A stretch of DNA of 64,000 bases from Rhizobium bangladeshense. GTDB lineage: Bacteria; Pseudomonadota; Alphaproteobacteria; Rhizobiales; Rhizobiaceae. Positions 1 to 64,000 of the stretch are shown here, piece by piece. How positions within the stretch are numbered: position 1 is the stretch's first letter; the number at the start of each line of letters is the position of its first letter. Location: assembly GCF_017357245.1 (NCBI RefSeq), contig NZ_CP071612.1, forward strand, positions 1,491,001 to 1,555,000, given 5' to 3'. Both the position numbers and the translations under genes were made by a program. The notes under the pieces are model-generated. The model did not search any database. It saw nothing but the letters and a program-made list of their open reading frames with translations, and was not told where the DNA came from.

Positions 1-523
1 GAAGGCGGAAGCCGATCTCGAAGGGGTGGATATTCTGGTCAACAATGCCGGCATCACCAAGGATGGCCTCTTCGTGCGCATGAGCGACGAGGATTGGGAC
101 GCTGTTCTCGAAGTCAACCTGACGGCGACGTTCCGCCTGACGCGCGAGTTGACGCATCCGATGATGCGCCGCCGCTACGGCCGTATCATCAATATCACCT
201 CGGTCGTCGGCGTCACCGGCAATCCGGGGCAGGCCAATTATTGCGCCTCCAAGGCCGGCATGATCGGATTCACCAAGTCCCTGGCGCAGGAAATTGCGAC
301 GCGCAACGTGACGGTCAACTGCGTCGCGCCCGGCTTCATCGAAAGCGCCATGACCGGCAAGCTGAACGACAAGCAGAAGGAAGCGATCATGGGGGCGATT
401 CCGATGAAGCGGATGGGCACCGGCGGCGAGGTCGCTTCGGCCGTTGCCTACCTTGCGTCCTCCGAGGCTGCCTACATGACCGGCCAGACGCTGCATGTAA
501 ACGGCGGCATGGCTATGATCTGA
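1..523 (+). CDS. fabG: 3-oxoacyl-ACP reductase FabG, 5'-truncated by the window edge
   Basis: This is the C-terminal part of a short-chain dehydrogenase that reduces 3-oxoacyl-ACP with NADPH in the fatty acid elongation cycle in the cytoplasm. The reading frame is open from base 2, so the start and the N-terminal glycine-rich cofactor loop lie outside the window. Visible are the NNAG strand, the catalytic serine in NITSVVG, and the YxxxK pair in NYCASKAG, followed by the PG loop of VAPGFIESAMT. The neighbours acpP and fabF belong to the same pathway, which supports FabG over another SDR. The call is firm apart from the missing start. Confidence 0.93.
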   Translation, partial: KAEADLEGVDILVNNAGITKDGLFVRMSDEDWDAVLEVNLTATFRLTRELTHPMMRRRYGRIINITSVVGVTGNPGQANYCASKAGMIGFTKSLAQEIATRNVTVNCVAPGFIESAMTGKLNDKQKEAIMGAIPMKRMGTGGEVASAVAYLASSEAAYMTGQTLHVNGGMAMI

Positions 524-810
524 AACGACAAACTGTTGGCATCGGATTATTTCCCGCCAATAGCATGTTGAGCAATCACGAAGCGTTGATTTTCTGGCTT
601 TGCGGCAGACTTAAACCATGTTAAGCGGGCCATGACTGTGAACAGTCGTCCCGAGAAAGCAGACGGACCGGCGGGCTTTTCGCAAGCCTGGGACATCTCT
701 GAAGCCGGGTAAACGAGTTTGCCGAGGATGTCTGAAAACATCGCAGGCTGAAACAGGGTAGGGGTGCCGCAACGGCATTCCGATCAGGACATAAGGTCGA
801 GGAAACCGAC

Positions 811-1047
811 ATGAGCGATATCGCAGAACGCGTAAAGAAAATTGTTATTGATCATCTTGGCGTCGATGCCGACAAGGTTGTCGAGAGCGCCAGCTTTATC
901 GACGATCTGGGCGCTGACTCGCTCGACACGGTCGAACTTGTCATGGCTTTCGAAGAAGAATTCGGCGTTGAAATTCCTGACGACGCTGCCGACTCGATCC
1001 TGACGGTCGGCGATGCAGTGAAGTTTATTGAGAAGGCCCAGGCCTGA
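811..1047 (+). CDS. acpP: Acyl carrier protein
   Basis: This 78-residue acidic protein carries growing acyl chains during fatty acid synthesis. The phosphopantetheine attachment site is the DSL motif in [10 protein letters not shown], with Ser about residue 37. The length and the all-helical pattern are typical of AcpP. A GAGGAAA ribosome site precedes the ATG. It sits 287 bases after fabG and 93 bases before fabF, and a hairpin terminator lies between acpP and fabF. It could therefore be transcribed as an abundant short message with partial read-through into fabF. Confidence 0.97.
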
Positions 1048-1062
1048 TACTGTATATTTGAG

Positions 1063-1090
1063 AAAGGGCGGGCCTGGAGTCCGCCCTTTT
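1063..1090 (+). terminator. Intrinsic terminator after acpP
   Basis: AAAGGGCGG (1063-1071) pairs with CCGCCCTTT (1081-1089) around a 9-base loop and is followed by TTCTTTT. It lies between acpP and fabF on the same strand, so it probably attenuates rather than fully separates the two. Confidence 0.75.
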
Positions 1091-1140
1091 CTTTTCGGCA
1101 TATTTCTCCATAGAATATAAGAGACGGGGGAAACCACGCG

Positions 1141-2403
1141 ATGAGACGTGTCGTCATCACCGGTACCGGCATGGTATCACCCTTGGGATGCGGAACTGAG
1201 GTGACGTGGTCTCGGCTGCTTGCCGGCCAGAACGGTGCCCGTCTGGTCACCGAATTCGAAGTCGATGACCTTCCCGCCAAGATCGCTTGCCGTATCCCGA
1301 TCGGCGACGGCACCGATGGCACGTTCAGTGCCGATCAGTGGATGGAGCCGAAGGAGCAGCGCAAGGTTGATCCCTTTATCATCTACGGCATGGCCGCCGC
1401 CGACATGGCGCTTGCCGATGCCGACTGGCATCCCGAGACGGATGAGGATCAGATTGCCACCGGTGTGCTGATCGGCTCCGGCATTGGCGGCATCGAAGGC
1501 ATCGTCGAGGCAGGCTACACCCTGCGCGACAAGGGTCCCCGCCGCATCTCCCCCTTCTTCATCCCCGGCCGCCTGATCAACCTCGTTTCCGGCCAGGTCT
1601 CGATTCGCCACAAGCTGCGCGGACCCAATCATTCGGTTGTCACCGCCTGCTCCACCGGCGCGCATGCGATCGGCGATGCCGCGCGGCTGATCGCTCTTGG
1701 TGACGCCGACGTCATGGTCGCCGGCGGTACGGAATCTCCCGTCAGCCGTATTTCGCTCGCAGGATTTGCCGCCTGCAAGGCGCTGTCGACCCAGCACAAT
1801 GACGATCCGCAGAAAGCTTCGCGCCCCTATGACCGTGATCGCGACGGCTTCGTCATGGGCGAGGGCGCCGGCATTGTCGTGCTCGAAGAGTTGGAGCATG
1901 CCAAGGCCCGCGGCGCCAAGATCTACGCCGAAGTCGTCGGCTATGGCCTGTCGGGTGACGCCTATCACATCACTGCGCCTTCCGAAGACGGCGAGGGTGC
2001 CGGCCGCTGCATGGCGATGGCGCTGAAGCGCGCCGGCCTGACGCCGGCCGACATCGATTACATCAACGCCCACGGTACTTCGACCATGGCCGACACGATC
2101 GAACTCGGGGCTGTCGAGCGCCTGGTCGGCAACGCAGCGTCCAAGATCTCCATGTCCTCGACCAAATCGGCGACGGGACATCTTCTCGGTGCTGCCGGTG
2201 CGATTGAGGCGATCTTCGCGACACTTGCCATCCGTGACAACATTGCGCCGCCGACGCTCAATCTCGACAATCCCGAACGCGAGACGGCGATCGATCTTGT
2301 TCCGCACAAGGCTCGTGAGCGAGAAATCAACGTGGCCCTGTCCAACTCGTTCGGATTCGGCGGCACGAACGCATCGCTTGTGCTGAGCCGCTACGCACAA
2401 TAA
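1141..2403 (+). CDS. fabF: 3-oxoacyl-ACP synthase II
   Basis: This 420-residue enzyme condenses malonyl-ACP with acyl-ACP in chain elongation. The thiolase-fold Cys-His-His triad is complete: Cys170 in TACSTGAHA, His311 in NAHGTSTMAD and His347 in SATGHLLGAAGA. The C-terminal NSFGFGGTNASL glycine loop is also present. The length fits the family (about 410-420). A GGGGGAAA ribosome site lies 9 bases before the ATG. It follows acpP and precedes mltG, the usual alphaproteobacterial order. Confidence 0.97.
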   Translation: MRRVVITGTGMVSPLGCGTEVTWSRLLAGQNGARLVTEFEVDDLPAKIACRIPIGDGTDGTFSADQWMEPKEQRKVDPFIIYGMAAADMALADADWHPETDEDQIATGVLIGSGIGGIEGIVEAGYTLRDKGPRRISPFFIPGRLINLVSGQVSIRHKLRGPNHSVVTACSTGAHAIGDAARLIALGDADVMVAGGTESPVSRISLAGFAACKALSTQHNDDPQKASRPYDRDRDGFVMGEGAGIVVLEELEHAKARGAKIYAEVVGYGLSGDAYHITAPSEDGEGAGRCMAMALKRAGLTPADIDYINAHGTSTMADTIELGAVERLVGNAASKISMSSTKSATGHLLGAAGAIEAIFATLAIRDNIAPPTLNLDNPERETAIDLVPHKAREREINVALSNSFGFGGTNASLVLSRYAQ

Positions 2404-2534
2404 GGGCCGCGTCGTAGCAGGCCGTGTGAAAGCACAACGACCGGCAGCGGCTTCGTTGAACGGTGGCAGAACCTGTTTTTGCCGCATTGCTTCGCGAAAT
2501 AGCGAAATGAGGGCGCAGTTATAGAGGATTGCCG

Positions 2535-3752
2535 GTGAGCGACACGACGAACCAGAGCAGCGATACCCAGGCGCAGAAGGGACCGATCATCCCGAAATCG
2601 CCGAGCGAAGCTCTGCGTCCCGAACGTGTTCCGGAGCCGCCGAAACGTTCCAAGAACGCCCGCAGCCAGATCGTACTTTTCCTGAACTTCATCATGACGA
2701 TGACGGTCCTGGTCTGCGTCCTTGCCGTCATCGGCTTCTACTACGCGACTTCGACCTATCAGAGCCCGGGGCCGCTGCAGACCAACACCAATTTCATCGT
2801 TCGCAACGGTGCGGGCCTGGCGGAAATCGCCTCGAATCTCGAGCGCAACGCGATCATCTCCGATGCCCGTATCTTCCGTTATCTCACGGCGACGCATCTT
2901 TCCGCCGGCGAGAGCCTGAAGGCCGGTGAATACGAGATCAAAGCGAGAGCCTCCATGAGCGATATCATGGAGTTGCTGAAATCGGGCAAGTCCATTCTTT
3001 ATTCAGTTTCCTTCCCCGAAGGCCTGACGGTCCGCCAGATGTTCGACCGCATGCTCCAGGACCCGGTGCTGGAAGGCGATCTGCCGGCCGCACTGCCGGC
3101 CGAAGGCAGCCTGCGCCCGGACACCTACAAGTTCTCGCGCGGCACCAAGCGCTCGGAAATCATAGAACAGATGGCGGCCGCACAGCAGAAGCTCGTGGAT
3201 CAAATTTGGGATAAGCGTGACCCCTCGCTGTCGCTGCGATCCAAAGAAGAGTTCGTGATCCTCGCTTCGATCGTCGAAAAGGAGACCGGCGTTCCCGACG
3301 AACGGGCCCATGTCGCTTCCGTTTTCCTGAACCGGCTTTCTAAGGGAATGCGCCTGCAGTCTGATCCGACGATCATCTACGGGCTTTTCGGTGGCGAGGG
3401 AAAACCGGCCGACCGGCCGATCTACCAGTCGGACCTGAAGCGGGACACGCCATACAATACCTATGTCATCAAGGGCCTGCCGCCGACGCCGATCGCCAAT
3501 CCCGGCAAGGATGCGCTGGAAGCCGTCGCCAACCCTTGGAAGACCCAGGATCTCTATTTCGTGGCCGACGGCACCGGCGGCCACGTTTTTGCCGCTACAC
3601 TTGAGGAGCACAATGCCAACGTCAAGCGCTGGCGCAAGCTCGAGGCCGACAAGGGTTCGGACCCGAACATAGCGGTCGATGGTCAGCCGGAAGAGCAGCC
3701 GGGCGAAAATGGCGCGGCCGTCGTGCCGCCGAAGAAAAAGAAGATCAACTGA
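2535..3752 (+). CDS. mltG: Endolytic transglycosylase MltG (YceG family)
   Basis: This inner-membrane lytic transglycosylase cleaves nascent peptidoglycan strands. A cytoplasmic N-terminus of about 50 residues is followed by one membrane helix (roughly residues 48-72) and a large periplasmic YceG domain. The domain contains the catalytic-glutamate segment ASIVEKETG followed by RLQSDPTIIYG. The C-terminus is a lysine-rich low-complexity tail. I chose the GTG at 2535 because AGAGG at 2523-2527 is correctly spaced for it; the TTG at 2529 is too close. It follows fabF and precedes the YicC gene and gmk. Confidence 0.92.
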   Translation: MSDTTNQSSDTQAQKGPIIPKSPSEALRPERVPEPPKRSKNARSQIVLFLNFIMTMTVLVCVLAVIGFYYATSTYQSPGPLQTNTNFIVRNGAGLAEIASNLERNAIISDARIFRYLTATHLSAGESLKAGEYEIKARASMSDIMELLKSGKSILYSVSFPEGLTVRQMFDRMLQDPVLEGDLPAALPAEGSLRPDTYKFSRGTKRSEIIEQMAAAQQKLVDQIWDKRDPSLSLRSKEEFVILASIVEKETGVPDERAHVASVFLNRLSKGMRLQSDPTIIYGLFGGEGKPADRPIYQSDLKRDTPYNTYVIKGLPPTPIANPGKDALEAVANPWKTQDLYFVADGTGGHVFAATLEEHNANVKRWRKLEADKGSDPNIAVDGQPEEQPGENGAAVVPPKKKKIN

Positions 3753-3771
3753 CAACTTTCGGGAGGCTCGG

Positions 3772-4659
3772 ATGGCTTTGCAGTCCATGACCGGTTTTGC
3801 GCGGCGCGAGGGAACGAGCGGCCGCTGGCGCTGGGCATGGGAACTGCGCTCGGTCAACGGTAAGGGTTTCGACCTGCGCCTGCGCCTGCCGCCCGGCCTC
3901 GAACGCATGGAGGCGGAGGTCCGCCGCCTTGCCGGCGAAACCTTCAGCCGCGGCAATCTGCAGGCATCCCTGTCGATTACCGCCGACGAGAACCGTTTCG
4001 AGGCGGTGCTGAACAAACAAGCGCTTGCCGCCGTGCTTGCCATGCGCGAGCAGTTGGTGGACGTGATCGATCCGGCGCCGTTGAAGCTCGATACGCTGCT
4101 TTTGGTGCGCGGAATCGTGGAGTTCCGTGAAGGCGAGGATGGCGAAGAGGCGCTTGCCGCCCGTGATGCCGATATTGTCGCCGGCCTCTCGGCCGCGCTT
4201 GCCGATCTCCGGGCGATGCGCGAACAGGAGGGAGCGGCGCTTTCCCGCGTTCTTCTCGATCATGTCGCGACGATCGAAGAGCTGACGCGGACGATCGAGG
4301 CGGATCCGTCGCGATCTCAGCCTGAGATCGCGTCCCGGCTTGCGGCACAGGTCGCGTTACTTATGGAGGGCATGGCCGCGCTTGACCGTGACAGGCTGCA
4401 TGCCGAGGCCGCCTTGTTGGCGACAAAGGCGGATCTGCGCGAGGAGATCGATCGCCTGAAGGCGCATATAACTGCAGCGCGCGATCTCCTGCTGAAAGGT
4501 GGACCTGCAGGGCGCCGACTGGACTTCCTTGCACAGGAATTTAACCGCGAATCAAATACCATCTGTTCGAAGTCGAATGCCTCGGCCATCACTGCCGCCG
4601 GCATCGAACTGAAAGTCGTGATCGACCAGTTCCGCGAGCAGGTCCAGAATTTGGAGTAG
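3772..4659 (+). CDS. YicC-family protein, putative endoribonuclease
   Basis: The product has 295 residues and begins MALQSMTGFARREG, the signature start of YicC proteins. It ends with the conserved block around DFLAQEFNRESNTICSKSN. Some YicC members have been described as RNases acting on small-RNA or mRNA targets, so an RNA-processing role is possible but is not shown by this sequence. The start is fixed by GGGAGG at 3761-3766. The gene is four bases from gmk, and the yicC-gmk pairing is common. It lies directly behind mltG. Confidence 0.88.
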   Translation: MALQSMTGFARREGTSGRWRWAWELRSVNGKGFDLRLRLPPGLERMEAEVRRLAGETFSRGNLQASLSITADENRFEAVLNKQALAAVLAMREQLVDVIDPAPLKLDTLLLVRGIVEFREGEDGEEALAARDADIVAGLSAALADLRAMREQEGAALSRVLLDHVATIEELTRTIEADPSRSQPEIASRLAAQVALLMEGMAALDRDRLHAEAALLATKADLREEIDRLKAHITAARDLLLKGGPAGRRLDFLAQEFNRESNTICSKSNASAITAAGIELKVVIDQFREQVQNLE

Positions 4660-4662
4660 GAC

Positions 4663-5325
4663 ATGAAACCGGCGAAATCCTCGCCCGTGCAGATCGCCCG
4701 CCGCGGTCTAATGCTTGTCATTTCGTCGCCGTCGGGCGCCGGCAAGTCCACCATTGCGCGCACGCTTCTGGAGACCGACAAGCATATCGGCCTCTCCGTC
4801 AGCGTCACCACGCGCCAGCGCCGCCCGAGCGAGGTCGAAGGCGTGCATTACCACTTCAAGAGCGTGCGCGAATTCGAGCGGCTGCGCGATAGCGACGCGC
4901 TTCTCGAATGGGCCGAGGTGCATGGCAATTTTTACGGCACGCCGCGCGAGCCGGTCGAACAGGCCATGGCCGAAGGTCGCGATATGCTTTTCGATATTGA
5001 TTGGCAGGGCGCCCAGCAGTTGCAGGAGAAGATGTCGGCCGACGTCGTCTCGATTTTCGTGCTGCCGCCGACCATGACGGAACTCCAGTCGCGGCTGCAC
5101 CGCCGTGCCGAGGACTCCGAGGAAGTCATTCAGACGCGCCTGGTCAACAGCCGCGCCGAGATCGCCCATTGGCGCGAATATGATTATGTCATCGTCAATG
5201 ACGATCTCAATAATGCATTCGACGCCGTCCAATCGATCGTCAAGGCCGAACGCCTGCGCCGCGATCGCCGTCACGGAATGTTCGATTTTGTCCGCGAGTT
5301 GCTGGAAGAGACTCCAGCACTCTAA
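4663..5325 (+). CDS. gmk: Guanylate kinase
   Basis: This 220-residue enzyme phosphorylates GMP to GDP with ATP. The P-loop is [10 protein letters not shown] near the N-terminus. It is followed by [19 protein letters not shown], which includes the guanylate-binding arginines and tyrosine, and by the [11 protein letters not shown] strand. The start codon lies three bases after the YicC-family stop, and GGAGTAGGAC spans that stop, so the two genes are translationally linked. The gene ends convergent to rsmA. Confidence 0.96.
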
Positions 5326-5361
5326 GCGCATTCGTTATGCTGTCCAACAGCAAGTGTGGCT

Positions 5362-6189
5362 CTAAAGGCTATTTGCGAGAAGGCAGAATTCTTCGACTGA
5401 GAGGGTCTCCGCCCGCCGCGCCGGATCTATTCCGGCCTTGATGAGCAGGCTCTCGCCGCCGACCGGCTTCAGGCTCTGGCGCAGCATCTTGCGGCGCTGG
5501 CCGAAGGCGGCCTGCGTTACTTTTTCCAGATTGGCGACGGCGCAGGGGATGGGGTTCTCCCTGGGGACAAGATGCACCACCGTCGACGTCACCTTAGGCG
5601 GGGGCGTGAAGGCTTGCGGCGATACGTCGAAGACCATGCGTGCTTCGGTCCGCCAGCCGCAGAGCACGCCGAGTCGGCCGTAATGGTCGTCGTCCTCGCC
5701 GGCGACGATACGCTCGCCGACTTCCTTCTGGAACATCAGCGTCAGCGACTGCCAGAACGGCGGCCAGGTCCTCGGCAGCAGCCAGTTGACCAGCAGCTGC
5801 GTGCCGACATTATAGGGCAGGTTGGCGATGATCTTGACGGGGCCCTCGGGTGCCAATGACTCGAAATCCATTTTAAGCGCATCCCCTTCGATAACCTCAA
5901 GTCGGCCGGGATAGTGATCGGCGATCTCGGCAAGCGCCGGCAGGCAGCGCGCGTCCCGCTCGATGGCAATCACCTTCCTGGCGCCAAGCGCCAGGATCGC
6001 GCGGGTCAGCCCGCCGGGGCCGGGGCCGACCTCGAAAACGGTGGTCTCTTCGAGCGCGCCTGCCGTGCGGGCGACCTTCTGCGTGAGATTGAGGTCGAGC
6101 AGGAAGTTCTGCCCGAGCGCTTTGCGCGCATCGAGGCCGTGACGCCGAATGACGTCGCGAAGCGGCGGCAGCCCATCGAGTGCAGCCAT
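5362..6189 (-). CDS. rsmA: 16S rRNA (adenine1518/1519-N6)-dimethyltransferase
   Basis: This 275-residue SAM-dependent enzyme dimethylates two adenosines in the 3' hairpin of 16S rRNA late in 30S assembly. It has the family entry [12 protein letters not shown], the SAM loop [12 protein letters not shown] and the catalytic NLPYNV motif. Its ATG overlaps the pdxA stop as TGATG. It is the last gene of the lptFG-lptD-SurA-pdxA-rsmA chain, which parallels the enterobacterial lptD-surA-pdxA-rsmA order. The apaG and apaH genes found downstream in enterobacteria are absent. Confidence 0.96.
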
Positions 6190-7217
6190 CAGCGGCGGCT
6201 TTCCGCAGTGCGGCCAAGCTGGGCGGCGAGCTTCAACGCCGCAATCAGGCTCTGCTCACGCGCCAGTCCCTTGCCGGCAATGCCGAAAGCGGTGCCGTGA
6301 TCCGGCGAGGTTCGCACGAAGGGAAGGCCGAGCGTGACGTTGACGCTGTCGTCGAAACCAAGCGCCTTGGCCGGGATCAGGGCCTGATCGTGATACATGC
6401 AGATGGCCACATCATATCGCGCCCGCGCCTCGTCATGAAACATCGTATCGGCGGGCAGGGGGCCGATCGCATCGATACCCTCGTCGCGAAGGCGCTCGAT
6501 TGCCGGGCGGATGACGTCCTCGTCTTCCTTGCCGATCATCCCGGTTTCGCCCGCATGCGGATTGAGGCCGGCTACGGCGAGTCGCGGCGCTTCGATGCCG
6601 AAGCGCTGCATCAGATCCTCGTGAGCGATCCGGCAGGTCTCTATGATCAATTCCTCCGTCAGCACCTGCGGCACGTCTCGGATCGGGATGTGGATGGTGA
6701 CGGGAATGGCCCTGAGTCTTGGTCCCGACAACATCATCACCGGTGTCACCGGCCTTCCGGTCGCCCTGGCGGCAAGATCGGCGAGGAATTCTGTATGGCC
6801 CGGAAAACCGAAACCCGCCTCGTACAGCACGGCCTTGGCGATCGGATTCGTGACGACCGCGAGCGCCTCGCCGCCGATGACGAGCGAGACTGCTTTCTCG
6901 ATCGCGGCAATCGTGCCCTTGGCCGTTGCCGGATGCGGCTCGCCGGCCACCACCGCGATGCCGGCCGGCACGCTCATGACCGGCAGCGCCTCGGCGAATA
7001 CGCCTGTTGCATCGCCGGCCTTGTCGATCTCACGGATGGAAACCGCCAGATTAAGCTGGCGGGCCCGCAAGGCCAGGACATCCGGGTCGCCGGCCAGGAA
7101 AAAAGGCGGAAGCCCGAGTTCACGCCGCCGGAGCCAGGCCATCAGGGTGATATCCGGCCCGATGCCGGCGGGATCGCCCTGGCTCAGCGCAAGTGGTCGT
7201 GAAAAGGGTATCGCCAT
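6189..7217 (-). CDS. pdxA: 4-hydroxythreonine-4-phosphate dehydrogenase
   Basis: This 342-residue enzyme oxidises 4-phosphohydroxy-L-threonine in the DXP-dependent route to pyridoxal phosphate. Visible motifs are the N-terminal [33 protein letters not shown] and [14 protein letters not shown], which carry the metal-binding histidines. The gene starts six bases after the SurA-like gene ends and overlaps rsmA at its stop. Length and motifs are normal for the family. Confidence 0.95.
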
Positions 7218-7223
7218 CGTCGG

Positions 7224-8168
7224 TCAGCGATAGGCGATCTGCGCCTTCTTGCGCAGTTCTTCCAGGTATTTTTTGCTGTTCTCGTTTTCCGGCGGGCCAT
7301 TCTTGCCGGCCTTGGACTTGTCGAGATCTTCCTGGCGGAAAACCATTTCGGCGGCCTGGTCGTCGGAGACCTGGCGCTGGCTGCAGATCGCCAGATATTC
7401 GACGCCTTTCTCGGTGACGCGGGTGCCTGTCGTGTTGCCCTTGGCCTGCTCGACCAGAGGCTTCCAATCCGGCGGGATCTCAGGAGCGAGCATGCGGCCG
7501 AGATCGCGCACCGAAACGTCGCGCATCGTCGCGGCAAAGACCTTAGCCTGATCGCAGCCGGGATATTTCGCGCGCGATGCCTCGGCCTCGCTCTTGCGCT
7601 TGCCCGTGATGGCGCCGCGCTTGGCCTCAGGAATGACGAAGATGATCTGCTGCAGCATATATTCCGTCGTCACCGGCTTTTGTTTGTTGTTCTGCATCAT
7701 GCGCGAGACGAGGTCATAGTTCGACAGTCGCGAGCTCGAGCCGTAGCGCGCATTGACGACGCGCGGCCAGCTCATCTGTACGGCGATGAAGTTTTTGAAA
7801 TGGTCGACGCCGACGCCGGCGCGATCGAGGATCTGCGACATCTGCTCGACGGAAAGCTTGTTGCCGGCCGAAAAACGCGCGAAAGACGCATCGACGTCCT
7901 GTTGCGAAACCGACATGCGGACGCGGGCGACCTCCTGGCGCTTGAGCGTTTCGTCCACCAACTGCTCCTTGGCGGTCTTGGCGTCGGCCGGCGCTTTCTG
8001 CAGGCGCAGGAAAGCCTGGCGCTTGGCGACATCGCCGCTGGTGATGGCGGTGCCGTTCACCACGGCCTGGACTTCGCTTGCTGCAAGCGCCGGGGCGGCA
8101 AGGCCCGTCAGCAAGGCAAGCGCTGCGCCGGTGAGAAAGGCGGTTATGGCTTTTTTCGCGTCAATCAT
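7224..8168 (-). CDS. SurA-like periplasmic chaperone/peptidyl-prolyl isomerase
   Basis: The product has about 314 residues with a signal peptide (MIDAKKAITAFLTGAAL to APALAA). After it come a SurA N-type helical domain starting at VQAVVNGTAITSGDV and one parvulin-like C-terminal region. E. coli SurA is longer and has two parvulin domains, so this is the shorter single-domain alphaproteobacterial form. It should help fold outer-membrane proteins such as LptD, its upstream neighbour. The ATG at 8168 is preceded by GGGAGG; a TTG 15 bases upstream has no such site. I am sure of the family but not of isomerase activity. Confidence 0.82.
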   Translation of the reverse strand: MIDAKKAITAFLTGAALALLTGLAAPALAASEVQAVVNGTAITSGDVAKRQAFLRLQKAPADAKTAKEQLVDETLKRQEVARVRMSVSQQDVDASFARFSAGNKLSVEQMSQILDRAGVGVDHFKNFIAVQMSWPRVVNARYGSSSRLSNYDLVSRMMQNNKQKPVTTEYMLQQIIFVIPEAKRGAITGKRKSEAEASRAKYPGCDQAKVFAATMRDVSVRDLGRMLAPEIPPDWKPLVEQAKGNTTGTRVTEKGVEYLAICSQRQVSDDQAAEMVFRQEDLDKSKAGKNGPPENENSKKYLEELRKKAQIAYR

Positions 8169-8186
8169 CTGTTGACCTCCCAATAG

Positions 8187-8210
8187 CGCCGCGAGCCGTT
8201 GTTCGCGGCG
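8187..8210. other. Perfect 8-bp hairpin between lptD and the SurA-like gene
   Basis: CGCCGCGA (8187-8194) is complementary to TCGCGGCG (8203-8210) with an 8-base loop. It lies in the 184-base gap of an otherwise tightly packed operon, about 20 bases upstream of the SurA-like start, and has no U-tract. It may be a processing or stabilising stem, or an operator. Confidence 0.5.
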
Positions 8211-8352
8211 TCCTTACCACAGTGCGAGACACGCGGAAATCGCCTCCGCCATGGCGCGAAACCCCTATGCCTCGAATATCGACTGGCGGCAATGTCCTGC
8301 ACAGGCTTACGGCGAAAGAATGACTTGAGGCCATGTTTGCGCCGTTCGCCCA

Positions 8353-10683
8353 TTAATTGGAGAGGGTATCGGAGCCGATCTTGATGTCGCCGAGCGTCCG
8401 GAACGTCAGCCGCGCGCCGATCGTCCAGTCGCTTGCCGACTCGTCTTCAGAGTCCCTGCTATCCGTGTAGGCGATCGTGAAGATCGTGCATTCGTCCTCA
8501 TAGGAGAGGCCGAGCGTCCGGCGGCTGATCACATCATTGTTCAGGTCCCACGCGATACCCCCGAAGATCGACCAGTAATCCTTGAACTTGACCCTGCTGC
8601 TCGTCTGGATCTCGTCATTATCCTCGGCGAAGCCATAGGCCGGCTGGGCGCTGAGATGGGTGTAGGTCACCTGCGTCTGGAAAGTGTCGTTCTGGTAGGC
8701 CGTCGTCAGGTCTCCACGGCGAAACTCGAAATCCTTCTCGTCGAGCCGGTAGGAGGCGGCAACGGAAACACCGTACGGCGTTTCCACGCCGCCGAGGCCG
8801 ACATAATCGGAGCGGTCGGTTTCGAGGCCCGAATCGGCGCCGACATTGACGAGGTCATCGGTCGCGAACGAGTTCTGGCCGGCGATCTGATAAGACTGGC
8901 CGAAAATGCCGTGCAGCTTGTAACCGCTGTCAAAAGTCCCGGTGTACTGGAAGCCGACATTGGCGCGGGTGCCGCCCTCGACGCGGTCGTAACCTGAGAA
9001 CTTATCTCGGTCGAAGAGGGAGGTCGCATCGAAGACGAAACTTTGTGCATCCTCGTTCGGCAGCCGGCCGGCGAGTTGCTCGTCGGGGCGCGCATAGATC
9101 TGGGCGATGGGCTCCAGAATATGCGTGCTGTTATCAGTTGTCATCAGGATCGGATACCGCACCTCCAGCCCGGCTGTGAGCATCGAGCGGGTGGCGGAAT
9201 TGTCATCAAGATAATCGCCGGCGTAACCGGTCGGATTGTCCATGTTCAGCGCGAAAGCGTCGCCGCGCGCGGCCAGGAGCGGCGTGATCACCAGGCCGGT
9301 CGGCGTGACATAGGTGCGTTTCCACTGAAGTTCGGCGGTCAGGCGCGAAGTCTGGCCCTTTAGACCGCGGAAGCGGTCGAATCCGTCGACGGTGTAGAAA
9401 TCGTCATGTGTGCGCGAAATATTCGTCAGGTTGACGTCTGCAGAAAGTTCGCCGCCTGCTAGCGGCTGAGGTGCGACATAGTGATAATCAAACGCGGGAT
9501 AGACGATGGCCTGCTGTTTTTCGGCCGTGTTCGTCCGGTCGGCATCCTGGACGTCGAAATAAAACGCCCTCATGTCGAAATAATTACGTTTCCCAAGCCC
9601 CGTCAGGTAGATCTGGTTCGTGCGATCCGTGCCGCTCAGGCCGCGGAGCTTGTAGGTTTTCGAGAAATTGTTGTCGCTCTGCACCATGACGTCCCAGCCG
9701 AACGTCCAGCGCGGATTGATGCGGAATTCGGCCTTTGACGCCACCATGCCGCGCTGCTCGGCTTCGGCATCGCTGGTACCAGAGCTGAAATTACCCGGAT
9801 TTGCCTGGTCGATGCCGGCGACGCGCAGGATATGCGTGCCGTTCTCGAAACGCTGACGGAATTCTCCTTCGACAAGGAATCCCTGGGCCGTGTAGCCGGT
9901 TGCGGTAACCGTCGCATCCATGCTCGGCGAGATCACGTAATAATAAGGAATGGAAAGGCCAAAGCCGAGGTTCTGCGACAGGCTCATCGTCGGGAACAGG
10001 AAGCCGGACTTGCGCTTCACCGTATTGTCGGGAACTTCGATGAACGGCACGAAGGCAATAGGGTAACCGAGCAGCTCGAAACGTGCCCGCTCCAGACGGA
10101 TCGTATGCGTCTCACCGTTCTGAATCACGCGCTTGGCCTTGACCTGCCAGAAGGGTGCGCGCTTCGGATCTTCGGCGCAGGGAAGGCAGGCTGTGTAGAC
10201 GCCCTTGTTGAGGATCATCTTCGTGCCGCCGACGCGCTCGCCCGTTTCGGCGACGATACGGGTATTGTCGGCTGTTTCGATGCGCAGCGAATTGATAAAT
10301 CCGTCGGCGAAATTGTCGGTCACGTCAAGGTTGTCGGCATAGATGCGGTTACCGTCCGGGCTGACGAGCTCGACATTGCCGAGCGCCATCATCCGGCCGG
10401 TCTTCTGATTGTACTCGACCTTCTGCGCGACCATTTTGTAGCCGCCATAGTTGATCTGTACGCCGCCGATTGCCGACACGAGTTCGGCGTCACGGTTATA
10501 GACGAGTTCGTTGGCCGAAAGCAGAAGCTTGGCCCCCTCGGGAATGTTATTCTCGATATTTTGCTCGGGCGTGCCGGCCTGGCCATAGGAGGCCGGAGCA
10601 CCGCCGAAATAGGAACATAAAGCCGCACCGACAAGCAGGGCAACCAATTGTTTACTAAAATACTTGCGGTCGCCTACCGCCAC
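8353..10683 (-). CDS. lptD: LPS-assembly outer membrane protein LptD
   Basis: This 776-residue protein forms the outer-membrane pore that inserts lipopolysaccharide into the outer leaflet. It begins with a hydrophobic export signal (KQLVALLVGAALCSYFGGAPASYG). Next comes an OstA/LptA-like beta-jellyroll domain around LLLSANELVYNRDAELVSAIG and then a long C-terminal beta-barrel ending GDIKIGSDTLSN. The start is a GTG overlapping the lptG stop by one base (TAGTG). Its position directly after lptF and lptG places the inner-membrane exporter and the outer-membrane port of the same machine in one operon. Confidence 0.94.
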   Translation of the reverse strand: MAVGDRKYFSKQLVALLVGAALCSYFGGAPASYGQAGTPEQNIENNIPEGAKLLLSANELVYNRDAELVSAIGGVQINYGGYKMVAQKVEYNQKTGRMMALGNVELVSPDGNRIYADNLDVTDNFADGFINSLRIETADNTRIVAETGERVGGTKMILNKGVYTACLPCAEDPKRAPFWQVKAKRVIQNGETHTIRLERARFELLGYPIAFVPFIEVPDNTVKRKSGFLFPTMSLSQNLGFGLSIPYYYVISPSMDATVTATGYTAQGFLVEGEFRQRFENGTHILRVAGIDQANPGNFSSGTSDAEAEQRGMVASKAEFRINPRWTFGWDVMVQSDNNFSKTYKLRGLSGTDRTNQIYLTGLGKRNYFDMRAFYFDVQDADRTNTAEKQQAIVYPAFDYHYVAPQPLAGGELSADVNLTNISRTHDDFYTVDGFDRFRGLKGQTSRLTAELQWKRTYVTPTGLVITPLLAARGDAFALNMDNPTGYAGDYLDDNSATRSMLTAGLEVRYPILMTTDNSTHILEPIAQIYARPDEQLAGRLPNEDAQSFVFDATSLFDRDKFSGYDRVEGGTRANVGFQYTGTFDSGYKLHGIFGQSYQIAGQNSFATDDLVNVGADSGLETDRSDYVGLGGVETPYGVSVAASYRLDEKDFEFRRGDLTTAYQNDTFQTQVTYTHLSAQPAYGFAEDNDEIQTSSRVKFKDYWSIFGGIAWDLNNDVISRRTLGLSYEDECTIFTIAYTDSRDSEDESASDWTIGARLTFRTLGDIKIGSDTLSN

Positions 10684-11771
10684 TAGCCGTCCTCCTGATG
10701 AAGCAAAATAGTCGCGCCCAAGGCCAGCGCGACGACAACCGGTATCCAGGTCGCCACGAAGGGAGGCACGACTCCACTGCTTCCGAATGCTTTAACAAGC
10801 ACGGTGATGACATAAAGCATGAAGCCCGACAGGATTCCACCCAGAATCACGGAGCGGGATTGGTTGAACCGGCTAAATTTTAGGGACACTGTTGCAGCAA
10901 TGAGAGTCATGGCCACCAACAGCAATGGCTGGGACAACAGAGAGTTGAATTGTGTCTCCAATGCCTTGGTCGAGATACCGAAGGATTTAGCCGCCGCAAT
11001 GCGGTTGGAAAGGTCAAAGAAACCAATTGTTTCCGGCGCTGTCAGCCGCTCCTGGACGAAATCCTGTTTCAGATTGGTGCGAAGTTGGACCGAAGCTTTG
11101 CGCAGCGGGATTTCGCCAGGCTTACGCTCGACGACGCTGTTAAGCTGCCAGTAACCATCTTCCAACTTTGCCGTGGCGGCATCCTGTCTCAGAATGACTC
11201 GACCGCCCGAATCGAAATGGATCAATACGGCGTCTATCAGCTTGGTTCCGTTCTCCTGGACCGTCTGGGCGCCGATGATGACGTCGTCGCGGCCACTGAT
11301 CTGGCGCAGCCACGGAATCTGCGGCGCCTTGCGCAGAACCGCATTTTCGCCCCGCCAGTCGGATTCGACAAGCAGCGCCTGGCGCTGTCCCCAGGCGGCA
11401 AGCGGGTTGAGCGCCGTCATCGTCAGCACGCCGAGCGCCAGTGAACCGACGATGAAGGGAAGCATGAACTGCCAGACCGAAATGCCGGCCGCGCGCGTGA
11501 CTACGAGCTCATATTTGCGATTGAGTCCGATCAGCACTGTCATGCCGACGAAGAGCGCGATGAAGGGGATTGTCTGCTGCAATATGAGCGGCAGGCGCAC
11601 GGCGGTCATCACGATGCCGCCTCCGATCGTATAGCCGGGCAGGCCAGACATGCGTCCGGCCGTCTCGCTGAAATCCAGGAGGAAGGCGATGGCCGACACG
11701 CCGATCAGGAACCAGCCAGTCGTCGCCAGGTAGCGGCGAAAGAAATAACGCGACAATGTCCCGAACATCAT
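10683..11771 (-). CDS. lptG: LPS export permease LptG
   Basis: The product has 362 residues and starts MMFGTLSRYFFRRYLATTGW. It is one of the two inner-membrane permeases of the LptB2FG complex that extracts LPS and pushes it onto the periplasmic bridge. Membrane helices occur near the N-terminus (three) and at the C-terminus (three), with a periplasmic jellyroll between them, the usual YjgP/YjgQ architecture. The ATGATG start overlaps the lptF stop. A longer in-frame reading upstream runs through lptF and is rejected. Confidence 0.93.
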   Translation of the reverse strand: MMFGTLSRYFFRRYLATTGWFLIGVSAIAFLLDFSETAGRMSGLPGYTIGGGIVMTAVRLPLILQQTIPFIALFVGMTVLIGLNRKYELVVTRAAGISVWQFMLPFIVGSLALGVLTMTALNPLAAWGQRQALLVESDWRGENAVLRKAPQIPWLRQISGRDDVIIGAQTVQENGTKLIDAVLIHFDSGGRVILRQDAATAKLEDGYWQLNSVVERKPGEIPLRKASVQLRTNLKQDFVQERLTAPETIGFFDLSNRIAAAKSFGISTKALETQFNSLLSQPLLLVAMTLIAATVSLKFSRFNQSRSVILGGILSGFMLYVITVLVKAFGSSGVVPPFVATWIPVVVALALGATILLHQEDG

Positions 11772-12949
11772 TGGGCGGCGCCCCCGCCGGACCTGCTGGT
11801 CGCGGCAAGCAGTCTTCCCTGCATTCGTCTCCAGGAAAGCGATATCCGATCCCAGATGAACGAAGGCATGACCAGTCGCTTGTGCAGGCCAAGGAAGATG
11901 ATCGAGACGATGCTGCTGACGATCGGGATGGCGTAGAGAACGGCGATATATTCCGGATCGGTGTCGATTTGGTTTGCCGCGTAGAAGGCAGCCCAACGTA
12001 GCGCGAAAGCATAGGCGAGCGCGCTCACCATCGGGTGCAGCCGTGCTTCGCGGTGCGAGCGTGCGTCGCCGGCGATCGCCAGCGAAAACAGTGCAAAGAC
12101 GACGGGCAGGATCCAGTCCGTCAGCCGCCGATGCAGTTCGGCGCGGTAGCTCTGCGGGCGGATCGTATAGTCCTTGTCGTTCGGATCCGGATTGAACAGG
12201 AACCACAGGTCACGATCGCTGGCCTTCAGCGTCGCCTGACCGCGGCTCTCCGTCATGTCCGAGAGGTCGAACGAATAGGAATCGAAGTTGATGACCGAGA
12301 CGTTGCCGTCGGGCGTTTTGCGATGCACCTCGCCATCGTGCATGATCAGAGTCGTTCCGGTATCGTCGACAGCGCCTTCCTTGGCGTAATAGATGAGTTC
12401 GTAGGCGGGGTCCCTCTCGTCGGCGACGAACAGGCCCTTCAGCATACGCCCCGCGAGGCGCTGCGAGATCTGGACATAGAGACCGTCGTCGAGCTTGCGG
12501 AAAGTCTTCTCCTCGATGACCGAGGAGAGAAGATCGGCGTAGGTCTCGGCGATCATCTGACGCGCCACGGTCTTTGCTCGTGGCTCGACGATATTGTCGA
12601 CGAAGAAGGAAAAGACGCTGATGACGGCGGCAAGCAGCAGGATCGGGCGGACCAGAATGCTGCGCCGTGCGCCGGCCGCGTCGATGACGGTCAACTCGGA
12701 ATCATTGTTCATCGTCGTCAGCGTCTGGGTGATGGCGATGACGAGGGCGAAGGGCAGCACCACGGGAATGATCGACGGCAGGATCATCGTCGCCAGCTTG
12801 GCGAACGAGCCGATCGACTGGCCGCTGTCGGTGACGAGGTTGATGCGCTGCAGGACTTGGGTCGTCCAAATGATCGCCAGCACGGGCAGGAGCGCCACGA
12901 GAAACATCTGGCCGACCCGCCGCAATATGTATGTTTCGAGTAGTTTCAT
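11768..12949 (-). CDS. lptF: LPS export permease LptF
   Basis: This 393-residue partner permease of LptG begins MKLLETYILRRVGQMFLVALLP. It has the family pattern of three N-terminal helices, a periplasmic domain (roughly residues 120-290) and three C-terminal helices. It uses the ATG at 12949, which matches the start of family members; 10 further in-frame codons upstream add no recognisable sequence. It heads the lptFG-lptD-SurA-pdxA-rsmA chain, about 100 bases downstream of the PAP2 gene. Confidence 0.93.
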   Translation of the reverse strand: MKLLETYILRRVGQMFLVALLPVLAIIWTTQVLQRINLVTDSGQSIGSFAKLATMILPSIIPVVLPFALVIAITQTLTTMNNDSELTVIDAAGARRSILVRPILLLAAVISVFSFFVDNIVEPRAKTVARQMIAETYADLLSSVIEEKTFRKLDDGLYVQISQRLAGRMLKGLFVADERDPAYELIYYAKEGAVDDTGTTLIMHDGEVHRKTPDGNVSVINFDSYSFDLSDMTESRGQATLKASDRDLWFLFNPDPNDKDYTIRPQSYRAELHRRLTDWILPVVFALFSLAIAGDARSHREARLHPMVSALAYAFALRWAAFYAANQIDTDPEYIAVLYAIPIVSSIVSIIFLGLHKRLVMPSFIWDRISLSWRRMQGRLLAATSRSGGGAAQ

Positions 12950-13048
12950 GCCGGCCCTTGAAAGCACCTGCACGCCCAAACGGCTTGCAGGAGAAACCCT
13001 CTACGCTCTTTGTCGCGCTTTTGCGACAAGCAGGTGTCAAAAATTCAT

Positions 13049-13822
13049 TCAAATTTCAGAATTTTTTTGGCTCTGTTGCGACTCAGTTAACGCCAGCAGC
13101 GCTGCGAAGACGACAAGCGAGGAGAGCCATCCGAGCGTTACGTCGGAGAGGTAATGCGCGCCGAAGGACAACCGCAGGGCCGGTGTCAGGATCGAGATCA
13201 CGGCGACAGGCGGCACCAGCGCGTAACGCAGCGATTTCGGGACGAAGAGCAGAAGGCAGAACAGCCATCCCGCGCTCGCAGCCTCGCCGGAGACGAAGGA
13301 GCAGTTCGAGATACATTTGCCGGCCAGTGAACCGGCCTCGACAAAATGCAGGGGCCCGCCAAACATATCCGTCTGCAGCGGTCGCGGCCGGCCCCAATGT
13401 TCCTTCAGGATAACATTGACGAGCAGCACCGGCCCGATCAGCAGCGTTCCTAGTGCGACTTTGAGCTTGCGCGCCCGCTCGGCGTTGAAGGTCGCGCCGT
13501 GCTGCTGGTAACACTCGATGAATTTCCACAGCATTACGATCGCGACGACATAGGGCAGGCGGAAGAAGATGGTGCGCAGCAGGTCGAGATTCCCCGAATC
13601 GCGATAGGGAAAGCCGCCGCAGATGCTTCCGGCAGCGGCAGTCGCGTCACAATCTGCGCCCACGAAAAAAAGCTGGGAAAAATAGATGTCTATTGCGGGG
13701 AAGGCGCGAAAGACGGCAAGCAGCGCCCACCACGTCCAGAACAGAAGCAGGAATGCACCGAAAGCCGTTTTCGGCAGGCGGATCACCGGCCTTCGCCATG
13801 GATTTTTCGAAAAAACTGTCAA
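13049..13822 (-). CDS. PAP2-family membrane phosphatase with an altered second motif
   Basis: This 245-257-residue protein has several membrane helices and belongs to the type-2 phosphatidic acid phosphatase family, which dephosphorylates lipid phosphates, undecaprenyl diphosphate or lipid A at the membrane. Motif 1 is intact (KEHWGRPRP). Motif 3 keeps its Arg, His and Asp (RLSFGAHYLSD). Motif 2 reads VSGEA where PSGH is normal, so the usual acid/base histidine is a glutamate. The start is uncertain: TTG at 13822 has no ribosome site, while GTG at 13786 is preceded by GGCGAAGG. Its place upstream of lptFG suggests an envelope-lipid substrate, which is inference. Confidence 0.8.
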   Translation of the reverse strand: MTVFSKNPWRRPVIRLPKTAFGAFLLLFWTWWALLAVFRAFPAIDIYFSQLFFVGADCDATAAAGSICGGFPYRDSGNLDLLRTIFFRLPYVVAIVMLWKFIECYQQHGATFNAERARKLKVALGTLLIGPVLLVNVILKEHWGRPRPLQTDMFGGPLHFVEAGSLAGKCISNCSFVSGEAASAGWLFCLLLFVPKSLRYALVPPVAVISILTPALRLSFGAHYLSDVTLGWLSSLVVFAALLALTESQQSQKNSEI

Positions 13823-13898
13823 CGCTAATATCTACGAAACTGACGAAAACATGAGGGCTTGGACGGCCGCGGGCGACCATAACAATAGTCGCAAGCCA

Positions 13899-13927
13899 TT
13901 GACAGACCCGCCAAACGCGAAATTATC
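13899..13927 (+). promoter_or_regulatory. Possible pepA promoter
   Basis: A perfect TTGACA (13899-13904) is followed after 17 bases by ATTATC (13922-13927), about 40 bases upstream of the pepA start. The -35 is consensus but the -10 is poor. Confidence 0.35.
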
Positions 13928-13966
13928 CGCCAGGGACGGATTTCAAAGAATCCCAGCGGAGAAGAC

Positions 13967-15460
13967 ATGTCAGCAAAGTTCGAAATTTCATTCTCGAAGT
14001 CGGCAAAGCTCAATGGCGGACTGGCAATCCTGTTGAAAACTGCGGAGGCCGAGAGCGCCGCAGGCGCCGAAACGGCCGACCCTGCAGGCGTGATCGCAAG
14101 GGCTACGAAAATCGCTCGGTTCTCCGCTAAGTCAATGGCCGCGCTCGATATTGTCGCCCCGGAAGGGGCACCCGTCGAGCGCATCGTCGTCGTCGGACTG
14201 GGCAAGGCTGGCGAACTAACCGCCCATGACTGGCTGAAGGCCGGTGGCGCCACGGCATCTAAAATCAAGAATACCGACAAGGCCGCCATCTTCGTCGACG
14301 TGCCCGGGCTTGAGACCAACGCACGCGCAGCCGCCGATTTCGCGCTCGGCATGCTGCTGCGCGCCTACAGCTTCGATGCCTATAAGACAAAGAAGAACGA
14401 CGATGAGGAGAAGCCGGCAAAATCCGTCAAGGTGACGATCGTCACCGCCGATGCGGCCGGTGCCAAAAAGGCGTTTTCCGATTCCGAAGCGATTGCAGGC
14501 GGCGTCAATCTCGCCCGTGACCTCGTCAATGAACCGCCGAACGCGCTTGGACCTGTCGAATTCGCCGCCAGAGCAAAGGAACTGGAAAAGCTCGGCGTCG
14601 AGGTGGAAATCCTGACCGAGAAGGAAATGCGCCGTCTCGGCATGGGCGCGCTGCTCGGCGTCGCGCAGGGCTCCGTGCGCCCACCGCGCTTAGCAGTCAT
14701 GCAGTGGAAGGGCGGCAGGGGCAAGGACCGTCCCGTCGCCTTCATCGGCAAAGGCGTCGTCTTCGATACCGGTGGCATTTCGATCAAGCCTGCCGCCGGC
14801 ATGGAGGACATGAAAGGGGATATGGGCGGCGCCGCAGCCGTCACCGGCCTCATGCATGTGCTCGCTTCGCGCAAGGCCGCCGTCAACGCCGTCGGCATCA
14901 TCGGCCTGGTCGAGAACATGCCTGATGGCAACGCCCAGCGTCCGGGCGACATCGTCACCTCCATGTCCGGCCAGACGATCGAGGTGATCAATACCGATGC
15001 CGAAGGCCGCCTCGTGCTCTGCGATGCGCTCTGGTATTGCAATGATCGCTTCAAGCCGCAGTTCATGATCAATCTCGCCACATTGACCGGCGCGATCGTC
15101 GTGGCGCTCGGCAATGTGCATGCCGGTTTATTCTCCAATGACGACCAGCTTTGCTCCCAGCTGGCGGCAGCCGGCCTTTCGACAAACGAGAAGCTCTGGC
15201 GCATGCCGCTCGGCAAGGATTACGACAAGCTGATCGACAGCAAGTTTGCCGACATGAAGAACACCGGCGGCCGTCAGGCCGGCTCGATCACGGCGGCGCA
15301 TTTCCTCAAACGCTTCGTACAGGACACGCCCTGGGCGCATCTCGACATTGCCGGCACGGCGATGGGTTCGCCGCAGGATGAGATCAACCAGTCCTGGGGT
15401 TCCGGTTTCGGCGTCCGTCTGCTCGACGAGCTCGTTCGCACCCATTATGAATCCCGATGA
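13967..15460 (+). CDS. pepA: Leucyl aminopeptidase (M17 family)
   Basis: This 497-residue di-metal aminopeptidase removes N-terminal residues from peptides in the cytoplasm. The C-terminal catalytic domain holds [15 protein letters not shown], the metal-binding [14 protein letters not shown] signature, and [20 protein letters not shown]. The length is typical of bacterial PepA. It overlaps holC by four bases (ATGA), a pairing common in proteobacteria. The upstream gene, PAP2, is divergent. Confidence 0.95.
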
Positions 15461-15906
15461 CGGATATTCTCTTTTATCATCTCACCGAAACCAGGCTGGA
15501 AGACGCGCTACCGCCGCTCCTCGACAAAAGCGTCGAGCGCGGCTGGCGCGTAGCGGTCCAGACGCGCGATGTCGCGCGGCGCGATGCTCTCGATGCGCAT
15601 CTTTGGACTTTTCGTGAGGAGAGTTTCCTGCCGCATGGGACCGACACGGCTGATTTCGCCGAAAACCAGCCGGTGCTTTTGACGGTAACCTCGGACAATG
15701 CCAATGCGGCGACGGTTCGTTTCATTGTCGACGGCGCCGAGCCGCCGCCGCCCGATGCCTATGAGCGCGTTGTCTTCATGTTCGACGGCCACGATCAGGA
15801 GCAGTTGGAAGCTGCGCGAGCGCAGTGGAAGAGGCTGAAAGGCGAGGGGCATAACCTCACCTATTGGCAGCAGACACCGGAAGGGCGGTGGGAGAAGAAG
15901 GCTTGA
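15457..15906 (+). CDS. holC: DNA polymerase III chi subunit
   Basis: The product has 149 residues and begins [21 protein letters not shown], the HolC signature. Chi links the clamp-loader complex to single-strand binding protein at the replication fork. The segment [13 protein letters not shown] is also typical. The ATG overlaps the pepA stop, so the two are translated together. I am confident of the family. Confidence 0.93.
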
Positions 15907-15909
15907 GCG

Positions 15910-15942
15910 GGTCCTTGCCGTCGGAGTCGACGGGCAAGGACC
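15910..15942. terminator. Long hairpin between convergent holC and the sugar dehydrogenase gene
   Basis: A 14-base arm starting GGTCCTTGCC (15910-15923) pairs with 15928-15942 with one bulged base and a 4-base loop. There is no strong U-tract on either side. It fills most of the 46-base gap between two gene ends and probably stops transcription in both directions. Confidence 0.6.
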
Positions 15943-15952
15943 GCCAGATGAC

Positions 15953-16879
15953 TCAATCGTGGAAGGCGTCGACGAATTTCCGCTTGCCGAGCATGAAGGC
16001 GTCGGCGACGTGGCGCAGCGGTGCGAGATCGACATCCGATTTGCCCGCCTTGATGATCTCGGCGAAGCGGCGATAGAGCGAAGGATATTCCTGTTCCGGT
16101 TCGGCAAATGTCAGCGTACCGTCGATGGAAAGCTTGGCGCCGCCCTCGGAGAGGACCATTTGGCCGGCCGCCGTTTCTGCGACGATGTCCCAGCTCTGCT
16201 TGCCGGTTTGGCGCCAGTCGAATTCGGCATGAACCGGCAGGCCGTCTGCATCGCGGAAGTGAATGTCGGCGGCGATCGGTGCATCGCGATTCTCCGGGAA
16301 TTCCAGCACAGCCCCAGTGATGAAGACCTGCCGCGGCAGGATATGGGTGACGATTGAGAGCGCATTGATACCGGGATCGAAAACACCGAGACCGCCCGCC
16401 TGCCAGATCCATTCCTGGTTCGGATGCCAGTGGCGGACATCCTCCTTCCAGATCACATGCACGCTTTTGATCGTCGTCGAAGCAAGAAACGCCTTGGCGG
16501 CTTCGACGGCCGGGGCATAGCGCGAATGCCAGCTGGCAAAGAGCGACGCACCTTGCTTGTTGGCTAACGCCTCCAGATCAGCCACTTCGCTCAGCGTTGC
16601 GCCGGGCGGCTTTTCCAGAAAGACGTGCTTGCCGGCCACGAGCGCCTTATACGCTGCCTCGTAGCGATATTGCGGAGGCATGCAGAGCGAAACGGCATCG
16701 ATCGAGGGCTCGGCGTCGAGCATTGCTTCGATCGTGGTGTAGCTGTTGATGCCTTCGACCGTGCCGTGACGGCTTGCCGTCGCCACGAGCTCGAAATTCG
16801 GGTTCTTGGCAACGGAGGGAAGGTGCTGGTCGCGGACGATCTTGCCGACGCCGACGATGGCGAGATTGATAGGGGACAT
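15953..16879 (-). CDS. L-arabinose/D-galactose 1-dehydrogenase (Gfo/Idh/MocA family)
   Basis: This 308-residue NAD(P)-dependent dehydrogenase oxidises the anomeric carbon of an aldose to the lactone, the first step of non-phosphorylative sugar breakdown. It has the Rossmann start NLAIVGVGKIVRDQHLP, the conserved EKPPGATL motif and GGLGVFDPGINALSIVTHILP. From memory this closely resembles Azospirillum L-arabinose 1-dehydrogenase and rhizobial galactose dehydrogenase. No lactonase, dehydratase or transporter gene is adjacent, so the rest of the pathway must be elsewhere. The sugar preference cannot be decided from sequence. Confidence 0.82.
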   Translation of the reverse strand: MSPINLAIVGVGKIVRDQHLPSVAKNPNFELVATASRHGTVEGINSYTTIEAMLDAEPSIDAVSLCMPPQYRYEAAYKALVAGKHVFLEKPPGATLSEVADLEALANKQGASLFASWHSRYAPAVEAAKAFLASTTIKSVHVIWKEDVRHWHPNQEWIWQAGGLGVFDPGINALSIVTHILPRQVFITGAVLEFPENRDAPIAADIHFRDADGLPVHAEFDWRQTGKQSWDIVAETAAGQMVLSEGGAKLSIDGTLTFAEPEQEYPSLYRRFAEIIKAGKSDVDLAPLRHVADAFMLGKRKFVDAFHD

Positions 16880-16977
16880 GGTGTTTCGCTCGGGCTTCTA
16901 GGAAAAGTATGATTTATTGAGGTTGTTGTAGCAGAAAGAGAAGCGTCGACAAGCTCTGCTCCCAATTCCTGTGTATC

Positions 16978-19119
16978 CTATCGCATGATGGTCTCGCGAA
17001 GGAAGCTGTAACCCATCGCTGCGCGGGCGGCGCGCTCCTCGGAATTGCCATCGCCGCCATGTCCGCCCAAGCCGAATTCGTGGAAGAGTGGCTTATGTCC
17101 TTCTTCCTCCAGCCGCGCTGCAAATCGACGTGCATGCGAGGGATGCACGCGGTCGTCATTGGTGGAGCTTTCGATATAGATCGGCGGGTAGGTGATCTCA
17201 CTGGCCGGCCGGATATTGTGAAGCGGCGAATAGCCGAGCATGAAGTCCCGGTCCGCCGGCGTGTCCGGGTCGCCATATTCGTCCATCCAGGCTTTTCCCG
17301 CGCTGAACAGGTGGAAGCGTGTCATATCGAGAACCGGCACCTGACACCAGACGGCGCCAAAATCGTCCGGGTAGCGTGTCAGCATCACGCCCGTCAGAAG
17401 GCCGCCATTGCTGCCGCCCTGGCAGGCGATGCGCGACGGCACGGTGTAGCCGCGGGCGACGAGATCCCTGGCAATTGCGACGAAATCGGCAAAGGCTTTG
17501 TCCCGCCCCAGCCGCTTGGCGCTGCGATACCAGTCAGGCCCGAATTCACCGCCGCCGCGGATATAGGCCTGCACATAGGCGCCGCCTTGCTCCAGCCAGC
17601 GGCCAGTTACGCCGGAGTAATTCGGCGACAGCGAAACATCGAATCCGCCATAGCCGTAGATCAGCACCGGCAGTGCGCCCTTGGTCCACTGTCGCGGCAG
17701 GACCAGGCGGTAAGCGACCCTGGTCCCGTCCTCGGACACAGCCTCCAGCAGCTCCGACGACATATCGGTCGCATCGAAATAGCTCGGCGCCACTGCCGTG
17801 AAGATCGGCTCCGGCTGTTTGCTGCGATCGGAGAGCTCGAGACGGTAGCAAGTGGGTGGCTGCAGGAAACCCTGACCGACGATGTGGAGCGTGTCGTTCC
17901 CATGATGCAGATCTGCATAGAGAGGCTTGAAATGAGCCGTCTGCATCTCCGCCGGCAACGCGATTTCCCGCTGTTCAGCATCGGGCTTTGTGAGGTCGAG
18001 CACGAGAAGACGCGGGCGCAGCCTGTCCGAAATGATGAACACGCACCATTCGCGCATCAGCATCATCTGCGCGACCGACTGGCCCTCGCCAGGTTGGAAC
18101 AGGACTCGCTCCGGTCCGAGTATCGTCTGAGATTGCGGCTCGAAGCGTTGCAGCACGAGGCTACCGGTGGGAACGCGCTCGTCGGTCTTTGCGCGCCAGA
18201 GGCAATGATCGCGATTGAACTGAAAGTCGGCTTCTTCAGGCAAATCGATGCGTTGGCGCTTGCCGTCGTCTCCGATGAGGAAAGCGCTTGCGACGCCGAT
18301 CTCATGGCCCGCGACGAAGATCTCTATCAATGCTGCATCCGGCGAAGCACCGGAAAGGGCGGGGTCGATGACCAGATTGGAGCCGTAAACGTCCTCGTCC
18401 GCCGCTTCGAACATGATGGCGGCATCTTCCGGCCGCTGTCCGCGCTTCAACCGCCGCCCGACGCGCGGCCATCCCGAGCGGGTCGCCGAAAATCGGTCGA
18501 TCGAGCCGAAATAACAGATCTCGTCGCGGCTCAACCAGGTGGCATGCGATCGCGCGGCGGGGGTGTCAAATCCGCCCTTCACGATCTGTTTGCGCTCGGC
18601 GTCGAATTCGAGCAGGCGGACCGGGTCGGAGCCGCCATCCGATAGCATCAGCAGGACGCGCGTCGGCTCCCACGGGCAGGTGACGGCGCCGCGCCAGGTC
18701 CAGCGCTTGCCTTCGTCGAGGCAGAAGGCGTCGAGATCGAAGACCGGCTCCCAATCGGCCTCCGGCAACGGCGGCTGCTCGGCTGGCAAGCGTAGCCAGA
18801 CCCCGAGGGGATTGTCCTTGCTCTGCCGGAAATCGAACAGCCATCCGCCGCGGCGCATCGGCACGATCAGCCTGTCCTGTCGCTCGATCAGCGCCTTGAT
18901 CGCCTCGCGATCCTCGACAAACTGCGGTGTTCTTAATGCCGCGTCGGAAAAGGCATTGTGTTCGTCGATAAACTGGCGGGTGCGCGGATCCTCGTCCGCT
19001 TCGAGATGAAGGTTCATGTCTGAGCTGCCGGCTTCGTTGATTTCGCATAGATCTAGCGCATGATGCGGATAAAAGTGAGCGGTTTTCTCCTTCACGCTCT
19101 CATTGTCCAAGGGGCTCAT
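16978..19119 (-). CDS. Prolyl oligopeptidase (S9A serine peptidase)
   Basis: This peptidase of about 713 residues cleaves short peptides after proline. An N-terminal beta-propeller gating domain is followed by an alpha/beta-hydrolase domain. The catalytic serine is in CQGGSNGGLLTG, the aspartate in STNDDRVHPSHA and the histidine in GLGGHGGDGN. There is no obvious signal peptide, so it is probably cytoplasmic. The start is uncertain: ATG 19119 gives the full length, while ATG 19017 (MNLHLEADEDPRTRQFIDEHN) would remove 34 residues that carry no recognised motif. Neither has a good ribosome site. Confidence 0.88.
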   Translation of the reverse strand: MSPLDNESVKEKTAHFYPHHALDLCEINEAGSSDMNLHLEADEDPRTRQFIDEHNAFSDAALRTPQFVEDREAIKALIERQDRLIVPMRRGGWLFDFRQSKDNPLGVWLRLPAEQPPLPEADWEPVFDLDAFCLDEGKRWTWRGAVTCPWEPTRVLLMLSDGGSDPVRLLEFDAERKQIVKGGFDTPAARSHATWLSRDEICYFGSIDRFSATRSGWPRVGRRLKRGQRPEDAAIMFEAADEDVYGSNLVIDPALSGASPDAALIEIFVAGHEIGVASAFLIGDDGKRQRIDLPEEADFQFNRDHCLWRAKTDERVPTGSLVLQRFEPQSQTILGPERVLFQPGEGQSVAQMMLMREWCVFIISDRLRPRLLVLDLTKPDAEQREIALPAEMQTAHFKPLYADLHHGNDTLHIVGQGFLQPPTCYRLELSDRSKQPEPIFTAVAPSYFDATDMSSELLEAVSEDGTRVAYRLVLPRQWTKGALPVLIYGYGGFDVSLSPNYSGVTGRWLEQGGAYVQAYIRGGGEFGPDWYRSAKRLGRDKAFADFVAIARDLVARGYTVPSRIACQGGSNGGLLTGVMLTRYPDDFGAVWCQVPVLDMTRFHLFSAGKAWMDEYGDPDTPADRDFMLGYSPLHNIRPASEITYPPIYIESSTNDDRVHPSHARRFAARLEEEGHKPLFHEFGLGGHGGDGNSEERAARAAMGYSFLRETIMR

Positions 19120-19151
19120 CCCTGGCAAGCCAGCCTGCTCACATGGAGTGT

Positions 19152-19583
19152 TTACTGTCCAATTTCGGCGTCATGAGCCTTTTTCAGCGCGTCGCATCCC
19201 CCAAGCTCCTTCGTAGCAGTCGAAGCCCATTCCTGCACCTGTTCGTCAGACATCGTTAGCTTGGGGTTTTCTTGAGCGAGCAGGTTTAGGCCTGCGTCCT
19301 CCATTTTTGCGATAGCTGCCTCGACTTCTTTGTAGATCTCAGTTCCTGAATCGCATCCCTGCTTCTCGATGTACCCTAGAAATCGGGGACGCAACGGCCT
19401 CGGTTCAGCCCCGCAATATTTTTCCGCGAGAACATGAGCAGTGAGCGCGTATTCAAGTCCCATGAATCGGGACTCGACTGCTTCGTTCGGATTGAAACTG
19501 TTTCTACAGAAATTTGCAGATTCAGCATTGGCGGCAACGAGCGGCACGGAAGCTAACAACACGCCGCAGAGATAGCGAAGCAA
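19152..19583 (-). CDS. Small secreted protein of unknown function
   Basis: I do not recognise this 143-residue protein. It has a signal peptide (LRYLCGVLLASVPLVAANA) and then a mature helical domain with four cysteines that could form two disulfides. The C-terminus is LGGCDALKKAHDAEIGQ. The TTG at 19583 is the likely start because GGAGG stands about 9 bases upstream of it. Its base composition is visibly more AT-rich than its neighbours. It lies between the polysaccharide deacetylase and the prolyl oligopeptidase, all on the minus strand, with small gaps. Confidence 0.62.
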   Translation of the reverse strand: MLRYLCGVLLASVPLVAANAESANFCRNSFNPNEAVESRFMGLEYALTAHVLAEKYCGAEPRPLRPRFLGYIEKQGCDSGTEIYKEVEAAIAKMEDAGLNLLAQENPKLTMSDEQVQEWASTATKELGGCDALKKAHDAEIGQ

Positions 19584-19670
19584 ACCACGTTCCTCCAAAA
19601 ATCCTCTCGACTAGAAGCAGCGGCGTTGCGGTCTAAAAGTTTTAGTCAGCACTCGACCGAAAAGCATTTC

Positions 19671-20519
19671 CTAGCGGGTCATCACCAGATCGGCCGAGGC
19701 AACGAGGTTGCTCGGCGCCTGCGGCTTCTTGAATTTCAGCGTCACGACCTTGTAGCCTTCGGTTTCGAGTTTCGAAAGCAGGGTGGGAAGCATCGTTACG
19801 GTGCGCTTGTGGATGTCGTGCATCAGAATGATGCCGCGGCCGCGCTTGTGCAGCAGGTTCATCGTCAATTGCGTCACGGACACCGGTGTAGCGCTGAAAT
19901 AGTCCTTGCTATCGATGTCGACATCCATCACGACCAGACCGCGCATGGCGATGGCGGCGCGCAGCCTGTGGCTCTCGGCGAGGTAAGGGAAGCGGAAGAA
20001 CGAGACGTCTGTCCCCGTTGCCTTGGTCACTGCCAGTTCGCCCTTGACGACCTCGTCCATCGCCGCATCGAAGCCCAAAGAGGTCAAGTTGGCATGGTCA
20101 TAGGTGTGACTGCCGATTGCGTTGCCCTCCATCGCCACCTTGCGCGCCAGCGCCGGATGCATCTCGGCCATCTCGCCGACCATCATGAAAGCGCCCTTGA
20201 CGCCGAACTGGTTGAGGATCGCGAGCACCTTATCCGTCCGGCCGGGGATCGGGCCATCGTCGAAGCTCAGGATCACTTCCTTGTCATTGAGCTTGAGATC
20301 GGCGAGCGAGGAGACCTCCAGCGTCCGCCCGGAAAGGTGATGCGGGCCGGCAAAGGGCGGCGTTCCATCGTCATTGGCGGCCTTGCCGGAAGGTGTTCGC
20401 CCTTCAGGCGCAATCACCGAGGCGGTCTTGATCGAGGTGTCGGGGCGCTCTCTGGTCGTGCTGCAGGCGGAGAGGGCGGCCGCAAGGACGATGCAGGAAA
20501 GGACGAAAAACCGATGCAT
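19671..20519 (-). CDS. Lipoprotein polysaccharide deacetylase (CE4/NodB domain)
   Basis: The product has 282 residues. An N-terminal lipoprotein signal ends in LSAC (Cys19), so the protein should be lipid-anchored in the envelope. The NodB-type domain includes ILSFDDGPIPGRTD (catalytic and metal Asp pair) and the SHTYDHANL metal-binding histidines. Such enzymes remove acetyl groups from N-acetylated glycans such as peptidoglycan or poly-GlcNAc. The substrate is not determinable here, and the N-terminal lipid anchor argues against a cytoplasmic Nod-factor role. No other glycan genes are adjacent. Confidence 0.85.
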   Translation of the reverse strand: MHRFFVLSCIVLAAALSACSTTRERPDTSIKTASVIAPEGRTPSGKAANDDGTPPFAGPHHLSGRTLEVSSLADLKLNDKEVILSFDDGPIPGRTDKVLAILNQFGVKGAFMMVGEMAEMHPALARKVAMEGNAIGSHTYDHANLTSLGFDAAMDEVVKGELAVTKATGTDVSFFRFPYLAESHRLRAAIAMRGLVVMDVDIDSKDYFSATPVSVTQLTMNLLHKRGRGIILMHDIHKRTVTMLPTLLSKLETEGYKVVTLKFKKPQAPSNLVASADLVMTR

Positions 20520-20646
20520 GGAAAGTGCTCAACAAATCAGTAATCAATGTTGAGACAAGCTTTCGGATTATGGTTAACGACCGGTTGAGATCGGGAGGAA
20601 TTGTGTTAACGCGTCGCAGTCAGCCGCGTTTCCTCGAAGACTGTGA

Positions 20647-22530
20647 CTATCCTGCCATTGCCTCTTCATATTCGGAGGACAGCATCAGCCACTCTTCCTC
20701 GGCGGCGGCGAGCTTCGCCGCAGCCTCGCCGCGCTGTTTTGCCTTTTCGGCGGCTTTGGCGGGCGTTTTCTCATAGAGCGCCGGATCCGCAAGTTCCGCA
20801 TCAAGGGCCTGAATCTGTTTCTCCAGCTTCGCCGTCAAGGATTCGATTTCGTTGATCTTTTTCTTCAGCGGTGTCAGCGAGGCGCGCCTTTCAGCATTCA
20901 GCTTGCGCTGGTCGGCCTTCGATGTCGTCTCGTCGGGGGCCTGCGGCTTCTCTTCTTTCCTCTTGCCGGAACTGACGATCAGGTCTCGGTATTCGTCCAT
21001 GTCGCCTTCGAAAGTGGTGACCGTGCCGCCATTGACCAGCCACAGCCGGTCGACCGTCGCCTCAATGAGGTGACGGTCGTGCGAGATCAGGATCACGGCG
21101 CCGTTGTAATCGTTCAGCGCTTCGATCAGGGCACGGCGGCTGTCGATGTCGAGATGGTTGGTCGGCTCGTCGAGAATGAGGAGGTTCGGCGCATGGAAGG
21201 CGGCAAGCCCCATTAGCAGGCGTGCCTTCTCGCCGCCGGAAAGATCTTTGGCGGCGGTTGCCATCTTCTCGGTCGCCAGCCCCATTTGCGCGACGCGGGC
21301 GCGCACCTTGGCTTCCGGTTCGGCGGGCATCAGACGCCGCACATGTTCCACCGCCGACTGTTCCGGGATGAGGTCGTCGAGCTGGTGTTGCGCGAAGAAG
21401 CCGATCTTCAGGCTCGGTGCGAGGCTTACTTCGCCACTTTCCGGCGACAGTCGCCCTGAGATGAACTTGGCGAAGGTCGACTTGCCGTTGCCGTTGGAGC
21501 CGAGCAAGGCGATGCGATCGTCGTTGTCGATGCGCAGGTTGAGGTTCTTCAGGATCGGCTTGCCGGGTTCGTAGCCGACGGAGCCGCCCTGGATTGCAAC
21601 GATCGGTGAGGCCGGCTGCTTCTCCGGCTCCGGGAAGGTGATCGGTTGCACATGGTCCTCGATGACGGCTGCAACCGTTCCCATGCGCTCGAGCGCCTTG
21701 ACGCGCGATTGCGCCTGCCGGGCCTTGGAAGCCTTGGCCTTGAAGCGGTCGATGAAGCTCTGCAGATGTTTGCGCGCTGCCTCATTCTTGGCCCTGGCCT
21801 TCGTCTGCAGCTCGTCCGCCTCCGCCTTCTGCCGCTCGAACTGGTCGTAATTGCCGCGGTAGAAGGTGAGCTTCTTCTGGTCGAGATGGACGATGGAATT
21901 GACCGCATTGTTCAGGAGGTCACGGTCGTGGCTGATGATGATGACCGTGTGCGGATAGCGGCGGATATAATCCTCCAGCCACATAGTGCCTTCAAGGTCG
22001 AGATAGTTGGTCGGCTCGTCGAGCAGAAGCAGGTCCGGCTCGGCGAAGAGCACGGCGGCAAGCGCCACGCGCATGCGCCAGCCGCCGGAGAAGGAGGAGG
22101 CGGGTCGGGCCTGCGCCGGCTGGTCGAAGCCGAGGCCGGCGAGGATGCTTGCGGCGCGCGCTTCGGCCGAATGCGCATCGATGTCGACGAGGCGCATCTG
22201 GATTTCGGCGATGCGGTGCGGATCGCTTGCCGTTTCAGCCTCGGCAAGCAGGGCCGCGCGTTCCTTGTCGGCGGCAAGCACAATCTCGATCAGGGAATCC
22301 TCGGTTCCCGGCGCTTCCTGGGCCACCTGACCGATACGCGCCGCCTTCGGGATCGACACCGACCCTGTCTCCGAGCCGAGATCGCCGGTGATGACGCGAA
22401 ACAGCGTGGATTTGCCGGCGCCATTGCGGCCGACCAGCCCTGCTTTCGTGCCCGAAGGCAGCGAAAGGCTGGCATTGTCGAGAAGCAGGCGCCCGGCAAT
22501 GCGGGCAGAAATATCGGTGAGCGTGATCAT
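20647..22530 (-). CDS. ABC-F family ATPase
   Basis: This 627-residue soluble protein has two ABC cassettes and no membrane segment. Walker A motifs are GRNGAGKST and GSNGNGKST, and the signature motifs are SGGWRMRV and LSGGEKARL. A charged linker lies between the cassettes, and the tail beyond about residue 530 is coiled-coil. ABC-F proteins act on ribosomes to resolve translation states. This one resembles the Uup/YheS group, but I cannot assign the subtype. The ATG at 22530 begins MITLTDISARIAGRLLL, the expected N-terminus. Confidence 0.9.
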   Translation of the reverse strand: MITLTDISARIAGRLLLDNASLSLPSGTKAGLVGRNGAGKSTLFRVITGDLGSETGSVSIPKAARIGQVAQEAPGTEDSLIEIVLAADKERAALLAEAETASDPHRIAEIQMRLVDIDAHSAEARAASILAGLGFDQPAQARPASSFSGGWRMRVALAAVLFAEPDLLLLDEPTNYLDLEGTMWLEDYIRRYPHTVIIISHDRDLLNNAVNSIVHLDQKKLTFYRGNYDQFERQKAEADELQTKARAKNEAARKHLQSFIDRFKAKASKARQAQSRVKALERMGTVAAVIEDHVQPITFPEPEKQPASPIVAIQGGSVGYEPGKPILKNLNLRIDNDDRIALLGSNGNGKSTFAKFISGRLSPESGEVSLAPSLKIGFFAQHQLDDLIPEQSAVEHVRRLMPAEPEAKVRARVAQMGLATEKMATAAKDLSGGEKARLLMGLAAFHAPNLLILDEPTNHLDIDSRRALIEALNDYNGAVILISHDRHLIEATVDRLWLVNGGTVTTFEGDMDEYRDLIVSSGKRKEEKPQAPDETTSKADQRKLNAERRASLTPLKKKINEIESLTAKLEKQIQALDAELADPALYEKTPAKAAEKAKQRGEAAAKLAAAEEEWLMLSSEYEEAMAG

Positions 22531-22575
22531 GGCCGGCGTTGTGGCCGAAACTGCCTGCCAAGGCAAGACCGCTTA

Positions 22576-22615
22576 TCCCCCGGCGAGCTCACTCGTCCCC
22601 CGGCGAGCTTGCTCG
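22576..22615. repeat. Two tandem 20-bp repeats
   Basis: Two adjacent 20-base units (22576-22595 and 22596-22615) differ at two positions and share the core CCCCCGGCGAGCT. The second unit contains the palindrome CGAGCTTGCTCG. They lie in the 109-base gap between the GGDEF gene's stop and the ABC-F start. Confidence 0.8.
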
Positions 22616-22639
22616 TCCGTGCTGAGAGCATCATACGCC

Positions 22640-23689
22640 TCAGCGGCCGAAAGCCTGCACCGGCAGGCGGCGGTTCGATTGCGCGGCGAGCAGCGCCACG
22701 CGGGCGTTGGCCTGGAGCTGTCCCGGTGTTGTCGCATCGGCACTGAGCGCCAGGCCGACCGAGATGGTCAGCCTGCCGCTGTCACCTTTGTCGGAGGTGG
22801 CGAAAACGAGATTTTCCTCGACTGAGGCGCGCAGGCGCTCGGCGATAGCAATCGCATCCTGCATGCCGACATTGGCAAACAGCAAGGCGAATTCGTCGGC
22901 CTCGGTGCGGGCGACGAAGTCGTTCTTCTTGACCGATTTTCGAAAAAGGGCTGCAAGCTTCTTCAAGAGCTTGTTGCCTGCCTGAGTGCCGTATCGGTCG
23001 TTGAGCTCGGTGAAATCGTCAATATCGACCATGATCAGCGCGCTGCCGGCGGCACCCTCTTCACGTTCGTAGAGCTCGGTGATCTGCCGGTTCAGCGCGA
23101 CGCGGTTCGCGAGGCCGGTGATCCTGTCGGCGATGGTGGCCGATTGCATTGCCGAAATGCCGCGCTCCAACGTTTCCAGCTTGTTGATGTCGTCCAGTAG
23201 TCTGGCGCCGATTTCCATCTCCGCCGACATCACCGTCGCGAGCGAGGCGGAGAGGTAATCGACCTCGCCGACGAAGGCGGCAAGGCTCTGGTCCTCATGC
23301 CCGGCGACAGATCTCAGGATCGTGCCGCAGGCGCGGGCAAAGGCGTCTCTGTGCCTCAATCCTTCGGCAAGCCTCTCCGCCACCTCGCGTAGCGTCCGGC
23401 TGGCCTCGTTGCGCGACGTCTCGCCCACCAACCCGCAATGGCCGACGAGGCGGTATTTCAGCCCGAGTTCGTCGAGCATCGCCTGTTCCGGCTGCGATCC
23501 GAGAGCGGCGATGTCTTGCGCAAGACCAGGATTGTGCCCAATGATGGCCTCATGAAAGAGTTCGTAGTTACGCGGCAGCGAGGTAACGTTGAGGCGCGCC
23601 ATGTGCTGGGCAATCTTCTGGATATCCGTCAGGGGGCCGGCGCGCCCAGCCTCGCGCGACACCAGTCCGTTTGCGCTTGCAGTCAGCAT
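22640..23689 (-). CDS. GGDEF-domain protein with a degenerate active site
   Basis: This 349-residue protein has no membrane helix. An N-terminal helical region (residues 1-180) precedes a diguanylate-cyclase-fold domain that begins at ITGLANRVALNRQ, close to the usual LTGLxNR. Where an active cyclase has GGDEF it reads EADEF (residues 263-267), and the upstream inhibitory RxxD is KKND. Both signature glycines are lost, so GTP condensation is unlikely; it may bind GTP or c-di-GMP, or act through protein contacts. GAGGGA precedes the ATG. No phosphodiesterase domain is present. The family call is firm and the activity is unknown. Confidence 0.88.
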   Translation of the reverse strand: MLTASANGLVSREAGRAGPLTDIQKIAQHMARLNVTSLPRNYELFHEAIIGHNPGLAQDIAALGSQPEQAMLDELGLKYRLVGHCGLVGETSRNEASRTLREVAERLAEGLRHRDAFARACGTILRSVAGHEDQSLAAFVGEVDYLSASLATVMSAEMEIGARLLDDINKLETLERGISAMQSATIADRITGLANRVALNRQITELYEREEGAAGSALIMVDIDDFTELNDRYGTQAGNKLLKKLAALFRKSVKKNDFVARTEADEFALLFANVGMQDAIAIAERLRASVEENLVFATSDKGDSGRLTISVGLALSADATTPGQLQANARVALLAAQSNRRLPVQAFGR

Positions 23690-23834
23690 GACGATCCCTC
23701 GCGGTCCGGCTTTTTCCCTTCATTCCGCTATGCCTGCAAGGCTTTAAGAGAGGCTGAATTTTTAGGCGGGAAGCGCCGGGTTTGCCTTGGAACTGGCAAA
23801 GGCGGTTAATGCTGTCTTGATCAGAAAGGCTGTC

Positions 23835-24344
23835 TCACATCCACTCGCGACCCTCGCTGCGCAGAAAATATATAAGGTCCAGCCCGAGGCTTGGTTTGCC
23901 AAGCGCCGTCAGCGTCATATGGCACTGGCCGCGGTGATGAGTCTGGTGATTGAAGAGGTGCGCGAGCGCGCTCGACAGCGGCTGAGTGACCCGGATCGGC
24001 TGCGTCACCGGGACATAGGTGAAGTCGCCGGCAAGGCTCGCCTCATCGAGCGTCCCCGTCCAGGCAATGATGCGCTCGTCCTCTGTCTTGCGTGCGGCGG
24101 CAAGCGCATCCAGCTCTTCGAATAGTATGGCATCGAGGGCCGCCGGCGCTTCGCCGCTACCGGTAAAGCGCTTCATCCATATCCGGTCGGCGACGAGCAG
24201 GTGATTGAGCGTGCCATGCAGCGAGCCGAAGAAGGCGCCGCGGTCGCTGCGAAATTCCGCCGCCCCGAGTTCGGCCGCAGCCGTATAGACCAAGCTATTG
24301 GCCCAGCGATTATAGGCCGCGAACATCCTGAAATGTCTAAGCAT
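23835..24344 (-). CDS. DinB-family protein (putative metal-dependent thiol transferase fold)
   Basis: This 169-residue protein begins MLRHFRMFAAYNRWANSLVY and has the four-helix DinB/YfiT fold. The putative metal-binding histidines are in SLHGTLNHLLVADRIW and ALAHLFNHQTHHRGQ. DinB-family members include thiol-dependent transferases and proteins induced by damage; the precise reaction is unknown. AGGGGGACC precedes the ATG at 24344. A longer frame continues upstream across the opposite strand of the neighbouring genes and is rejected. It is divergent from the GST-like gene. Confidence 0.85.
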   Translation of the reverse strand: MLRHFRMFAAYNRWANSLVYTAAAELGAAEFRSDRGAFFGSLHGTLNHLLVADRIWMKRFTGSGEAPAALDAILFEELDALAAARKTEDERIIAWTGTLDEASLAGDFTYVPVTQPIRVTQPLSSALAHLFNHQTHHRGQCHMTLTALGKPSLGLDLIYFLRSEGREWM

Positions 24345-24482
24345 ATGGTCCCCCTGCCGTTGCTGGAGCAGTCTAGCCGGTTTCCCGAGAAATCCGAGTG
24401 ATGGCGCCATGAAATTTCCTGATTTGATCGTGCGCGCTTTGTGTCGTCGAATGCAGGCAGATCGGACCTCGAAAGGATTGTC

Positions 24483-25172
24483 ATGACCAGAGCCCTCTAT
24501 TCCCTCTGCGGCGCCGACGAACGTCGCTTCTTTTCGCCCCATTGCTGGAAGGCGGTGATGGCGCTCGCGCACAAGGGACTCGATTTCGAGGAGATCCCGA
24601 CGACCTACGCCCGTATCCGCGACATCGGCGGCGGCGTGTCTTCGACCCTGCCGGTGCTCGACGACAACGGCCGGCTGATCTCGGATAGTTTTGCCATCGC
24701 CCTCTATCTGGAGGAGGCTTATCCCGAGCGTCCGTCGCTGTTCGGCGGCGAGGGCGGCAAGGCGCTGTCGCGCATGGTGGAAGGCTATTCGCAGATGATC
24801 ATCCATCCGGCGATCATGCGCATTGCCCTTCTCGACATCCACGCCATCCTGGACGAAGGCGACAAGGCCTATTTCCGTCAAAGTCGCGAGCTCAGGCTCG
24901 GCAAGCCGCTGGAAGTCTTCGCCGCAGACAGCGAAGCGGAGAGGCCCGCTTTTGCCACCAAGCTGGAGCCGCTCCGCCATATGCTGAAGTTCCAGCCGTT
25001 CATCGGCGGCCAGACGCCGCTTTTTGGCGACTATATCGTCTTCGGCGCGCTGCAATGGCTGCGCGTATCCGCAGGGCTGGCGATGCTGGCCGCCGCCGAT
25101 CCCGTCATCGCCTGGTTCGAACGCTGCCTCGATCTCCATGAAAGCCGCGGCAGGACTGTGACAGCGGCGTGA
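24483..25172 (+). CDS. Glutathione S-transferase-like protein
   Basis: This 229-residue protein has an N-terminal thioredoxin-like domain with STLPVLDDNGRLISDS, where the cis-proline and the Asp-Ser pair contact glutathione, and an all-helical C-terminal domain. The N-terminal FSPHCWKAVMALAHKGLDFE is typical of plant/bacterial GSTs. The start is ATG 24483, with AAAGGA upstream. The substrate is unknown. It is followed by ndk after about 80 bases, with no evident functional link. Confidence 0.85.
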   Translation: MTRALYSLCGADERRFFSPHCWKAVMALAHKGLDFEEIPTTYARIRDIGGGVSSTLPVLDDNGRLISDSFAIALYLEEAYPERPSLFGGEGGKALSRMVEGYSQMIIHPAIMRIALLDIHAILDEGDKAYFRQSRELRLGKPLEVFAADSEAERPAFATKLEPLRHMLKFQPFIGGQTPLFGDYIVFGALQWLRVSAGLAMLAAADPVIAWFERCLDLHESRGRTVTAA

Positions 25173-25253
25173 AATTGCCGCCGGCCTCTTGTTTTCGGGC
25201 GTTGGGGCGGGTAAAGACCGCCCACTTTTCCCGAGAAAACAGAGGATTTGACT

Positions 25254-25676
25254 ATGGCGATTGAACGCACCTTCTCGATGATCAAGCCTGACGCAACCAA
25301 GCGCAACCTGACGGGCGCCATCACCAAGATGCTCGAAGATGCCGGCCTGCGCGTCGTCGCCTCCAAGCGCGTCTGGATGAGCCGCCGCGAAGCCGAGGGC
25401 TTCTACGCCGTACACAAGGATCGCCCCTTCTTCGGCGAACTCGTCGAAGGCATGACCTCCGGCCCGACCGTCGTGCAGGTTCTGGAAGGCGAGGGCGCGA
25501 TCCTCAAGAACCGCGAAATCATGGGCGCGACCAACCCGGCAAACGCTGCCGAAGGCACGATCCGCAAGGTCCATGCCCTATCGATCGGCGAAAACTCCGT
25601 TCACGGCTCCGACGCTCCGGAGACGGCTGCCCAGGAAATCAAGTACTGGTTCTCCGATACCGAAATCGTCGGCTGA
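25254..25676 (+). CDS. ndk: Nucleoside diphosphate kinase
   Basis: This 140-residue enzyme equalises nucleoside di- and triphosphate pools. The phosphorylated histidine is His117 in [11 protein letters not shown], and [15 protein letters not shown] is conserved. AGAGGA (25241-25246) sets the ATG at 25254; a TTG six bases earlier is too close. A terminator follows the gene. Confidence 0.97.
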
Positions 25677-25721
25677 GGCCATGCTTCGGCATTTGCTTGC
25701 AATGCCTTGAATTGACTCTCG

Positions 25722-25748
25722 AAAGCCGGGGCCTCGCTCCGGCTTTTT
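25722..25748 (+). terminator. Intrinsic terminator after ndk
   Basis: AAAGCCGGGGC (25722-25732) pairs with GCTCCGGCTTT with one G-T pair and a 3-base loop, followed by a run of T. Confidence 0.85.
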
Positions 25749-25762
25749 TGTGCCGGAATTTT

Positions 25763-26266
25763 TCACGAAGGGCATTTGTCGGTATTCGAAAAATCGACAC
25801 TGCCGTCAGGCTTGAAGACCTCCGGGTTCTTTTCATAAAGCGCGCCAATGACGAGCGGCTTGCTCGGCAGCACCGTCTGGTCGAGGTCCGAGCGGAACTC
25901 AGTCTTCAATTGCTGCAGCACATTGCCGTCCTTATCGACCAGCCGGACATTCACCGAATAGGCGCGGTCCTTGCGCACGCAGTGCAGGTTTTCGCTCTGC
26001 AGCGCGATCTTGTCGTCGATCGGATAGATCTTCTGGTTCAGCACCAGCGGGGCGCCGCCCGCGGGATTTTCAAATTCGGCGATGATCACCGAACCGTCGG
26101 GGATAGGACCTGTCTTCTTCAGGGTCAGCAGATAGGTGGCGCTTGCCACCCGGTAGTTGAAGACGAAGAGGTGGCCTGTGACCTCGACCAGGTTTTCGGC
26201 CTGGCGCTGGCAGGCGGCAAGCAGAAGACCTGTTGCAGCCGCCGCTGCGATTAGATGTTTCCTCAT
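25763..26266 (-). CDS. Predicted lipoprotein of unknown function
   Basis: The product has 167 residues with a lipoprotein signal MRKHLIAAAAATGLLLAAC (Cys19 would be lipidated). The remainder looks like a beta-rich envelope domain (VTGHLFVFNYRVASATYLLTL, VIIAEFENPAGG) and contains two more cysteines. I do not recognise a family. Its ATG overlaps the TGA of the CGNR regulator (ATGA), so the two are co-translated, and AGGAAGAG lies upstream. This suggests the lipoprotein belongs to the same module as the regulator and perhaps the divergent permease. Confidence 0.72.
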   Translation of the reverse strand: MRKHLIAAAAATGLLLAACQRQAENLVEVTGHLFVFNYRVASATYLLTLKKTGPIPDGSVIIAEFENPAGGAPLVLNQKIYPIDDKIALQSENLHCVRKDRAYSVNVRLVDKDGNVLQQLKTEFRSDLDQTVLPSKPLVIGALYEKNPEVFKPDGSVDFSNTDKCPS

Positions 26267-26808
26267 GGCATCTCTTCCTTCTTGCGGTGATAGTGCCGCT
26301 TCGCCTTGGCGCGGTTGCCGCAGACCGCCATGTCGCACCAGGCACGGCTCCTGTTCTTGCTGCGATCGATGAACAACCAGCCGCAATTGCCGCAGATCTT
26401 CATGCGCTCCGGATCAGGCATAGCGATCAGCCGGAGCACCGAATGGGCGGTCGCCGCCGCCAAGCTTGCGGGGCTTGCCTGGCGCAAGGTCTTCGCCAGC
26501 GCCTCCAGCAGTCCGGCCAGCAAGTGGTCGTCGCCGCCATCCAGTATACGCTTGCGGAAATAGCGGTCGATCGCTTCTCGAAGCGCGATGAAGTCGACTT
26601 CGTCTTGCGCCGCGACCGGCGCGACCTCGCCAAACAGGGCCCGTTCGGCGCAGAATTTGGCGGCGGCGCGCGGAAAGCTCCGCATCTGTTCGCTCACCGC
26701 GAAGCGGTCGATCCGTCGCGCCGCGTCGTGGCGCAGTACGACGCTGTTGGCGACATCGAGGGCCAGCGCGCCGCCGGCGAAACGGTGAGAAGTCCAGGAA
26801 AAGCTCAT
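26263..26808 (-). CDS. CGNR zinc-finger transcriptional regulator with ABATE domain
   Basis: The product has 181 residues. An N-terminal ABATE-type domain (about residues 8-125, LALDVANSVVLRHDAARRIDRF) is followed by a C-terminal CGNR finger: CGNCGWLFIDRSKNRSRAWC, then MAVCGNRAKAKRHY. These proteins are thought to be DNA-binding regulators. A perfect inverted repeat begins four bases upstream of the start codon, and no ribosome site is seen; the promoter geometry predicts a leaderless transcript. It overlaps the lipoprotein gene downstream and is divergent from a LivH-like permease, so local control of that permease is the natural inference. Confidence 0.86.
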   Translation of the reverse strand: MSFSWTSHRFAGGALALDVANSVVLRHDAARRIDRFAVSEQMRSFPRAAAKFCAERALFGEVAPVAAQDEVDFIALREAIDRYFRKRILDGGDDHLLAGLLEALAKTLRQASPASLAAATAHSVLRLIAMPDPERMKICGNCGWLFIDRSKNRSRAWCDMAVCGNRAKAKRHYHRKKEEMP

Positions 26809-26812
26809 AACG

Positions 26813-26852
26813 AAATTATAACTGGCGAAACGGGTTTTACCAGTTATAATTT
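26813..26852. promoter_or_regulatory. Perfect 13-bp inverted repeat with divergent TATAAT boxes
   Basis: AAATTATAACTGG (26813-26825) and CCAGTTATAATTT (26840-26852) are exact reverse complements, 14 bases apart. Each arm contains TATAAT: 26845-26850 reads toward the permease, and 26820-26815 reads toward the CGNR gene. For each promoter, the -35 position falls on CTGG in the opposite arm. A dimeric protein bound here would block both promoters at once. Confidence 0.75.
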
Positions 26853-26872
26853 GCTGACGCGGAGTCTCCGAA

Positions 26873-27769
26873 ATGGCCTATCTTCTGCAGCAGCTGGCGA
26901 ATGCGGTTCCGCTTGCCGCTCTCTATGCCGCGCTCGCCTTCGGTTATGCCGTCGCCTTCGGCGTGACCAGGCGGGCCGACATCACCTATGGAGCGATCTT
27001 TGCCTTCTCGGGCCAGATCCTGCTGCTTTTTAGCGAAATCGCCTATGTCAGGTTCTGGCTGGTGCTGCCGGCCGCACTTGCCATCGGAGCCTGCGCCGCG
27101 ATTGTCTATTCGCTGGCCGCGGGCATTTGGATCGGCCGCTCGATCATGCTGCCGCTCGCCAGCAAATCGCCGAATATGGTCATCGTTGCCGCGCTTGGCA
27201 TCATGATCGTGCTGATGGAAACCGCCCGCCTTGCCGCCGATACCCGCGCGATTTGGCTGCCGCCCTTCCTGAACGAAGTTGTTGTCTTCTGGAGTGATGG
27301 TTCGTTTAAAGTGACGCTCACCTATATCCAGCTGATCGACACGGCGCTGATGTGCGCCATCGTCGCGATCGGTGCGCTGATCCTCAGGCGCACCGCCTGG
27401 GGCCGCCACTGGCGCGCCGTCACCGACGATCCGCTGGCCGCCGAACTCTGCGGCACCAGCGCCAGGCTTGTCTTTCTTGTTGCCTATGCGGCAGCAGCCC
27501 TCGTCGCCACACTCTGTGGCATTCTCGCCACCTTCTATTACGGCTCGATGGATTTCGGCGCGGGCCTGATGTTCGGGCTCAAGGTACTGCTGATCGCAGC
27601 CGTGGGCGGCTATTCCGATCCGCTGCGTTCGGCAGGCGGTGCTGCCGGGCTTGCAGTCGTCGAAACCATGTGGGGCGCCTATGGCGCCTTTGTCTGGCGG
27701 GACTTGGTGATCTTCTCGCTGCTGGTCCTGCTCTTGGTCATGAGCCGCCGGGAGCGAGTGGTTCTCTGA
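26873..27769 (+). CDS. Branched-chain amino acid-type ABC permease (LivH family), orphan
   Basis: This 298-residue integral membrane protein has about eight hydrophobic segments and the LivH-type pattern. Examples are YAALAFGYAVAFGVTRRADITYGAIFAFSGQ near the N-terminus and the cytoplasmic loop RRTAWGRHWRAVTDDPLAAELCG before a helix. LivH is one of two permeases in transporters for branched-chain amino acids and other small polar solutes. No LivM, ATPase or binding-protein gene is nearby, so partners must be encoded elsewhere. GGAG precedes the ATG. It is divergent from the CGNR regulator and its stop abuts the moaE stop with no gap. Confidence 0.87.
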   Translation: MAYLLQQLANAVPLAALYAALAFGYAVAFGVTRRADITYGAIFAFSGQILLLFSEIAYVRFWLVLPAALAIGACAAIVYSLAAGIWIGRSIMLPLASKSPNMVIVAALGIMIVLMETARLAADTRAIWLPPFLNEVVVFWSDGSFKVTLTYIQLIDTALMCAIVAIGALILRRTAWGRHWRAVTDDPLAAELCGTSARLVFLVAYAAAALVATLCGILATFYYGSMDFGAGLMFGLKVLLIAAVGGYSDPLRSAGGAAGLAVVETMWGAYGAFVWRDLVIFSLLVLLLVMSRRERVVL

Positions 27770-28228
27770 TCATTTCCACTTGTCGCGCGCCGCATCGTCG
27801 GCGTCTTTTGCCGCAACCCAGTCGCCTTCGGCGCCATCGTTGCCGTGCTCCTTCTTCCAGAATGGAGCTGCGGTCTTCAGGAAATCCATGACGAAATTGG
27901 CGCCGTCGAAGGCCGCCTGCCGATGCGGGGCGGCTGCGACGACGAGCACGATATTCTCCCCGGGAACGATTTTGCCGTAGCGATGGATGGCGGTCAGCCC
28001 TAGCAGCCCGAAACGGCTGATGGCGAGTTCGCCGATGCGGGTCATCTCGGCTTCGGCCATGCCGGGATAATGTTCGAGTTCGAGGGCCGCCAGGGTGCCG
28101 CCTTCGTCGCGGCAAAGGCCGGAGAAGGTAACGACCGCGCCGACACCGGGTTTGTGCTTGGAGAGGAGATCGACCTCGGTTTGCAGGTCAAAGTCTTCGT
28201 GCTGGACCCGGATGGTGGGTGTGTTCAC
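27770..28228 (-). CDS. moaE: Molybdopterin synthase catalytic subunit
   Basis: This 152-residue MoaE, paired with MoaD, inserts sulfur into precursor Z to make molybdopterin. Conserved parts are GAVVTFSGLCRD, IHRYGKIVPGENIVLVV and AAPHRQAAFDGANFVMDFLKTAAPFWKKE, with the active-site lysines. The GTG at 28228 has GGAGG eight bases upstream; an in-frame extension of 13 codons further upstream is less likely. A palindromic repeat separates it from moaD. Confidence 0.92.
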   Translation of the reverse strand: MNTPTIRVQHEDFDLQTEVDLLSKHKPGVGAVVTFSGLCRDEGGTLAALELEHYPGMAEAEMTRIGELAISRFGLLGLTAIHRYGKIVPGENIVLVVAAAPHRQAAFDGANFVMDFLKTAAPFWKKEHGNDGAEGDWVAAKDADDAARDKWK

Positions 28229-28268
28229 AGCGAAATCCTCCGCTTTGATGCGCTGCCAAATCCCCAAG

Positions 28269-28402
28269 CTCCCTCATTCCTGTGCTTGTCACAGGAATCC
28301 AGTGCGCCCAAGTCCTTGGGCGCGGAAGACATTGCTAGCAGCAGGAAGAAGTCATTCACCGCGCGGACGCGCGTTCCTGTGACAAGCGCAGGAATAAGGG
28401 AG
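28269..28402. repeat. Rhizobial intergenic palindromic repeat between moaD and moaE
   Basis: Two 29-base arms (28269-28297 and 28374-28402) are inverted copies matching at 27 positions. Each arm is itself near-palindromic (TTCCTGTG...CACAGGAA). Between them sits a perfect hairpin, GCGCCCAAG/CTTGGGCGC (28304-28323). A compact relative lies at 46921-46957. This has the build of the mosaic intergenic elements known in rhizobia. Confidence 0.8.
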
Positions 28403-28444
28403 AGAGAAGCAGATGCAATACTGCTCATTATCAGCCTCCCGCAA

Positions 28445-28699
28445 TCACCCCCCCGTCATCGGCGGAAATATTCCGATCTCGCGTGCGGCGCCGATCGGCT
28501 CGTCATGCTCGACATGTTCCATGTCGAGCGCCACGCGGATGACGTCGGGATATTGAAGTGCGGCTTCATATTCCTCGCCCAGCGTCTTCAAATGATTCAG
28601 GAGATCGGCGACGGTGACGACGGAGGAGGGGAGGTCGATCTCCTCCTCACCCTTGCCGATGCGCTCGCGCACCCAGGCGAAATAGACAAGCCGCGTCAT
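28445..28699 (-). CDS. moaD: Molybdopterin synthase sulfur carrier subunit
   Basis: This 84-residue ubiquitin-fold protein ends in MTGG, whose C-terminal glycine is converted to a thiocarboxylate to supply sulfur to MoaE. It begins MTRLVYFAWVRERIGKGEEEI, typical of MoaD. The start overlaps the pgsA stop as ATGA. moaE is next downstream. Confidence 0.93.
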   Translation of the reverse strand: MTRLVYFAWVRERIGKGEEEIDLPSSVVTVADLLNHLKTLGEEYEAALQYPDVIRVALDMEHVEHDEPIGAAREIGIFPPMTGG

Positions 28700-29286
28700 T
28701 CCTCGTCATCCACGATATGTTTCAGCCCGGCACGGAAATAGTCGTAGCCGGTATAGATGGTCAGCAGCGCCGCGATCCACAAGAGCGCGATGCCGGTTTG
28801 AGTCGTATAGGGGAAAATCTCGTCGCCGGCCGGGCCGGCGAGCAGGAAGGCGATGGCAACGAGCTGCAGCGTCGTCTTCCACTTGGCGATGCGTGTCACG
28901 GGCACGCTGACCTTCAGCGCCGCCAGATATTCTCTCAGGCCGGAAACCAGGATCTCACGGCAGAGAATGATGATTGCCGCCCAGATCGACCAGCCGGCGA
29001 TGGTCTGATCGGCCGCCACCAGGAGAAGGATCGAGGCGACCAGCAGCTTGTCGGCGATCGGATCGAGCATACGGCCGATATTCGACGTCTGGTTCCAGAT
29101 GCGCGCGAGATAACCGTCGAGAAAATCGGTGATCGAGGCGATGATGAAGATCCACAGCGCCACCCAGCGCGCCGTATTGCTGATCGACAGTCTGCCTTCG
29201 ACGAAGAAGCAGAGAACGATCAGCGGCACGGCGAGGATGCGGCCGTAAGTCAAAAGGTTGGGAAGGCTGTACGCACGCGATGCCAT
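28696..29286 (-). CDS. pgsA: CDP-diacylglycerol-glycerol-3-phosphate 3-phosphatidyltransferase
   Basis: This 196-residue inner-membrane enzyme makes phosphatidylglycerol phosphate. The CDP-alcohol phosphatidyltransferase motif is complete in DFLDGYLARIWNQTS followed by GRMLDPIADKLL. Several membrane helices surround it, and the N-terminal YSLPNLLTYGRILAVP is typical. It sits in the uvrC-pgsA-moaD-moaE order usual in rhizobia and overlaps moaD. Confidence 0.94.
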   Translation of the reverse strand: MASRAYSLPNLLTYGRILAVPLIVLCFFVEGRLSISNTARWVALWIFIIASITDFLDGYLARIWNQTSNIGRMLDPIADKLLVASILLLVAADQTIAGWSIWAAIIILCREILVSGLREYLAALKVSVPVTRIAKWKTTLQLVAIAFLLAGPAGDEIFPYTTQTGIALLWIAALLTIYTGYDYFRAGLKHIVDDEE

Positions 29287-29448
29287 GGATCGTTTCTCTG
29301 AATTGATGCGCCGCCACAGCGCCGCGCCTCTTTACGAAATCGATTCCGATTTTCGGGCCGATGCGGTAGATGACGGCTTTGGCCATGGACCGTCAACATT
29401 CTTTCTGTCTTTTCACTGCCTTTGCGTGGAATTTGCGACGGACGCCGG

Positions 29449-31488
29449 TTATTTCGCGGCGTCGTCGTGGAAATGGTTGTAGACCTGCTTTGCCACTGCT
29501 TCCGAAATACCTTCCACCGCCATCAGGTCGGACAGAGCCGCCCGGGAAACCGCCTTCGCCGTTCCGAAATGCTGCAGCAGCGCGCGCTTGCGCGACGGGC
29601 CGATGCCGCCGATCTCGTCGAGCGGGTTCTTGACCATTTCCTTCTTGCGCCGCACCCGGTGCGAGCCGATCGCGAACCGGTGCGCCTCGTCGCGCAGGCG
29701 TTGGATGAAGTAGAGCACCGGATCGCGCGGCGGCAGTGTGAAACTCTCGCGTCCCGGCGCAAAGAAGCGCTCGCGTCCGGCGTCGCGGTCGACACCCTTG
29801 GCGACGCCGATTGCCATCACGCTGTCGGTGATGCCGAGCTCGGCCAGGATGCCGCGCACCGCCGTCATCTGCCCCTGGCCGCCGTCGATAAGGATCACGT
29901 CGGGCCACGCGGGGAAAGGCATGTCGGCGGCGTCGGCAGCAGGTGTTTGCACCGTCCGGTCAGGGATGCCTTCTTCCTTGATCAGCCGCGAGAAGCGCCG
30001 CGTCATCACCTCGCGCATCATGCCGAAATCGTCGCCGGGAGTGATGTCGGTCGATTTGATGTTGAACTTGCGGTACTGGTTCTTCACGAAGCCTTCAGGC
30101 CCCGCCACCACCATGCCGCCGACGGCATTGGTGCCCATGATGTGCGAGTTGTCGTAGATCTCGATGCGCTGCGGCGCATAGGCGAGCCCAAAGGTTTCCT
30201 TAAAGCCTTCGAGCAGCCGCGACTGCGACGCCGTCTCGGCAAGCTTTCGCCCATGCGCTTCGCGCGCATTGCCGACCACATGCTCGACGAGATCGCGCTT
30301 CTCGCCGCGCCGCGGCACAAGGATGGAAACCTTGTGGCCGGCCTTTTCGCTGAGGGCCGCGGCGAGAAGTTCCAGTTCCTCGACCGTTTCCGAGAGCATG
30401 ATCTGCTTCGGCACCGGTTTGTCGTCATAGAACTGCGCGAGAAAGGCATTCAGCACTTCGGCGCTTGAAAGCTGCGGATCGGCTTTCGGAAAATAGGCGC
30501 GATTGCCCCAGTTCTGGCCGGTGCGGAAGAAAAACACCTGGATGCAGGAAACGCCGCCTTCGTGGTGGATGGCGAAAACGTCAGCCTCCTCGACGCCGGC
30601 CGGGTTGATACCCTGGTGGCTTTGAACATGGGAAAGTGCCGCCAGGCGGTCGCGATAGATCGCCGCCCGCTCGAAATCCAGGTCCTCGGCCGCCCGGTTC
30701 ATGGCCTCAGCCATGTGCGACTTCACCTTCTGGCTCTTGCCGGACAGGAAGTCTTTCGCCTCCTGCACGAGCTCGGCGTACCCCTCGTCGCTGACCTCAT
30801 GCGTGCAGGGTCCGGAACAGCGCTTGATCTGATAGAGCAGGCAGGGCCGCGTGCGCGTTTCGAAGACGCTGTCGGTGCAGGTGCGGATCAGGAAGGCGCG
30901 CTGCAGCGAATTGATCGTGCGTCCGACTGCGCCGGCCGAAGCGAAAGGCCCGAAATAGTCGCCCTTCCGCGCCCTGGCGCCGCGATGCTTGAAAATCGCA
31001 GGCGCTCGGTGGTCCCCTGTGATGAGGATATAGGGAAAGGACTTGTCGTCGCGCAGCAGCACGTTGAAGCGCGGCCGCAAGCGCTTGATCAGATTCGCTT
31101 CGAGCAGCAGCGCTTCCGTTTCCGTGCGCGTCGTCACGAATTCCATATTCGCCGTCTGGCGCACCATCTGGGCGATGCGGTTGGAATGCACACGGCCGAC
31201 GGCGTAATTGCCGACACGCTTCTTCAGGCTGCGCGCCTTGCCGACGTAGAGCACATCGCCCTCGGCATTGAACATGCGGTAGACGCCGGGGCTGTTCGGC
31301 AGCCTTTTGACGAATTCGCCGATCAGTTCCGCGCCAACGAGCCCGGTTTCGTTCAGGCTGCCGGCGTTCCAGTCGACCGTTGCCGCAAGAGGGGCGGCGG
31401 AAAGGTCGCCTTCCACCTCGATATCGTCTTCGCTCTCATCCGTATCGTCGTAGAGAACGCCGCCGTCCGGCAGCTTTCGTCCGTTCAT
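29449..31488 (-). CDS. uvrC: UvrABC excinuclease subunit C
   Basis: This 679-residue nuclease makes the two incisions of nucleotide excision repair. A GIY-YIG domain begins at [23 protein letters not shown]. It is followed by the UVR segment, the RNase H-like C-terminal nuclease ([31 protein letters not shown]) and helix-hairpin-helix motifs at the C-terminus. The N-terminus carries an acidic extension of about 65 residues. The start overlaps the SDR stop (ATGA). Confidence 0.96.
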
Positions 31489-32252
31489 TCCTTAATCTCC
31501 GCCACATCAGGCGTCTGCCACGCAAGGTGCTGGCCGCCGTCGAGGGCAATCATCTGGCCGGTGATCGAGGGCGTGTCGAAGAGGAAGCGAATCGTTTGTC
31601 CGAATTCCTCCAGTGCCGGCCCTCGCTGCAAGATAAGGGCTGAGACCTGCGCTTGGAAGTCCTCCAACGTTTGCCGCTCGCTCGGCATCGAGGGGCCGGG
31701 GCCGATCGCGTTGACGCGGATGCGCGGCGCCAATGCCTGGGCAAGCGTTTGCGTTGCCGTCCATAGCGCCGACTTGGAGAGCGTATAGGAATAAAAGCTG
31801 GGCCTCAGCGCCCAGACCCGCTGATCGATGATGTTGACGATCAGCCCCGCTGCCTCAACGGGCACCTGCTGAGCAAAGGCGGCCGCAAGGATCGACGGCG
31901 CGCGCGCATGGAGGTCGAAGTGCAGCGCCCATGTGGCGGCGTTGAAACTGCGCGCGGAATCATGCTGGAAGACTGACGCATTATTGACGAGCAGATCGAT
32001 TGGCCCCAGCGCTTCCGACGCCTTCGCGACCAGTTCGCCCGTTTGGCCGAGATCGGTAAGGTCGGCCTTGAGCGCGATCGCCTTCTGTCCTTTTCGCCGC
32101 AGTTCCGCTGCCAGTTCCTCGGCCTCGCCGATCGAACCGTTGGCGTGAATTGCGACGGAAAAGCCATTTGCAGCAAGGTCTTCGGCGATTGCCCGGCCTA
32201 TTCTCTTGGCAGCCCCTGTTATAAGGGCCGCGCGAAGTCTTTTGTCGTTCAA
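31485..32252 (-). CDS. Short-chain dehydrogenase/reductase, pteridine-reductase-like
   Basis: This 255-residue oxidoreductase has the cofactor loop [28 protein letters not shown], and the YxxxK pair in [11 protein letters not shown]. Resemblance to FolM/pteridine reductases ([13 protein letters not shown]) suggests a dihydropteridine or dihydrofolate substrate, but this is inference. The start appears to be TTG at 32252 with AAGG upstream. It overlaps uvrC and heads the uvrC-pgsA-moaD-moaE chain. Confidence 0.83.
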
Positions 32253-32616
32253 AATCGTGCCTTCTGATCCCGCGAGTCTGTTGGCAGACTATATAGGGGC
32301 GGGCGGAGATTATATAAATAGGCCGTGTCGCTTGCCTCCGCGACCAGGATATTCTATGTATTATTTAATAATGCGATTTCCTAAAATAAGTAATTCAAGT
32401 TTAACTTCCGAGTAAGGTTAATGAAGGGTATGTTGCTCGCAAGCAACATCGAATTTCCGCCACGTGGCAGCCACAATGATATCACAATTTGGCTCTTTCA
32501 AATCCGCAATTCAGTTCCAATTTCAGTCTCGATCCGGAAGGGACATCTGGCAATTTCCCCGCCAATGCTTCGCTGAGAGACAGATGAAAGCGGCGCGGGA
32601 CTGAAAGGAGAAAAGT
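32253..32616. promoter_or_regulatory. AT-rich intergenic region upstream of ropB
   Basis: This 364-base gap between the divergent SDR and ropB genes holds no convincing ORF. It has an AT-rich stretch (32311-32400), a perfect hairpin ATGTTGCT-CGCA-AGCAACAT (32430-32449), and the palindrome GCCACGTGGC (32459-32468). Two TTCAGT direct repeats stand 12 bases apart (32510-32515, 32522-32527). It ends with a GAAAGGAG ribosome site for ropB. Response-regulator control is plausible. Confidence 0.55.
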
Positions 32617-33252
32617 ATGCGTGTACTCATTGCTGGCCTCATGGCCTCCGCTTTTGCGATTGCGGGCGTTTCGGTAGCTCAGGCGGCCGATGCTGTCGAT
32701 CAGGTTCCGGAAGCACCGATTGCTCAGGACGCTCCGGTCAAGCCGGCCGGCAACTGGGAGGGCTTCTACCTCGGCGGCGCCGGCACCTACAACATGGGCG
32801 ACTTCGGTTCCGATCGCCACACCTACGGTTTCGGCGGCCAGGTCTTCACCGGTTACAACTGGCAAGCAGGCCAGATCGTTTACGGCGTTGAATCCGATCT
32901 CGGCTACAGCGGCGACGACGTTTCCTCGGGCGGCGTCGAGAACAAATATGGCTGGAACGGCTCCGTCCGTGGCCGCGTCGGCTACGACATGAACCCCTTC
33001 CTGCTCTACGGCACGGCCGGTCTTGCCATCGGCAATATCAAGGTTTCCGACGGTACCTCGGATGAAAGCAAGACGAACTACGGCTATACTGTCGGTGCCG
33101 GTGTCGAAGCCTTCGTGACCAACAACATCACGACGCGCTTGGAATATCGCTACACCGACTACCAGAGCAAGGACTACGACCTCGACTCCGGCAGCTTCTC
33201 GCGCGGTTACGACGAGAACAGCGTCAAGCTCGGTATCGGCGTCAAGTTCTAA
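32617..33252 (+). CDS. ropB: RopB-like outer membrane beta-barrel protein
   Basis: The product has 211 residues with a signal peptide cleaved after SVAQA. The mature part is an eight-strand OmpA-like/porin-type barrel. Alternating aromatic strands (FYLGGAGTYNM, VFTGYNWQAG, ITTRLEYRYTDYQ) lead to a C-terminal phenylalanine in GIGVKF, the signal for outer-membrane insertion. I recognise it as the rhizobial RopB/22-kDa surface protein group, linked in R. leguminosarum to envelope integrity and ChvG/ChvI control; the exact paralogue is not certain. It is monocistronic, with a terminator. Confidence 0.82.
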   Translation: MRVLIAGLMASAFAIAGVSVAQAADAVDQVPEAPIAQDAPVKPAGNWEGFYLGGAGTYNMGDFGSDRHTYGFGGQVFTGYNWQAGQIVYGVESDLGYSGDDVSSGGVENKYGWNGSVRGRVGYDMNPFLLYGTAGLAIGNIKVSDGTSDESKTNYGYTVGAGVEAFVTNNITTRLEYRYTDYQSKDYDLDSGSFSRGYDENSVKLGIGVKF

Positions 33253-33277
33253 GACGATTGAACATTCCAATATGCAG

Positions 33278-33303
33278 AAGCCGGGCTTATCGCCCGGCTT
33301 TTT
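33278..33303 (+). terminator. Intrinsic terminator after ropB
   Basis: AAGCCGGGC (33278-33286) pairs with GCCCGGCTT (33292-33300) around a 5-base loop, followed by TTTTT. Confidence 0.9.
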
Positions 33304-33347
33304 GCTGTTTGCTCGTTGTTAGCAGACGCTTTGTCGCGATTTCCGCA

Positions 33348-33944
33348 TCAGGCGCTGGCTTTGAGCTCACGATGAGCCGGGAATTTCTTTTCGAACTGAC
33401 CCAGCCAGTCGATCAGCGGCGCATGATCGGCTTCCCACTGGTCCTTGAAGCGCAGGTCGAGGTAGTCGAGTGTAGCTGCGAGTGCGAAATGTCCGCCATT
33501 CAGCCTCTTGCCGAGCTTCGGCGGCTTGGCGCCGAGATGGGAAAGTCCCGCCGTCACCTTCTTCCATTGCCGGTCGATCCAGGGCTGATGGACCTTTTCC
33601 TCGTCGCGGAAGCGCCGTTCGTAGACGATCGTGAGCAGGCAGTCGCAAATGCCGTCGCAGAGCGCCTCGAGCACTTCCGCATCCGTGCGTTTGCCGTTTT
33701 TGGAAGGGTAGAGGCCGCCCTTAGTCAGCCGATCGAAATAATGCATGATCGCCACGCTGTCGAAGATCGAGACGCCGTCATCCGTCAGCAGCGTCGGGAT
33801 CTTGCCGAGCGGATTGCTGTCCACCAGGATCGCCGGCGCGGTATTGGTGTCGACCCGGACGGCGTTCAACTCGATGCCCAGAAAATGCGCGGCCATCCGC
33901 ACCTTGCTGGAATAAGGCGAGGCGGGTGAGCAGAGGAGCTTCAT
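33348..33944 (-). CDS. Glutathione S-transferase-like protein
   Basis: The product has 198 residues and starts MKLLCSPASPYSSKVRMAAH, with a thioredoxin-fold CxxSPYS-like N-terminus. It continues with NPLGKIPTLLTDDGVSIFDS, the glutathione-site cis-Pro and Ser segment, and a helical C-terminal domain. It is a different paralogue from the one at 24.5 kb. The substrate is unknown. rlmJ lies upstream on the same strand with a 58-base gap. Confidence 0.86.
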   Translation of the reverse strand: MKLLCSPASPYSSKVRMAAHFLGIELNAVRVDTNTAPAILVDSNPLGKIPTLLTDDGVSIFDSVAIMHYFDRLTKGGLYPSKNGKRTDAEVLEALCDGICDCLLTIVYERRFRDEEKVHQPWIDRQWKKVTAGLSHLGAKPPKLGKRLNGGHFALAATLDYLDLRFKDQWEADHAPLIDWLGQFEKKFPAHRELKASA

Positions 33945-34002
33945 GGGACACCTGATGAGACTGGGGCTGCGGCACGGACTATCCCGGATGCGGATTGCCC
34001 GG

Positions 34003-34872
34003 TCAATCGTCCTTGACCGTCTTGTTCTCGCCGCGCAGCCAGAAGGCGCGGTGCGAGGCGAAACGGTCCTGCGCCAAAAGATCCTTCAATGCGGGCAGCA
34101 ATTGGTGCAGCTCATCCTTCAGGGTGAAGGGCGGGTTGACGATGACGAGGCCGGAGCCGGTCAGTCCGGTAATGCCGCGGTCGCTGCGAACGGTGAGTTC
34201 GGCGCAGAGCATTTTGGGAATATTGAGCGCCTGCAGCGTTTCATGAAATTCCTTGATCGGCGCGCCCTTCTTGAGCGGATACCACAGACAATAAGTGCCG
34301 CCGGGAAAGCGGCGATAGGCCTTTTCCAGCCCGGCGGCGAGACGCTGATATTCGCCCTCTTCCTCGAAAGGTGGGTCGACCAGAACGATGCCGCGCTTCT
34401 CCTTCGGCGGCAGATGTGCGCCGAGCGCCAGCCAGCCATCGAGTTCGGTGATGCGGGCGTGGTGATCGCCTTCGAACAGCCGGTGCAGGCGGGCATAATC
34501 CTCGGGATGCAGCTCCATCGCCGAAAGCCGATCCTGCGGCCGAAACAGCATGCGGGCAAGCTTCGGCGAGCCGGGATAGAAGCGGATACCGCCCTCAGGA
34601 TTGAGTTCGCGGATTGCCGAAAGGTAGGGCTCCAGTAGCTCGGAAACCTGGGGCCCCAGTTCCGCCTCCATCAATTTGCCGATGCCGTCTACCCATTCTC
34701 CGGTCTTTTGCGTCTCCTCCGAGGAGAGGTCGTAAAGGCCGATGCCGGCATGCGTATCGAGCACGCGGAAGGCGCCCTCCTTCTTCTGCATGTAACGGAT
34801 CAGCCGGGCCAGCACGGAATGTTTCAGCACATCGGCAAAATTGCCCGCGTGGTAGATGTGGCGGTAGTTCAT
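34003..34872 (-). CDS. rlmJ: 23S rRNA (adenine2030-N6)-methyltransferase
   Basis: This 289-residue SAM-dependent enzyme methylates A2030 of 23S rRNA. It has the family start MNYRHIYHAGNFADVLKH, FRVLDTHAGIGLYDL and the catalytic DPPF in GIVLVDPPFEEEGEY. Length is normal. It is divergent from the molybdopterin oxidoreductase gene. Confidence 0.93.
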   Translation of the reverse strand: MNYRHIYHAGNFADVLKHSVLARLIRYMQKKEGAFRVLDTHAGIGLYDLSSEETQKTGEWVDGIGKLMEAELGPQVSELLEPYLSAIRELNPEGGIRFYPGSPKLARMLFRPQDRLSAMELHPEDYARLHRLFEGDHHARITELDGWLALGAHLPPKEKRGIVLVDPPFEEEGEYQRLAAGLEKAYRRFPGGTYCLWYPLKKGAPIKEFHETLQALNIPKMLCAELTVRSDRGITGLTGSGLVIVNPPFTLKDELHQLLPALKDLLAQDRFASHRAFWLRGENKTVKDD

Positions 34873-34953
34873 TTTCGCTGATGTCCGTATGAATTCACGT
34901 CATGGGCGTTTTTCTGGCTTTTGGCCATGCAGGCCTTGGCATATACAAATGCC

Positions 34954-37092
34954 ATGAACATTGCGACCCCCATCGACGCCAAATCCCCGAAGCTGGACAG
35001 CAAGATCGGCCACACGGCCTGTCCGCACGACTGTCCCTCCACCTGCGCATTGGAGGTCGAGATATCCGAGGACGGCCGCATCGGTCGGGTGCGCGGCGCG
35101 GGCGACCATTCCTACACTTCGGGCGTCATCTGCGCAAAGGTCGCCCGTTATGCCGAACGGCTCTACCATCCCGACCGCCTGATGCATCCCCTACGCCGCG
35201 GCGGCCCCAAAGGGGCAGGGCAATGGCAGCAGATTTCCTGGGACGACGCGCTGGATGAGATTGCCGAAGCCTTCTTGAAGGCCGAGGCGAGGGACGGCAG
35301 CGAGGCGGTCTGGCCCTATTTCTATGCCGGCACGATGGGTTGGGTGCAGCGCGATTCGATCGATCGCCTGCGCCACGCCAAGCGCTATTCCGGTTTCTTC
35401 TCCTCAATCTGCACCAACCCGGCCTGGACCGGCTTCACCATGGCGACCGGGGCGCTGCGCGGCCCCGACCCGCGCGAGATGGGCCGCACCGATTGCGTCG
35501 TCATCTGGGGCACCAATGCGGTCTCGACCCAGGTCAATGTGATGACCCACGCCATCAAGGCGCGCAAGGAACGCGGCGCCAAGATCGTCGTCATCGACAT
35601 ATATGACAATCCGACGATGAAGCAGGCCGATATGGCGCTGATCGTCAAGCCGGGCACGGATGCCGCACTTGCCTGCGCCGCCATGCATGTCGCCTTCCGA
35701 GATGGCTATGCTGATCGTGATTATATGGCGAGATATGCCGATGATCCCGAAGGTCTCGAGGCGCATCTGAAGACCAAGACCCCGCAATGGGCGGCGGCCA
35801 TCACCGGCCTTTCGGTCGAAGAGATCGAAGCCTTTGCCCGCCTGGTCGGCACGACGAAGAAGACCTTCTTCCGCCTCGGTTACGGCTTCACCCGCCAGCG
35901 CAACGGCGCTGTCGCCATGCATGCGGCCGCCTCCGTCGCTACCGTTCTCGGGTCCTGGCAGTATGAGGGCGGCGGTGCCTTTCATTCGAACAGCGATATC
36001 TTCCGCATGAACAATGCGGAGCTGACCGGCCGATCGATGAAGGATGTCGACATCCGCATGCTCGACCAGTCACAGATCGGCCGAGTGCTGACCGGCGATG
36101 CGGTGGCGCTGCGCCATCGCGGACCGGTAACGGCGATGCTGATCCAGAACACCAATCCCGCCAACATCGCCCCCGAGCAGCGCCTCGTCAGACGCGGCTT
36201 TGCCCGCAACGATCTCTTTGTCGCTGTCCACGAGCAGTTCATGACCGAAACGGCCGAGATTGCCGACATCGTGCTGCCTGCGACCATGTTCGTCGAGCAC
36301 GACGATATTTATCGAGCCGGCGGCCAGAACCACATCCTGCTCGGGCCTAAACTGGTCGAGCCTCCGTCTGGCGTCCGCACCAACCTCTTCGTGATCGAGG
36401 AACTGGCAAAACGTTTGGGCGTCGCGGATCGCCCGGGTTTCGGCTTCACCGCCCGCGAAATGATCGACCGCATTCTTAAATCGAGCGACCTGCCGGACTA
36501 CGACCACTTCCTCGAACACAAATGGTTCGATCGCCAGCCGGTTTTCGAGGAGGCCCATTATTTGAACGGCTTTGCCCATCCCGACGGTAAGTTCCACTTT
36601 CGCCCCGACTGGATCAATCAGCCGGCGCCGAACAAACCGCCGGCCGCGATCGGCGCGCTCGGGCCGCATGCCCAGCTGCCAGCGTTCCCCGATCAGGTCG
36701 ACGTCATCGAGGTCGCCGATCCGGAGCATCCCTTCCGTCTCGCTACGTCACCGGCTCGCAACTTCCTGAATTCGAGCTTCTCCGAGACCAAGACCTCCCG
36801 TCAGAAGGAAGGCCGGCCCGAGGTAATGATCAATCCTGTTGATGCCGAAGCCAACGGCATCGTCCATGGCGATCTTGTCCGCATCGGCAACACTCGCGGC
36901 GATCTCCGCCTCCACGCCCGTATCACCACCGAGGTGAAACCGGGCGTGCTGATTGCCGAGGGGCTCTGGCCGAACAAGGCGCATGTAGACGGCGAGGGCA
37001 TCAACGTCCTTACGGGCGCCGATCCGGTCGCGCCCTATGGCGGAGCGGCCGTGCACGACAACAAAGTCTGGCTTCGCAAGGACGCAGCATGA
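34954..37092 (+). CDS. Molybdopterin-dependent oxidoreductase with one 4Fe-4S centre
   Basis: This product of about 712 residues belongs to the MopB superfamily. The N-terminal cluster motif is CPHDCPSTC with a fourth cysteine in GVICAKVARY. The two dinucleotide-binding regions (VVIWGTNAVSTQ; MLIQNTNPANIAP) and the C-terminal aspartate-decarboxylase-like fold (IVHGDLVRIGNTRGDL) follow. There is no Tat signal, so it is cytoplasmic. The substrate is unknown. ATG 34954 was preferred because it leaves about 18 residues before the cluster motif, as I recall for homologues; ATG 34927 is possible. It overlaps the Nudix gene. Confidence 0.86.
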   Translation: MNIATPIDAKSPKLDSKIGHTACPHDCPSTCALEVEISEDGRIGRVRGAGDHSYTSGVICAKVARYAERLYHPDRLMHPLRRGGPKGAGQWQQISWDDALDEIAEAFLKAEARDGSEAVWPYFYAGTMGWVQRDSIDRLRHAKRYSGFFSSICTNPAWTGFTMATGALRGPDPREMGRTDCVVIWGTNAVSTQVNVMTHAIKARKERGAKIVVIDIYDNPTMKQADMALIVKPGTDAALACAAMHVAFRDGYADRDYMARYADDPEGLEAHLKTKTPQWAAAITGLSVEEIEAFARLVGTTKKTFFRLGYGFTRQRNGAVAMHAAASVATVLGSWQYEGGGAFHSNSDIFRMNNAELTGRSMKDVDIRMLDQSQIGRVLTGDAVALRHRGPVTAMLIQNTNPANIAPEQRLVRRGFARNDLFVAVHEQFMTETAEIADIVLPATMFVEHDDIYRAGGQNHILLGPKLVEPPSGVRTNLFVIEELAKRLGVADRPGFGFTAREMIDRILKSSDLPDYDHFLEHKWFDRQPVFEEAHYLNGFAHPDGKFHFRPDWINQPAPNKPPAAIGALGPHAQLPAFPDQVDVIEVADPEHPFRLATSPARNFLNSSFSETKTSRQKEGRPEVMINPVDAEANGIVHGDLVRIGNTRGDLRLHARITTEVKPGVLIAEGLWPNKAHVDGEGINVLTGADPVAPYGGAAVHDNKVWLRKDAA

Positions 37093-37679
37093 TGCAGTCG
37101 AAATCACGGGTGGAAATAGTCGGCGAGGAAACGCTGTCGAATGGGTGGACGCGGTTGAGCAGCTATCTGCTCGACTATATCGACCGTAACGGCGCGACCC
37201 AGCGGTTGAAGCGGGAGGTCTATCACCGCACGCCGGCCGCCTGCATTCTGCTTTATGATCCGAAACGCGATCTCGTCGTCCTTGTCCGCCAGTTCCGTCT
37301 TGCTGTGCATATGAACGGCGATCCCGCCTGGGTGATTGAAGTGCCGGCCGGACTTCTCGACAACGATCATCCCGAGACCGCGATCCGCCGCGAGGCGATG
37401 GAGGAGACCGGATATCGCCTGCGCGAGGCGCACTTTCTCTTCAAATGCTACATGTCGCCGGGTGCGATCACCGAAGTCGTCCACTTCTTCGCAGCCCTGA
37501 TCGACACCACCGACCGGGTGGCCGAAGGCGGCGGTCTCGATGAGGAGCATGAGGATATAGAGGTGCTGGAAATTCCGCTCGACGAAGCCGCGCGGATGAT
37601 CGAGACCGGCGAGATTTTCGACGCCAAGACGATCATGCTTTTGCAATGGGCCGCGTTGAACAGGGATAGAATCAGGTAG
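37089..37679 (+). CDS. Nudix hydrolase, NudK/ADP-sugar pyrophosphatase-like
   Basis: The product has 196 residues with the Nudix box PAGLLDNDHPETAIRREAMEETGY, which carries the metal-binding REAMEE glutamates. The preceding KREVYHRTPAACILLYD and VVLVRQFRLAVH resemble GDP-mannose/ADP-sugar pyrophosphatases. It likely cleaves a nucleoside diphosphate-linked metabolite. Its ATG overlaps the oxidoreductase stop (ATGATG), so the two genes are one translation unit. No link between the two activities is established. Confidence 0.87.
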   Translation: MMQSKSRVEIVGEETLSNGWTRLSSYLLDYIDRNGATQRLKREVYHRTPAACILLYDPKRDLVVLVRQFRLAVHMNGDPAWVIEVPAGLLDNDHPETAIRREAMEETGYRLREAHFLFKCYMSPGAITEVVHFFAALIDTTDRVAEGGGLDEEHEDIEVLEIPLDEAARMIETGEIFDAKTIMLLQWAALNRDRIR

Positions 37680-37751
37680 CGGGTAGGGACGACTGCGAGG
37701 GAATTGTCGATTGCCCCACGACAGCTCCGGCATTGAGCTGCAGCGCTCGGA

Positions 37752-37785
37752 AATTCATACCTCTGTCACGAAGCGGTTCTATCCG
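37752..37785 (+). promoter_or_regulatory. PHO-box-like site and -10 upstream of phnM
   Basis: AATTCAT (37752-37758) and CTGTCAC (37763-37769) are direct repeats with an 11-base period, matching the PhoB box layout; the second is 6/7 to CTGTCAT. TATCCG follows 10 bases later at 37780-37785, where a -10 is expected. The phnM ATG is 41 bases further on. Confidence 0.55.
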
Positions 37786-37826
37786 CTGCGGTTTATCGAT
37801 TATCGGATGCAGTCAGGAGAAAGCCC

Positions 37827-38996
37827 ATGTGGCTCAGCAATTTCACCCTCGTGCTCCCGGACGAGGTGGTGAGCGAAGGGTCAGTCCGTGTCGAGGACGG
37901 CGCCATCGCCGAGATCAGGCCGGAGCCGGTCGCGCAGGCTGCGATCGATGGCGGCGGGCGGCTGCTGATGCCGGGCTTTGTCGACCTGCACGGCGATATG
38001 ATCGAGCGCGAGATCGCGCCGCGGCCGAATGCGACGATGCCGATCGATTTCGGGATTCACGAACTCGACAAAAAACTTGCCGCCGCCGGGATCACTACGG
38101 CCTTTGCCGCCGTCTCTTTCGCGACCGAAAGCGTCTATGGTCACGTCCGCTCGCTGGAGACGACGTCGGCGGTGATCGAGGGCATCAACCAGCTGCGTGA
38201 TGATCTTCTGGTCGACCACCGCGTCCATGCCCGTTACGAGATCACCAATGTCGGCGCCGCTCCCGCACTCGAGCGGTTGTTGAATGCCGATCAGATCGAT
38301 ATGGTGTCCCTGACCGACCACACGCCGGGCCAAGGTCAGTACAACAACCTGCAAAGCTACATCCTCAGCATTTCCGAGCGCCGCGCAATCTCCGAGGAAA
38401 TTGCAGCGGAGATCGTCGCCAAGCGCATCGCCATGCGCAACAATCCCGAGATCGAGGCGAAGCTGAGGGAGATCGTCGCGCTTTCGCTGAAACACAAGCT
38501 GTCGCTCGCCTCGCATGACGATGACAGCGTCGAAAAAGTCGCCGAAATGCATGATCTCGGCGTCACCATAAGCGAGTTTCCTGTCACCGCACCTGCGGCC
38601 GAAGAGGCGCGCCGGCGGGGCCTCTGGACGCTGATGGGTGCTCCGAACGCGCTGCGCGGCCAGTCGATGTCAGGCAATCTCAGCGCCCTCGATGCCGCAA
38701 GGGCCGGTCTCTTGGGCATCATCGCCGCCGATTATCATCCGGCGGCCTTCGTTCCCGGCATCTTCAAGCTCGCGGATATGGTCGAAGGCGGCCTGCCGGC
38801 CGCCGTCGCCATGGCGACCGGCAACGCAGCCCGCTCCGCCGGCCTCCTGGACCGCGGCGAGATCGCCATTGGCCAGCGCGCCGATCTGGTCGCTGTCGAG
38901 CGGGGTGAGATCAACCGCATCCGCGCCACCTTCCGCGCCGGACGCTTCGTCTACAGCGATGGCACGCTGCATCCGCTGCGGGCGCTGGCCGCTTGA
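37827..38996 (+). CDS. phnM: PhnM-family alpha-D-ribose 1-methylphosphonate 5-triphosphate diphosphatase
   Basis: This 389-residue metal-dependent amidohydrolase-fold enzyme removes pyrophosphate from the ribosyl-phosphonate triphosphate in the C-P lyase pathway. Motifs are FVDLHGDMIEREIAPRP, SLTDHTPGQGQY, the LASHDDDS metal site and IIAADYHPAAF. AGGAGA precedes the ATG. No phnGHIJKL, phnN or phosphonate transporter gene is adjacent, so it acts with a distant cluster or has another substrate. A PHO-box-like site lies upstream. Confidence 0.9.
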   Translation: MWLSNFTLVLPDEVVSEGSVRVEDGAIAEIRPEPVAQAAIDGGGRLLMPGFVDLHGDMIEREIAPRPNATMPIDFGIHELDKKLAAAGITTAFAAVSFATESVYGHVRSLETTSAVIEGINQLRDDLLVDHRVHARYEITNVGAAPALERLLNADQIDMVSLTDHTPGQGQYNNLQSYILSISERRAISEEIAAEIVAKRIAMRNNPEIEAKLREIVALSLKHKLSLASHDDDSVEKVAEMHDLGVTISEFPVTAPAAEEARRRGLWTLMGAPNALRGQSMSGNLSALDAARAGLLGIIAADYHPAAFVPGIFKLADMVEGGLPAAVAMATGNAARSAGLLDRGEIAIGQRADLVAVERGEINRIRATFRAGRFVYSDGTLHPLRALAA

Positions 38997-39020
38997 TGCA
39001 TTACCCTAATTGTGTTTTCG

Positions 39021-39157
39021 CCCCTCACCCGAACCCTCTGCTCGTAAGACGGGGAGAGGGGACGTGCCATGCGAGGGGTTTGCAGGAGACCGAGAAGGTG
39101 CGGCATATCCCCTTTCGCCGTCAAAACGGGAGAAGGTGCCGGCAGGCGGATGAGGGG
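39021..39157. repeat. RIME-like rhizobial intergenic repeat
   Basis: This GC-rich element of about 137 bases has inverted ends CCCCTCACCCG (39021-39031) and CGGATGAGGGG (39147-39157). Internal blocks include CGGGGAGAGGGG and ACGGGAGAAGGTGCCGGCAGG. It matches my memory of the Rhizobium intergenic mosaic elements. It fills most of the gap between convergent phnM and purN. I see no gene in it. Confidence 0.75.
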
Positions 39158-39253
39158 CAGCCCTCGAATCAGAGCCATTGAGACAAGCCAGAGCAGCATA
39201 AGGCGTTGTCAGATTTCGGTAGCTGTCCGAACTGCCCCACATGGAAATGCGCT

Positions 39254-39925
39254 TTATGCGCTGTCGCCAATCATAGAAATAAGCAGAGCCTTAGGCGCAG
39301 CGGTCAGACCCCCAGCACCCACAGCCTTGCCGCCTTCCATCGTCACGCGGCCTTCGGCAAAGAGCCGCAGTGCTTGCGGATAGATCTGGTGCTCGACGGT
39401 GAGCACGCGCGCGGCTAGGCTTTCGGCCGTGTCGCCGGAGAGAATGGGGACGGCGGCCTGGCCGATCACCGGTCCCTCATCCATGCCTTCGGTGACGAAA
39501 TGCACGGTGCAGCCGGCAATCCGCATGCCGGCATCGATGGCGCGCTGGTGCGTGTGCAGGCCCGGGAACAACGGCAGCAGGGAAGGATGGATGTTGAGCA
39601 TGCGGCCTTCATAACGCTGGATGAAGGTCGCGGTCAGCAGCCGCATATAGCCTGCCAGGCAAAGGATGTCGGGCGAAAGGCTGTCGAGCGCGGAAAAGAT
39701 CGCCACCTCATGCGCTTCCTTGCTCGCATAGTCCTTGCGCGGGAAGGCGAAGGTGGCGATGCCTTCGGCCTCCGCCTTGGCAAGGCCCCCGGCCTCTGCC
39801 CTGTCTGATATCACGCCGACGATTTCGGCCGGATAGTCGGCGGCCTTGGCCGCCGCAACCAGCGCCATCATGTTGGAGCCGCCGCCTGATATGAAGACGA
39901 CGACGCGTTTGCGCGGCGTGGTCAT
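39254..39925 (-). CDS. purN: Phosphoribosylglycinamide formyltransferase
   Basis: This 223-residue enzyme transfers formyl from 10-formyl-THF to GAR in purine synthesis. It shows [14 protein letters not shown], the active-site [20 protein letters not shown], and the catalytic aspartate segment [12 protein letters not shown]. Its start overlaps the purM stop (ATGA). Confidence 0.96.
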
Positions 39926-40995
39926 ATGGCAAGCGTGCCCTTGTAGACCGTACCGGCAGCGCCTTCGTCACGGGCGATCATGCGGCCGAGCGTGACGACC
40001 GCTTCTCCTTCGGCTTCGAGCGCCTTCGATACCACGCCAACATTCTCTTCGGCGACGACGACGATCATACCGATGCCGCAGTTGAAGGTGCGCAGCATTT
40101 CCTTGGCTTCGACGCCGCCCGTTTTGGCAAGCCACGAGAAGACCGGCGGCACATTGATGGCGGCAAGATTGATCTCGGCCGCCAGATGCTTCGGCAGCAC
40201 GCGCGGAATATTCTCCGGGAAGCCGCCGCCGGTGATGTGCGCCAGCGCCTTCAGCGCGCCGGTCTCGCGGATCGCCTTCAAGAGCGGCTTGACATAAATA
40301 CGCGTCGGCTCGAGTAGGGCTTCGCCGAGCTTCTTGCCATCGGCGAATGGCGCCGGAGCATCCCAGCCCAGGCCGGACAGTTCGACAATCTTGCGCACCA
40401 GCGAAAAGCCGTTCGAATGGACGCCCGAGGAGGCGAGGCCGAGGATCACGTCACCCTCGGCGATATCGCCCGAGGGCAGCAGCTTGCCGCGCTCGGCGGC
40501 GCCGACGGCAAAGCCGGCGAGATCATAATCACCGGAGGAATACATGCCGGGCATCTCGGCCGTCTCGCCGCCGATCAGTGCACAGCCGGCGTCGCGGCAG
40601 CCCGCGGCAATGCCGCCGACGATCGCCGCACCCTGGTTGGGATCGAGCTTGCCGGTTGCGAAATAATCGAGGAAGAACAACGGCTCGGCGCCCTGCACGA
40701 CGAGATCGTTGACACACATGGCGACAAGATCGATGCCGACGGTGTCGTGGTAATCGGCGTCGATGGCAATCTTCAGCTTCGTGCCGACGCCGTCATTGGC
40801 GGCGACGAGGACCGGGTCAGTAAAGCCCGCGGCCTTGAGGTCGAAGAGCCCGCCGAAGCCGCCGATCTCGCCGTCGGCGCCCGGGCGGCGGGTCGAGCGC
40901 ACCGCCGGCTTGATCTTTTCGACGAGGAGGTTGCCGGCATCGATATCGACGCCAGCATCGCTGTAGGTCAGGCCGTTTTTCCCAGACTGGCTCAT
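39922..40995 (-). CDS. purM: Phosphoribosylformylglycinamidine cyclo-ligase
   Basis: This 357-residue AIR synthetase closes the imidazole ring using ATP. It carries [22 protein letters not shown], the [18 protein letters not shown] motif and GGETAEMPG. The ATG at 40995 was chosen because [17 protein letters not shown] matches the family start. purM-purN is a standard operon, and the two overlap by four bases. Confidence 0.96.
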
Positions 40996-41241
40996 GCTGG
41001 TCTCCGATGGCTGTTTCCAGGCGGCCAACATGCCGCGTCATCTGCCGGTCGCAATTGCATGACAGGGGCCTTTATGCAAGCGTCGCATGGGAAAAGCCCC
41101 CAATTTCCCGCGTCTTCAACCCGCCTTTCCCGGATTTGGCGCTATAGGGTTGACCATCTTCGCGCCTGCATCCTATGTGCTGAATGACCGCGTCGGATAG
41201 AACGCGGCGTTTAGCGGCGGCGAGCGATCAGCGGGGAAGCG

Positions 41242-42366
41242 ATGCCACAGCATGTCAGCGGCAACAGTCTGAAGCGCCAGATCTTCTTCTGGCTGGCCGT
41301 GCTCGTCTTCTTCATCGCCTTCCTTTATGTCTTCAGCTCGATCCTGCTGCCCTTCGTCGCCGGCATGGCGATCGCCTATTTCCTCGATCCGGTGGCGGAC
41401 AGGTTGCAGCGGCTGGGCCTGAACCGCATGATGGCGACCATCGTCATCTTGATCGCCTTCGTTATCGTCTTCACCTTGGCGCTGATGATCCTCATCCCCG
41501 TGCTCGTCAGCCAGTTCAACGATTTCGCCGAGCGGTTGCCAGGTTACATCAGCCAGCTCCAGCAGTTCATTGATACCTCGAAGAATTCTCTGCTGCCGCA
41601 ATGGATCAGGAGCCAGGCCGGCACGATCAAGGACAATTTCTCCGGCATCCTTTCCGAAGGCATGGGCTTCCTGACCGGGCTCTTCGCGCAGATCTGGAAT
41701 TCCGGCAAGGCGATCGTCGACGTCATATCGCTGCTCGTCGTCACCCCCGTCGTCGCCTTTTATATCCTGCTCGACTGGGACCGCATGGTCGCCAAGGTCG
41801 ACCAATGGATCCCGCGCGATTACGTCAGCGATGTCCGCCAGATCGCCAGTGAGATCGATCAGGCGATCGCCGGCTTCATCCGCGGCCAGGGTTCCCTCTG
41901 CCTCATCCTCGGCATCTATTATGCCGCCGGCCTGTCTCTCGTCGGGCTGAACTTCGGCCTGCTGATCGGCCTCTTCGCCGGCATGATCAGTTTCATTCCC
42001 TATGTCGGTTCACTGGTCGGTCTCGTTCTCTCCGTCGGCGTGGCGCTCGTTCAGTTCTGGCCGGATTATCCGTGGATCGGGCTGGTGCTCGTCGTCTTTT
42101 TCAGCGGCCAGTTCCTCGAAGGCAATATCCTGCAGCCGAAGCTCGTCGGCTCCAGCGTCGGTCTGCATCCGGTCTGGCTGATGTTCGCGCTCTTTGCCTT
42201 CGGCGCACTCTTCGGTTTCGTCGGACTTCTGATCGCCGTGCCGGCCGCCGCCGCCGTTGGCGTTCTTGTTCGCTTCGCGCTTTCGCGCTACCTTCAGAGC
42301 GATCTTTATTTTGGCGGGTCATCAGACGGCCGCGCCCCGAAGACGAAATCAGTACCCAATGAATGA
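41242..42366 (+). CDS. AI-2E-family (PerM) transporter
   Basis: This 374-residue membrane protein has about eight helices. It shows the family pattern of two N-terminal helices (VLVFFIAFLYVFSSILLPFVAG), a central amphipathic region and a C-terminal transport core (LFAGMISFIPYVGSLVG; GQFLEGNILQPKLVGSSVGLHPVW). Members export autoinducer-2 or exchange ions; the substrate here is unknown. GGGGAAG precedes the ATG. Its 3' end overlaps hdaA by eight bases, so both are likely co-expressed. Confidence 0.88.
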   Translation: MPQHVSGNSLKRQIFFWLAVLVFFIAFLYVFSSILLPFVAGMAIAYFLDPVADRLQRLGLNRMMATIVILIAFVIVFTLALMILIPVLVSQFNDFAERLPGYISQLQQFIDTSKNSLLPQWIRSQAGTIKDNFSGILSEGMGFLTGLFAQIWNSGKAIVDVISLLVVTPVVAFYILLDWDRMVAKVDQWIPRDYVSDVRQIASEIDQAIAGFIRGQGSLCLILGIYYAAGLSLVGLNFGLLIGLFAGMISFIPYVGSLVGLVLSVGVALVQFWPDYPWIGLVLVVFFSGQFLEGNILQPKLVGSSVGLHPVWLMFALFAFGALFGFVGLLIAVPAAAAVGVLVRFALSRYLQSDLYFGGSSDGRAPKTKSVPNE

Positions 42367-43072
42367 CGTGAAAAACGCTGATCCGAAGCGCAAGGCCGGA
42401 GAGCAGCTGCCGCTGGTGTTTTCGCATGCTGCCGCAAGCGGGCGCGACGACCTCCTGATCTCGGAGCGTCTCGCCGCCGCTGTGGCAATCGTCGATGCGT
42501 GGCCGGCATGGCCGTCGCCGGTCGTGGTCCTCGCCGGCCCCGTCGGCTCGGGAAAATCGCACCTCGCCCGCATCTGGCGCGAGCTGAGCGGCGCCGTCAG
42601 CATCCATCCCGAGCGTGGCTCGGACGCCGCCGTGGCAGCGGCCGCCGGCCCGGTGCTGTTCGAGGATGCAGACCGCCTCGGTTTCGACGACAATGCGCTT
42701 TTCCACGTCATCAACAGCGTGCGCGAAAACGGCACCAGCCTGTTGATAACGAGCCGTCTCTGGCCGATATCCTGGCCGGTTTCCCTGCCCGATCTGCGTT
42801 CGCGCCTGAAGGCCGCGACCGTCGTCGAGATCGGCGAACCCGACGAGGCGTTGTTGTCGCAGGTGATCGTCAAGCTCTTCGCCGACCGGCAGCTTTATAT
42901 AGATGACAAGGTCGTGCTCTATATCGTTAACCGGATGGAGCGGTCGCTCAACGCGGCCCAGACGATCGTCGATAGGCTCGACCGGCTGGCCCTTTCGCGG
43001 GGCACCAGGATCACCCGCCCGCTTGCTGCCGAGGTATTGAATGAATTGGGAAATTCGGAACGGGCCGATTGA
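42359..43072 (+). CDS. hdaA: HdaA, DnaA-related regulator of replication initiation
   Basis: This 237-residue AAA+ protein has the P-loop GPVGSGKSHLAR, the Walker B-like PVLFEDADRLG and a sensor region, but lacks the DnaA DNA-binding domain. The N-terminal QLPLVF resembles the clamp-binding QLxLxF peptide of Hda proteins. Hda with the beta clamp stimulates ATP hydrolysis by DnaA after initiation. The ATG at 42359 overlaps the end of the AI-2E gene. The position before ppk-ppx is conserved in related alphaproteobacteria, from memory. Confidence 0.87.
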   Translation: MNDVKNADPKRKAGEQLPLVFSHAAASGRDDLLISERLAAAVAIVDAWPAWPSPVVVLAGPVGSGKSHLARIWRELSGAVSIHPERGSDAAVAAAAGPVLFEDADRLGFDDNALFHVINSVRENGTSLLITSRLWPISWPVSLPDLRSRLKAATVVEIGEPDEALLSQVIVKLFADRQLYIDDKVVLYIVNRMERSLNAAQTIVDRLDRLALSRGTRITRPLAAEVLNELGNSERAD

Positions 43073-43104
43073 CTGTCACAGTTCCGTCGTGAAACTGATA
43101 TAAT
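43073..43104 (+). promoter_or_regulatory. PHO-box-like site with TATAAT upstream of ppk
   Basis: CTGTCAC (43073-43079) and CCGTCGT (43084-43090) form an 11-base-period direct repeat directly after the hdaA stop. A perfect TATAAT (43099-43104) follows eight bases later, in place of a -35/-10 pair. This is the geometry of PhoB-activated promoters. Confidence 0.65.
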
Positions 43105-43136
43105 TGCCGTCGGCGATTGAAACGGGGTAGCGGACC

Positions 43137-45341
43137 ATGGATAGTGCAGTCGCAGAACATCAGGAACTCACTCCGGAAACCAACGACAACGTCCCCCCTC
43201 TGGAAGAGTTGCTGACAAGCCCCGAGCGCTTCATCAACCGGGAATTCTCCTGGCTGCAGTTCAACCGCCGCGTCCTGGAAGAGACGCTGAATACAGAGCA
43301 TCCGCTGCTCGAGCGCGTCCGCTTTCTGTCGATTTCGGCAGCCAACCTCGACGAGTTCTTCATGGTGCGCGTCGCCGGCCTTGAGGGGCAGGTGCGTCAG
43401 AACATCGCCATACGCAGCCCTGACGGCAAGACGCCGGCCGAACAGCTCGACTCGATCCTGCAGGAGATCGACCATCTGCAGATGGAGCAGCAGGCCTCGC
43501 TCGCCGTGCTGCAGCAGTACCTCGCCAAGGAAGACATCCTGATCGTGCGCCCCGGCGCCTTGAGCGACGCAGACCGTCAATGGCTCGCCGCGGAATTCGA
43601 ACAGGCGATCTTCCCGGTGTTGACGCCGCTGTCCATCGATCCGGCCCATCCGTTCCCCTTCATTCCCAATCTCGGTTTTTCGATCGGGCTGCAGCTCGTC
43701 AGCAAGAATGGCCGCGAGCCGATGACGGCACTGCTGCGCCTGCCTCCGGCGCTCGACCGCTTCGTCCGCTTGCCGGATGATGCGAACACGATCCGCTACA
43801 TCACGCTTGAAGACGTCGCCAACATCTTCATCTACCGTCTCTATCCGGGCTACGAGGTACAGGGTTCCGGTACGTTCCGCGTCATCCGCGACAGTGATAT
43901 CGAAGTCGAGGAAGAGGCCGAGGATCTCGTCCGCTTCTTCGAAACGGCACTGAAGCGCCGCCGCCGCGGCAAGGTCATCCGCATCGAGACCGATTCGGAA
44001 ATGCCCCCATCGCTGCGCCAGTTCGTCGTACAGGCGCTCAGCATTCCGGAAAATCGCGTCGCCGTTCTGCCGGGTCTCCTGGCGTTGAACACACTGTCCG
44101 AGATCACCAAGGCGCCGCGCGACGATCTCAGGTTTCAGCCCTACAATGCGCGATTTCCCGAGCGCGTCCGCGAACATGCCGGCGACTGCTTCGCCGCTAT
44201 CCGCGAAAAGGACATGGTCGTCCATCACCCCTATGAATCCTTCGACGTGGTGGTCCAGTTCCTTCTCCAGGCTGCGCGCGATCCTGACGTCCTGGCGATA
44301 AAGCAGACGCTTTACCGCACCTCCAACGACAGCCCGATCGTCCGTGCGCTGGTCGATGCCGCTGAAGCCGGGAAATCAGTGACGGCGCTGGTCGAGCTCA
44401 AGGCTCGCTTTGACGAAGAGGCGAATATCCGCTGGGCGCGCGACCTCGAGCGCGCCGGCGTGCAGGTCGTCTTCGGCTTCATCGAGTTGAAGACCCACGC
44501 GAAGATGTCGATGGTCGTCCGTCGCGAGGAAGCCAAGCTCAGGACCTATTGCCACTTGGGAACGGGTAATTACCACCCGATCACCGCCAAGATTTACACC
44601 GATCTCTCTTATTTCACCTGTAATCCCGTTATCGCCCACGATATGGCGAACATCTTCAATTTCATCACCGGCTACGGCGAGCCGGAAGAAGGAATGCAGA
44701 TCGCCGTCTCTCCCAATACCTTGCGCCCGCGCATCCTGCGTCACATCGAAGAAGAGATTCAACACGCCAGGAACGGTCGGCCGGCGGCGATCTGGATGAA
44801 AATGAACGCGCTGGTCGACCCCGACATCATCGATGCCCTCTATCGTGCCAGCCATGCCGGCGTCGAGATCGATCTCGTCGTGCGCGGCATCTGCTGCCTG
44901 CGTCCGCAGGTGCCCGGTCTTTCGGAGAAGATTCGCGTCAAGTCGATCGTTGGCCGCTTCCTCGAACATAGCCGCATCTTCTGCTTCGGCAACGGCCACG
45001 GGCTGCCGTCCGACAAGGCGCTGGTCTATATCGGCTCGGCCGACATGATGCCGAGAAACCTCGACCGCCGCGTCGAAACCATGGTCCCACTAACGAATCC
45101 GACAGTCCACGAGCAGGTCTTGTCCCAGATTATGCTCGGCAACGTGATTGACAATCAGCAAAGCTACGAGATATTGCCCGACGGTACGTCCCGACGCATG
45201 GAAGTGCGCAGAGGCGAGGAACCTTTCAATGCGCAACAGTATTTCATGACCAATCCGAGCCTGTCGGGTCGCGGTGAAGCGCTGAAATCAAGCGCGCCGA
45301 AGCTGATCGCCGGCCTGCTCGAAGGCCGCAACAACAAGTAA
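43137..45341 (+). CDS. ppk: Polyphosphate kinase 1
   Basis: This 734-residue enzyme reversibly transfers ATP gamma-phosphate onto polyphosphate. N-terminal [18 protein letters not shown] is the PPK1 signature. The catalytic region has [11 protein letters not shown] and the phospho-accepting histidine in [11 protein letters not shown], followed by [19 protein letters not shown]. Length and motifs are standard. ppx follows after 12 bases and a PHO-box-like promoter precedes it. Confidence 0.96.
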
Positions 45342-45353
45342 AACTGGACCTAA

Positions 45354-46874
45354 ATGGTTGAATCTGAAGCCCAGGGGCGCCTTCCAGGGATCGCTCCGGT
45401 CTCCGTCGTCGATATTGGATCGAATTCTATCCGTCTTGTCGTCTACGAAGGCATGTCTCGCTCTCCGACCATCCTCTTCAACGAGAAGGTCCTCTGTGGC
45501 CTCGGCAAGGGCATAGCCGTCACCGGCAAGATGGATGAAGAGAGCGTCGGCCGGGCTCTGGCGGCGCTGCACCGTTTCAAGGCCCTGTCAGATCAAGCGC
45601 GCGCCGCTACCATGTATGTTCTGGCGACGGCGGCTGCGCGCGAGGCGAGCAACGGTCCTGATTTCATCCATCAGGCGGAAACGATCCTCGGCCGCAAGAT
45701 CCGCGTGCTGTCGGGCGAGGAGGAGGCGAAATTCGCCTCGCTCGGCATCATCAGCGGCTTCTACAATCCCGACGGCATCGCCGGCGATCTCGGCGGGGGC
45801 TCCCTGGAACTGATCGACATCAAGGGCAAGGAGATCGGCAAGGGCATCACCCTGCCGCTCGGCGGCCTGCGCCTGTCGGAATATGCCGGCGGCTCCCTTT
45901 CCAAAGCACGCGACTTCGCCCGCAAGCAGGTGAAGACGGCAAAGCTTTTGACGAAAGGCGAGGGGCGTACCTTTTATGCCGTTGGCGGCACTTGGCGAAA
46001 CATAGCCAAGTTGCACATGGAGATCACCCATTATCCGCTGCACATGATGCAAGGCTACGAGGTATCGTTCGAGGAGATGATGCTGTTCCTCGATCAGGTG
46101 ATGACCGCGCGCGACTCCAGGGAGCCGGCGCTCCAGGCCGTGTCGAAACATCGCCGCTCGCTGCTGCCCTTCGGCGCCATCGCCATGAAGGAAGTCTTGG
46201 GCACGATGAAGCCCTCGGTGATTTCCTTCTCGGCGCAGGGTGTGCGTGAGGGCTATCTCTATTCTCTGCTTTCCGAATCCGAGCGCCGCCTCGATCCGCT
46301 GCTTTCGGCCGCCGGCGAACTGGCGATCCTGCGTGCGCGTTCGCCCGAGCATGCCCGCGAGCTGGCGGAATGGACGGGCCGGATGATGCCCTTCTTCGAC
46401 GTCCAGGAAACCGAAGAGGAAAGCCGCTATCGCCAGGCCGCCTGTCTGCTCGCCGATATCAGTTGGCGCGCCCATCCCGATTATCGTGGCCTGCAGGCGC
46501 TGAACGTCATCGCCCATTCCTCCTTCGTCGGCATCAGCCATCCCGGCCGCGCCTTTATCGCGCTCACCAATTATTACCGTTTCGAGGGCTTGCACGACGA
46601 CGGCGCGACCGGTCCGCTGGCACAGATCGCCACGCCGCAGTTCATCGAGCGCGCCAAGCTGCTCGGCGGCATGCTGCGCGTCGTCTATCTCTTCTCGGCC
46701 TCCATGCCAGGTATCGTCAAGAACCTGACCTTCCGCAGATCGTCGAACCCGGACTTCGACCTCGAATTCGTCGTGCCGCCGGAATATCGCGATTTCGCCG
46801 GCGAGCGGCTGAACGGCCGCCTGCAGCAGTTGTCGAGACTGACGAACAAGCGGCTGGCTTTCCGGTTCGAGTAG
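45354..46874 (+). CDS. ppx: Exopolyphosphatase (Ppx/GppA family)
   Basis: This 506-residue protein of the acetate/sugar kinase-Hsp70 fold releases terminal phosphate from polyphosphate or converts pppGpp to ppGpp. The phosphate-binding start VVDIGSNSIRLVVYEG, the ATAAAREASNG segment and GDLGGGSLELIDI are clear. A C-terminal HD-like helical region follows. It is in an operon with ppk, giving a synthesis-breakdown pair. Confidence 0.93.
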   Translation: MVESEAQGRLPGIAPVSVVDIGSNSIRLVVYEGMSRSPTILFNEKVLCGLGKGIAVTGKMDEESVGRALAALHRFKALSDQARAATMYVLATAAAREASNGPDFIHQAETILGRKIRVLSGEEEAKFASLGIISGFYNPDGIAGDLGGGSLELIDIKGKEIGKGITLPLGGLRLSEYAGGSLSKARDFARKQVKTAKLLTKGEGRTFYAVGGTWRNIAKLHMEITHYPLHMMQGYEVSFEEMMLFLDQVMTARDSREPALQAVSKHRRSLLPFGAIAMKEVLGTMKPSVISFSAQGVREGYLYSLLSESERRLDPLLSAAGELAILRARSPEHARELAEWTGRMMPFFDVQETEEESRYRQAACLLADISWRAHPDYRGLQALNVIAHSSFVGISHPGRAFIALTNYYRFEGLHDDGATGPLAQIATPQFIERAKLLGGMLRVVYLFSASMPGIVKNLTFRRSSNPDFDLEFVVPPEYRDFAGERLNGRLQQLSRLTNKRLAFRFE

Positions 46875-46920
46875 AGAGGCATTCTTTCGGCGGCTCTTCC
46901 GGCGGTGCGGTTCGTTCGCA

Positions 46921-46957
46921 CTCCCTCATTCCTCTGACGAGCACAGGAATGAGGGAG
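46921..46957. repeat. Compact copy of the palindromic intergenic repeat
   Basis: 16-base arms (46921-46936, 46942-46957) match at 15 positions around the loop ACGAG. The arm CTCCCTCATTCCT is shared with the larger element at 28269. It lies between ppx and the convergent phytase-like gene. Confidence 0.75.
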
Positions 46958-46976
46958 GTTGAGGTAGTGCCTCGCG

Positions 46977-47006
46977 AAAAAAAAAGGCGGCGCTGACCGC
47001 ACCGCC
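46977..47006 (-). terminator. Intrinsic terminator of the phytase-like gene
   Basis: Read on the minus strand, GGCGGTGC (47006-46999) pairs with GCGCCGCC (46993-46986) around a 5-base loop, followed by nine T (46985-46977). Confidence 0.9.
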
Positions 47007-47032
47007 CTCCGGATGTCCTCAGAATTTTCTGC

Positions 47033-48391
47033 TTACTTCGCGTTCAAGAACTCGCCGACCTCGAGCAAGCTGAACTCGTTGTCATCAGCCTTGTCGACAG
47101 CGCGGCCAGCCGAGAAGGGCAGGTTGTTGTCGTTGCCGATGATGATGTGCGTGGCGTCAACGCGGTCGACGTTTTCAATCGTGACGAACGGCATGTCGTA
47201 GACGCCGTCCTTGCTGCCCGCCTTCTTCTTGTTGTCGGGGTTCTGGATGTTCAGGAGATCGATATAACCGATCTTGCGGACGGCCTTGCCGACATTAGCG
47301 TCATTGAATTCGATCTTGTAGACGCGCTTGAGTACGGCCGGAGCTTCGAAGCAATCCGGCTTCGGCTGCTTTGGATCGGCGCAGGCCTTATCGCTGGTGC
47401 CGGCGCCGCTGTCGCGCTCGATGATGAGGGCGGTGGTATCGTCGAGCATGTTGAAATCGCCGATCGCCACGCCTTTGTCTTCGAGGGGATAAAGCCAGCT
47501 GCGGCCTGTCCACTTCTTGGAGGCGACGTCGAATTCGATGACGCGGACAGCTGTATGGCCGCCGGCTGTTTCCATCGTCCCGTCATCCCCGTAGATGGCG
47601 CCTTCGAGCAGGCCGTAGAGTTTGGAACCATCTTTTGACATGGCAAGGCCCTCGAAGCCGCCGGAGCGCTTCAGGTTGAAGGCCGGCATCTTGGCGGCTG
47701 GGTTGCCCGGCAGCTGGATCATCGGATTGTCGGGCGAAAGCACCGGCTTGCCGTCGAGGGTGGTCGGGATCACGTCCGTCAGGCGACCTTCGGTGTCAAC
47801 CTTGAGGATATAGGGGCCGAACTCATCGCCGAGCCAGAAGCCGTCGGCAACCGGCTGGATCGATTCGATGTCGAAGTCGGCGCCGGTGAGGTAGCGCGTG
47901 TCGGTGCCTTCGAGCACGATCGGGAACGGGGCAATCTTGTTCGGATCGGAGAGGAAGAGGTTCTTGACGACCTCAGCCTTGTTGGCGGCCCACTCGAACT
48001 TCATCTGGTGCAGGAACAGCATGGAATCGGAAGAGTTGGCCTTGGAACCGAAGCCGTTGTCGGAGAGTGTCCAGAAGGACCCGTCGGCCATCGTCTTGAC
48101 GCCCGAAAAACCCTGGACCGGCTGGCCGTCGAACGGAAGTTTCAGGTCGGTTACACGCGCGCCGTCCTTGCCTGGAACGGTACCGAGCGCTTCGGTACGC
48201 TTGCGGTCCGACGTCGTGAACTTGCCGGAGTGCTTGAGGAAATCGGGGGCGTCGGCCGGAGCAGGAACCATTGTGTTGGCAGGCAGGATCGCCTGGCCGG
48301 CGAGCTTGGCCGGGAACTGCTGCTGGTCGGCCGAAACGGGGCCGGCAATCAGGATGAAAAGCGATACGGAAGCAAAAAGGGCGTTCTTCAT
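47033..48391 (-). CDS. Secreted esterase-like/phytase-like protein
   Basis: This 452-residue protein has a signal peptide (MKNALFASVSLFILIAGPVSA) and a large beta-propeller domain of the esterase-like activity of phytase type. It includes LSDNGFGSKANSSDSMLFL, LTGADFDIESIQPVADGFWLGDEFGPY and SGGFEGLAMSKDGSKLYGLLEG. Family members act extracytoplasmically on phosphoesters; the substrate here is unproven. GGGGA sets the ATG at 48391. A four-unit PHO-box-like array lies 51 bases upstream, so expression under phosphate limitation is predicted. Confidence 0.84.
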   Translation of the reverse strand: MKNALFASVSLFILIAGPVSADQQQFPAKLAGQAILPANTMVPAPADAPDFLKHSGKFTTSDRKRTEALGTVPGKDGARVTDLKLPFDGQPVQGFSGVKTMADGSFWTLSDNGFGSKANSSDSMLFLHQMKFEWAANKAEVVKNLFLSDPNKIAPFPIVLEGTDTRYLTGADFDIESIQPVADGFWLGDEFGPYILKVDTEGRLTDVIPTTLDGKPVLSPDNPMIQLPGNPAAKMPAFNLKRSGGFEGLAMSKDGSKLYGLLEGAIYGDDGTMETAGGHTAVRVIEFDVASKKWTGRSWLYPLEDKGVAIGDFNMLDDTTALIIERDSGAGTSDKACADPKQPKPDCFEAPAVLKRVYKIEFNDANVGKAVRKIGYIDLLNIQNPDNKKKAGSKDGVYDMPFVTIENVDRVDATHIIIGNDNNLPFSAGRAVDKADDNEFSLLEVGEFLNAK

Positions 48392-48441
48392 AAATATCCC
48401 CATGGAACGGATGCGAATGGCTTCCGCTTAACAGGGCTTCC

Positions 48442-48481
48442 GTGTCAGCGAATTGACGGTTGAGTGAAGCTTTGGTGACGC
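48442..48481 (-). promoter_or_regulatory. Four-unit PHO-box-like array upstream of the phytase-like gene
   Basis: On the minus strand the units GCGTCAC, GCTTCAC, CCGTCAA and CTGACAC recur every 11 bases from 48481 to 48442, each separated by exactly four bases. Two adjacent PHO boxes would look like this. The expected -10 position (48431-48426) reads TTAAGC, which is weak. Confidence 0.5.
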
Positions 48482-48499
48482 TGGATAAATGGATACTGC

Positions 48500-49561
48500 T
48501 CAGCCGTGCAGAACGACTGCGGGCGTGTTCAGTACGGTCACCGCACGTGAGGAAAGCGCCATGACGCCGAGCGCTTGGCCGCGCCCCTTGACGGCGTGGA
48601 TGCCGAGATCTTCGCAGGAAATTTCCTCGGGAAAAGTCATGCGCCGGGCAAGCTCTGCGGAGATCAGAACGTGCCGATTGAGGCTACGGCAGAGCGTCTC
48701 CAGCCGGGCGGTCGTATTCACCGTATCGCCGAAATAGCTGATCTTGTGGTGGTCGACGCCAACTTCCGCCGTGATGATCTCGCCGCCATGAAGAGCGGCG
48801 CGAAGCTTCGGCACCTGCCCGTAATTTTTCCGCCAGCCGGCGGCATTGGCTTCGATATCGGCGAGGATATCGAAGATGCAACGAACGCAGCGGGCATCCT
48901 TGACGCCGCGGGCAAGTGGCCAGGTAATGATCGCCGCATCGCCCACATAGTCATTGATCGTGCCCTTGTGGCGCCGGACCGGCTCGGCAAAGGTCGCAAA
49001 CAGGGAGCTCAGCAACTGCTGTGCCCGGAGGTCGCCGTGCTTTTCGGCAAAAGCCGTCGAATCGACGAGATCGATAAACAGGAAGACACGCTCTTCCTTG
49101 ACCGGATTGCGATAGCGGCTGATGAGCATGCTGACGAATACTTCGCGGCCGAGCAGCTCCCGCACGCGCAGGATGAAGATCAGCGCCGAGCAGACGGCAA
49201 GAGCATAGAGGAAGACCTCGAACGGCATGATGACGAGGTCGAGGAGCGACGTCGGCTTCAGCATGCCGAGCGACCAGAGCAGCAGGCCCGCGCAGGCAAA
49301 GCCGACGCTCATCAGGATTTCGTAGATCACCAGCTCCGTGATGATGAAGACAAAGGTCGGCAGCCTGTGGATGCGTCTGTAGAGAGTGCGAAACAGCAGC
49401 TTGCGCTCGAAGGCAAGAATCGGAATGCCGATGAAAAGCGCAAAGATCGCCCCGACAACCGGAGTCTGATTGGAGTAGAACATCATATCATAGACGACGC
49501 CGCTGGCAGCCAGCACGATCGTAATCAAGATCCAGTTCTGCGTCGGAGATATTTCCCGCAT
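48500..49561 (-). CDS. Membrane-anchored class III adenylate/guanylate cyclase
   Basis: This 353-residue protein has five or so N-terminal membrane helices (residues 1-150) and a C-terminal class III cyclase domain. Metal-binding aspartates are in FLFIDLVDSTAF and NDYVGDAAIITW, and the transition-state Asn/Arg are in DTVNTTARLE. It should make cAMP (or cGMP) in response to an envelope signal. ATG 49561 has GAAGAGG upstream; TTG 49621 would add 20 residues without a ribosome site. Confidence 0.87.
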   Translation of the reverse strand: MREISPTQNWILITIVLAASGVVYDMMFYSNQTPVVGAIFALFIGIPILAFERKLLFRTLYRRIHRLPTFVFIITELVIYEILMSVGFACAGLLLWSLGMLKPTSLLDLVIMPFEVFLYALAVCSALIFILRVRELLGREVFVSMLISRYRNPVKEERVFLFIDLVDSTAFAEKHGDLRAQQLLSSLFATFAEPVRRHKGTINDYVGDAAIITWPLARGVKDARCVRCIFDILADIEANAAGWRKNYGQVPKLRAALHGGEIITAEVGVDHHKISYFGDTVNTTARLETLCRSLNRHVLISAELARRMTFPEEISCEDLGIHAVKGRGQALGVMALSSRAVTVLNTPAVVLHG

Positions 49562-49734
49562 GCGGCCTCTTCGCGCTGAGCTTTCCTCCAGCCATTGTTT
49601 CAGCTGGAAAAAAAGCGTCAAGCGGATTCGAATTCATGGATGTCGCCCCGACGTTTGCAGCGGGGATAACGACATGCATAAAACAAGGACTGAAGTGCGT
49701 CGCCTGAATTGCTTGATGCGACGCGCCTTTGTTT

Positions 49735-50880
49735 TCAGAGGCTGACGGTTTCAACCTTCCGGCCAGCGAAGCGCAACCCGATCTGGCCCTGAATCAGCTG
49801 CAGCGCCGGCTCGCCGAAAAGGTCGCGTCGCCAGCCGTGCAGGGCAGCGACATCAGCCTTTTCGCCATCGGCGGCGATCTTGTCCAGATCCTCGCTGTTG
49901 GCGATCACCTTCGGCGCCACGCCATGTTTTTCCGAGATCAGCTTCAGCAGCACTTTCAGCAGCTCGACGGCCGCCGCTGCGCCCTCGGGCGCCTGCGCCT
50001 GACGAGGCACATGCGGCATTTCGGCTTTCGGAAGAGCGAGCGCAGCGTTAACCGCTTCGACGACTGCCGTCCCGGCGGCCGAGCGCTCCCAGCCCTTGGG
50101 AATGGTGCGCAAGCGGCCGAGCGCCTCGGCATCCTTGGGTTGCTGCTGGGCGATCTCGTAGATCGCATCGTCCTTCAACACGCGCGAACGTGGAACGTTG
50201 CGCGCCCGCGCCTCGCGCTCGCGCCAGGCGGCGACGTATTTCAGGATCGCCAGCTCCTGCGGCTTGCGCAGACGCATCTTCAGCCGCTGCCAGGCATCAT
50301 CAGGATGCATGTCGTAGGTTTCACGCGCTTCGAGAATGTCCATTTCCTCGCGAAGCCATGACGTGCGGCCTTCTCGGTCGAGTTCAGCCTTCAGCGACAG
50401 GTAGACATCGCGCAGGTGGGTGACGTCGGCCAGCGCATATTCCAGCTGTTTTTCGGAAAGCGGCCGGCGACTCCAGTCGGTGAAGCGCGACGACTTGTCG
50501 ATATGGACGTTCTTGATGCGGCTGACCAGCTGGTCGTAGGAGACGCTGTCGCCGAAACCGCAAACCATTGCCGCGACCTGCGTGTCGAAGATCGGATGCG
50601 GAATGAGATTGCCGCGATTGAAGATGATTTCGATGTCCTGGCGCGCCGCGTGAAAGACCTTCAACACCTTCGTGTCTGCCATCAGCTCGAAGAAGGGCGC
50701 GAGATCGATGCCCTTCGCCAGCGGATCGACGAGAACTTCCAAGGTCGGGCTTGCCATCTGGATCAGGCAGAGCTCCGGCCAGAATGTCGTCTCACGCAGG
50801 AATTCGGTGTCAATGGTGATGAAGTCGGACTTGGCCAGCTCTTTGCAGGCGGCCGCCAAATCGGCGGTGGTTTCGATCAT
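49735..50880 (-). CDS. rnd: Ribonuclease D
   Basis: This 381-residue 3'-5' exoribonuclease matures tRNA 3' ends. The DEDD nuclease domain shows FITIDTEFLRETTFWP, KVFHAARQDIEI, SYDQLVSR and YALADVTHLRDVY. It is followed by an HRDC domain (MRLRKPQELAILKYVAAWRE). It stands alone on the minus strand downstream of the multicopper oxidase gene. Confidence 0.95.
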   Translation of the reverse strand: MIETTADLAAACKELAKSDFITIDTEFLRETTFWPELCLIQMASPTLEVLVDPLAKGIDLAPFFELMADTKVLKVFHAARQDIEIIFNRGNLIPHPIFDTQVAAMVCGFGDSVSYDQLVSRIKNVHIDKSSRFTDWSRRPLSEKQLEYALADVTHLRDVYLSLKAELDREGRTSWLREEMDILEARETYDMHPDDAWQRLKMRLRKPQELAILKYVAAWREREARARNVPRSRVLKDDAIYEIAQQQPKDAEALGRLRTIPKGWERSAAGTAVVEAVNAALALPKAEMPHVPRQAQAPEGAAAAVELLKVLLKLISEKHGVAPKVIANSEDLDKIAADGEKADVAALHGWRRDLFGEPALQLIQGQIGLRFAGRKVETVSL

Positions 50881-51011
50881 ATCAATTCATTCGCAAGGAA
50901 AAGGTTGGTTGAACCTTCCTTCTCCTTTCGCTTCGATATGTCAATACAACAGCATACGCTTCGCGCATTGCTGAAGAAGAATCACGTCCAAACTGAGGCA
51001 AAGCGAATGCT

Positions 51012-52403
51012 TCAGCTCACCCTGACGTAGCTGGTCATCCCCGTCTTCTGGTGTTCGATGATATGGCAATGCAGCACCCAGTCGCCAAGATTATCGGCGA
51101 CGAGGGCCAATTGCACCTTCTCGTCCGGCTGGACGAGGTAGGTATCGGACACCAGCGGCATCACCTCCCGCGTCGAGGAGGAGATCACCGTGAAGCTCAT
51201 TCCATGGAGGTGGATAGGATGTGCGTGCGGTGTGGTGTTCTCGAGATTGAACACATAGCTCTTGCCGAGCTTCAATTCCGCGAGAGGCGCCGTCGGATCC
51301 GGCGTGTCTCCCGGCCACGGGACCTTGTTGATTGCCCAGAAGCTGTAGCCGAGCGTGCCGCAGATGCTTTCGGCGGCGGCATTTTCCGCGGTGGCGCTCA
51401 ATACCAGCGGGATCTGTTCGGCAGCGGAAAGATCGAGCGCCGGAACAGGATTTTGGCCAAGAGGTCCGAGATCGCCGATATCGCGCTTCAACGATGCTCC
51501 CATCGAACGCAGGCTGGCGATCGTCTTTGGCGCCGTGCCGCGAATATCTTCCAGTGTCGCGACGGCGCCTTCTTCATCCGGCATGCGCACGGCAAGATCG
51601 AGCCGCTGGCCAGGCCCGATCTGCAGGAGGTCCAGGGGGAAGCGTTTCGGCACCGGATTGCCGTCAATTGCGATGGCTGTCGCCTCTGCGCCCACCATCT
51701 TCAGCGAGAAAATGCGCGTCACGTCGGTGATGGCGATGCGCAGCCGCACCAATCCGCCGGCCGGCGCATCATATTGCGGCTCCTGACGCCAGTTGGCGGT
51801 GCGTAGCGTGCCGTAGGTGCCGCTCTTGGCAGCGTCGCGCGGCCGGAAGGGGGCGATGAACTGACCGTCGCCTCCGAGCCGCCAGTCGCGCAGATTGAGC
51901 AGCACCTCGGCGTCGAACTCCGGATCGGCCGGATCCTCGACGATGAGCATGCCGGTCATGCCGTGCCCCATCTGCGTCAGCGTGTTGCAATGCGGATGAT
52001 ACCAGAAGGTGCCGGCATCGGGCGGCGTGAACGCATAGTCGAAGCTGTCGCCGGTATAGATATAGGGCTGCGTCACGAAGGGCACGCCATCCATGCGGTT
52101 GTCGATGCGAAGCCCGTGCCAATGGATTGTGGTCGGCTCGTCGAGCTCGTTTTTCAGCCTCGCCGCATAGCGCCGCCCCTTGGTCATTCTCAGAACCGGC
52201 GGCATGCCCTCATGGCCCCAGCTCATGATATTCCTGGTCGGTCCAGCCTTGGTCAGCACGGCCTCGGTCTTTACAGCCGTCAGCAGCTGCGGCTCAGGTG
52301 CAGCCTCGGCAAGCCCGAATTTGCCCGCAATGGCGATGCCGGCGCCATAGGCGCCCGCGACGGCGGATGCCTTCAGAAGGTTGCGGCGGGTCAGGAGAGG
52401 CAT
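51012..52403 (-). CDS. Tat-exported multicopper oxidase
   Basis: This 463-residue protein has a twin-arginine signal MPLLTRRNLLKASAVAGAYGAG. All copper ligand blocks are present: HWHGLRIDNRMDG, WYHPHCNTLTQMGHGM, HPIHLHGMSF and HCHIIEHQKTGM. The final methionine fits a type-1 copper site. It resembles CueO-type cuprous oxidases, laccases and the FtsP/SufI branch, but the intact copper sites argue for an active oxidase. No copper exporter or sensor is adjacent. GGAG precedes the ATG. Confidence 0.9.
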   Translation of the reverse strand: MPLLTRRNLLKASAVAGAYGAGIAIAGKFGLAEAAPEPQLLTAVKTEAVLTKAGPTRNIMSWGHEGMPPVLRMTKGRRYAARLKNELDEPTTIHWHGLRIDNRMDGVPFVTQPYIYTGDSFDYAFTPPDAGTFWYHPHCNTLTQMGHGMTGMLIVEDPADPEFDAEVLLNLRDWRLGGDGQFIAPFRPRDAAKSGTYGTLRTANWRQEPQYDAPAGGLVRLRIAITDVTRIFSLKMVGAEATAIAIDGNPVPKRFPLDLLQIGPGQRLDLAVRMPDEEGAVATLEDIRGTAPKTIASLRSMGASLKRDIGDLGPLGQNPVPALDLSAAEQIPLVLSATAENAAAESICGTLGYSFWAINKVPWPGDTPDPTAPLAELKLGKSYVFNLENTTPHAHPIHLHGMSFTVISSSTREVMPLVSDTYLVQPDEKVQLALVADNLGDWVLHCHIIEHQKTGMTSYVRVS

Positions 52404-52658
52404 GCGGAGGCTCCATGATGGGAATGCCGCTCCTTTTAAAGTTGAGCCGCATCTTCATCAATAAGGGAATGGCGGCTAAACTGCCGCAGCCTGGGGGTCG
52501 CAGCCTCGCCATAAACGCGTGCCAAACCCAGGGGCGGGGCGCGCCGAGCCTTGACAAATCGGAGCGTCCATGCGCTTTTCCGCCCGATTTTCTTGTCGGC
52601 GCGTGAGGGTCTTCGAACCCCTGCTGCCGTCTTAAGCCACATGCCAGGATTTGAGATC

Positions 52659-54449
52659 ATGCATCGCTACCGCAGCCACACATGCGCCGCCCTCCGCAAG
52701 ACGGATGTCGGCTCGACCGTCCGTATCTCCGGCTGGGTCCATCGCGTTCGCGACCATGGCGGCGTTCTCTTCATCGACCTTCGCGACCATTACGGCATCA
52801 CTCAGGTCGTCGCCGACCCGGACAGCCCCGCCTTCAAGACGGCGGAAACCGTCCGTGGCGAATGGGTCATCCGTATCGACGGCCTCGTCAAGGCGCGTAC
52901 CGAAGAGACAGTCAACAAGAACATGGCGACCGGCGAGATCGAGCTCTACGCGCAGGAGATAGAAGTGCTTTCCGCCGCCAAGGAACTGCCGCTGCCGGTC
53001 TTCGGTGAGCCTGATTATCCGGAAGACGTCCGCCTCAAGTATCGCTTCCTCGACCTTCGCCGCGAAACCCTGCATAAGAACATCGTCAAGCGCACCCAGG
53101 TGATTTCGGCCATGCGCCGTGAGATGGGCGGCGCGGGCTTCACCGAGTATACCACGCCGATCCTGACGGCCTCCTCGCCGGAAGGCGCGCGCGACTTCCT
53201 CGTGCCTAGCCGTATTCACCCCGGCACCTTCTACGCCTTGCCGCAGGCGCCGCAGCAGTACAAACAGCTGCTGATGGTCGCAGGATTCGACCGCTATTTC
53301 CAGATTGCGCCGTGCTTCCGCGACGAAGACCCGCGCGCCGACCGCCTGCCGGGCGAATTCTACCAGCTCGATCTCGAAATGAGCTTCGTGACCCAGGAAG
53401 ACGTCTGGAACACGATGGGCCCGCTGATGACCAAAGTGTTCGAGGAGTTTGCGGACGGCAAGCCGGTCACCAAGGAATGGCCGCGCATCCCTTATGACGA
53501 GGCAATCCGCAAATATGGCTCGGACAAGCCGGACCTTCGCAACCCGATCGTCATGGAAGCGGTGACCGAGCATTTCGCCGGCTCTGGCTTCAAGGTCTTC
53601 GCCGGCATGATCGCCTCTAACCCGAAGGTTCAGGTCTGGGCGATCCCGGCAAAGACCGGCGGCTCGCGCGCCTTCTGCGACCGCATGAACGCCTGGGCGC
53701 AGAGCCAGGGCCAGCCGGGCCTCGGCTACATCTTCTGGCGCAGCGAAAGCGAAAAGCTCGAAGGCGCGGGTCCCCTTGCCAAGAACATCGGTGAGGAACG
53801 CACCGAAGCGATCCGCACCCAGCTCGGTCTCGGCGATGGCGACGCCTGCTTCTTCGTCGCCGGCGAGCCGGAAAAATTCTACAAGTTTGCAGGTGAGGCC
53901 CGCACCAAGGCCGGCGAAGAACTGAACCTCGTCGACCGCGACCGCTTCGAACTCTGCTGGATCGTCGATTTCCCCTTCTTCGAATGGAACGAGGAAGAGA
54001 AGAAGGTCGACTTCGCCCACAATCCGTTCTCGATGCCGCAGGGCGGCCTTGAAGCGCTGCAGAGCCAGGATCCATTGACGATCAAGGCGTTCCAGTATGA
54101 CGCCGTCTGCAACGGTTTCGAGATCGCCTCTGGTTCGATCCGCAACCAGTCGCCGGAAACCATGGTCGCCGCCTTCGAAAAGGTCGGCCTCAGCCAGCAG
54201 GACGTCGAGGATCGTTTCGGTGGCCTCTACCGCGCCTTCCAGTATGGCGCGCCGCCACATGGCGGTGCTGCCTTCGGCATCGACCGTATCGTCATGCTGC
54301 TCGTGGGTGCTAAAAACCTGCGCGAGATCTCGCTCTTCCCGATGAACCAGCAGGCTCAGGATCTGTTGATGGGCGCTCCGAGCCCGGCGACGCCGACGCA
54401 GCTGCGCGAACTCGCGATCCGCCCGATCCCACCGGCGAAAAAGGACTGA
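52659..54449 (+). CDS. aspS: Aspartyl-tRNA synthetase (bacterial type)
   Basis: This 596-residue class II synthetase has an N-terminal OB anticodon-binding domain ([21 protein letters not shown]), class II motif 2 ([16 protein letters not shown]), the GAD insertion typical of bacterial AspRS, and motif 3 ([14 protein letters not shown]). The ATG at 52659 ([13 protein letters not shown]) fits the family; 36 upstream in-frame codons are rejected. CTTGACA at 52550 may be its -35. A hairpin terminator follows. Confidence 0.96.
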
Positions 54450-54518
54450 GTTCGGCTCATTGTCGAACGAAAGAGCCCAGCGGTTTTTGTTTGCGCGGAT
54501 CGTTTGATTTGAAACAAG

Positions 54519-54551
54519 AAAGGGCCCGGCAGCGGAACTGCCGGGCCCTTT
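54519..54551. terminator. Strong bidirectional terminator between aspS and the secreted-protein gene
   Basis: 14-base perfect arms (54519-54532 starting AAAGGGCCCGGCAG, and 54538-54551) enclose the loop CGGAA and give a 3' T-run for aspS and, on the other strand, for the convergent gene. Confidence 0.9.
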
Positions 54552-54568
54552 GCTTAAGATGTAAGCGA

Positions 54569-55756
54569 TCAGTCGTTGGCCGAAACCTTGACGCCGAGCA
54601 CCTGCGGCAGCGTGTTCGGCGCGCCCATCGCGGCACCGACGATCGTCGGCAGCGGCACCGGCTTTTCAGGAGCGGCCTTGACCGTGAGGCTTTTGGGGTC
54701 GTCGAGGTAGGTGTTGACAGCGGCCGAAACGGCATTCTGCAGCTCGGGAATATTCAACTGCGCCAGCATGATCGGCGTCATCGCCTTCAGCGAATCCGCC
54801 ATCTGTTTGCCCGACATGTTTTGTTGCGCGCCAGCATAATCGAGTGCGCGCTTGGTGATCGAGGCATCTTCGAAGCGCACGTGAGCGCCCTCGAAGGAGA
54901 GCTGCTGCATCAAGCCGAGCATGGCAAGGCCGAGCGCCTGCTGCGACTGCTCCTTGTTCGGGTTGGTCTCGGATTGCTTCATCGCATCCTGCAGCGACTT
55001 CACGAAGGCCATGGTGTAGCCGGAGATTTTGAAGCCGAGGTTGAGCTTGCCGATATTGGTGAAGTCCAGCGCAAATTCGGAAATGTCGATCGTGCCGGGC
55101 GCAAGTTCCCAGGCGCCCTTCATGGTGATGTCGCCCTGGACGTGTTGTAGGGCGAGCTTCTCGATCGCATCCTTGCTCTGTGCATCCTCTGTCTTGCTGA
55201 GATCGGCCTTCATGCTTTTGAAGGCACCGTCGAAATCGAAGCCGGATTCGTCTTCCCGCAACGTCAGGTTCATGTCGCTTTCAAGCACCGAGAACACTTC
55301 CGCGCCGTCCTTGACCACCTTCAGCGGGCCGGTATGGGCGTTTTCGTAGAGCATCATTGTATCCAGGCTGTCGCCGCCCGGTGTGGCCGGGACCGAAATG
55401 CCGCCGAGCGTCAGCTCCTGCGCGGTCACGGTGACGCCGTCGTTGGTGGTGTTGATGTCCGGGAAGGCGGCCTGTTCGATATAATATCCGCCTTCCTCGT
55501 CTTCTTCCACGCCGGACAGAGTGACCTCGCCGATGGCGAGGCTCTCGCCGCCGGTGGGTTTGACGCTGACGTTCTTCAAGGTCACGGTGGTGCCCTCGAC
55601 ATCGACGCCGTCAGCCGAAATCGTTCCGCCCTGTGCGGCATAGGCGGCATTGAGCTTCTTCAGCAGGTCGGCGCCATCTAGAGCGAAAGCCGAGCCGGCG
55701 AGCGAGAAAAAGGCTGCGCTCGACAGCATCAGCCGTGTTGTCCGGTGAAAGTTCAT
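54569..55756 (-). CDS. Secreted or periplasmic protein of unknown function
   Basis: I do not recognise this 395-residue protein. It has a signal peptide (RLMLSSAAFFSLAGSAFA) and then an acidic, beta-rich region with alternating hydrophobic strands (VTLKNVSVKPTGGESLAIGEVTLSG; GDITMKGAWELAPGTIDISEFALDF). The C-terminal part is helical. The look recalls proteins with repeated beta strands in the periplasm, such as AsmA-like or DUF945-like proteins, but no firm match can be made. ATG 55756 was chosen for the signal peptide. It is convergent with aspS and divergent from parC. Confidence 0.75.
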   Translation of the reverse strand: MNFHRTTRLMLSSAAFFSLAGSAFALDGADLLKKLNAAYAAQGGTISADGVDVEGTTVTLKNVSVKPTGGESLAIGEVTLSGVEEDEEGGYYIEQAAFPDINTTNDGVTVTAQELTLGGISVPATPGGDSLDTMMLYENAHTGPLKVVKDGAEVFSVLESDMNLTLREDESGFDFDGAFKSMKADLSKTEDAQSKDAIEKLALQHVQGDITMKGAWELAPGTIDISEFALDFTNIGKLNLGFKISGYTMAFVKSLQDAMKQSETNPNKEQSQQALGLAMLGLMQQLSFEGAHVRFEDASITKRALDYAGAQQNMSGKQMADSLKAMTPIMLAQLNIPELQNAVSAAVNTYLDDPKSLTVKAAPEKPVPLPTIVGAAMGAPNTLPQVLGVKVSAND

Positions 55757-55989
55757 TGGGTGATTCCTCTGGTGGCGTGTGGCTGTTTGGAAATCTGCAG
55801 TTACGCTACTACGGATTAGGTCGGCTTTATATTGCGGCCCACTAATTTTTTGTTGAAAGGAAGGGCAAACAAAATCCAAATTGCGGATGATGCTTATCTC
55901 GTTCTTCAATGTCGATCGGTAGACTTCATCCACAGCTGCAATGGCCTGGATTCCTTGCCCGCCGGGCTCTTCTGAGCTAGTCAGGACCC

Positions 55990-58245
55990 ATGGGACAAGA
56001 GATTTTGCCGCCTTCCGGCGGAGACGACGACAACATTCAACCGGTCGACCTGAAGGCGGCGCTCGAGCAGCGTTACCTCGCCTACGCGCTGTCGACCATC
56101 ATGCACCGCGCCTTGCCTGACGTGCGCGACGGGCTGAAGCCTGTCCATCGCCGCATCGTCTACGCGATGAACGAGATGGGCCTGAGGCCGACTTCGGCCT
56201 TCAGAAAATGCGCCAAGATCGTCGGCGAGGTGATGGGTAACTACCATCCGCACGGGGACCAGTCGATCTACGACGCGCTTGCCCGTCTTGCCCAGGATTT
56301 CTCGCAGCGCTACACGCTGGTCAACGGCCAGGGCAATTTCGGCAATATCGACGGCGACAGCCCCGCCGCCATGCGTTACACTGAATCGAAGATGACGGCG
56401 GTTTCCGAACTGCTGCTCGAAGGCATCGACCAGGATGCCGTCGATTTCCGCGACACTTACGACGAATCGAATTCCGAGCCGGTCGTGCTTCCCGGCGCCT
56501 TCCCGAACCTGCTTGCCAACGGCTCCTCCGGCATCGCCGTCGGCATGGCGACCTCAATCCCGTCGCACAATGCCCATGAGCTTTGCGACGCGGCCCTGCA
56601 TCTGATCAAGCATCCCGACGCGACCGTCGAGAAGCTGGTCGAGTTCATTCCCGGCCCGGATTTCCCGACCGGCGGCATCATCATCGACAGCCGCGACAGC
56701 ATCGTCGAGAGCTACCGCACCGGCCGTGGCGGTTTCCGCGTGCGGGCGAAATGGCAGACGGAGGATCTGGGCCGCGGCGGCTACCAGATCGTCGTCACCG
56801 AAATTCCCTTCCAGGTGCAGAAATCCCGGCTGATCGAAAAGATCGCCGAGCTGCTGATCGCGCGCAAGCTGCCGCTATTGGAAGATATTCGTGATGAATC
56901 GGCCGAGGACATCCGTATCGTCCTGGTACCGAAGTCCCGGAGCGTCGATCCGACGATCCTGATGGAATCGATGTTCAAGCTGACGGAACTCGAAAGCCGC
57001 TTCCCGCTCAACATGAACGTTCTGTCCATGGGCCGAATCCCGAAGGTCATGGCGCTGAACGAGGTGCTGAAGGAGTGGCTGGACCACCGTCGTGAGGTCC
57101 TGCAGCGCCGGTCGCGCTTCCGTCTGGCCGCGATCGACAAGCGACTCGAAATCCTCGGCGGCCTTCTGATCGCCTACCTCAACATCGACGAGGTGATCCG
57201 GATCATCCGCGAGGAAGACGAGCCGAAGCCCGTCATGATGGCGCGATGGGATCTGACCGATAATCAGGTTGAGGCGATCCTCAACATGCGTCTGCGCGCC
57301 CTGCGCAAGCTGGAAGAATTCGAGATCCGCAAGGAGTTCGACGAACTCACCAAGGAAAAGAGCGAGATCGAGGCGTTGCTCGCCTCCGACGACAAACAGT
57401 GGCAGACGGTCGCCTGGGAAATCGGCGAAGTGAAGAAGAAATTCGCCAAGGCGACGGAAGTCGGCCGCCGCCGCACCCAGTTCGCCGATGCGCCTGAGGC
57501 CGATGAGGATGCGATCCAGCAGGCGATGATCGAGAAGGAACCGATCACCGTCGTGATCTCAGAAAAGGGCTGGATGCGTGCGCTGAAGGGCCATATCACC
57601 GATACGGCGACGCTGACCTTCAAGGAAGGCGACGGCTTGAAGGTGGCCTTCCCGGCGCAGACGACGGACAAGATCCTGATCGTCACCACGGGCGGCAAGG
57701 CCTTCACGCTCGGTGGCGACAAGCTTCCGGGTGGCCGCGGCCACGGCGAACCTTTGCGTATTATGGTCGACATGGATAACGACCAGGCAGTGCTGACCGC
57801 CTTTGTCCACGATCCCTCGCGCAAGCAACTGATCGTCTCGACGGCGGGCAACGGCTTCGTCGTTCCCGAGTCCGAGCTGGTCGCCAATACGCGCAAAGGC
57901 AAGCAGATCATGAATGTCGCGCTGCCGGAGGAAACGCAGCTGCTGGTGCCCGTTAGCGGCGATCATGTCGCCGTCGTTGGCGAGAACCGCAAGCTGCTGG
58001 TCTTCCCGCTTGCGCAGGTGCCGGAAATGTCGCGCGGCAAGGGCGTTCGCCTGCAGCGCTACAAGGACGGCGGCATTTCCGACGTCCGCTGCTTCGCGAT
58101 AGCAGACGGCCTCGTCTGGGAAGACAGCGCCGGCCGCACCTTCACGAAGAACCGGGACGAACTTGCCGAATGGCTGGGCGACCGCGCCAGCGCCGGCCGC
58201 ACCGTGCCGAAGGGTTTTCCGCGCAGCGGCAAGTTCGCCGGCTGA
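55990..58245 (+). CDS. parC: DNA topoisomerase IV subunit A
   Basis: This 751-residue type IIA topoisomerase subunit separates linked daughter chromosomes. It shows the breakage-reunion domain [28 protein letters not shown] and the DNA-cleaving Tyr130 in AMRYTESKM. It lacks the GyrA-box QRRGGKG, and its shorter C-terminal beta-pinwheel supports ParC over GyrA. A hairpin follows the stop. Confidence 0.94.
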
Positions 58246-58254
58246 GCTTTCACT

Positions 58255-58282
58255 GGGCCGCGTGTGCCGTCAGGCGCGGCCC
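58255..58282 (+). terminator. Inverted repeat after parC
   Basis: GGGCCGCG (58255-58262) and CGCGGCCC (58275-58282) pair around 12 bases, with no T-run. It may slow or end parC transcription. Confidence 0.5.
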
Positions 58283-58361
58283 GTAAACACCTGAATCTTC
58301 ATAATATTCCCGAACTCATCCTCCCGATTCAGGGGTGTGCGGTAAATTCTGCGATAGGCTC

Positions 58362-58389
58362 TTGGCGAGCTCCGGAACCTCTCTATCTT
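58362..58389 (+). promoter_or_regulatory. Possible promoter of the SRPBCC gene
   Basis: TTGGCG (58362-58367) and TATCTT (58384-58389) are 16 bases apart, about 105 bases upstream of the start; CTTGGC/CTATCT resembles the rhizobial consensus. Confidence 0.35.
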
Positions 58390-58493
58390 ATGCCTGTTAC
58401 AAAAAATAAGAGAAGGCCGGTTCCGTGGGCGGACGGAGCGGCTGTTGCCCGTGCGCTTAGGGAAGGCGCGCGCGCCTTAACGGAGGAAAATCG

Positions 58494-58955
58494 ATGCTTG
58501 CCGCCAACACGATCAAATGCCGTGTCAGCCACACCTATAAGGCGTCGCCGGCTGTCGTCTACGACGCCTGGCTCAACCCCGAAATCGCCCGCCGTTTCCT
58601 GTTTGCGACCAACGATGGTCATGTCATCCGGGCCGATATCGACCCGCGCGTCGGCGGGCGCTTCTTCATCGTCGACCGCCGCCCGACAGGAGACGCTTTT
58701 CACCAGGGCGTGTTCCTGGAATTGAAGCGCCCCCGGCACATGGCGTTCAGCTTCACCGTCGAGGAACACGATCATAACTGCGACCGGGTCGAGATCGATA
58801 TCGAGTCTCTCGGCAGCGGCAGCCGCCTGACATTGACCCACACAATGTGCGCTGAGTGGGCCGAACACGAGGAAAAGACCCGGCAGGGCTGGGCGCATGT
58901 GGTCGAATCGCTCGGCAAGGAGCTGGAACAGCAGCAATTTAAGGCTACGGGTTGA
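58494..58955 (+). CDS. SRPBCC/AHSA1-family protein
   Basis: This 153-residue protein has the START/Bet v1-like fold with a hydrophobic cavity. Family cues are SHTYKASPAVVYDAWLNPEIARRFLF near the N-terminus, VGGRFFIVDRRPTGDAFHQGVFLEL in the middle, and the C-terminal helix ending WAHVVESLGKELEQ. GGAGG precedes the ATG. These genes often sit beside an ArsR regulator, but none is here. The ligand is unknown. Confidence 0.84.
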   Translation: MLAANTIKCRVSHTYKASPAVVYDAWLNPEIARRFLFATNDGHVIRADIDPRVGGRFFIVDRRPTGDAFHQGVFLELKRPRHMAFSFTVEEHDHNCDRVEIDIESLGSGSRLTLTHTMCAEWAEHEEKTRQGWAHVVESLGKELEQQQFKATG

Positions 58956-59029
58956 GCGGTTTGCTGAAATCCCGAAGAAAGCGGGTCGCGCCGTCCTCGT
59001 CGATCTCTCTGACGGCGACGGCAAGGACG

Positions 59030-59905
59030 TTACAACACTTGCCTGATGCTCTTCCGCCGCGCCATCCAGAGGGAATGCGCGGCAATTGTCGCCACCAGAA
59101 TGCTGCCGCCGACGAGTGTCATCGCCGCCGGCGTTTCGGCAAAGATCAGCCAGACCCAGATCGGCGCAAGCACCGTTTCCAACAGATAGAACATGCCGAC
59201 TTCGGGCGCGGAAAGATAACGTGGCCCCGTTGCCAGGCACCAGAACGCAACCGGCATCACGATGGCACCGTTGAAGAGAATCCAGCCGGGATGGGCGATG
59301 GCAAGGCCTGAGGGCAGTGCCTGCGCGAGGCCAAGCACAGCCGGCAAAAAGGCGGCGAGCAGCGGCACGAAGCCCATTTCCCGGCGCGACGCACGCCCGA
59401 CCGTGATGGCTGCGGCAAGAATAAGCGCGCTGAGAAGCGCCATGGCGTCGCCAAAAGCATGGCCGCTGGAAAGCCCTTCGCTGACGATCAGTCCGACACC
59501 CAGGATCATGAACAGCATGGCGATCAGCGTTGCGGGCTGCGGCTTCTCCTTGAGAAAGATCCAGGAAAGAAGAGCCCCGAACATGGGGTTGAAGGCGACG
59601 ATGAAGACGACATTGGCTGTATTCGTATTGAAAACGGCCAGCACGAAGGTAAGTGAGGAGAGGCCATAGAGCAGACCGGCGAGTAGACCGGGTCGCCCCG
59701 GCACAAGGACCGGCCATTTGCCTGAGGCAAGGCGCATTGCTCCAAGGATGACAAGCGTGGCCAGAACCGTTGCTGCGCTTCGCATTCCGAGAATCGACCA
59801 GATGTCGCCCTCGCCGAGGCGGACAAGCGGAATATCAATCGAAAGCGCCAGGCCGCCGATCGCCGTCAGCAGCAAGCCCTTCCGGTGGTCGGAAGTATGG
59901 GACAT
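59030..59905 (-). CDS. EamA/DMT-family permease
   Basis: This 291-residue inner-membrane protein has about ten helices in two EamA repeats (LLLTAIGGLALSIDIPLVRLG; NPMFGALLSWIFLKEKPQPATLIAMLFMILGVGLI). Such permeases usually export metabolites such as amino acids. Its ATG immediately follows the bpt stop (TGAATG), so it is likely co-expressed with bpt, although no functional link is evident. Confidence 0.87.
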   Translation of the reverse strand: MSHTSDHRKGLLLTAIGGLALSIDIPLVRLGEGDIWSILGMRSAATVLATLVILGAMRLASGKWPVLVPGRPGLLAGLLYGLSSLTFVLAVFNTNTANVVFIVAFNPMFGALLSWIFLKEKPQPATLIAMLFMILGVGLIVSEGLSSGHAFGDAMALLSALILAAAITVGRASRREMGFVPLLAAFLPAVLGLAQALPSGLAIAHPGWILFNGAIVMPVAFWCLATGPRYLSAPEVGMFYLLETVLAPIWVWLIFAETPAAMTLVGGSILVATIAAHSLWMARRKSIRQVL

Positions 59906-60682
59906 TCAGTCGTGGGTGCTTTCGGGCATGGAGGAGGGGTCGAAACGTTCCCAGCCGCGCGGCGTCAGATGCTCCTGCGGCTGAAAGCGGGTCTTGTAGT
60001 CCATTTTCCGGGATCCCTGAACCCAATAGCCGAGGTAGACATGCGGCAGGCCGAGCGCCCTCGTGCGCCTGACATGGTCCAGAATCATGAAGGTGCCGAG
60101 CGAACGTCGCTCAAGAGCCGGATTGAAATAGGAATAGACCATCGAGAGCCCGTCACTCATCGTGTCGGTCAGTGCGGCGGCAAGCAGCTCGCCTTTCGGC
60201 CGCTCCTCCAGCCCGGAGCCTTCCTCGCGCCGGCGGTATTCGACGATTCGCGTATTCACATGCGTGTCTTCCACCATGATTGCATAATCGAGCACCGTCA
60301 TGTCGGACATGCCGCCCTGTTGGTGGCGATAATCAAGATAGCGCCGGAAAAGTGAATATTGCTCGCTGGAAGGCTGAGCGGCGAATTCGGTGGCGATGAC
60401 GTCGGCATTGGCGGCAAGCACCCGCTTCATTGATTTCGTCGGTTCGAATTCCTGGGCGAGGATTCGCACCGAAACGCAGGCTCGGCAGGATTCACACGCC
60501 GGCCGGTAGGCGATGTTCTGCGAACGGCGGAACCCGCCCTGGGTGAGAATGTCGTTCATCTCGGCGGCCCGCGGGCCGACCAGATGAGTGAAGACCTTGC
60601 GTTCCATCTCATGCGGCAGATACGGACACGCAGCCGGAGCCGTCAGATAAAACTGCGGGGATGGCGTCGTCTGCGTATTCAT
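59906..60682 (-). CDS. bpt: Aspartate/glutamate leucyltransferase (N-end rule)
   Basis: This 258-residue enzyme transfers leucine from Leu-tRNA to proteins with N-terminal Asp or Glu, marking them for ClpAP. The conserved [16 protein letters not shown], the cysteine cluster [15 protein letters not shown] and [19 protein letters not shown] are diagnostic. The ATG at 60682 gives a family-typical length; the upstream in-frame extension has no conserved sequence. Confidence 0.93.
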
Positions 60683-60857
60683 TTGTCGCGGAAGTTTCCT
60701 TGTCGAGACAGTGCCGTTTTCTGACAGCATGACCTAAGAATGGAAAACGTCAACAGCGCGGCGGTCTTCGCCCTTCATTTCAGTCTTCTAATTTTGGATA
60801 TGGAGCGTCGTCATCCCGGGTATAGGGAAGGCGGAGAGTTTTTTCGTCTCCGCCGCC

Positions 60858-60885
60858 AAGGTCTCAGGCAGAAGGTCTCAGGCAG
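60858..60885. repeat. Perfect 14-bp tandem duplication across the RDD stop codon
   Basis: AAGGTCTCAGGCAG occurs twice in tandem (60858-60871, 60872-60885). The second copy contains the RDD gene's stop (60878-60880). Confidence 0.85.
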
Positions 60886-61336
60886 TGCGCACCGTCACCG
60901 TGCCGACCAGGAGGTCGTGGATGAGACGGCTGCGTTCGGTAAACAGGCCGGCAAGCAGGATGAGTGGCGTCAGTACCGAGTTGAGGATCCAGAACAGCGC
61001 CAGATGCACGATCGCCGTCAGGAAATCCATCGGACGTCCGTCGAAGCGCATCATCGCGATTCCCATCGCCCGCATGCCGAGCGAAGCCTGGCTCGGCCCG
61101 CCGACGGTCAGGCCGAAGTAAATGCCCGCGACGATCACGAACAGGGCGGGGTAGAGAAGAAAGCCGAGTCCCAGCGTGAGGATTGACAGGAAGAACAGCA
61201 CGACCGCAGCTGGAATCCAGAGCAGCGCTACGATGACGTAATCGAGGATGAAGGCGAAGACGCGGCGGCTCAACACGCCGCTATAGGCGCGCCAGTCCTC
61301 CGGTGCGGCATAAAGCGGATTGGGGTTGTAGCTCAT
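60878..61336 (-). CDS. RDD-family membrane protein
   Basis: The product has 152 residues with the RDD signature near the N-terminus (RRVFAFILDYVIVALLWIP, Arg and Asp in helix 1), two further hydrophobic segments and TVGGPSQASLGMRAMGI. The role of RDD proteins is generally unknown, with ion transport proposed for some. AGAGGAG precedes the ATG at 61336. hemB lies just upstream on the same strand. Confidence 0.87.
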   Translation of the reverse strand: MSYNPNPLYAAPEDWRAYSGVLSRRVFAFILDYVIVALLWIPAAVVLFFLSILTLGLGFLLYPALFVIVAGIYFGLTVGGPSQASLGMRAMGIAMMRFDGRPMDFLTAIVHLALFWILNSVLTPLILLAGLFTERSRLIHDLLVGTVTVRTA

Positions 61337-61410
61337 CTTAATCTCCTCTCGCAAAAGCGATGGCGCTGATATGGTGTCAGCGGGGCGAAATACAATCATC
61401 CGCCCTGAAA

Positions 61411-62424
61411 TCACCTCTTTGCGAGAATTTTCGCCACCTCGACCGCGAAATAGGTGAGGACGCCGTCGCATCCGGCCCGTTTGAACGACAGCAGCGTTTC
61501 AAGCATCGCCCGCTCGCCGTCGATCCAGCCGTTCATGGCTGCGGCTTTGATCTGCGTATACTCACCCGAAACCTGGTAGGCGAATGTCGGCAGGCCGAAG
61601 GCCTCCTTCATCCGCCAGCAGATGTCGAGATAGGGCAGGCCGGGCTTGACCATGAGCATGTCGGCGCCTTCTTCGACGTCGAGGGCGGCGTCGCGGATCG
61701 CCTCGGTGCCGTTGGCCGGATCGATATAATAGGTTTTCTTGTCGCCCTTCAGCAGACCGCCCGTCGAGATTGCCTCGCGATAGGGGCCGTAGAAAGCGGA
61801 GGCGAATTTCGTTGCATAGCTCATGATACCGACGCTTTGATGGCCGGCGGCGTCGAGCGCCCTGCGGATCGCCCCGATGCGCCCGTCCATCATCTCCGAC
61901 GGCGCGATGATGTCGGCGCCGGCATCGGCCTGCATCACGGCGGCTCGGGACACCTGATCGACCGTCTCGTCGTTGACGATCTCGCCGCCTCTCAGAATTC
62001 CGTCATGGCCATGGCTGGTGAAGGGGTCGAGCGCGACGTCGGTGATGACGCCGATCTCCGGCACTGCCTTCTTGATCGCCGCCGTCGCCTGATTGATCAG
62101 ATTGTTGGCCTCAAGGCTATTCGAACCGGTCTCGTCACGCAGCTCCATCTCGATATTGGGAAAGGTCGCCAGCGCCGGAATACCGAGGCCGGCCGCTTCG
62201 CGCGCGGCCTCGACCGCCTTGTCGATGCTCATGCGGTTGACGCCCGGCATGGCCGGGATCGGATCGATGATACCGGAGCCCGGCACGATGAAGATCGGCC
62301 AGATCAGGTCGTCGACCGTCAGCTGGTTCTCCCGTACGAGTCGGCGCGTCCAGTCCGCCTTGCGGTTGCGCCGCATGCGGCGATGGCCGGTGATGTCGTC
62401 GACGAGATGCGTCTTATCCTGCAT
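61411..62424 (-). CDS. hemB: Delta-aminolevulinic acid dehydratase (porphobilinogen synthase)
   Basis: This 337-residue enzyme joins two 5-aminolevulinate molecules to porphobilinogen in haem synthesis. It has the Schiff-base lysines in SYATKFASAFYGPYREA and MVKPGLPYLDI, and IAPSEMMDGRI. The metal region DVALDPFTSHGHDG lacks the cysteine triad of zinc enzymes, fitting a magnesium type. ATG 62424 fits the family; a longer frame upstream is rejected. Confidence 0.95.
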   Translation of the reverse strand: MQDKTHLVDDITGHRRMRRNRKADWTRRLVRENQLTVDDLIWPIFIVPGSGIIDPIPAMPGVNRMSIDKAVEAAREAAGLGIPALATFPNIEMELRDETGSNSLEANNLINQATAAIKKAVPEIGVITDVALDPFTSHGHDGILRGGEIVNDETVDQVSRAAVMQADAGADIIAPSEMMDGRIGAIRRALDAAGHQSVGIMSYATKFASAFYGPYREAISTGGLLKGDKKTYYIDPANGTEAIRDAALDVEEGADMLMVKPGLPYLDICWRMKEAFGLPTFAYQVSGEYTQIKAAAMNGWIDGERAMLETLLSFKRAGCDGVLTYFAVEVAKILAKR

Positions 62425-62556
62425 GATATCTATCCCCACGCCATTCCATTTATCGGAGCGCTCATTATCATGGCGCCCGGAAAATCCAAACCGGACGATT
62501 GGCCGCGGCGGAAAAACCTGCTTGTAACGATCCGATCCCGAACCGATGTTTGCGCC

Positions 62557-62994
62557 ATGGAAACCGAATCCCCGACAATACCGAAACGCACGCTGGCGGA
62601 TCTTCTCTTCATCCTCTTTCTGAGGCTGGTCGCCGTATCCTGCTTCTGGTTCGGGCTGCAATATTGGGCGATGCTCGTCGGCTATTCCCTGGTCGGGGCC
62701 GGCCGCTTCGATCTTTTGAGCCTGCCGTGGAAGGTCGCAAGCACCAGCCTTGCCGTGCTTTTCCCCGTCGCTTCCCTCGGCCTCTGGCTCACCGTCTCCT
62801 GGGGACCGGTCATCTGGGTGCTGGCCGCAGGCGGGCAAATCCTGATGTATGGGCTGTTGCCTGACATTTTTGGGCCCAACAAGCTGATCATCCTGCTGCA
62901 TCTCATGGTCGCTGCGGTCTACTGCATTTTCCGCCTGCTGCTCTGGCTGGAAAAGCGCCGGCACCGCCGCCAGGTAAGTGTTGATTTACCCTGA
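62557..62994 (+). CDS. Small membrane protein of unknown function (DUF6163-like)
   Basis: This 145-residue protein has four predicted membrane helices (LADLLFILFLRLVAVSCFWFG; LAVLFPVASLGLWLTVSW; WVLAAGGQILMYGLL; LIILLHLMVAAVYCIF) and a basic C-terminus. I recall it as a conserved rhizobial neighbour of hemB, possibly DUF6163, but no function can be given. The ATG at 62557 lacks a clear ribosome site. Confidence 0.72.
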   Translation: METESPTIPKRTLADLLFILFLRLVAVSCFWFGLQYWAMLVGYSLVGAGRFDLLSLPWKVASTSLAVLFPVASLGLWLTVSWGPVIWVLAAGGQILMYGLLPDIFGPNKLIILLHLMVAAVYCIFRLLLWLEKRRHRRQVSVDLP

Positions 62995-63041
62995 GACAAC
63001 GTGGAGTTTCCGGTAAGGCTCCATTAAGCCTGCGGTTTAAG

Positions 63042-63062
63042 TCGAATTTTATATGTATTCGA
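63042..63062. promoter_or_regulatory. Inverted repeat upstream of ldtR, possible autoregulatory operator
   Basis: TCGAAT (63042-63047) and ATTCGA (63057-63062) are perfect arms 9 bases apart around TTATAT, 62 bases before the ldtR start. The size and AT-rich centre suit a MarR dimer. Confidence 0.45.
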
Positions 63063-63124
63063 TAGGGTCTCACTCAAGGCGGGAAGAAAACGACACCGCC
63101 AAACAAAACAGTGAGGCAGTCAAT

Positions 63125-63640
63125 ATGAACACGAAAATCAAGCCGCAGGCGGTATCGAACTTCCGTGACCAGCAGGATCAGGGCATCCGTGATCTTTACA
63201 TGGAATCCCTTCATCTTGTCGAACGTCTTCATCGCCGTCTTCTCGACGTCATCAAGGACGAGTTCGACCGTCAGGGCCGCAGCGACGTCAACGCCATTCA
63301 GGCGCTGCTCCTTTTCAACATCGGCAATTCCGAGCTGACAGCCGGCGAGCTGCGTTCCCGCGGCTACTATCTCGGCTCCAACGTTTCCTACAACGTCAAG
63401 AAGCTGGTCGATCTCGGCTTCATCAACCACCAGCGCTCCCGCATCGACCGCCGCTCGGTCCGCATCAGCCTGACCGAAACCGGCCAGGAGATCGCCGAAA
63501 CGGTCGCAAGGCTCTATGAACGCCACATCGCCTCAATCGACAAGGTCGGCGGCATCGGCACCGACGAGTTCACCCAGATGAACAAGCTGCTCCAGCGCCT
63601 GGATCGCTTCTGGAACGACTCGATCATGTATCGCCTCTAA
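63125..63640 (+). CDS. ldtR: LdtR-type MarR-family transcriptional regulator
   Basis: This 171-residue winged-helix protein has the recognition region LTAGELRSRGYYLGSNVSYNVKKLVDLGFINHQRS and the wing RIDRRSVRISLTETG. It closely matches what I recall of LdtR from Sinorhizobium and Liberibacter, which controls an L,D-transpeptidase and stress tolerance. ATG 63125 has GAGG upstream. A terminator follows, and a gene start appears at the right edge on the same strand. Confidence 0.85.
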   Translation: MNTKIKPQAVSNFRDQQDQGIRDLYMESLHLVERLHRRLLDVIKDEFDRQGRSDVNAIQALLLFNIGNSELTAGELRSRGYYLGSNVSYNVKKLVDLGFINHQRSRIDRRSVRISLTETGQEIAETVARLYERHIASIDKVGGIGTDEFTQMNKLLQRLDRFWNDSIMYRL

Positions 63641-63993
63641 GACCCTCGACCTCCTTTCAGGGTTGAAGAAAACCGGATGCGTTCCCTGCGCGTCCGGTTT
63701 TGCCGTTGCGCCCGTGGCATCTTTGCAACGCATGGCAGGCAAGCGTAAGAGCCGGTATTCAAGCCGTTTTTTAGCCGTTATTAACCGGCACGATTTACCC
63801 CGTCATATGGTTCGTTGCGTAATGAACTCGGCCATCGGCAGCTGTCTTCGGCCTGGCAACACGAATTGGCCATATTGGTGTGGCAGCGGAAGGTTGACAA
63901 CCGGCGCTTTCAATGGACCAGGAACGTTCAGGCTTTCGCATCGCAATCTTGTGATGCGGCGGGCAGAATTTTCCGATGTGCCGGGAGTAACGA
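63641..63993. other. 353-base intergenic region downstream of ldtR
   Basis: It holds the ldtR terminator, an imperfect dyad near AGCCGTTATTAACCGGC (about 63773-63789), and a perfect TTGACA (63894-63899) without a good -10. It ends with GGGAG (63983-63987) before an ATG. I see no gene inside it. Confidence 0.6.
63669..63701 (+). terminator. Intrinsic terminator after ldtR
   Basis: AAAACCGGATGCG (63669-63681) pairs with CGCGTCCGGTTTT (63689-63701) with one G-T pair around a 7-base loop. Confidence 0.85.
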
Positions 63994-64000
63994 ATGGATG
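63994..64000 (+). CDS. Start of a gene truncated by the window edge
   Basis: ATG at 63994 lies six bases after GGGAG. Only two codons are visible. The L,D-transpeptidase gene ldtP is its expected neighbour if synteny with other rhizobia holds, but the sequence cannot show that. Confidence 0.35.

Follow-up and report, generated by a model that had tools for sequence, protein, structure and literature searches.

A candidate operator shared by a CGNR zinc-finger regulator gene and a divergent LivH-like permease gene in Rhizobium, with related sites upstream of CGNR genes in other phyla

The TetR/tetA systems exemplify local repressors that control their own genes through a palindromic operator spanning divergent promoters. 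The locus described here, which lies in a 64,000-nucleotide stretch of Rhizobium bangladeshense DNA (the window, that is, the whole stretch analysed), resembles that type in having a divergent putative target, a shared dyad over both predicted promoters, and a separate domain that may sense a ligand. The two differ in the reader, which is a helix-turn-helix in the TetR/tetA type and a CGNR zinc finger in the window system; moreover, unlike those of the TetR/tetA type, the dyads at CGNR genes come in total lengths of about 18 or 28 bp, depending on the branch of the family.

The CGNR family is widespread and has a crystal structure, and it is known mainly from that one structure. Jann_2411 of Jannaschia sp. 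(PDB 3h0n), which belongs to the same ABATE-CGNR family as the window protein, is described in the accessible part of its report as a likely dimer, with DNA binding proposed for the finger; that part gives no operator, DNA target, or ligand for it (PMC2954205). Titles and abstract openings in the open-access literature searched report no operator, target, or inducer for the CGNR family. The window protein shares the fold of Jann_2411. Of the two domains that define ABATE-CGNR regulators (PF07336 plus PF11706), the C-terminal CGNR treble-clef finger scored 62.6 bits with PF11706 (cut-off, 24), and the putative N-terminal ABATE domain scored 18.8 bits with PF07336 (E 0.0025), which is under the cut-off of 24.4 that its ortholog L175 exceeded with 28.7 bits.

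In the window, the CGNR and permease genes are divergent, with 64 bp between them (Table 1). The CGNR ATG occupies 26808-26806 on the minus strand, and the permease ATG starts at 26873. The BPD_transp_2 domain of the permease scored above its cut-off of 26.8 bits; against the LivH model NF008011, the protein scored 78.3 bits, far under the cut-off of 379. None of the nine neighbouring genes scanned encodes a LivM, LivG, LivF, or binding protein partner, and the nearest gene product of related kind noted, an ABC-F type protein (20647-22566), is encoded roughly 4 kb away.

Between the two genes lies an inverted repeat whose arms are exact reverse complements with 14 nt between them, each holding a TATAAT aimed at its own gene. 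The arm coordinates and promoter directions are those given in an earlier, sequence-only reading of this DNA. With mismatches allowed, the arms grow to 19 nt and are 89% complementary. Perfect 13-bp inverted repeats with a spacer of up to 30 occur as 4 pairs at 3 places in the window, whereas 20 first-order Markov sequences averaged 0.05. Thus, the palindrome is improbable by chance yet not unique in the window, and by itself it would not mark out the locus. The other perfect repeats, at 46921-46957 and 54519-54551, are possibly terminators.

The −35 hexamers were placed by assuming a 17-bp spacer. Both extend 4 bp into the arm that belongs to the other promoter, in line with the sequence-only reading, but they match TTGACA only weakly (Table 1). 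A σ70 scan listed neither of the two divergent promoters, and the overlap of the putative operator with both promoters holds for the predicted −10 elements. Transcription is predicted to start at the A of the CGNR ATG and, for the permease, near 26857. Because the −10 of the CGNR gene stands so close to its ATG, the CGNR mRNA is predicted to be leaderless. For Sinorhizobium meliloti, the accessible part of a published survey gives 171 leaderless transcript starts, all beginning with AUG (PMC3616915). The distance from the ATG to the site varies by just 3 nt in 87 orthologs, and a conserved leaderless mRNA can be predicted from this.

Table 1. Features of the CGNR/permease locus, in window coordinates
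Feature	Position	Strand	Remarks
CGNR zinc-finger regulator gene	26263..26808	-	181 aa
LivH-like permease gene	26873..27769	+	298 aa; PF02653, 77.1 bits
Left 13-bp arm	26813..26825		AAATTATAACTGG
Right 13-bp arm	26840..26852		CCAGTTATAATTT
Putative operator core TAACTGG-N14-CCAGTTA (28 bp)	26819..26846		Conserved in orthologs; one exact site in own genome
Predicted −10 TATAAT of CGNR gene	26815..26820	-	6 nt from ATG
Predicted −10 TATAAT of permease gene	26845..26850	+	Within right arm
Weak −35 position CTGGCG, permease promoter	26822..26827	+	3/6 match to TTGACA
Weak −35 position CTGGTA, CGNR promoter	26838..26843	-	3/6 match to TTGACA

Conservation was examined in 88 ortholog loci, comprising 29 further genus loci, 28 family loci, 20 distant loci, L102 and L103, and 9 named loci; loci from the own genome or repeats (L001, L002, L060-L063, L107, L108, and L110) were left out. 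Both genes are present in 87 of them. The exception, L080 in genome G241, has a perfect site, although the approximately 0.4 kb of contig beyond it contains no match to the permease. TAAC-N20-GTTA was invariant in all 87 intergenic regions, and two true orthologs outside this count (L109 and L113) also carry the site. Alignment of the intergenic region across Rhizobiaceae had been proposed as the check on the repeat, and the repeat core is kept wherever the gene pair is kept; this conservation rules out a chance palindrome. Every one of the 87 CGNR genes opens with ATG; measured from the outer end of this codon, TAAC starts at 12 to 15 nt, and at 13 nt in 67 of the 87.

The conserved unit is not the pair of 13-bp arms, since TAAC-N20-GTTA is invariant while the −10 hexamers drift. 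Across the 87 orthologs, most of the A and T blocks on the inner side is retained, the centre varies freely, and the −10 bases on the outer side also vary, often on both flanks together. Symmetric outer changes were seen at positions −1/28 (A/T in 56 and C/G in 17 of the 87) and −3/30 (T/A in 41 and A/T in 15). With the core kept and the outer −10 bases varying, the putative operator core can be told apart from the promoter hexamers. Loci of the distant group typically read TTTGACAAGTTAGA in the right arm. In 14 of 18 such loci (L064-L079, L081, and L082), the permease match starts 88 to 148 nt from CGNR, and in the other 4 it starts 66 to 68 nt away; the usual distance is about 65 nt. The mirror-image promoters of the sequence-only reading therefore describe the window locus but are a local form: the outer TATAAT drifts, and the distant group, with its altered right arm and mostly longer distance to the permease, lacks the strict symmetry.

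The pairing of the two genes was followed in the 109 family genomes with an ortholog-type CGNR match, 5 of which had CGNR in two pieces whose coordinates were spanned. The permease was found at E ≤ 1e-60 in 107 of 297 sampled family genomes and was divergent to an ortholog-type CGNR in all 107, with aligned edges 46 to 208 bp apart; G241 and G296 have the CGNR match and no permease. In distant relatives, no Liv gene stood beside the permease at the 6 loci scanned, and 4 of these 6 (L064, L066, L067, and L071) have the TRAP genes DctQ, DctM, or DctP there.

In its own genome, TAACTGG-N14-CCAGTTA has exactly one exact site, and for this reason CGNR looks like a local regulator with a single operator. 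Up to 3 mismatches gave 4 forward sites, versus 7 for a control pattern, and each of the other three has 3 mismatches. The CGNR gene is present in 147 of 148 genus genomes; with up to 2 mismatches, the motif was found in the same number, and the one genome missing, G110, is the sole genome without a CGNR match. At this threshold the reversed control pattern was commoner than the motif, so the tally counts only together with position: among the 22 genomes listed, the distance between the CGNR start and the best site is 11 nt in 20 and 12 nt in 2. An identical 28-mer that matches the motif with 2 mismatches occurs in G004, G009, G013, G014, G016, G019, and G020, twice in G009 and G016, and is perhaps part of a mobile element.

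Paralogs without a permease showed TAACC dyads, and the hypothesis arising from them was noted before a wider search was made. A 15-protein alignment led to 80 named loci, of which five gave no open reading frame (L117, L128, L154, L164, and L191) and one had no usable upstream region (L136). From the other 74, the nine that are orthologous to the window gene, all with an exact site, were set apart, and 65 nonorthologous loci from 13 phyla remained, including L138, whose upstream stretch is short and which was counted as a miss. When every possible 4-mer and 5-mer dyad with a gap of 0 to 40 was scanned, AACC/TAAC dyads ranked first. The top 4-mer dyads were AACC with gap 18 (23 loci), TAAC with gap 20 (21 loci), AACC with gap 8 (15 loci), and TAAC with gap 10 (13 loci); in 20 shuffles, no 4-mer dyad exceeded 6 loci.

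Expressed as a rule, TAACC-N(7-9 or 17-19)-GGTTA with at most 1 mismatch was found at 51 of the 65 loci (shuffles: mean 1.6, maximum 5). Control gaps of 12 to 14, 22 to 24, and 27 to 29 gave 2, 6, and 8 loci (shuffle means, 0.9, 0.9, and 0.7), and the mild enrichment at the latter two perhaps comes from neighbouring sites. TAACC dyads occur at 7.13 per kb upstream versus 0.071 in the remainder of the loci. The broader TAACY-N(7-9 or 17-19)-RGTTA was found exactly at 45 of 65 loci (shuffles: 0.25, maximum 2) and, with at most 1 mismatch, at 54 of 65 (shuffles: mean 4.9, maximum 9), so that about 5 of the 54 matches are expected by chance. The matches cover 12 of the 13 phyla, several of them represented by a single locus. 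Eleven loci fail the TAACY rule; four of these (L147, L160, L167, and L179, examined only post hoc) sit behind a long same-strand open reading frame and may not be first genes. All 15 paralogs for which an open reading frame was placed have the TAACY dyad (shuffles: 1.6, maximum 5), 10 of them being those that had suggested the rule, and none of the 10 checked for the permease has a match to it within about 4 kb; L087, L089-L092, L094, L100, L101, and L106 were not counted. The proposal of an operator for the CGNR/permease pair is partly supported, in that the site is conserved with the pair; it is not peculiar to the pair, however, and accompanies CGNR genes across phyla.

At least two sites are present at 38 of the 65 loci, with centres 37 to 56 bp apart in 37 of these, as if there were one site per divergent promoter, while the window pair shares a single site. 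Divergent neighbours, taken by rule as the longest divergent open reading frames, were scanned at 20 loci. They include four EamA transporters (L139, L140, L148, and L151), two alpha/beta hydrolases (L116 and L119), two glyoxalases (L142 and L155), one AzlC protein (L118), and four other families; 7 of the 20 have no Pfam family, and none of the 20 is a Liv permease. Among 41 long sites, a −10-like hexamer was found at the right half-site in 24, a −35-like hexamer in the left in 18 (best of four offsets), and both in 12. Embedding of the sites in promoters is frequent, not general.

The gaps of exact sites peak at 8 (13 loci) and at 17 to 19 (5, 21, and 6 loci), giving two spacing classes that differ by 10 bp, or one helical turn. 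On a CGNR protein tree of 75 rows, 64 of which carry a spacing label and 11 none, spacing class requires 4 changes, versus 14.2 with shuffled labels, and 0 of 500 shuffles were as low; shuffling of labels does not remove relatedness, and the tree spans phyla. That spacing follows the protein tree is as expected if a CGNR dimer reads the site. Upstream of L137, a distance of about 28 nt between TAACC and GGTTA, noted by eye in this single case, may correspond to a third helical turn.

We regard as the likeliest reading, and as probable though well short of certain, that the dyad is a dedicated operator, where CGNR acts as a dimer to repress both the gene that encodes it and the permease gene opposite. 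The adjacent ABATE-CGNR protein would bind the 28-bp TAACTGG-N14-CCAGTTA directly as a homodimer, with one zinc finger per half-site, two helical turns apart. The bound dimer would block RNA polymerase at both divergent promoters, as each half-site reaches into one predicted −10 and overlaps the −35 position of the other promoter. The regulator itself and the LivH-like permease would thereby be repressed, and a signal sensed by the ABATE domain would release the repression.

Repression and activation cannot be told apart by conservation. The same protein might, at the same site, activate one or both promoters, or repress itself and activate the permease. Weak −35 hexamers are usual for activated promoters and would suit this alternative; however, each half-site extends into a −10 element. 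Repressors typically bind at such positions, and a dimer there would compete with polymerase; we consider activation unlikely. That the dyad is instead the operator of another regulator, of the FadR/GntR type, is suggested by its inner ACTGGT/ACCAGT, which resembles sites of that type. The likeness concerns the half-site alone, and the spacing and extent of the dyad are unlike those of the FadR site. The single exact site in the own genome, the company the sites keep with CGNR genes in 12 phyla with differing neighbours, and the tracking of the CGNR tree by their spacing also speak against a foreign regulator, which makes this reading improbable.

Divergent promoters often have symmetric −10 sequence, and two outward TATAAT boxes could by themselves make a palindrome, one in each arm, as a symmetric bidirectional promoter without a dedicated regulator. 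This is very improbable, given that the outer bases are less well conserved than either TAAC on the inner side or the A and T blocks, both of which remain at loci that have lost TATAAT. Finally, complementary arms with symmetric base changes would also suit an RNA stem, but a hairpin acting as terminator or attenuator is hardly credible, because with the predicted promoters the whole palindrome would be in neither transcript and a terminator scan listed none here.

Beyond the dedicated operator proposed for the window pair, we favour, by a modest degree, the view that a single scheme of DNA recognition is common to ABATE-CGNR proteins throughout the bacterial domain. Fingers would read TAACY half-sites arranged as dyads whole helical turns apart. 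The total length would be about 18 or 28 bp, with 38 bp perhaps in L137, and the dimer geometry of each branch would fix how many turns there are. The half-sites would have diversified in Actinomycetota (TGACT, TCACT, and GAACC) and sporadically elsewhere (TAATG in a Bradyrhizobium), variants that were all noted by eye. If so, sequence could be used to predict operators in a family that carries the label "putative stress-induced transcription regulator". With a half-site rule that allows two spacings, direct tests of binding sites, targets, and sensing become feasible, beginning with a compact 40-bp intergenic region, and the family would offer a natural set for asking how one dimeric regulator family shifts between operators one helical turn apart.

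A later set, mainly of Actinomycetota, was drawn from the other CGNR genes of 18 genomes behind the named loci (16 new after 14 repeats were removed) and 20 more stretches of those genomes. In a first pass over 36 loci, 13 gave no gene under the open reading frame rule and one was already in the set; the site was present at 7 of the remaining 22 (shuffles: mean 0.53, maximum 4), and the control gaps gave matches at 4 of the 22. In a second pass, genes were placed from the Pfam match, and 34 loci were scored, with L220 (at a contig end) and L237 (a repeat) left out. The site was found at 9 of the 34 (shuffle mean 0.95, maximum 5); 6 of these matches fall among the 28 loci from four Actinomycetota and 3 among the 6 other loci. 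For 17 of the 34, the start of the gene had to be guessed, so some of the misses may be misplaced starts. The TAACY rule is therefore strong for the first set, but in Actinomycetota it applies only in part. A 6-bp test free of any assumed half-site peaked at span 30 in the later set (8 of 34; shuffle mean 1.3), with several other spans reaching 5; the peak fits the 28-bp class plus one base per side, a reading chosen post hoc. Dyads of similar geometry with the other half-sites named above were noted by eye at the paralogs L213, L228, and L236 (Actinomycetota) and at L224, in the Bradyrhizobium genome.
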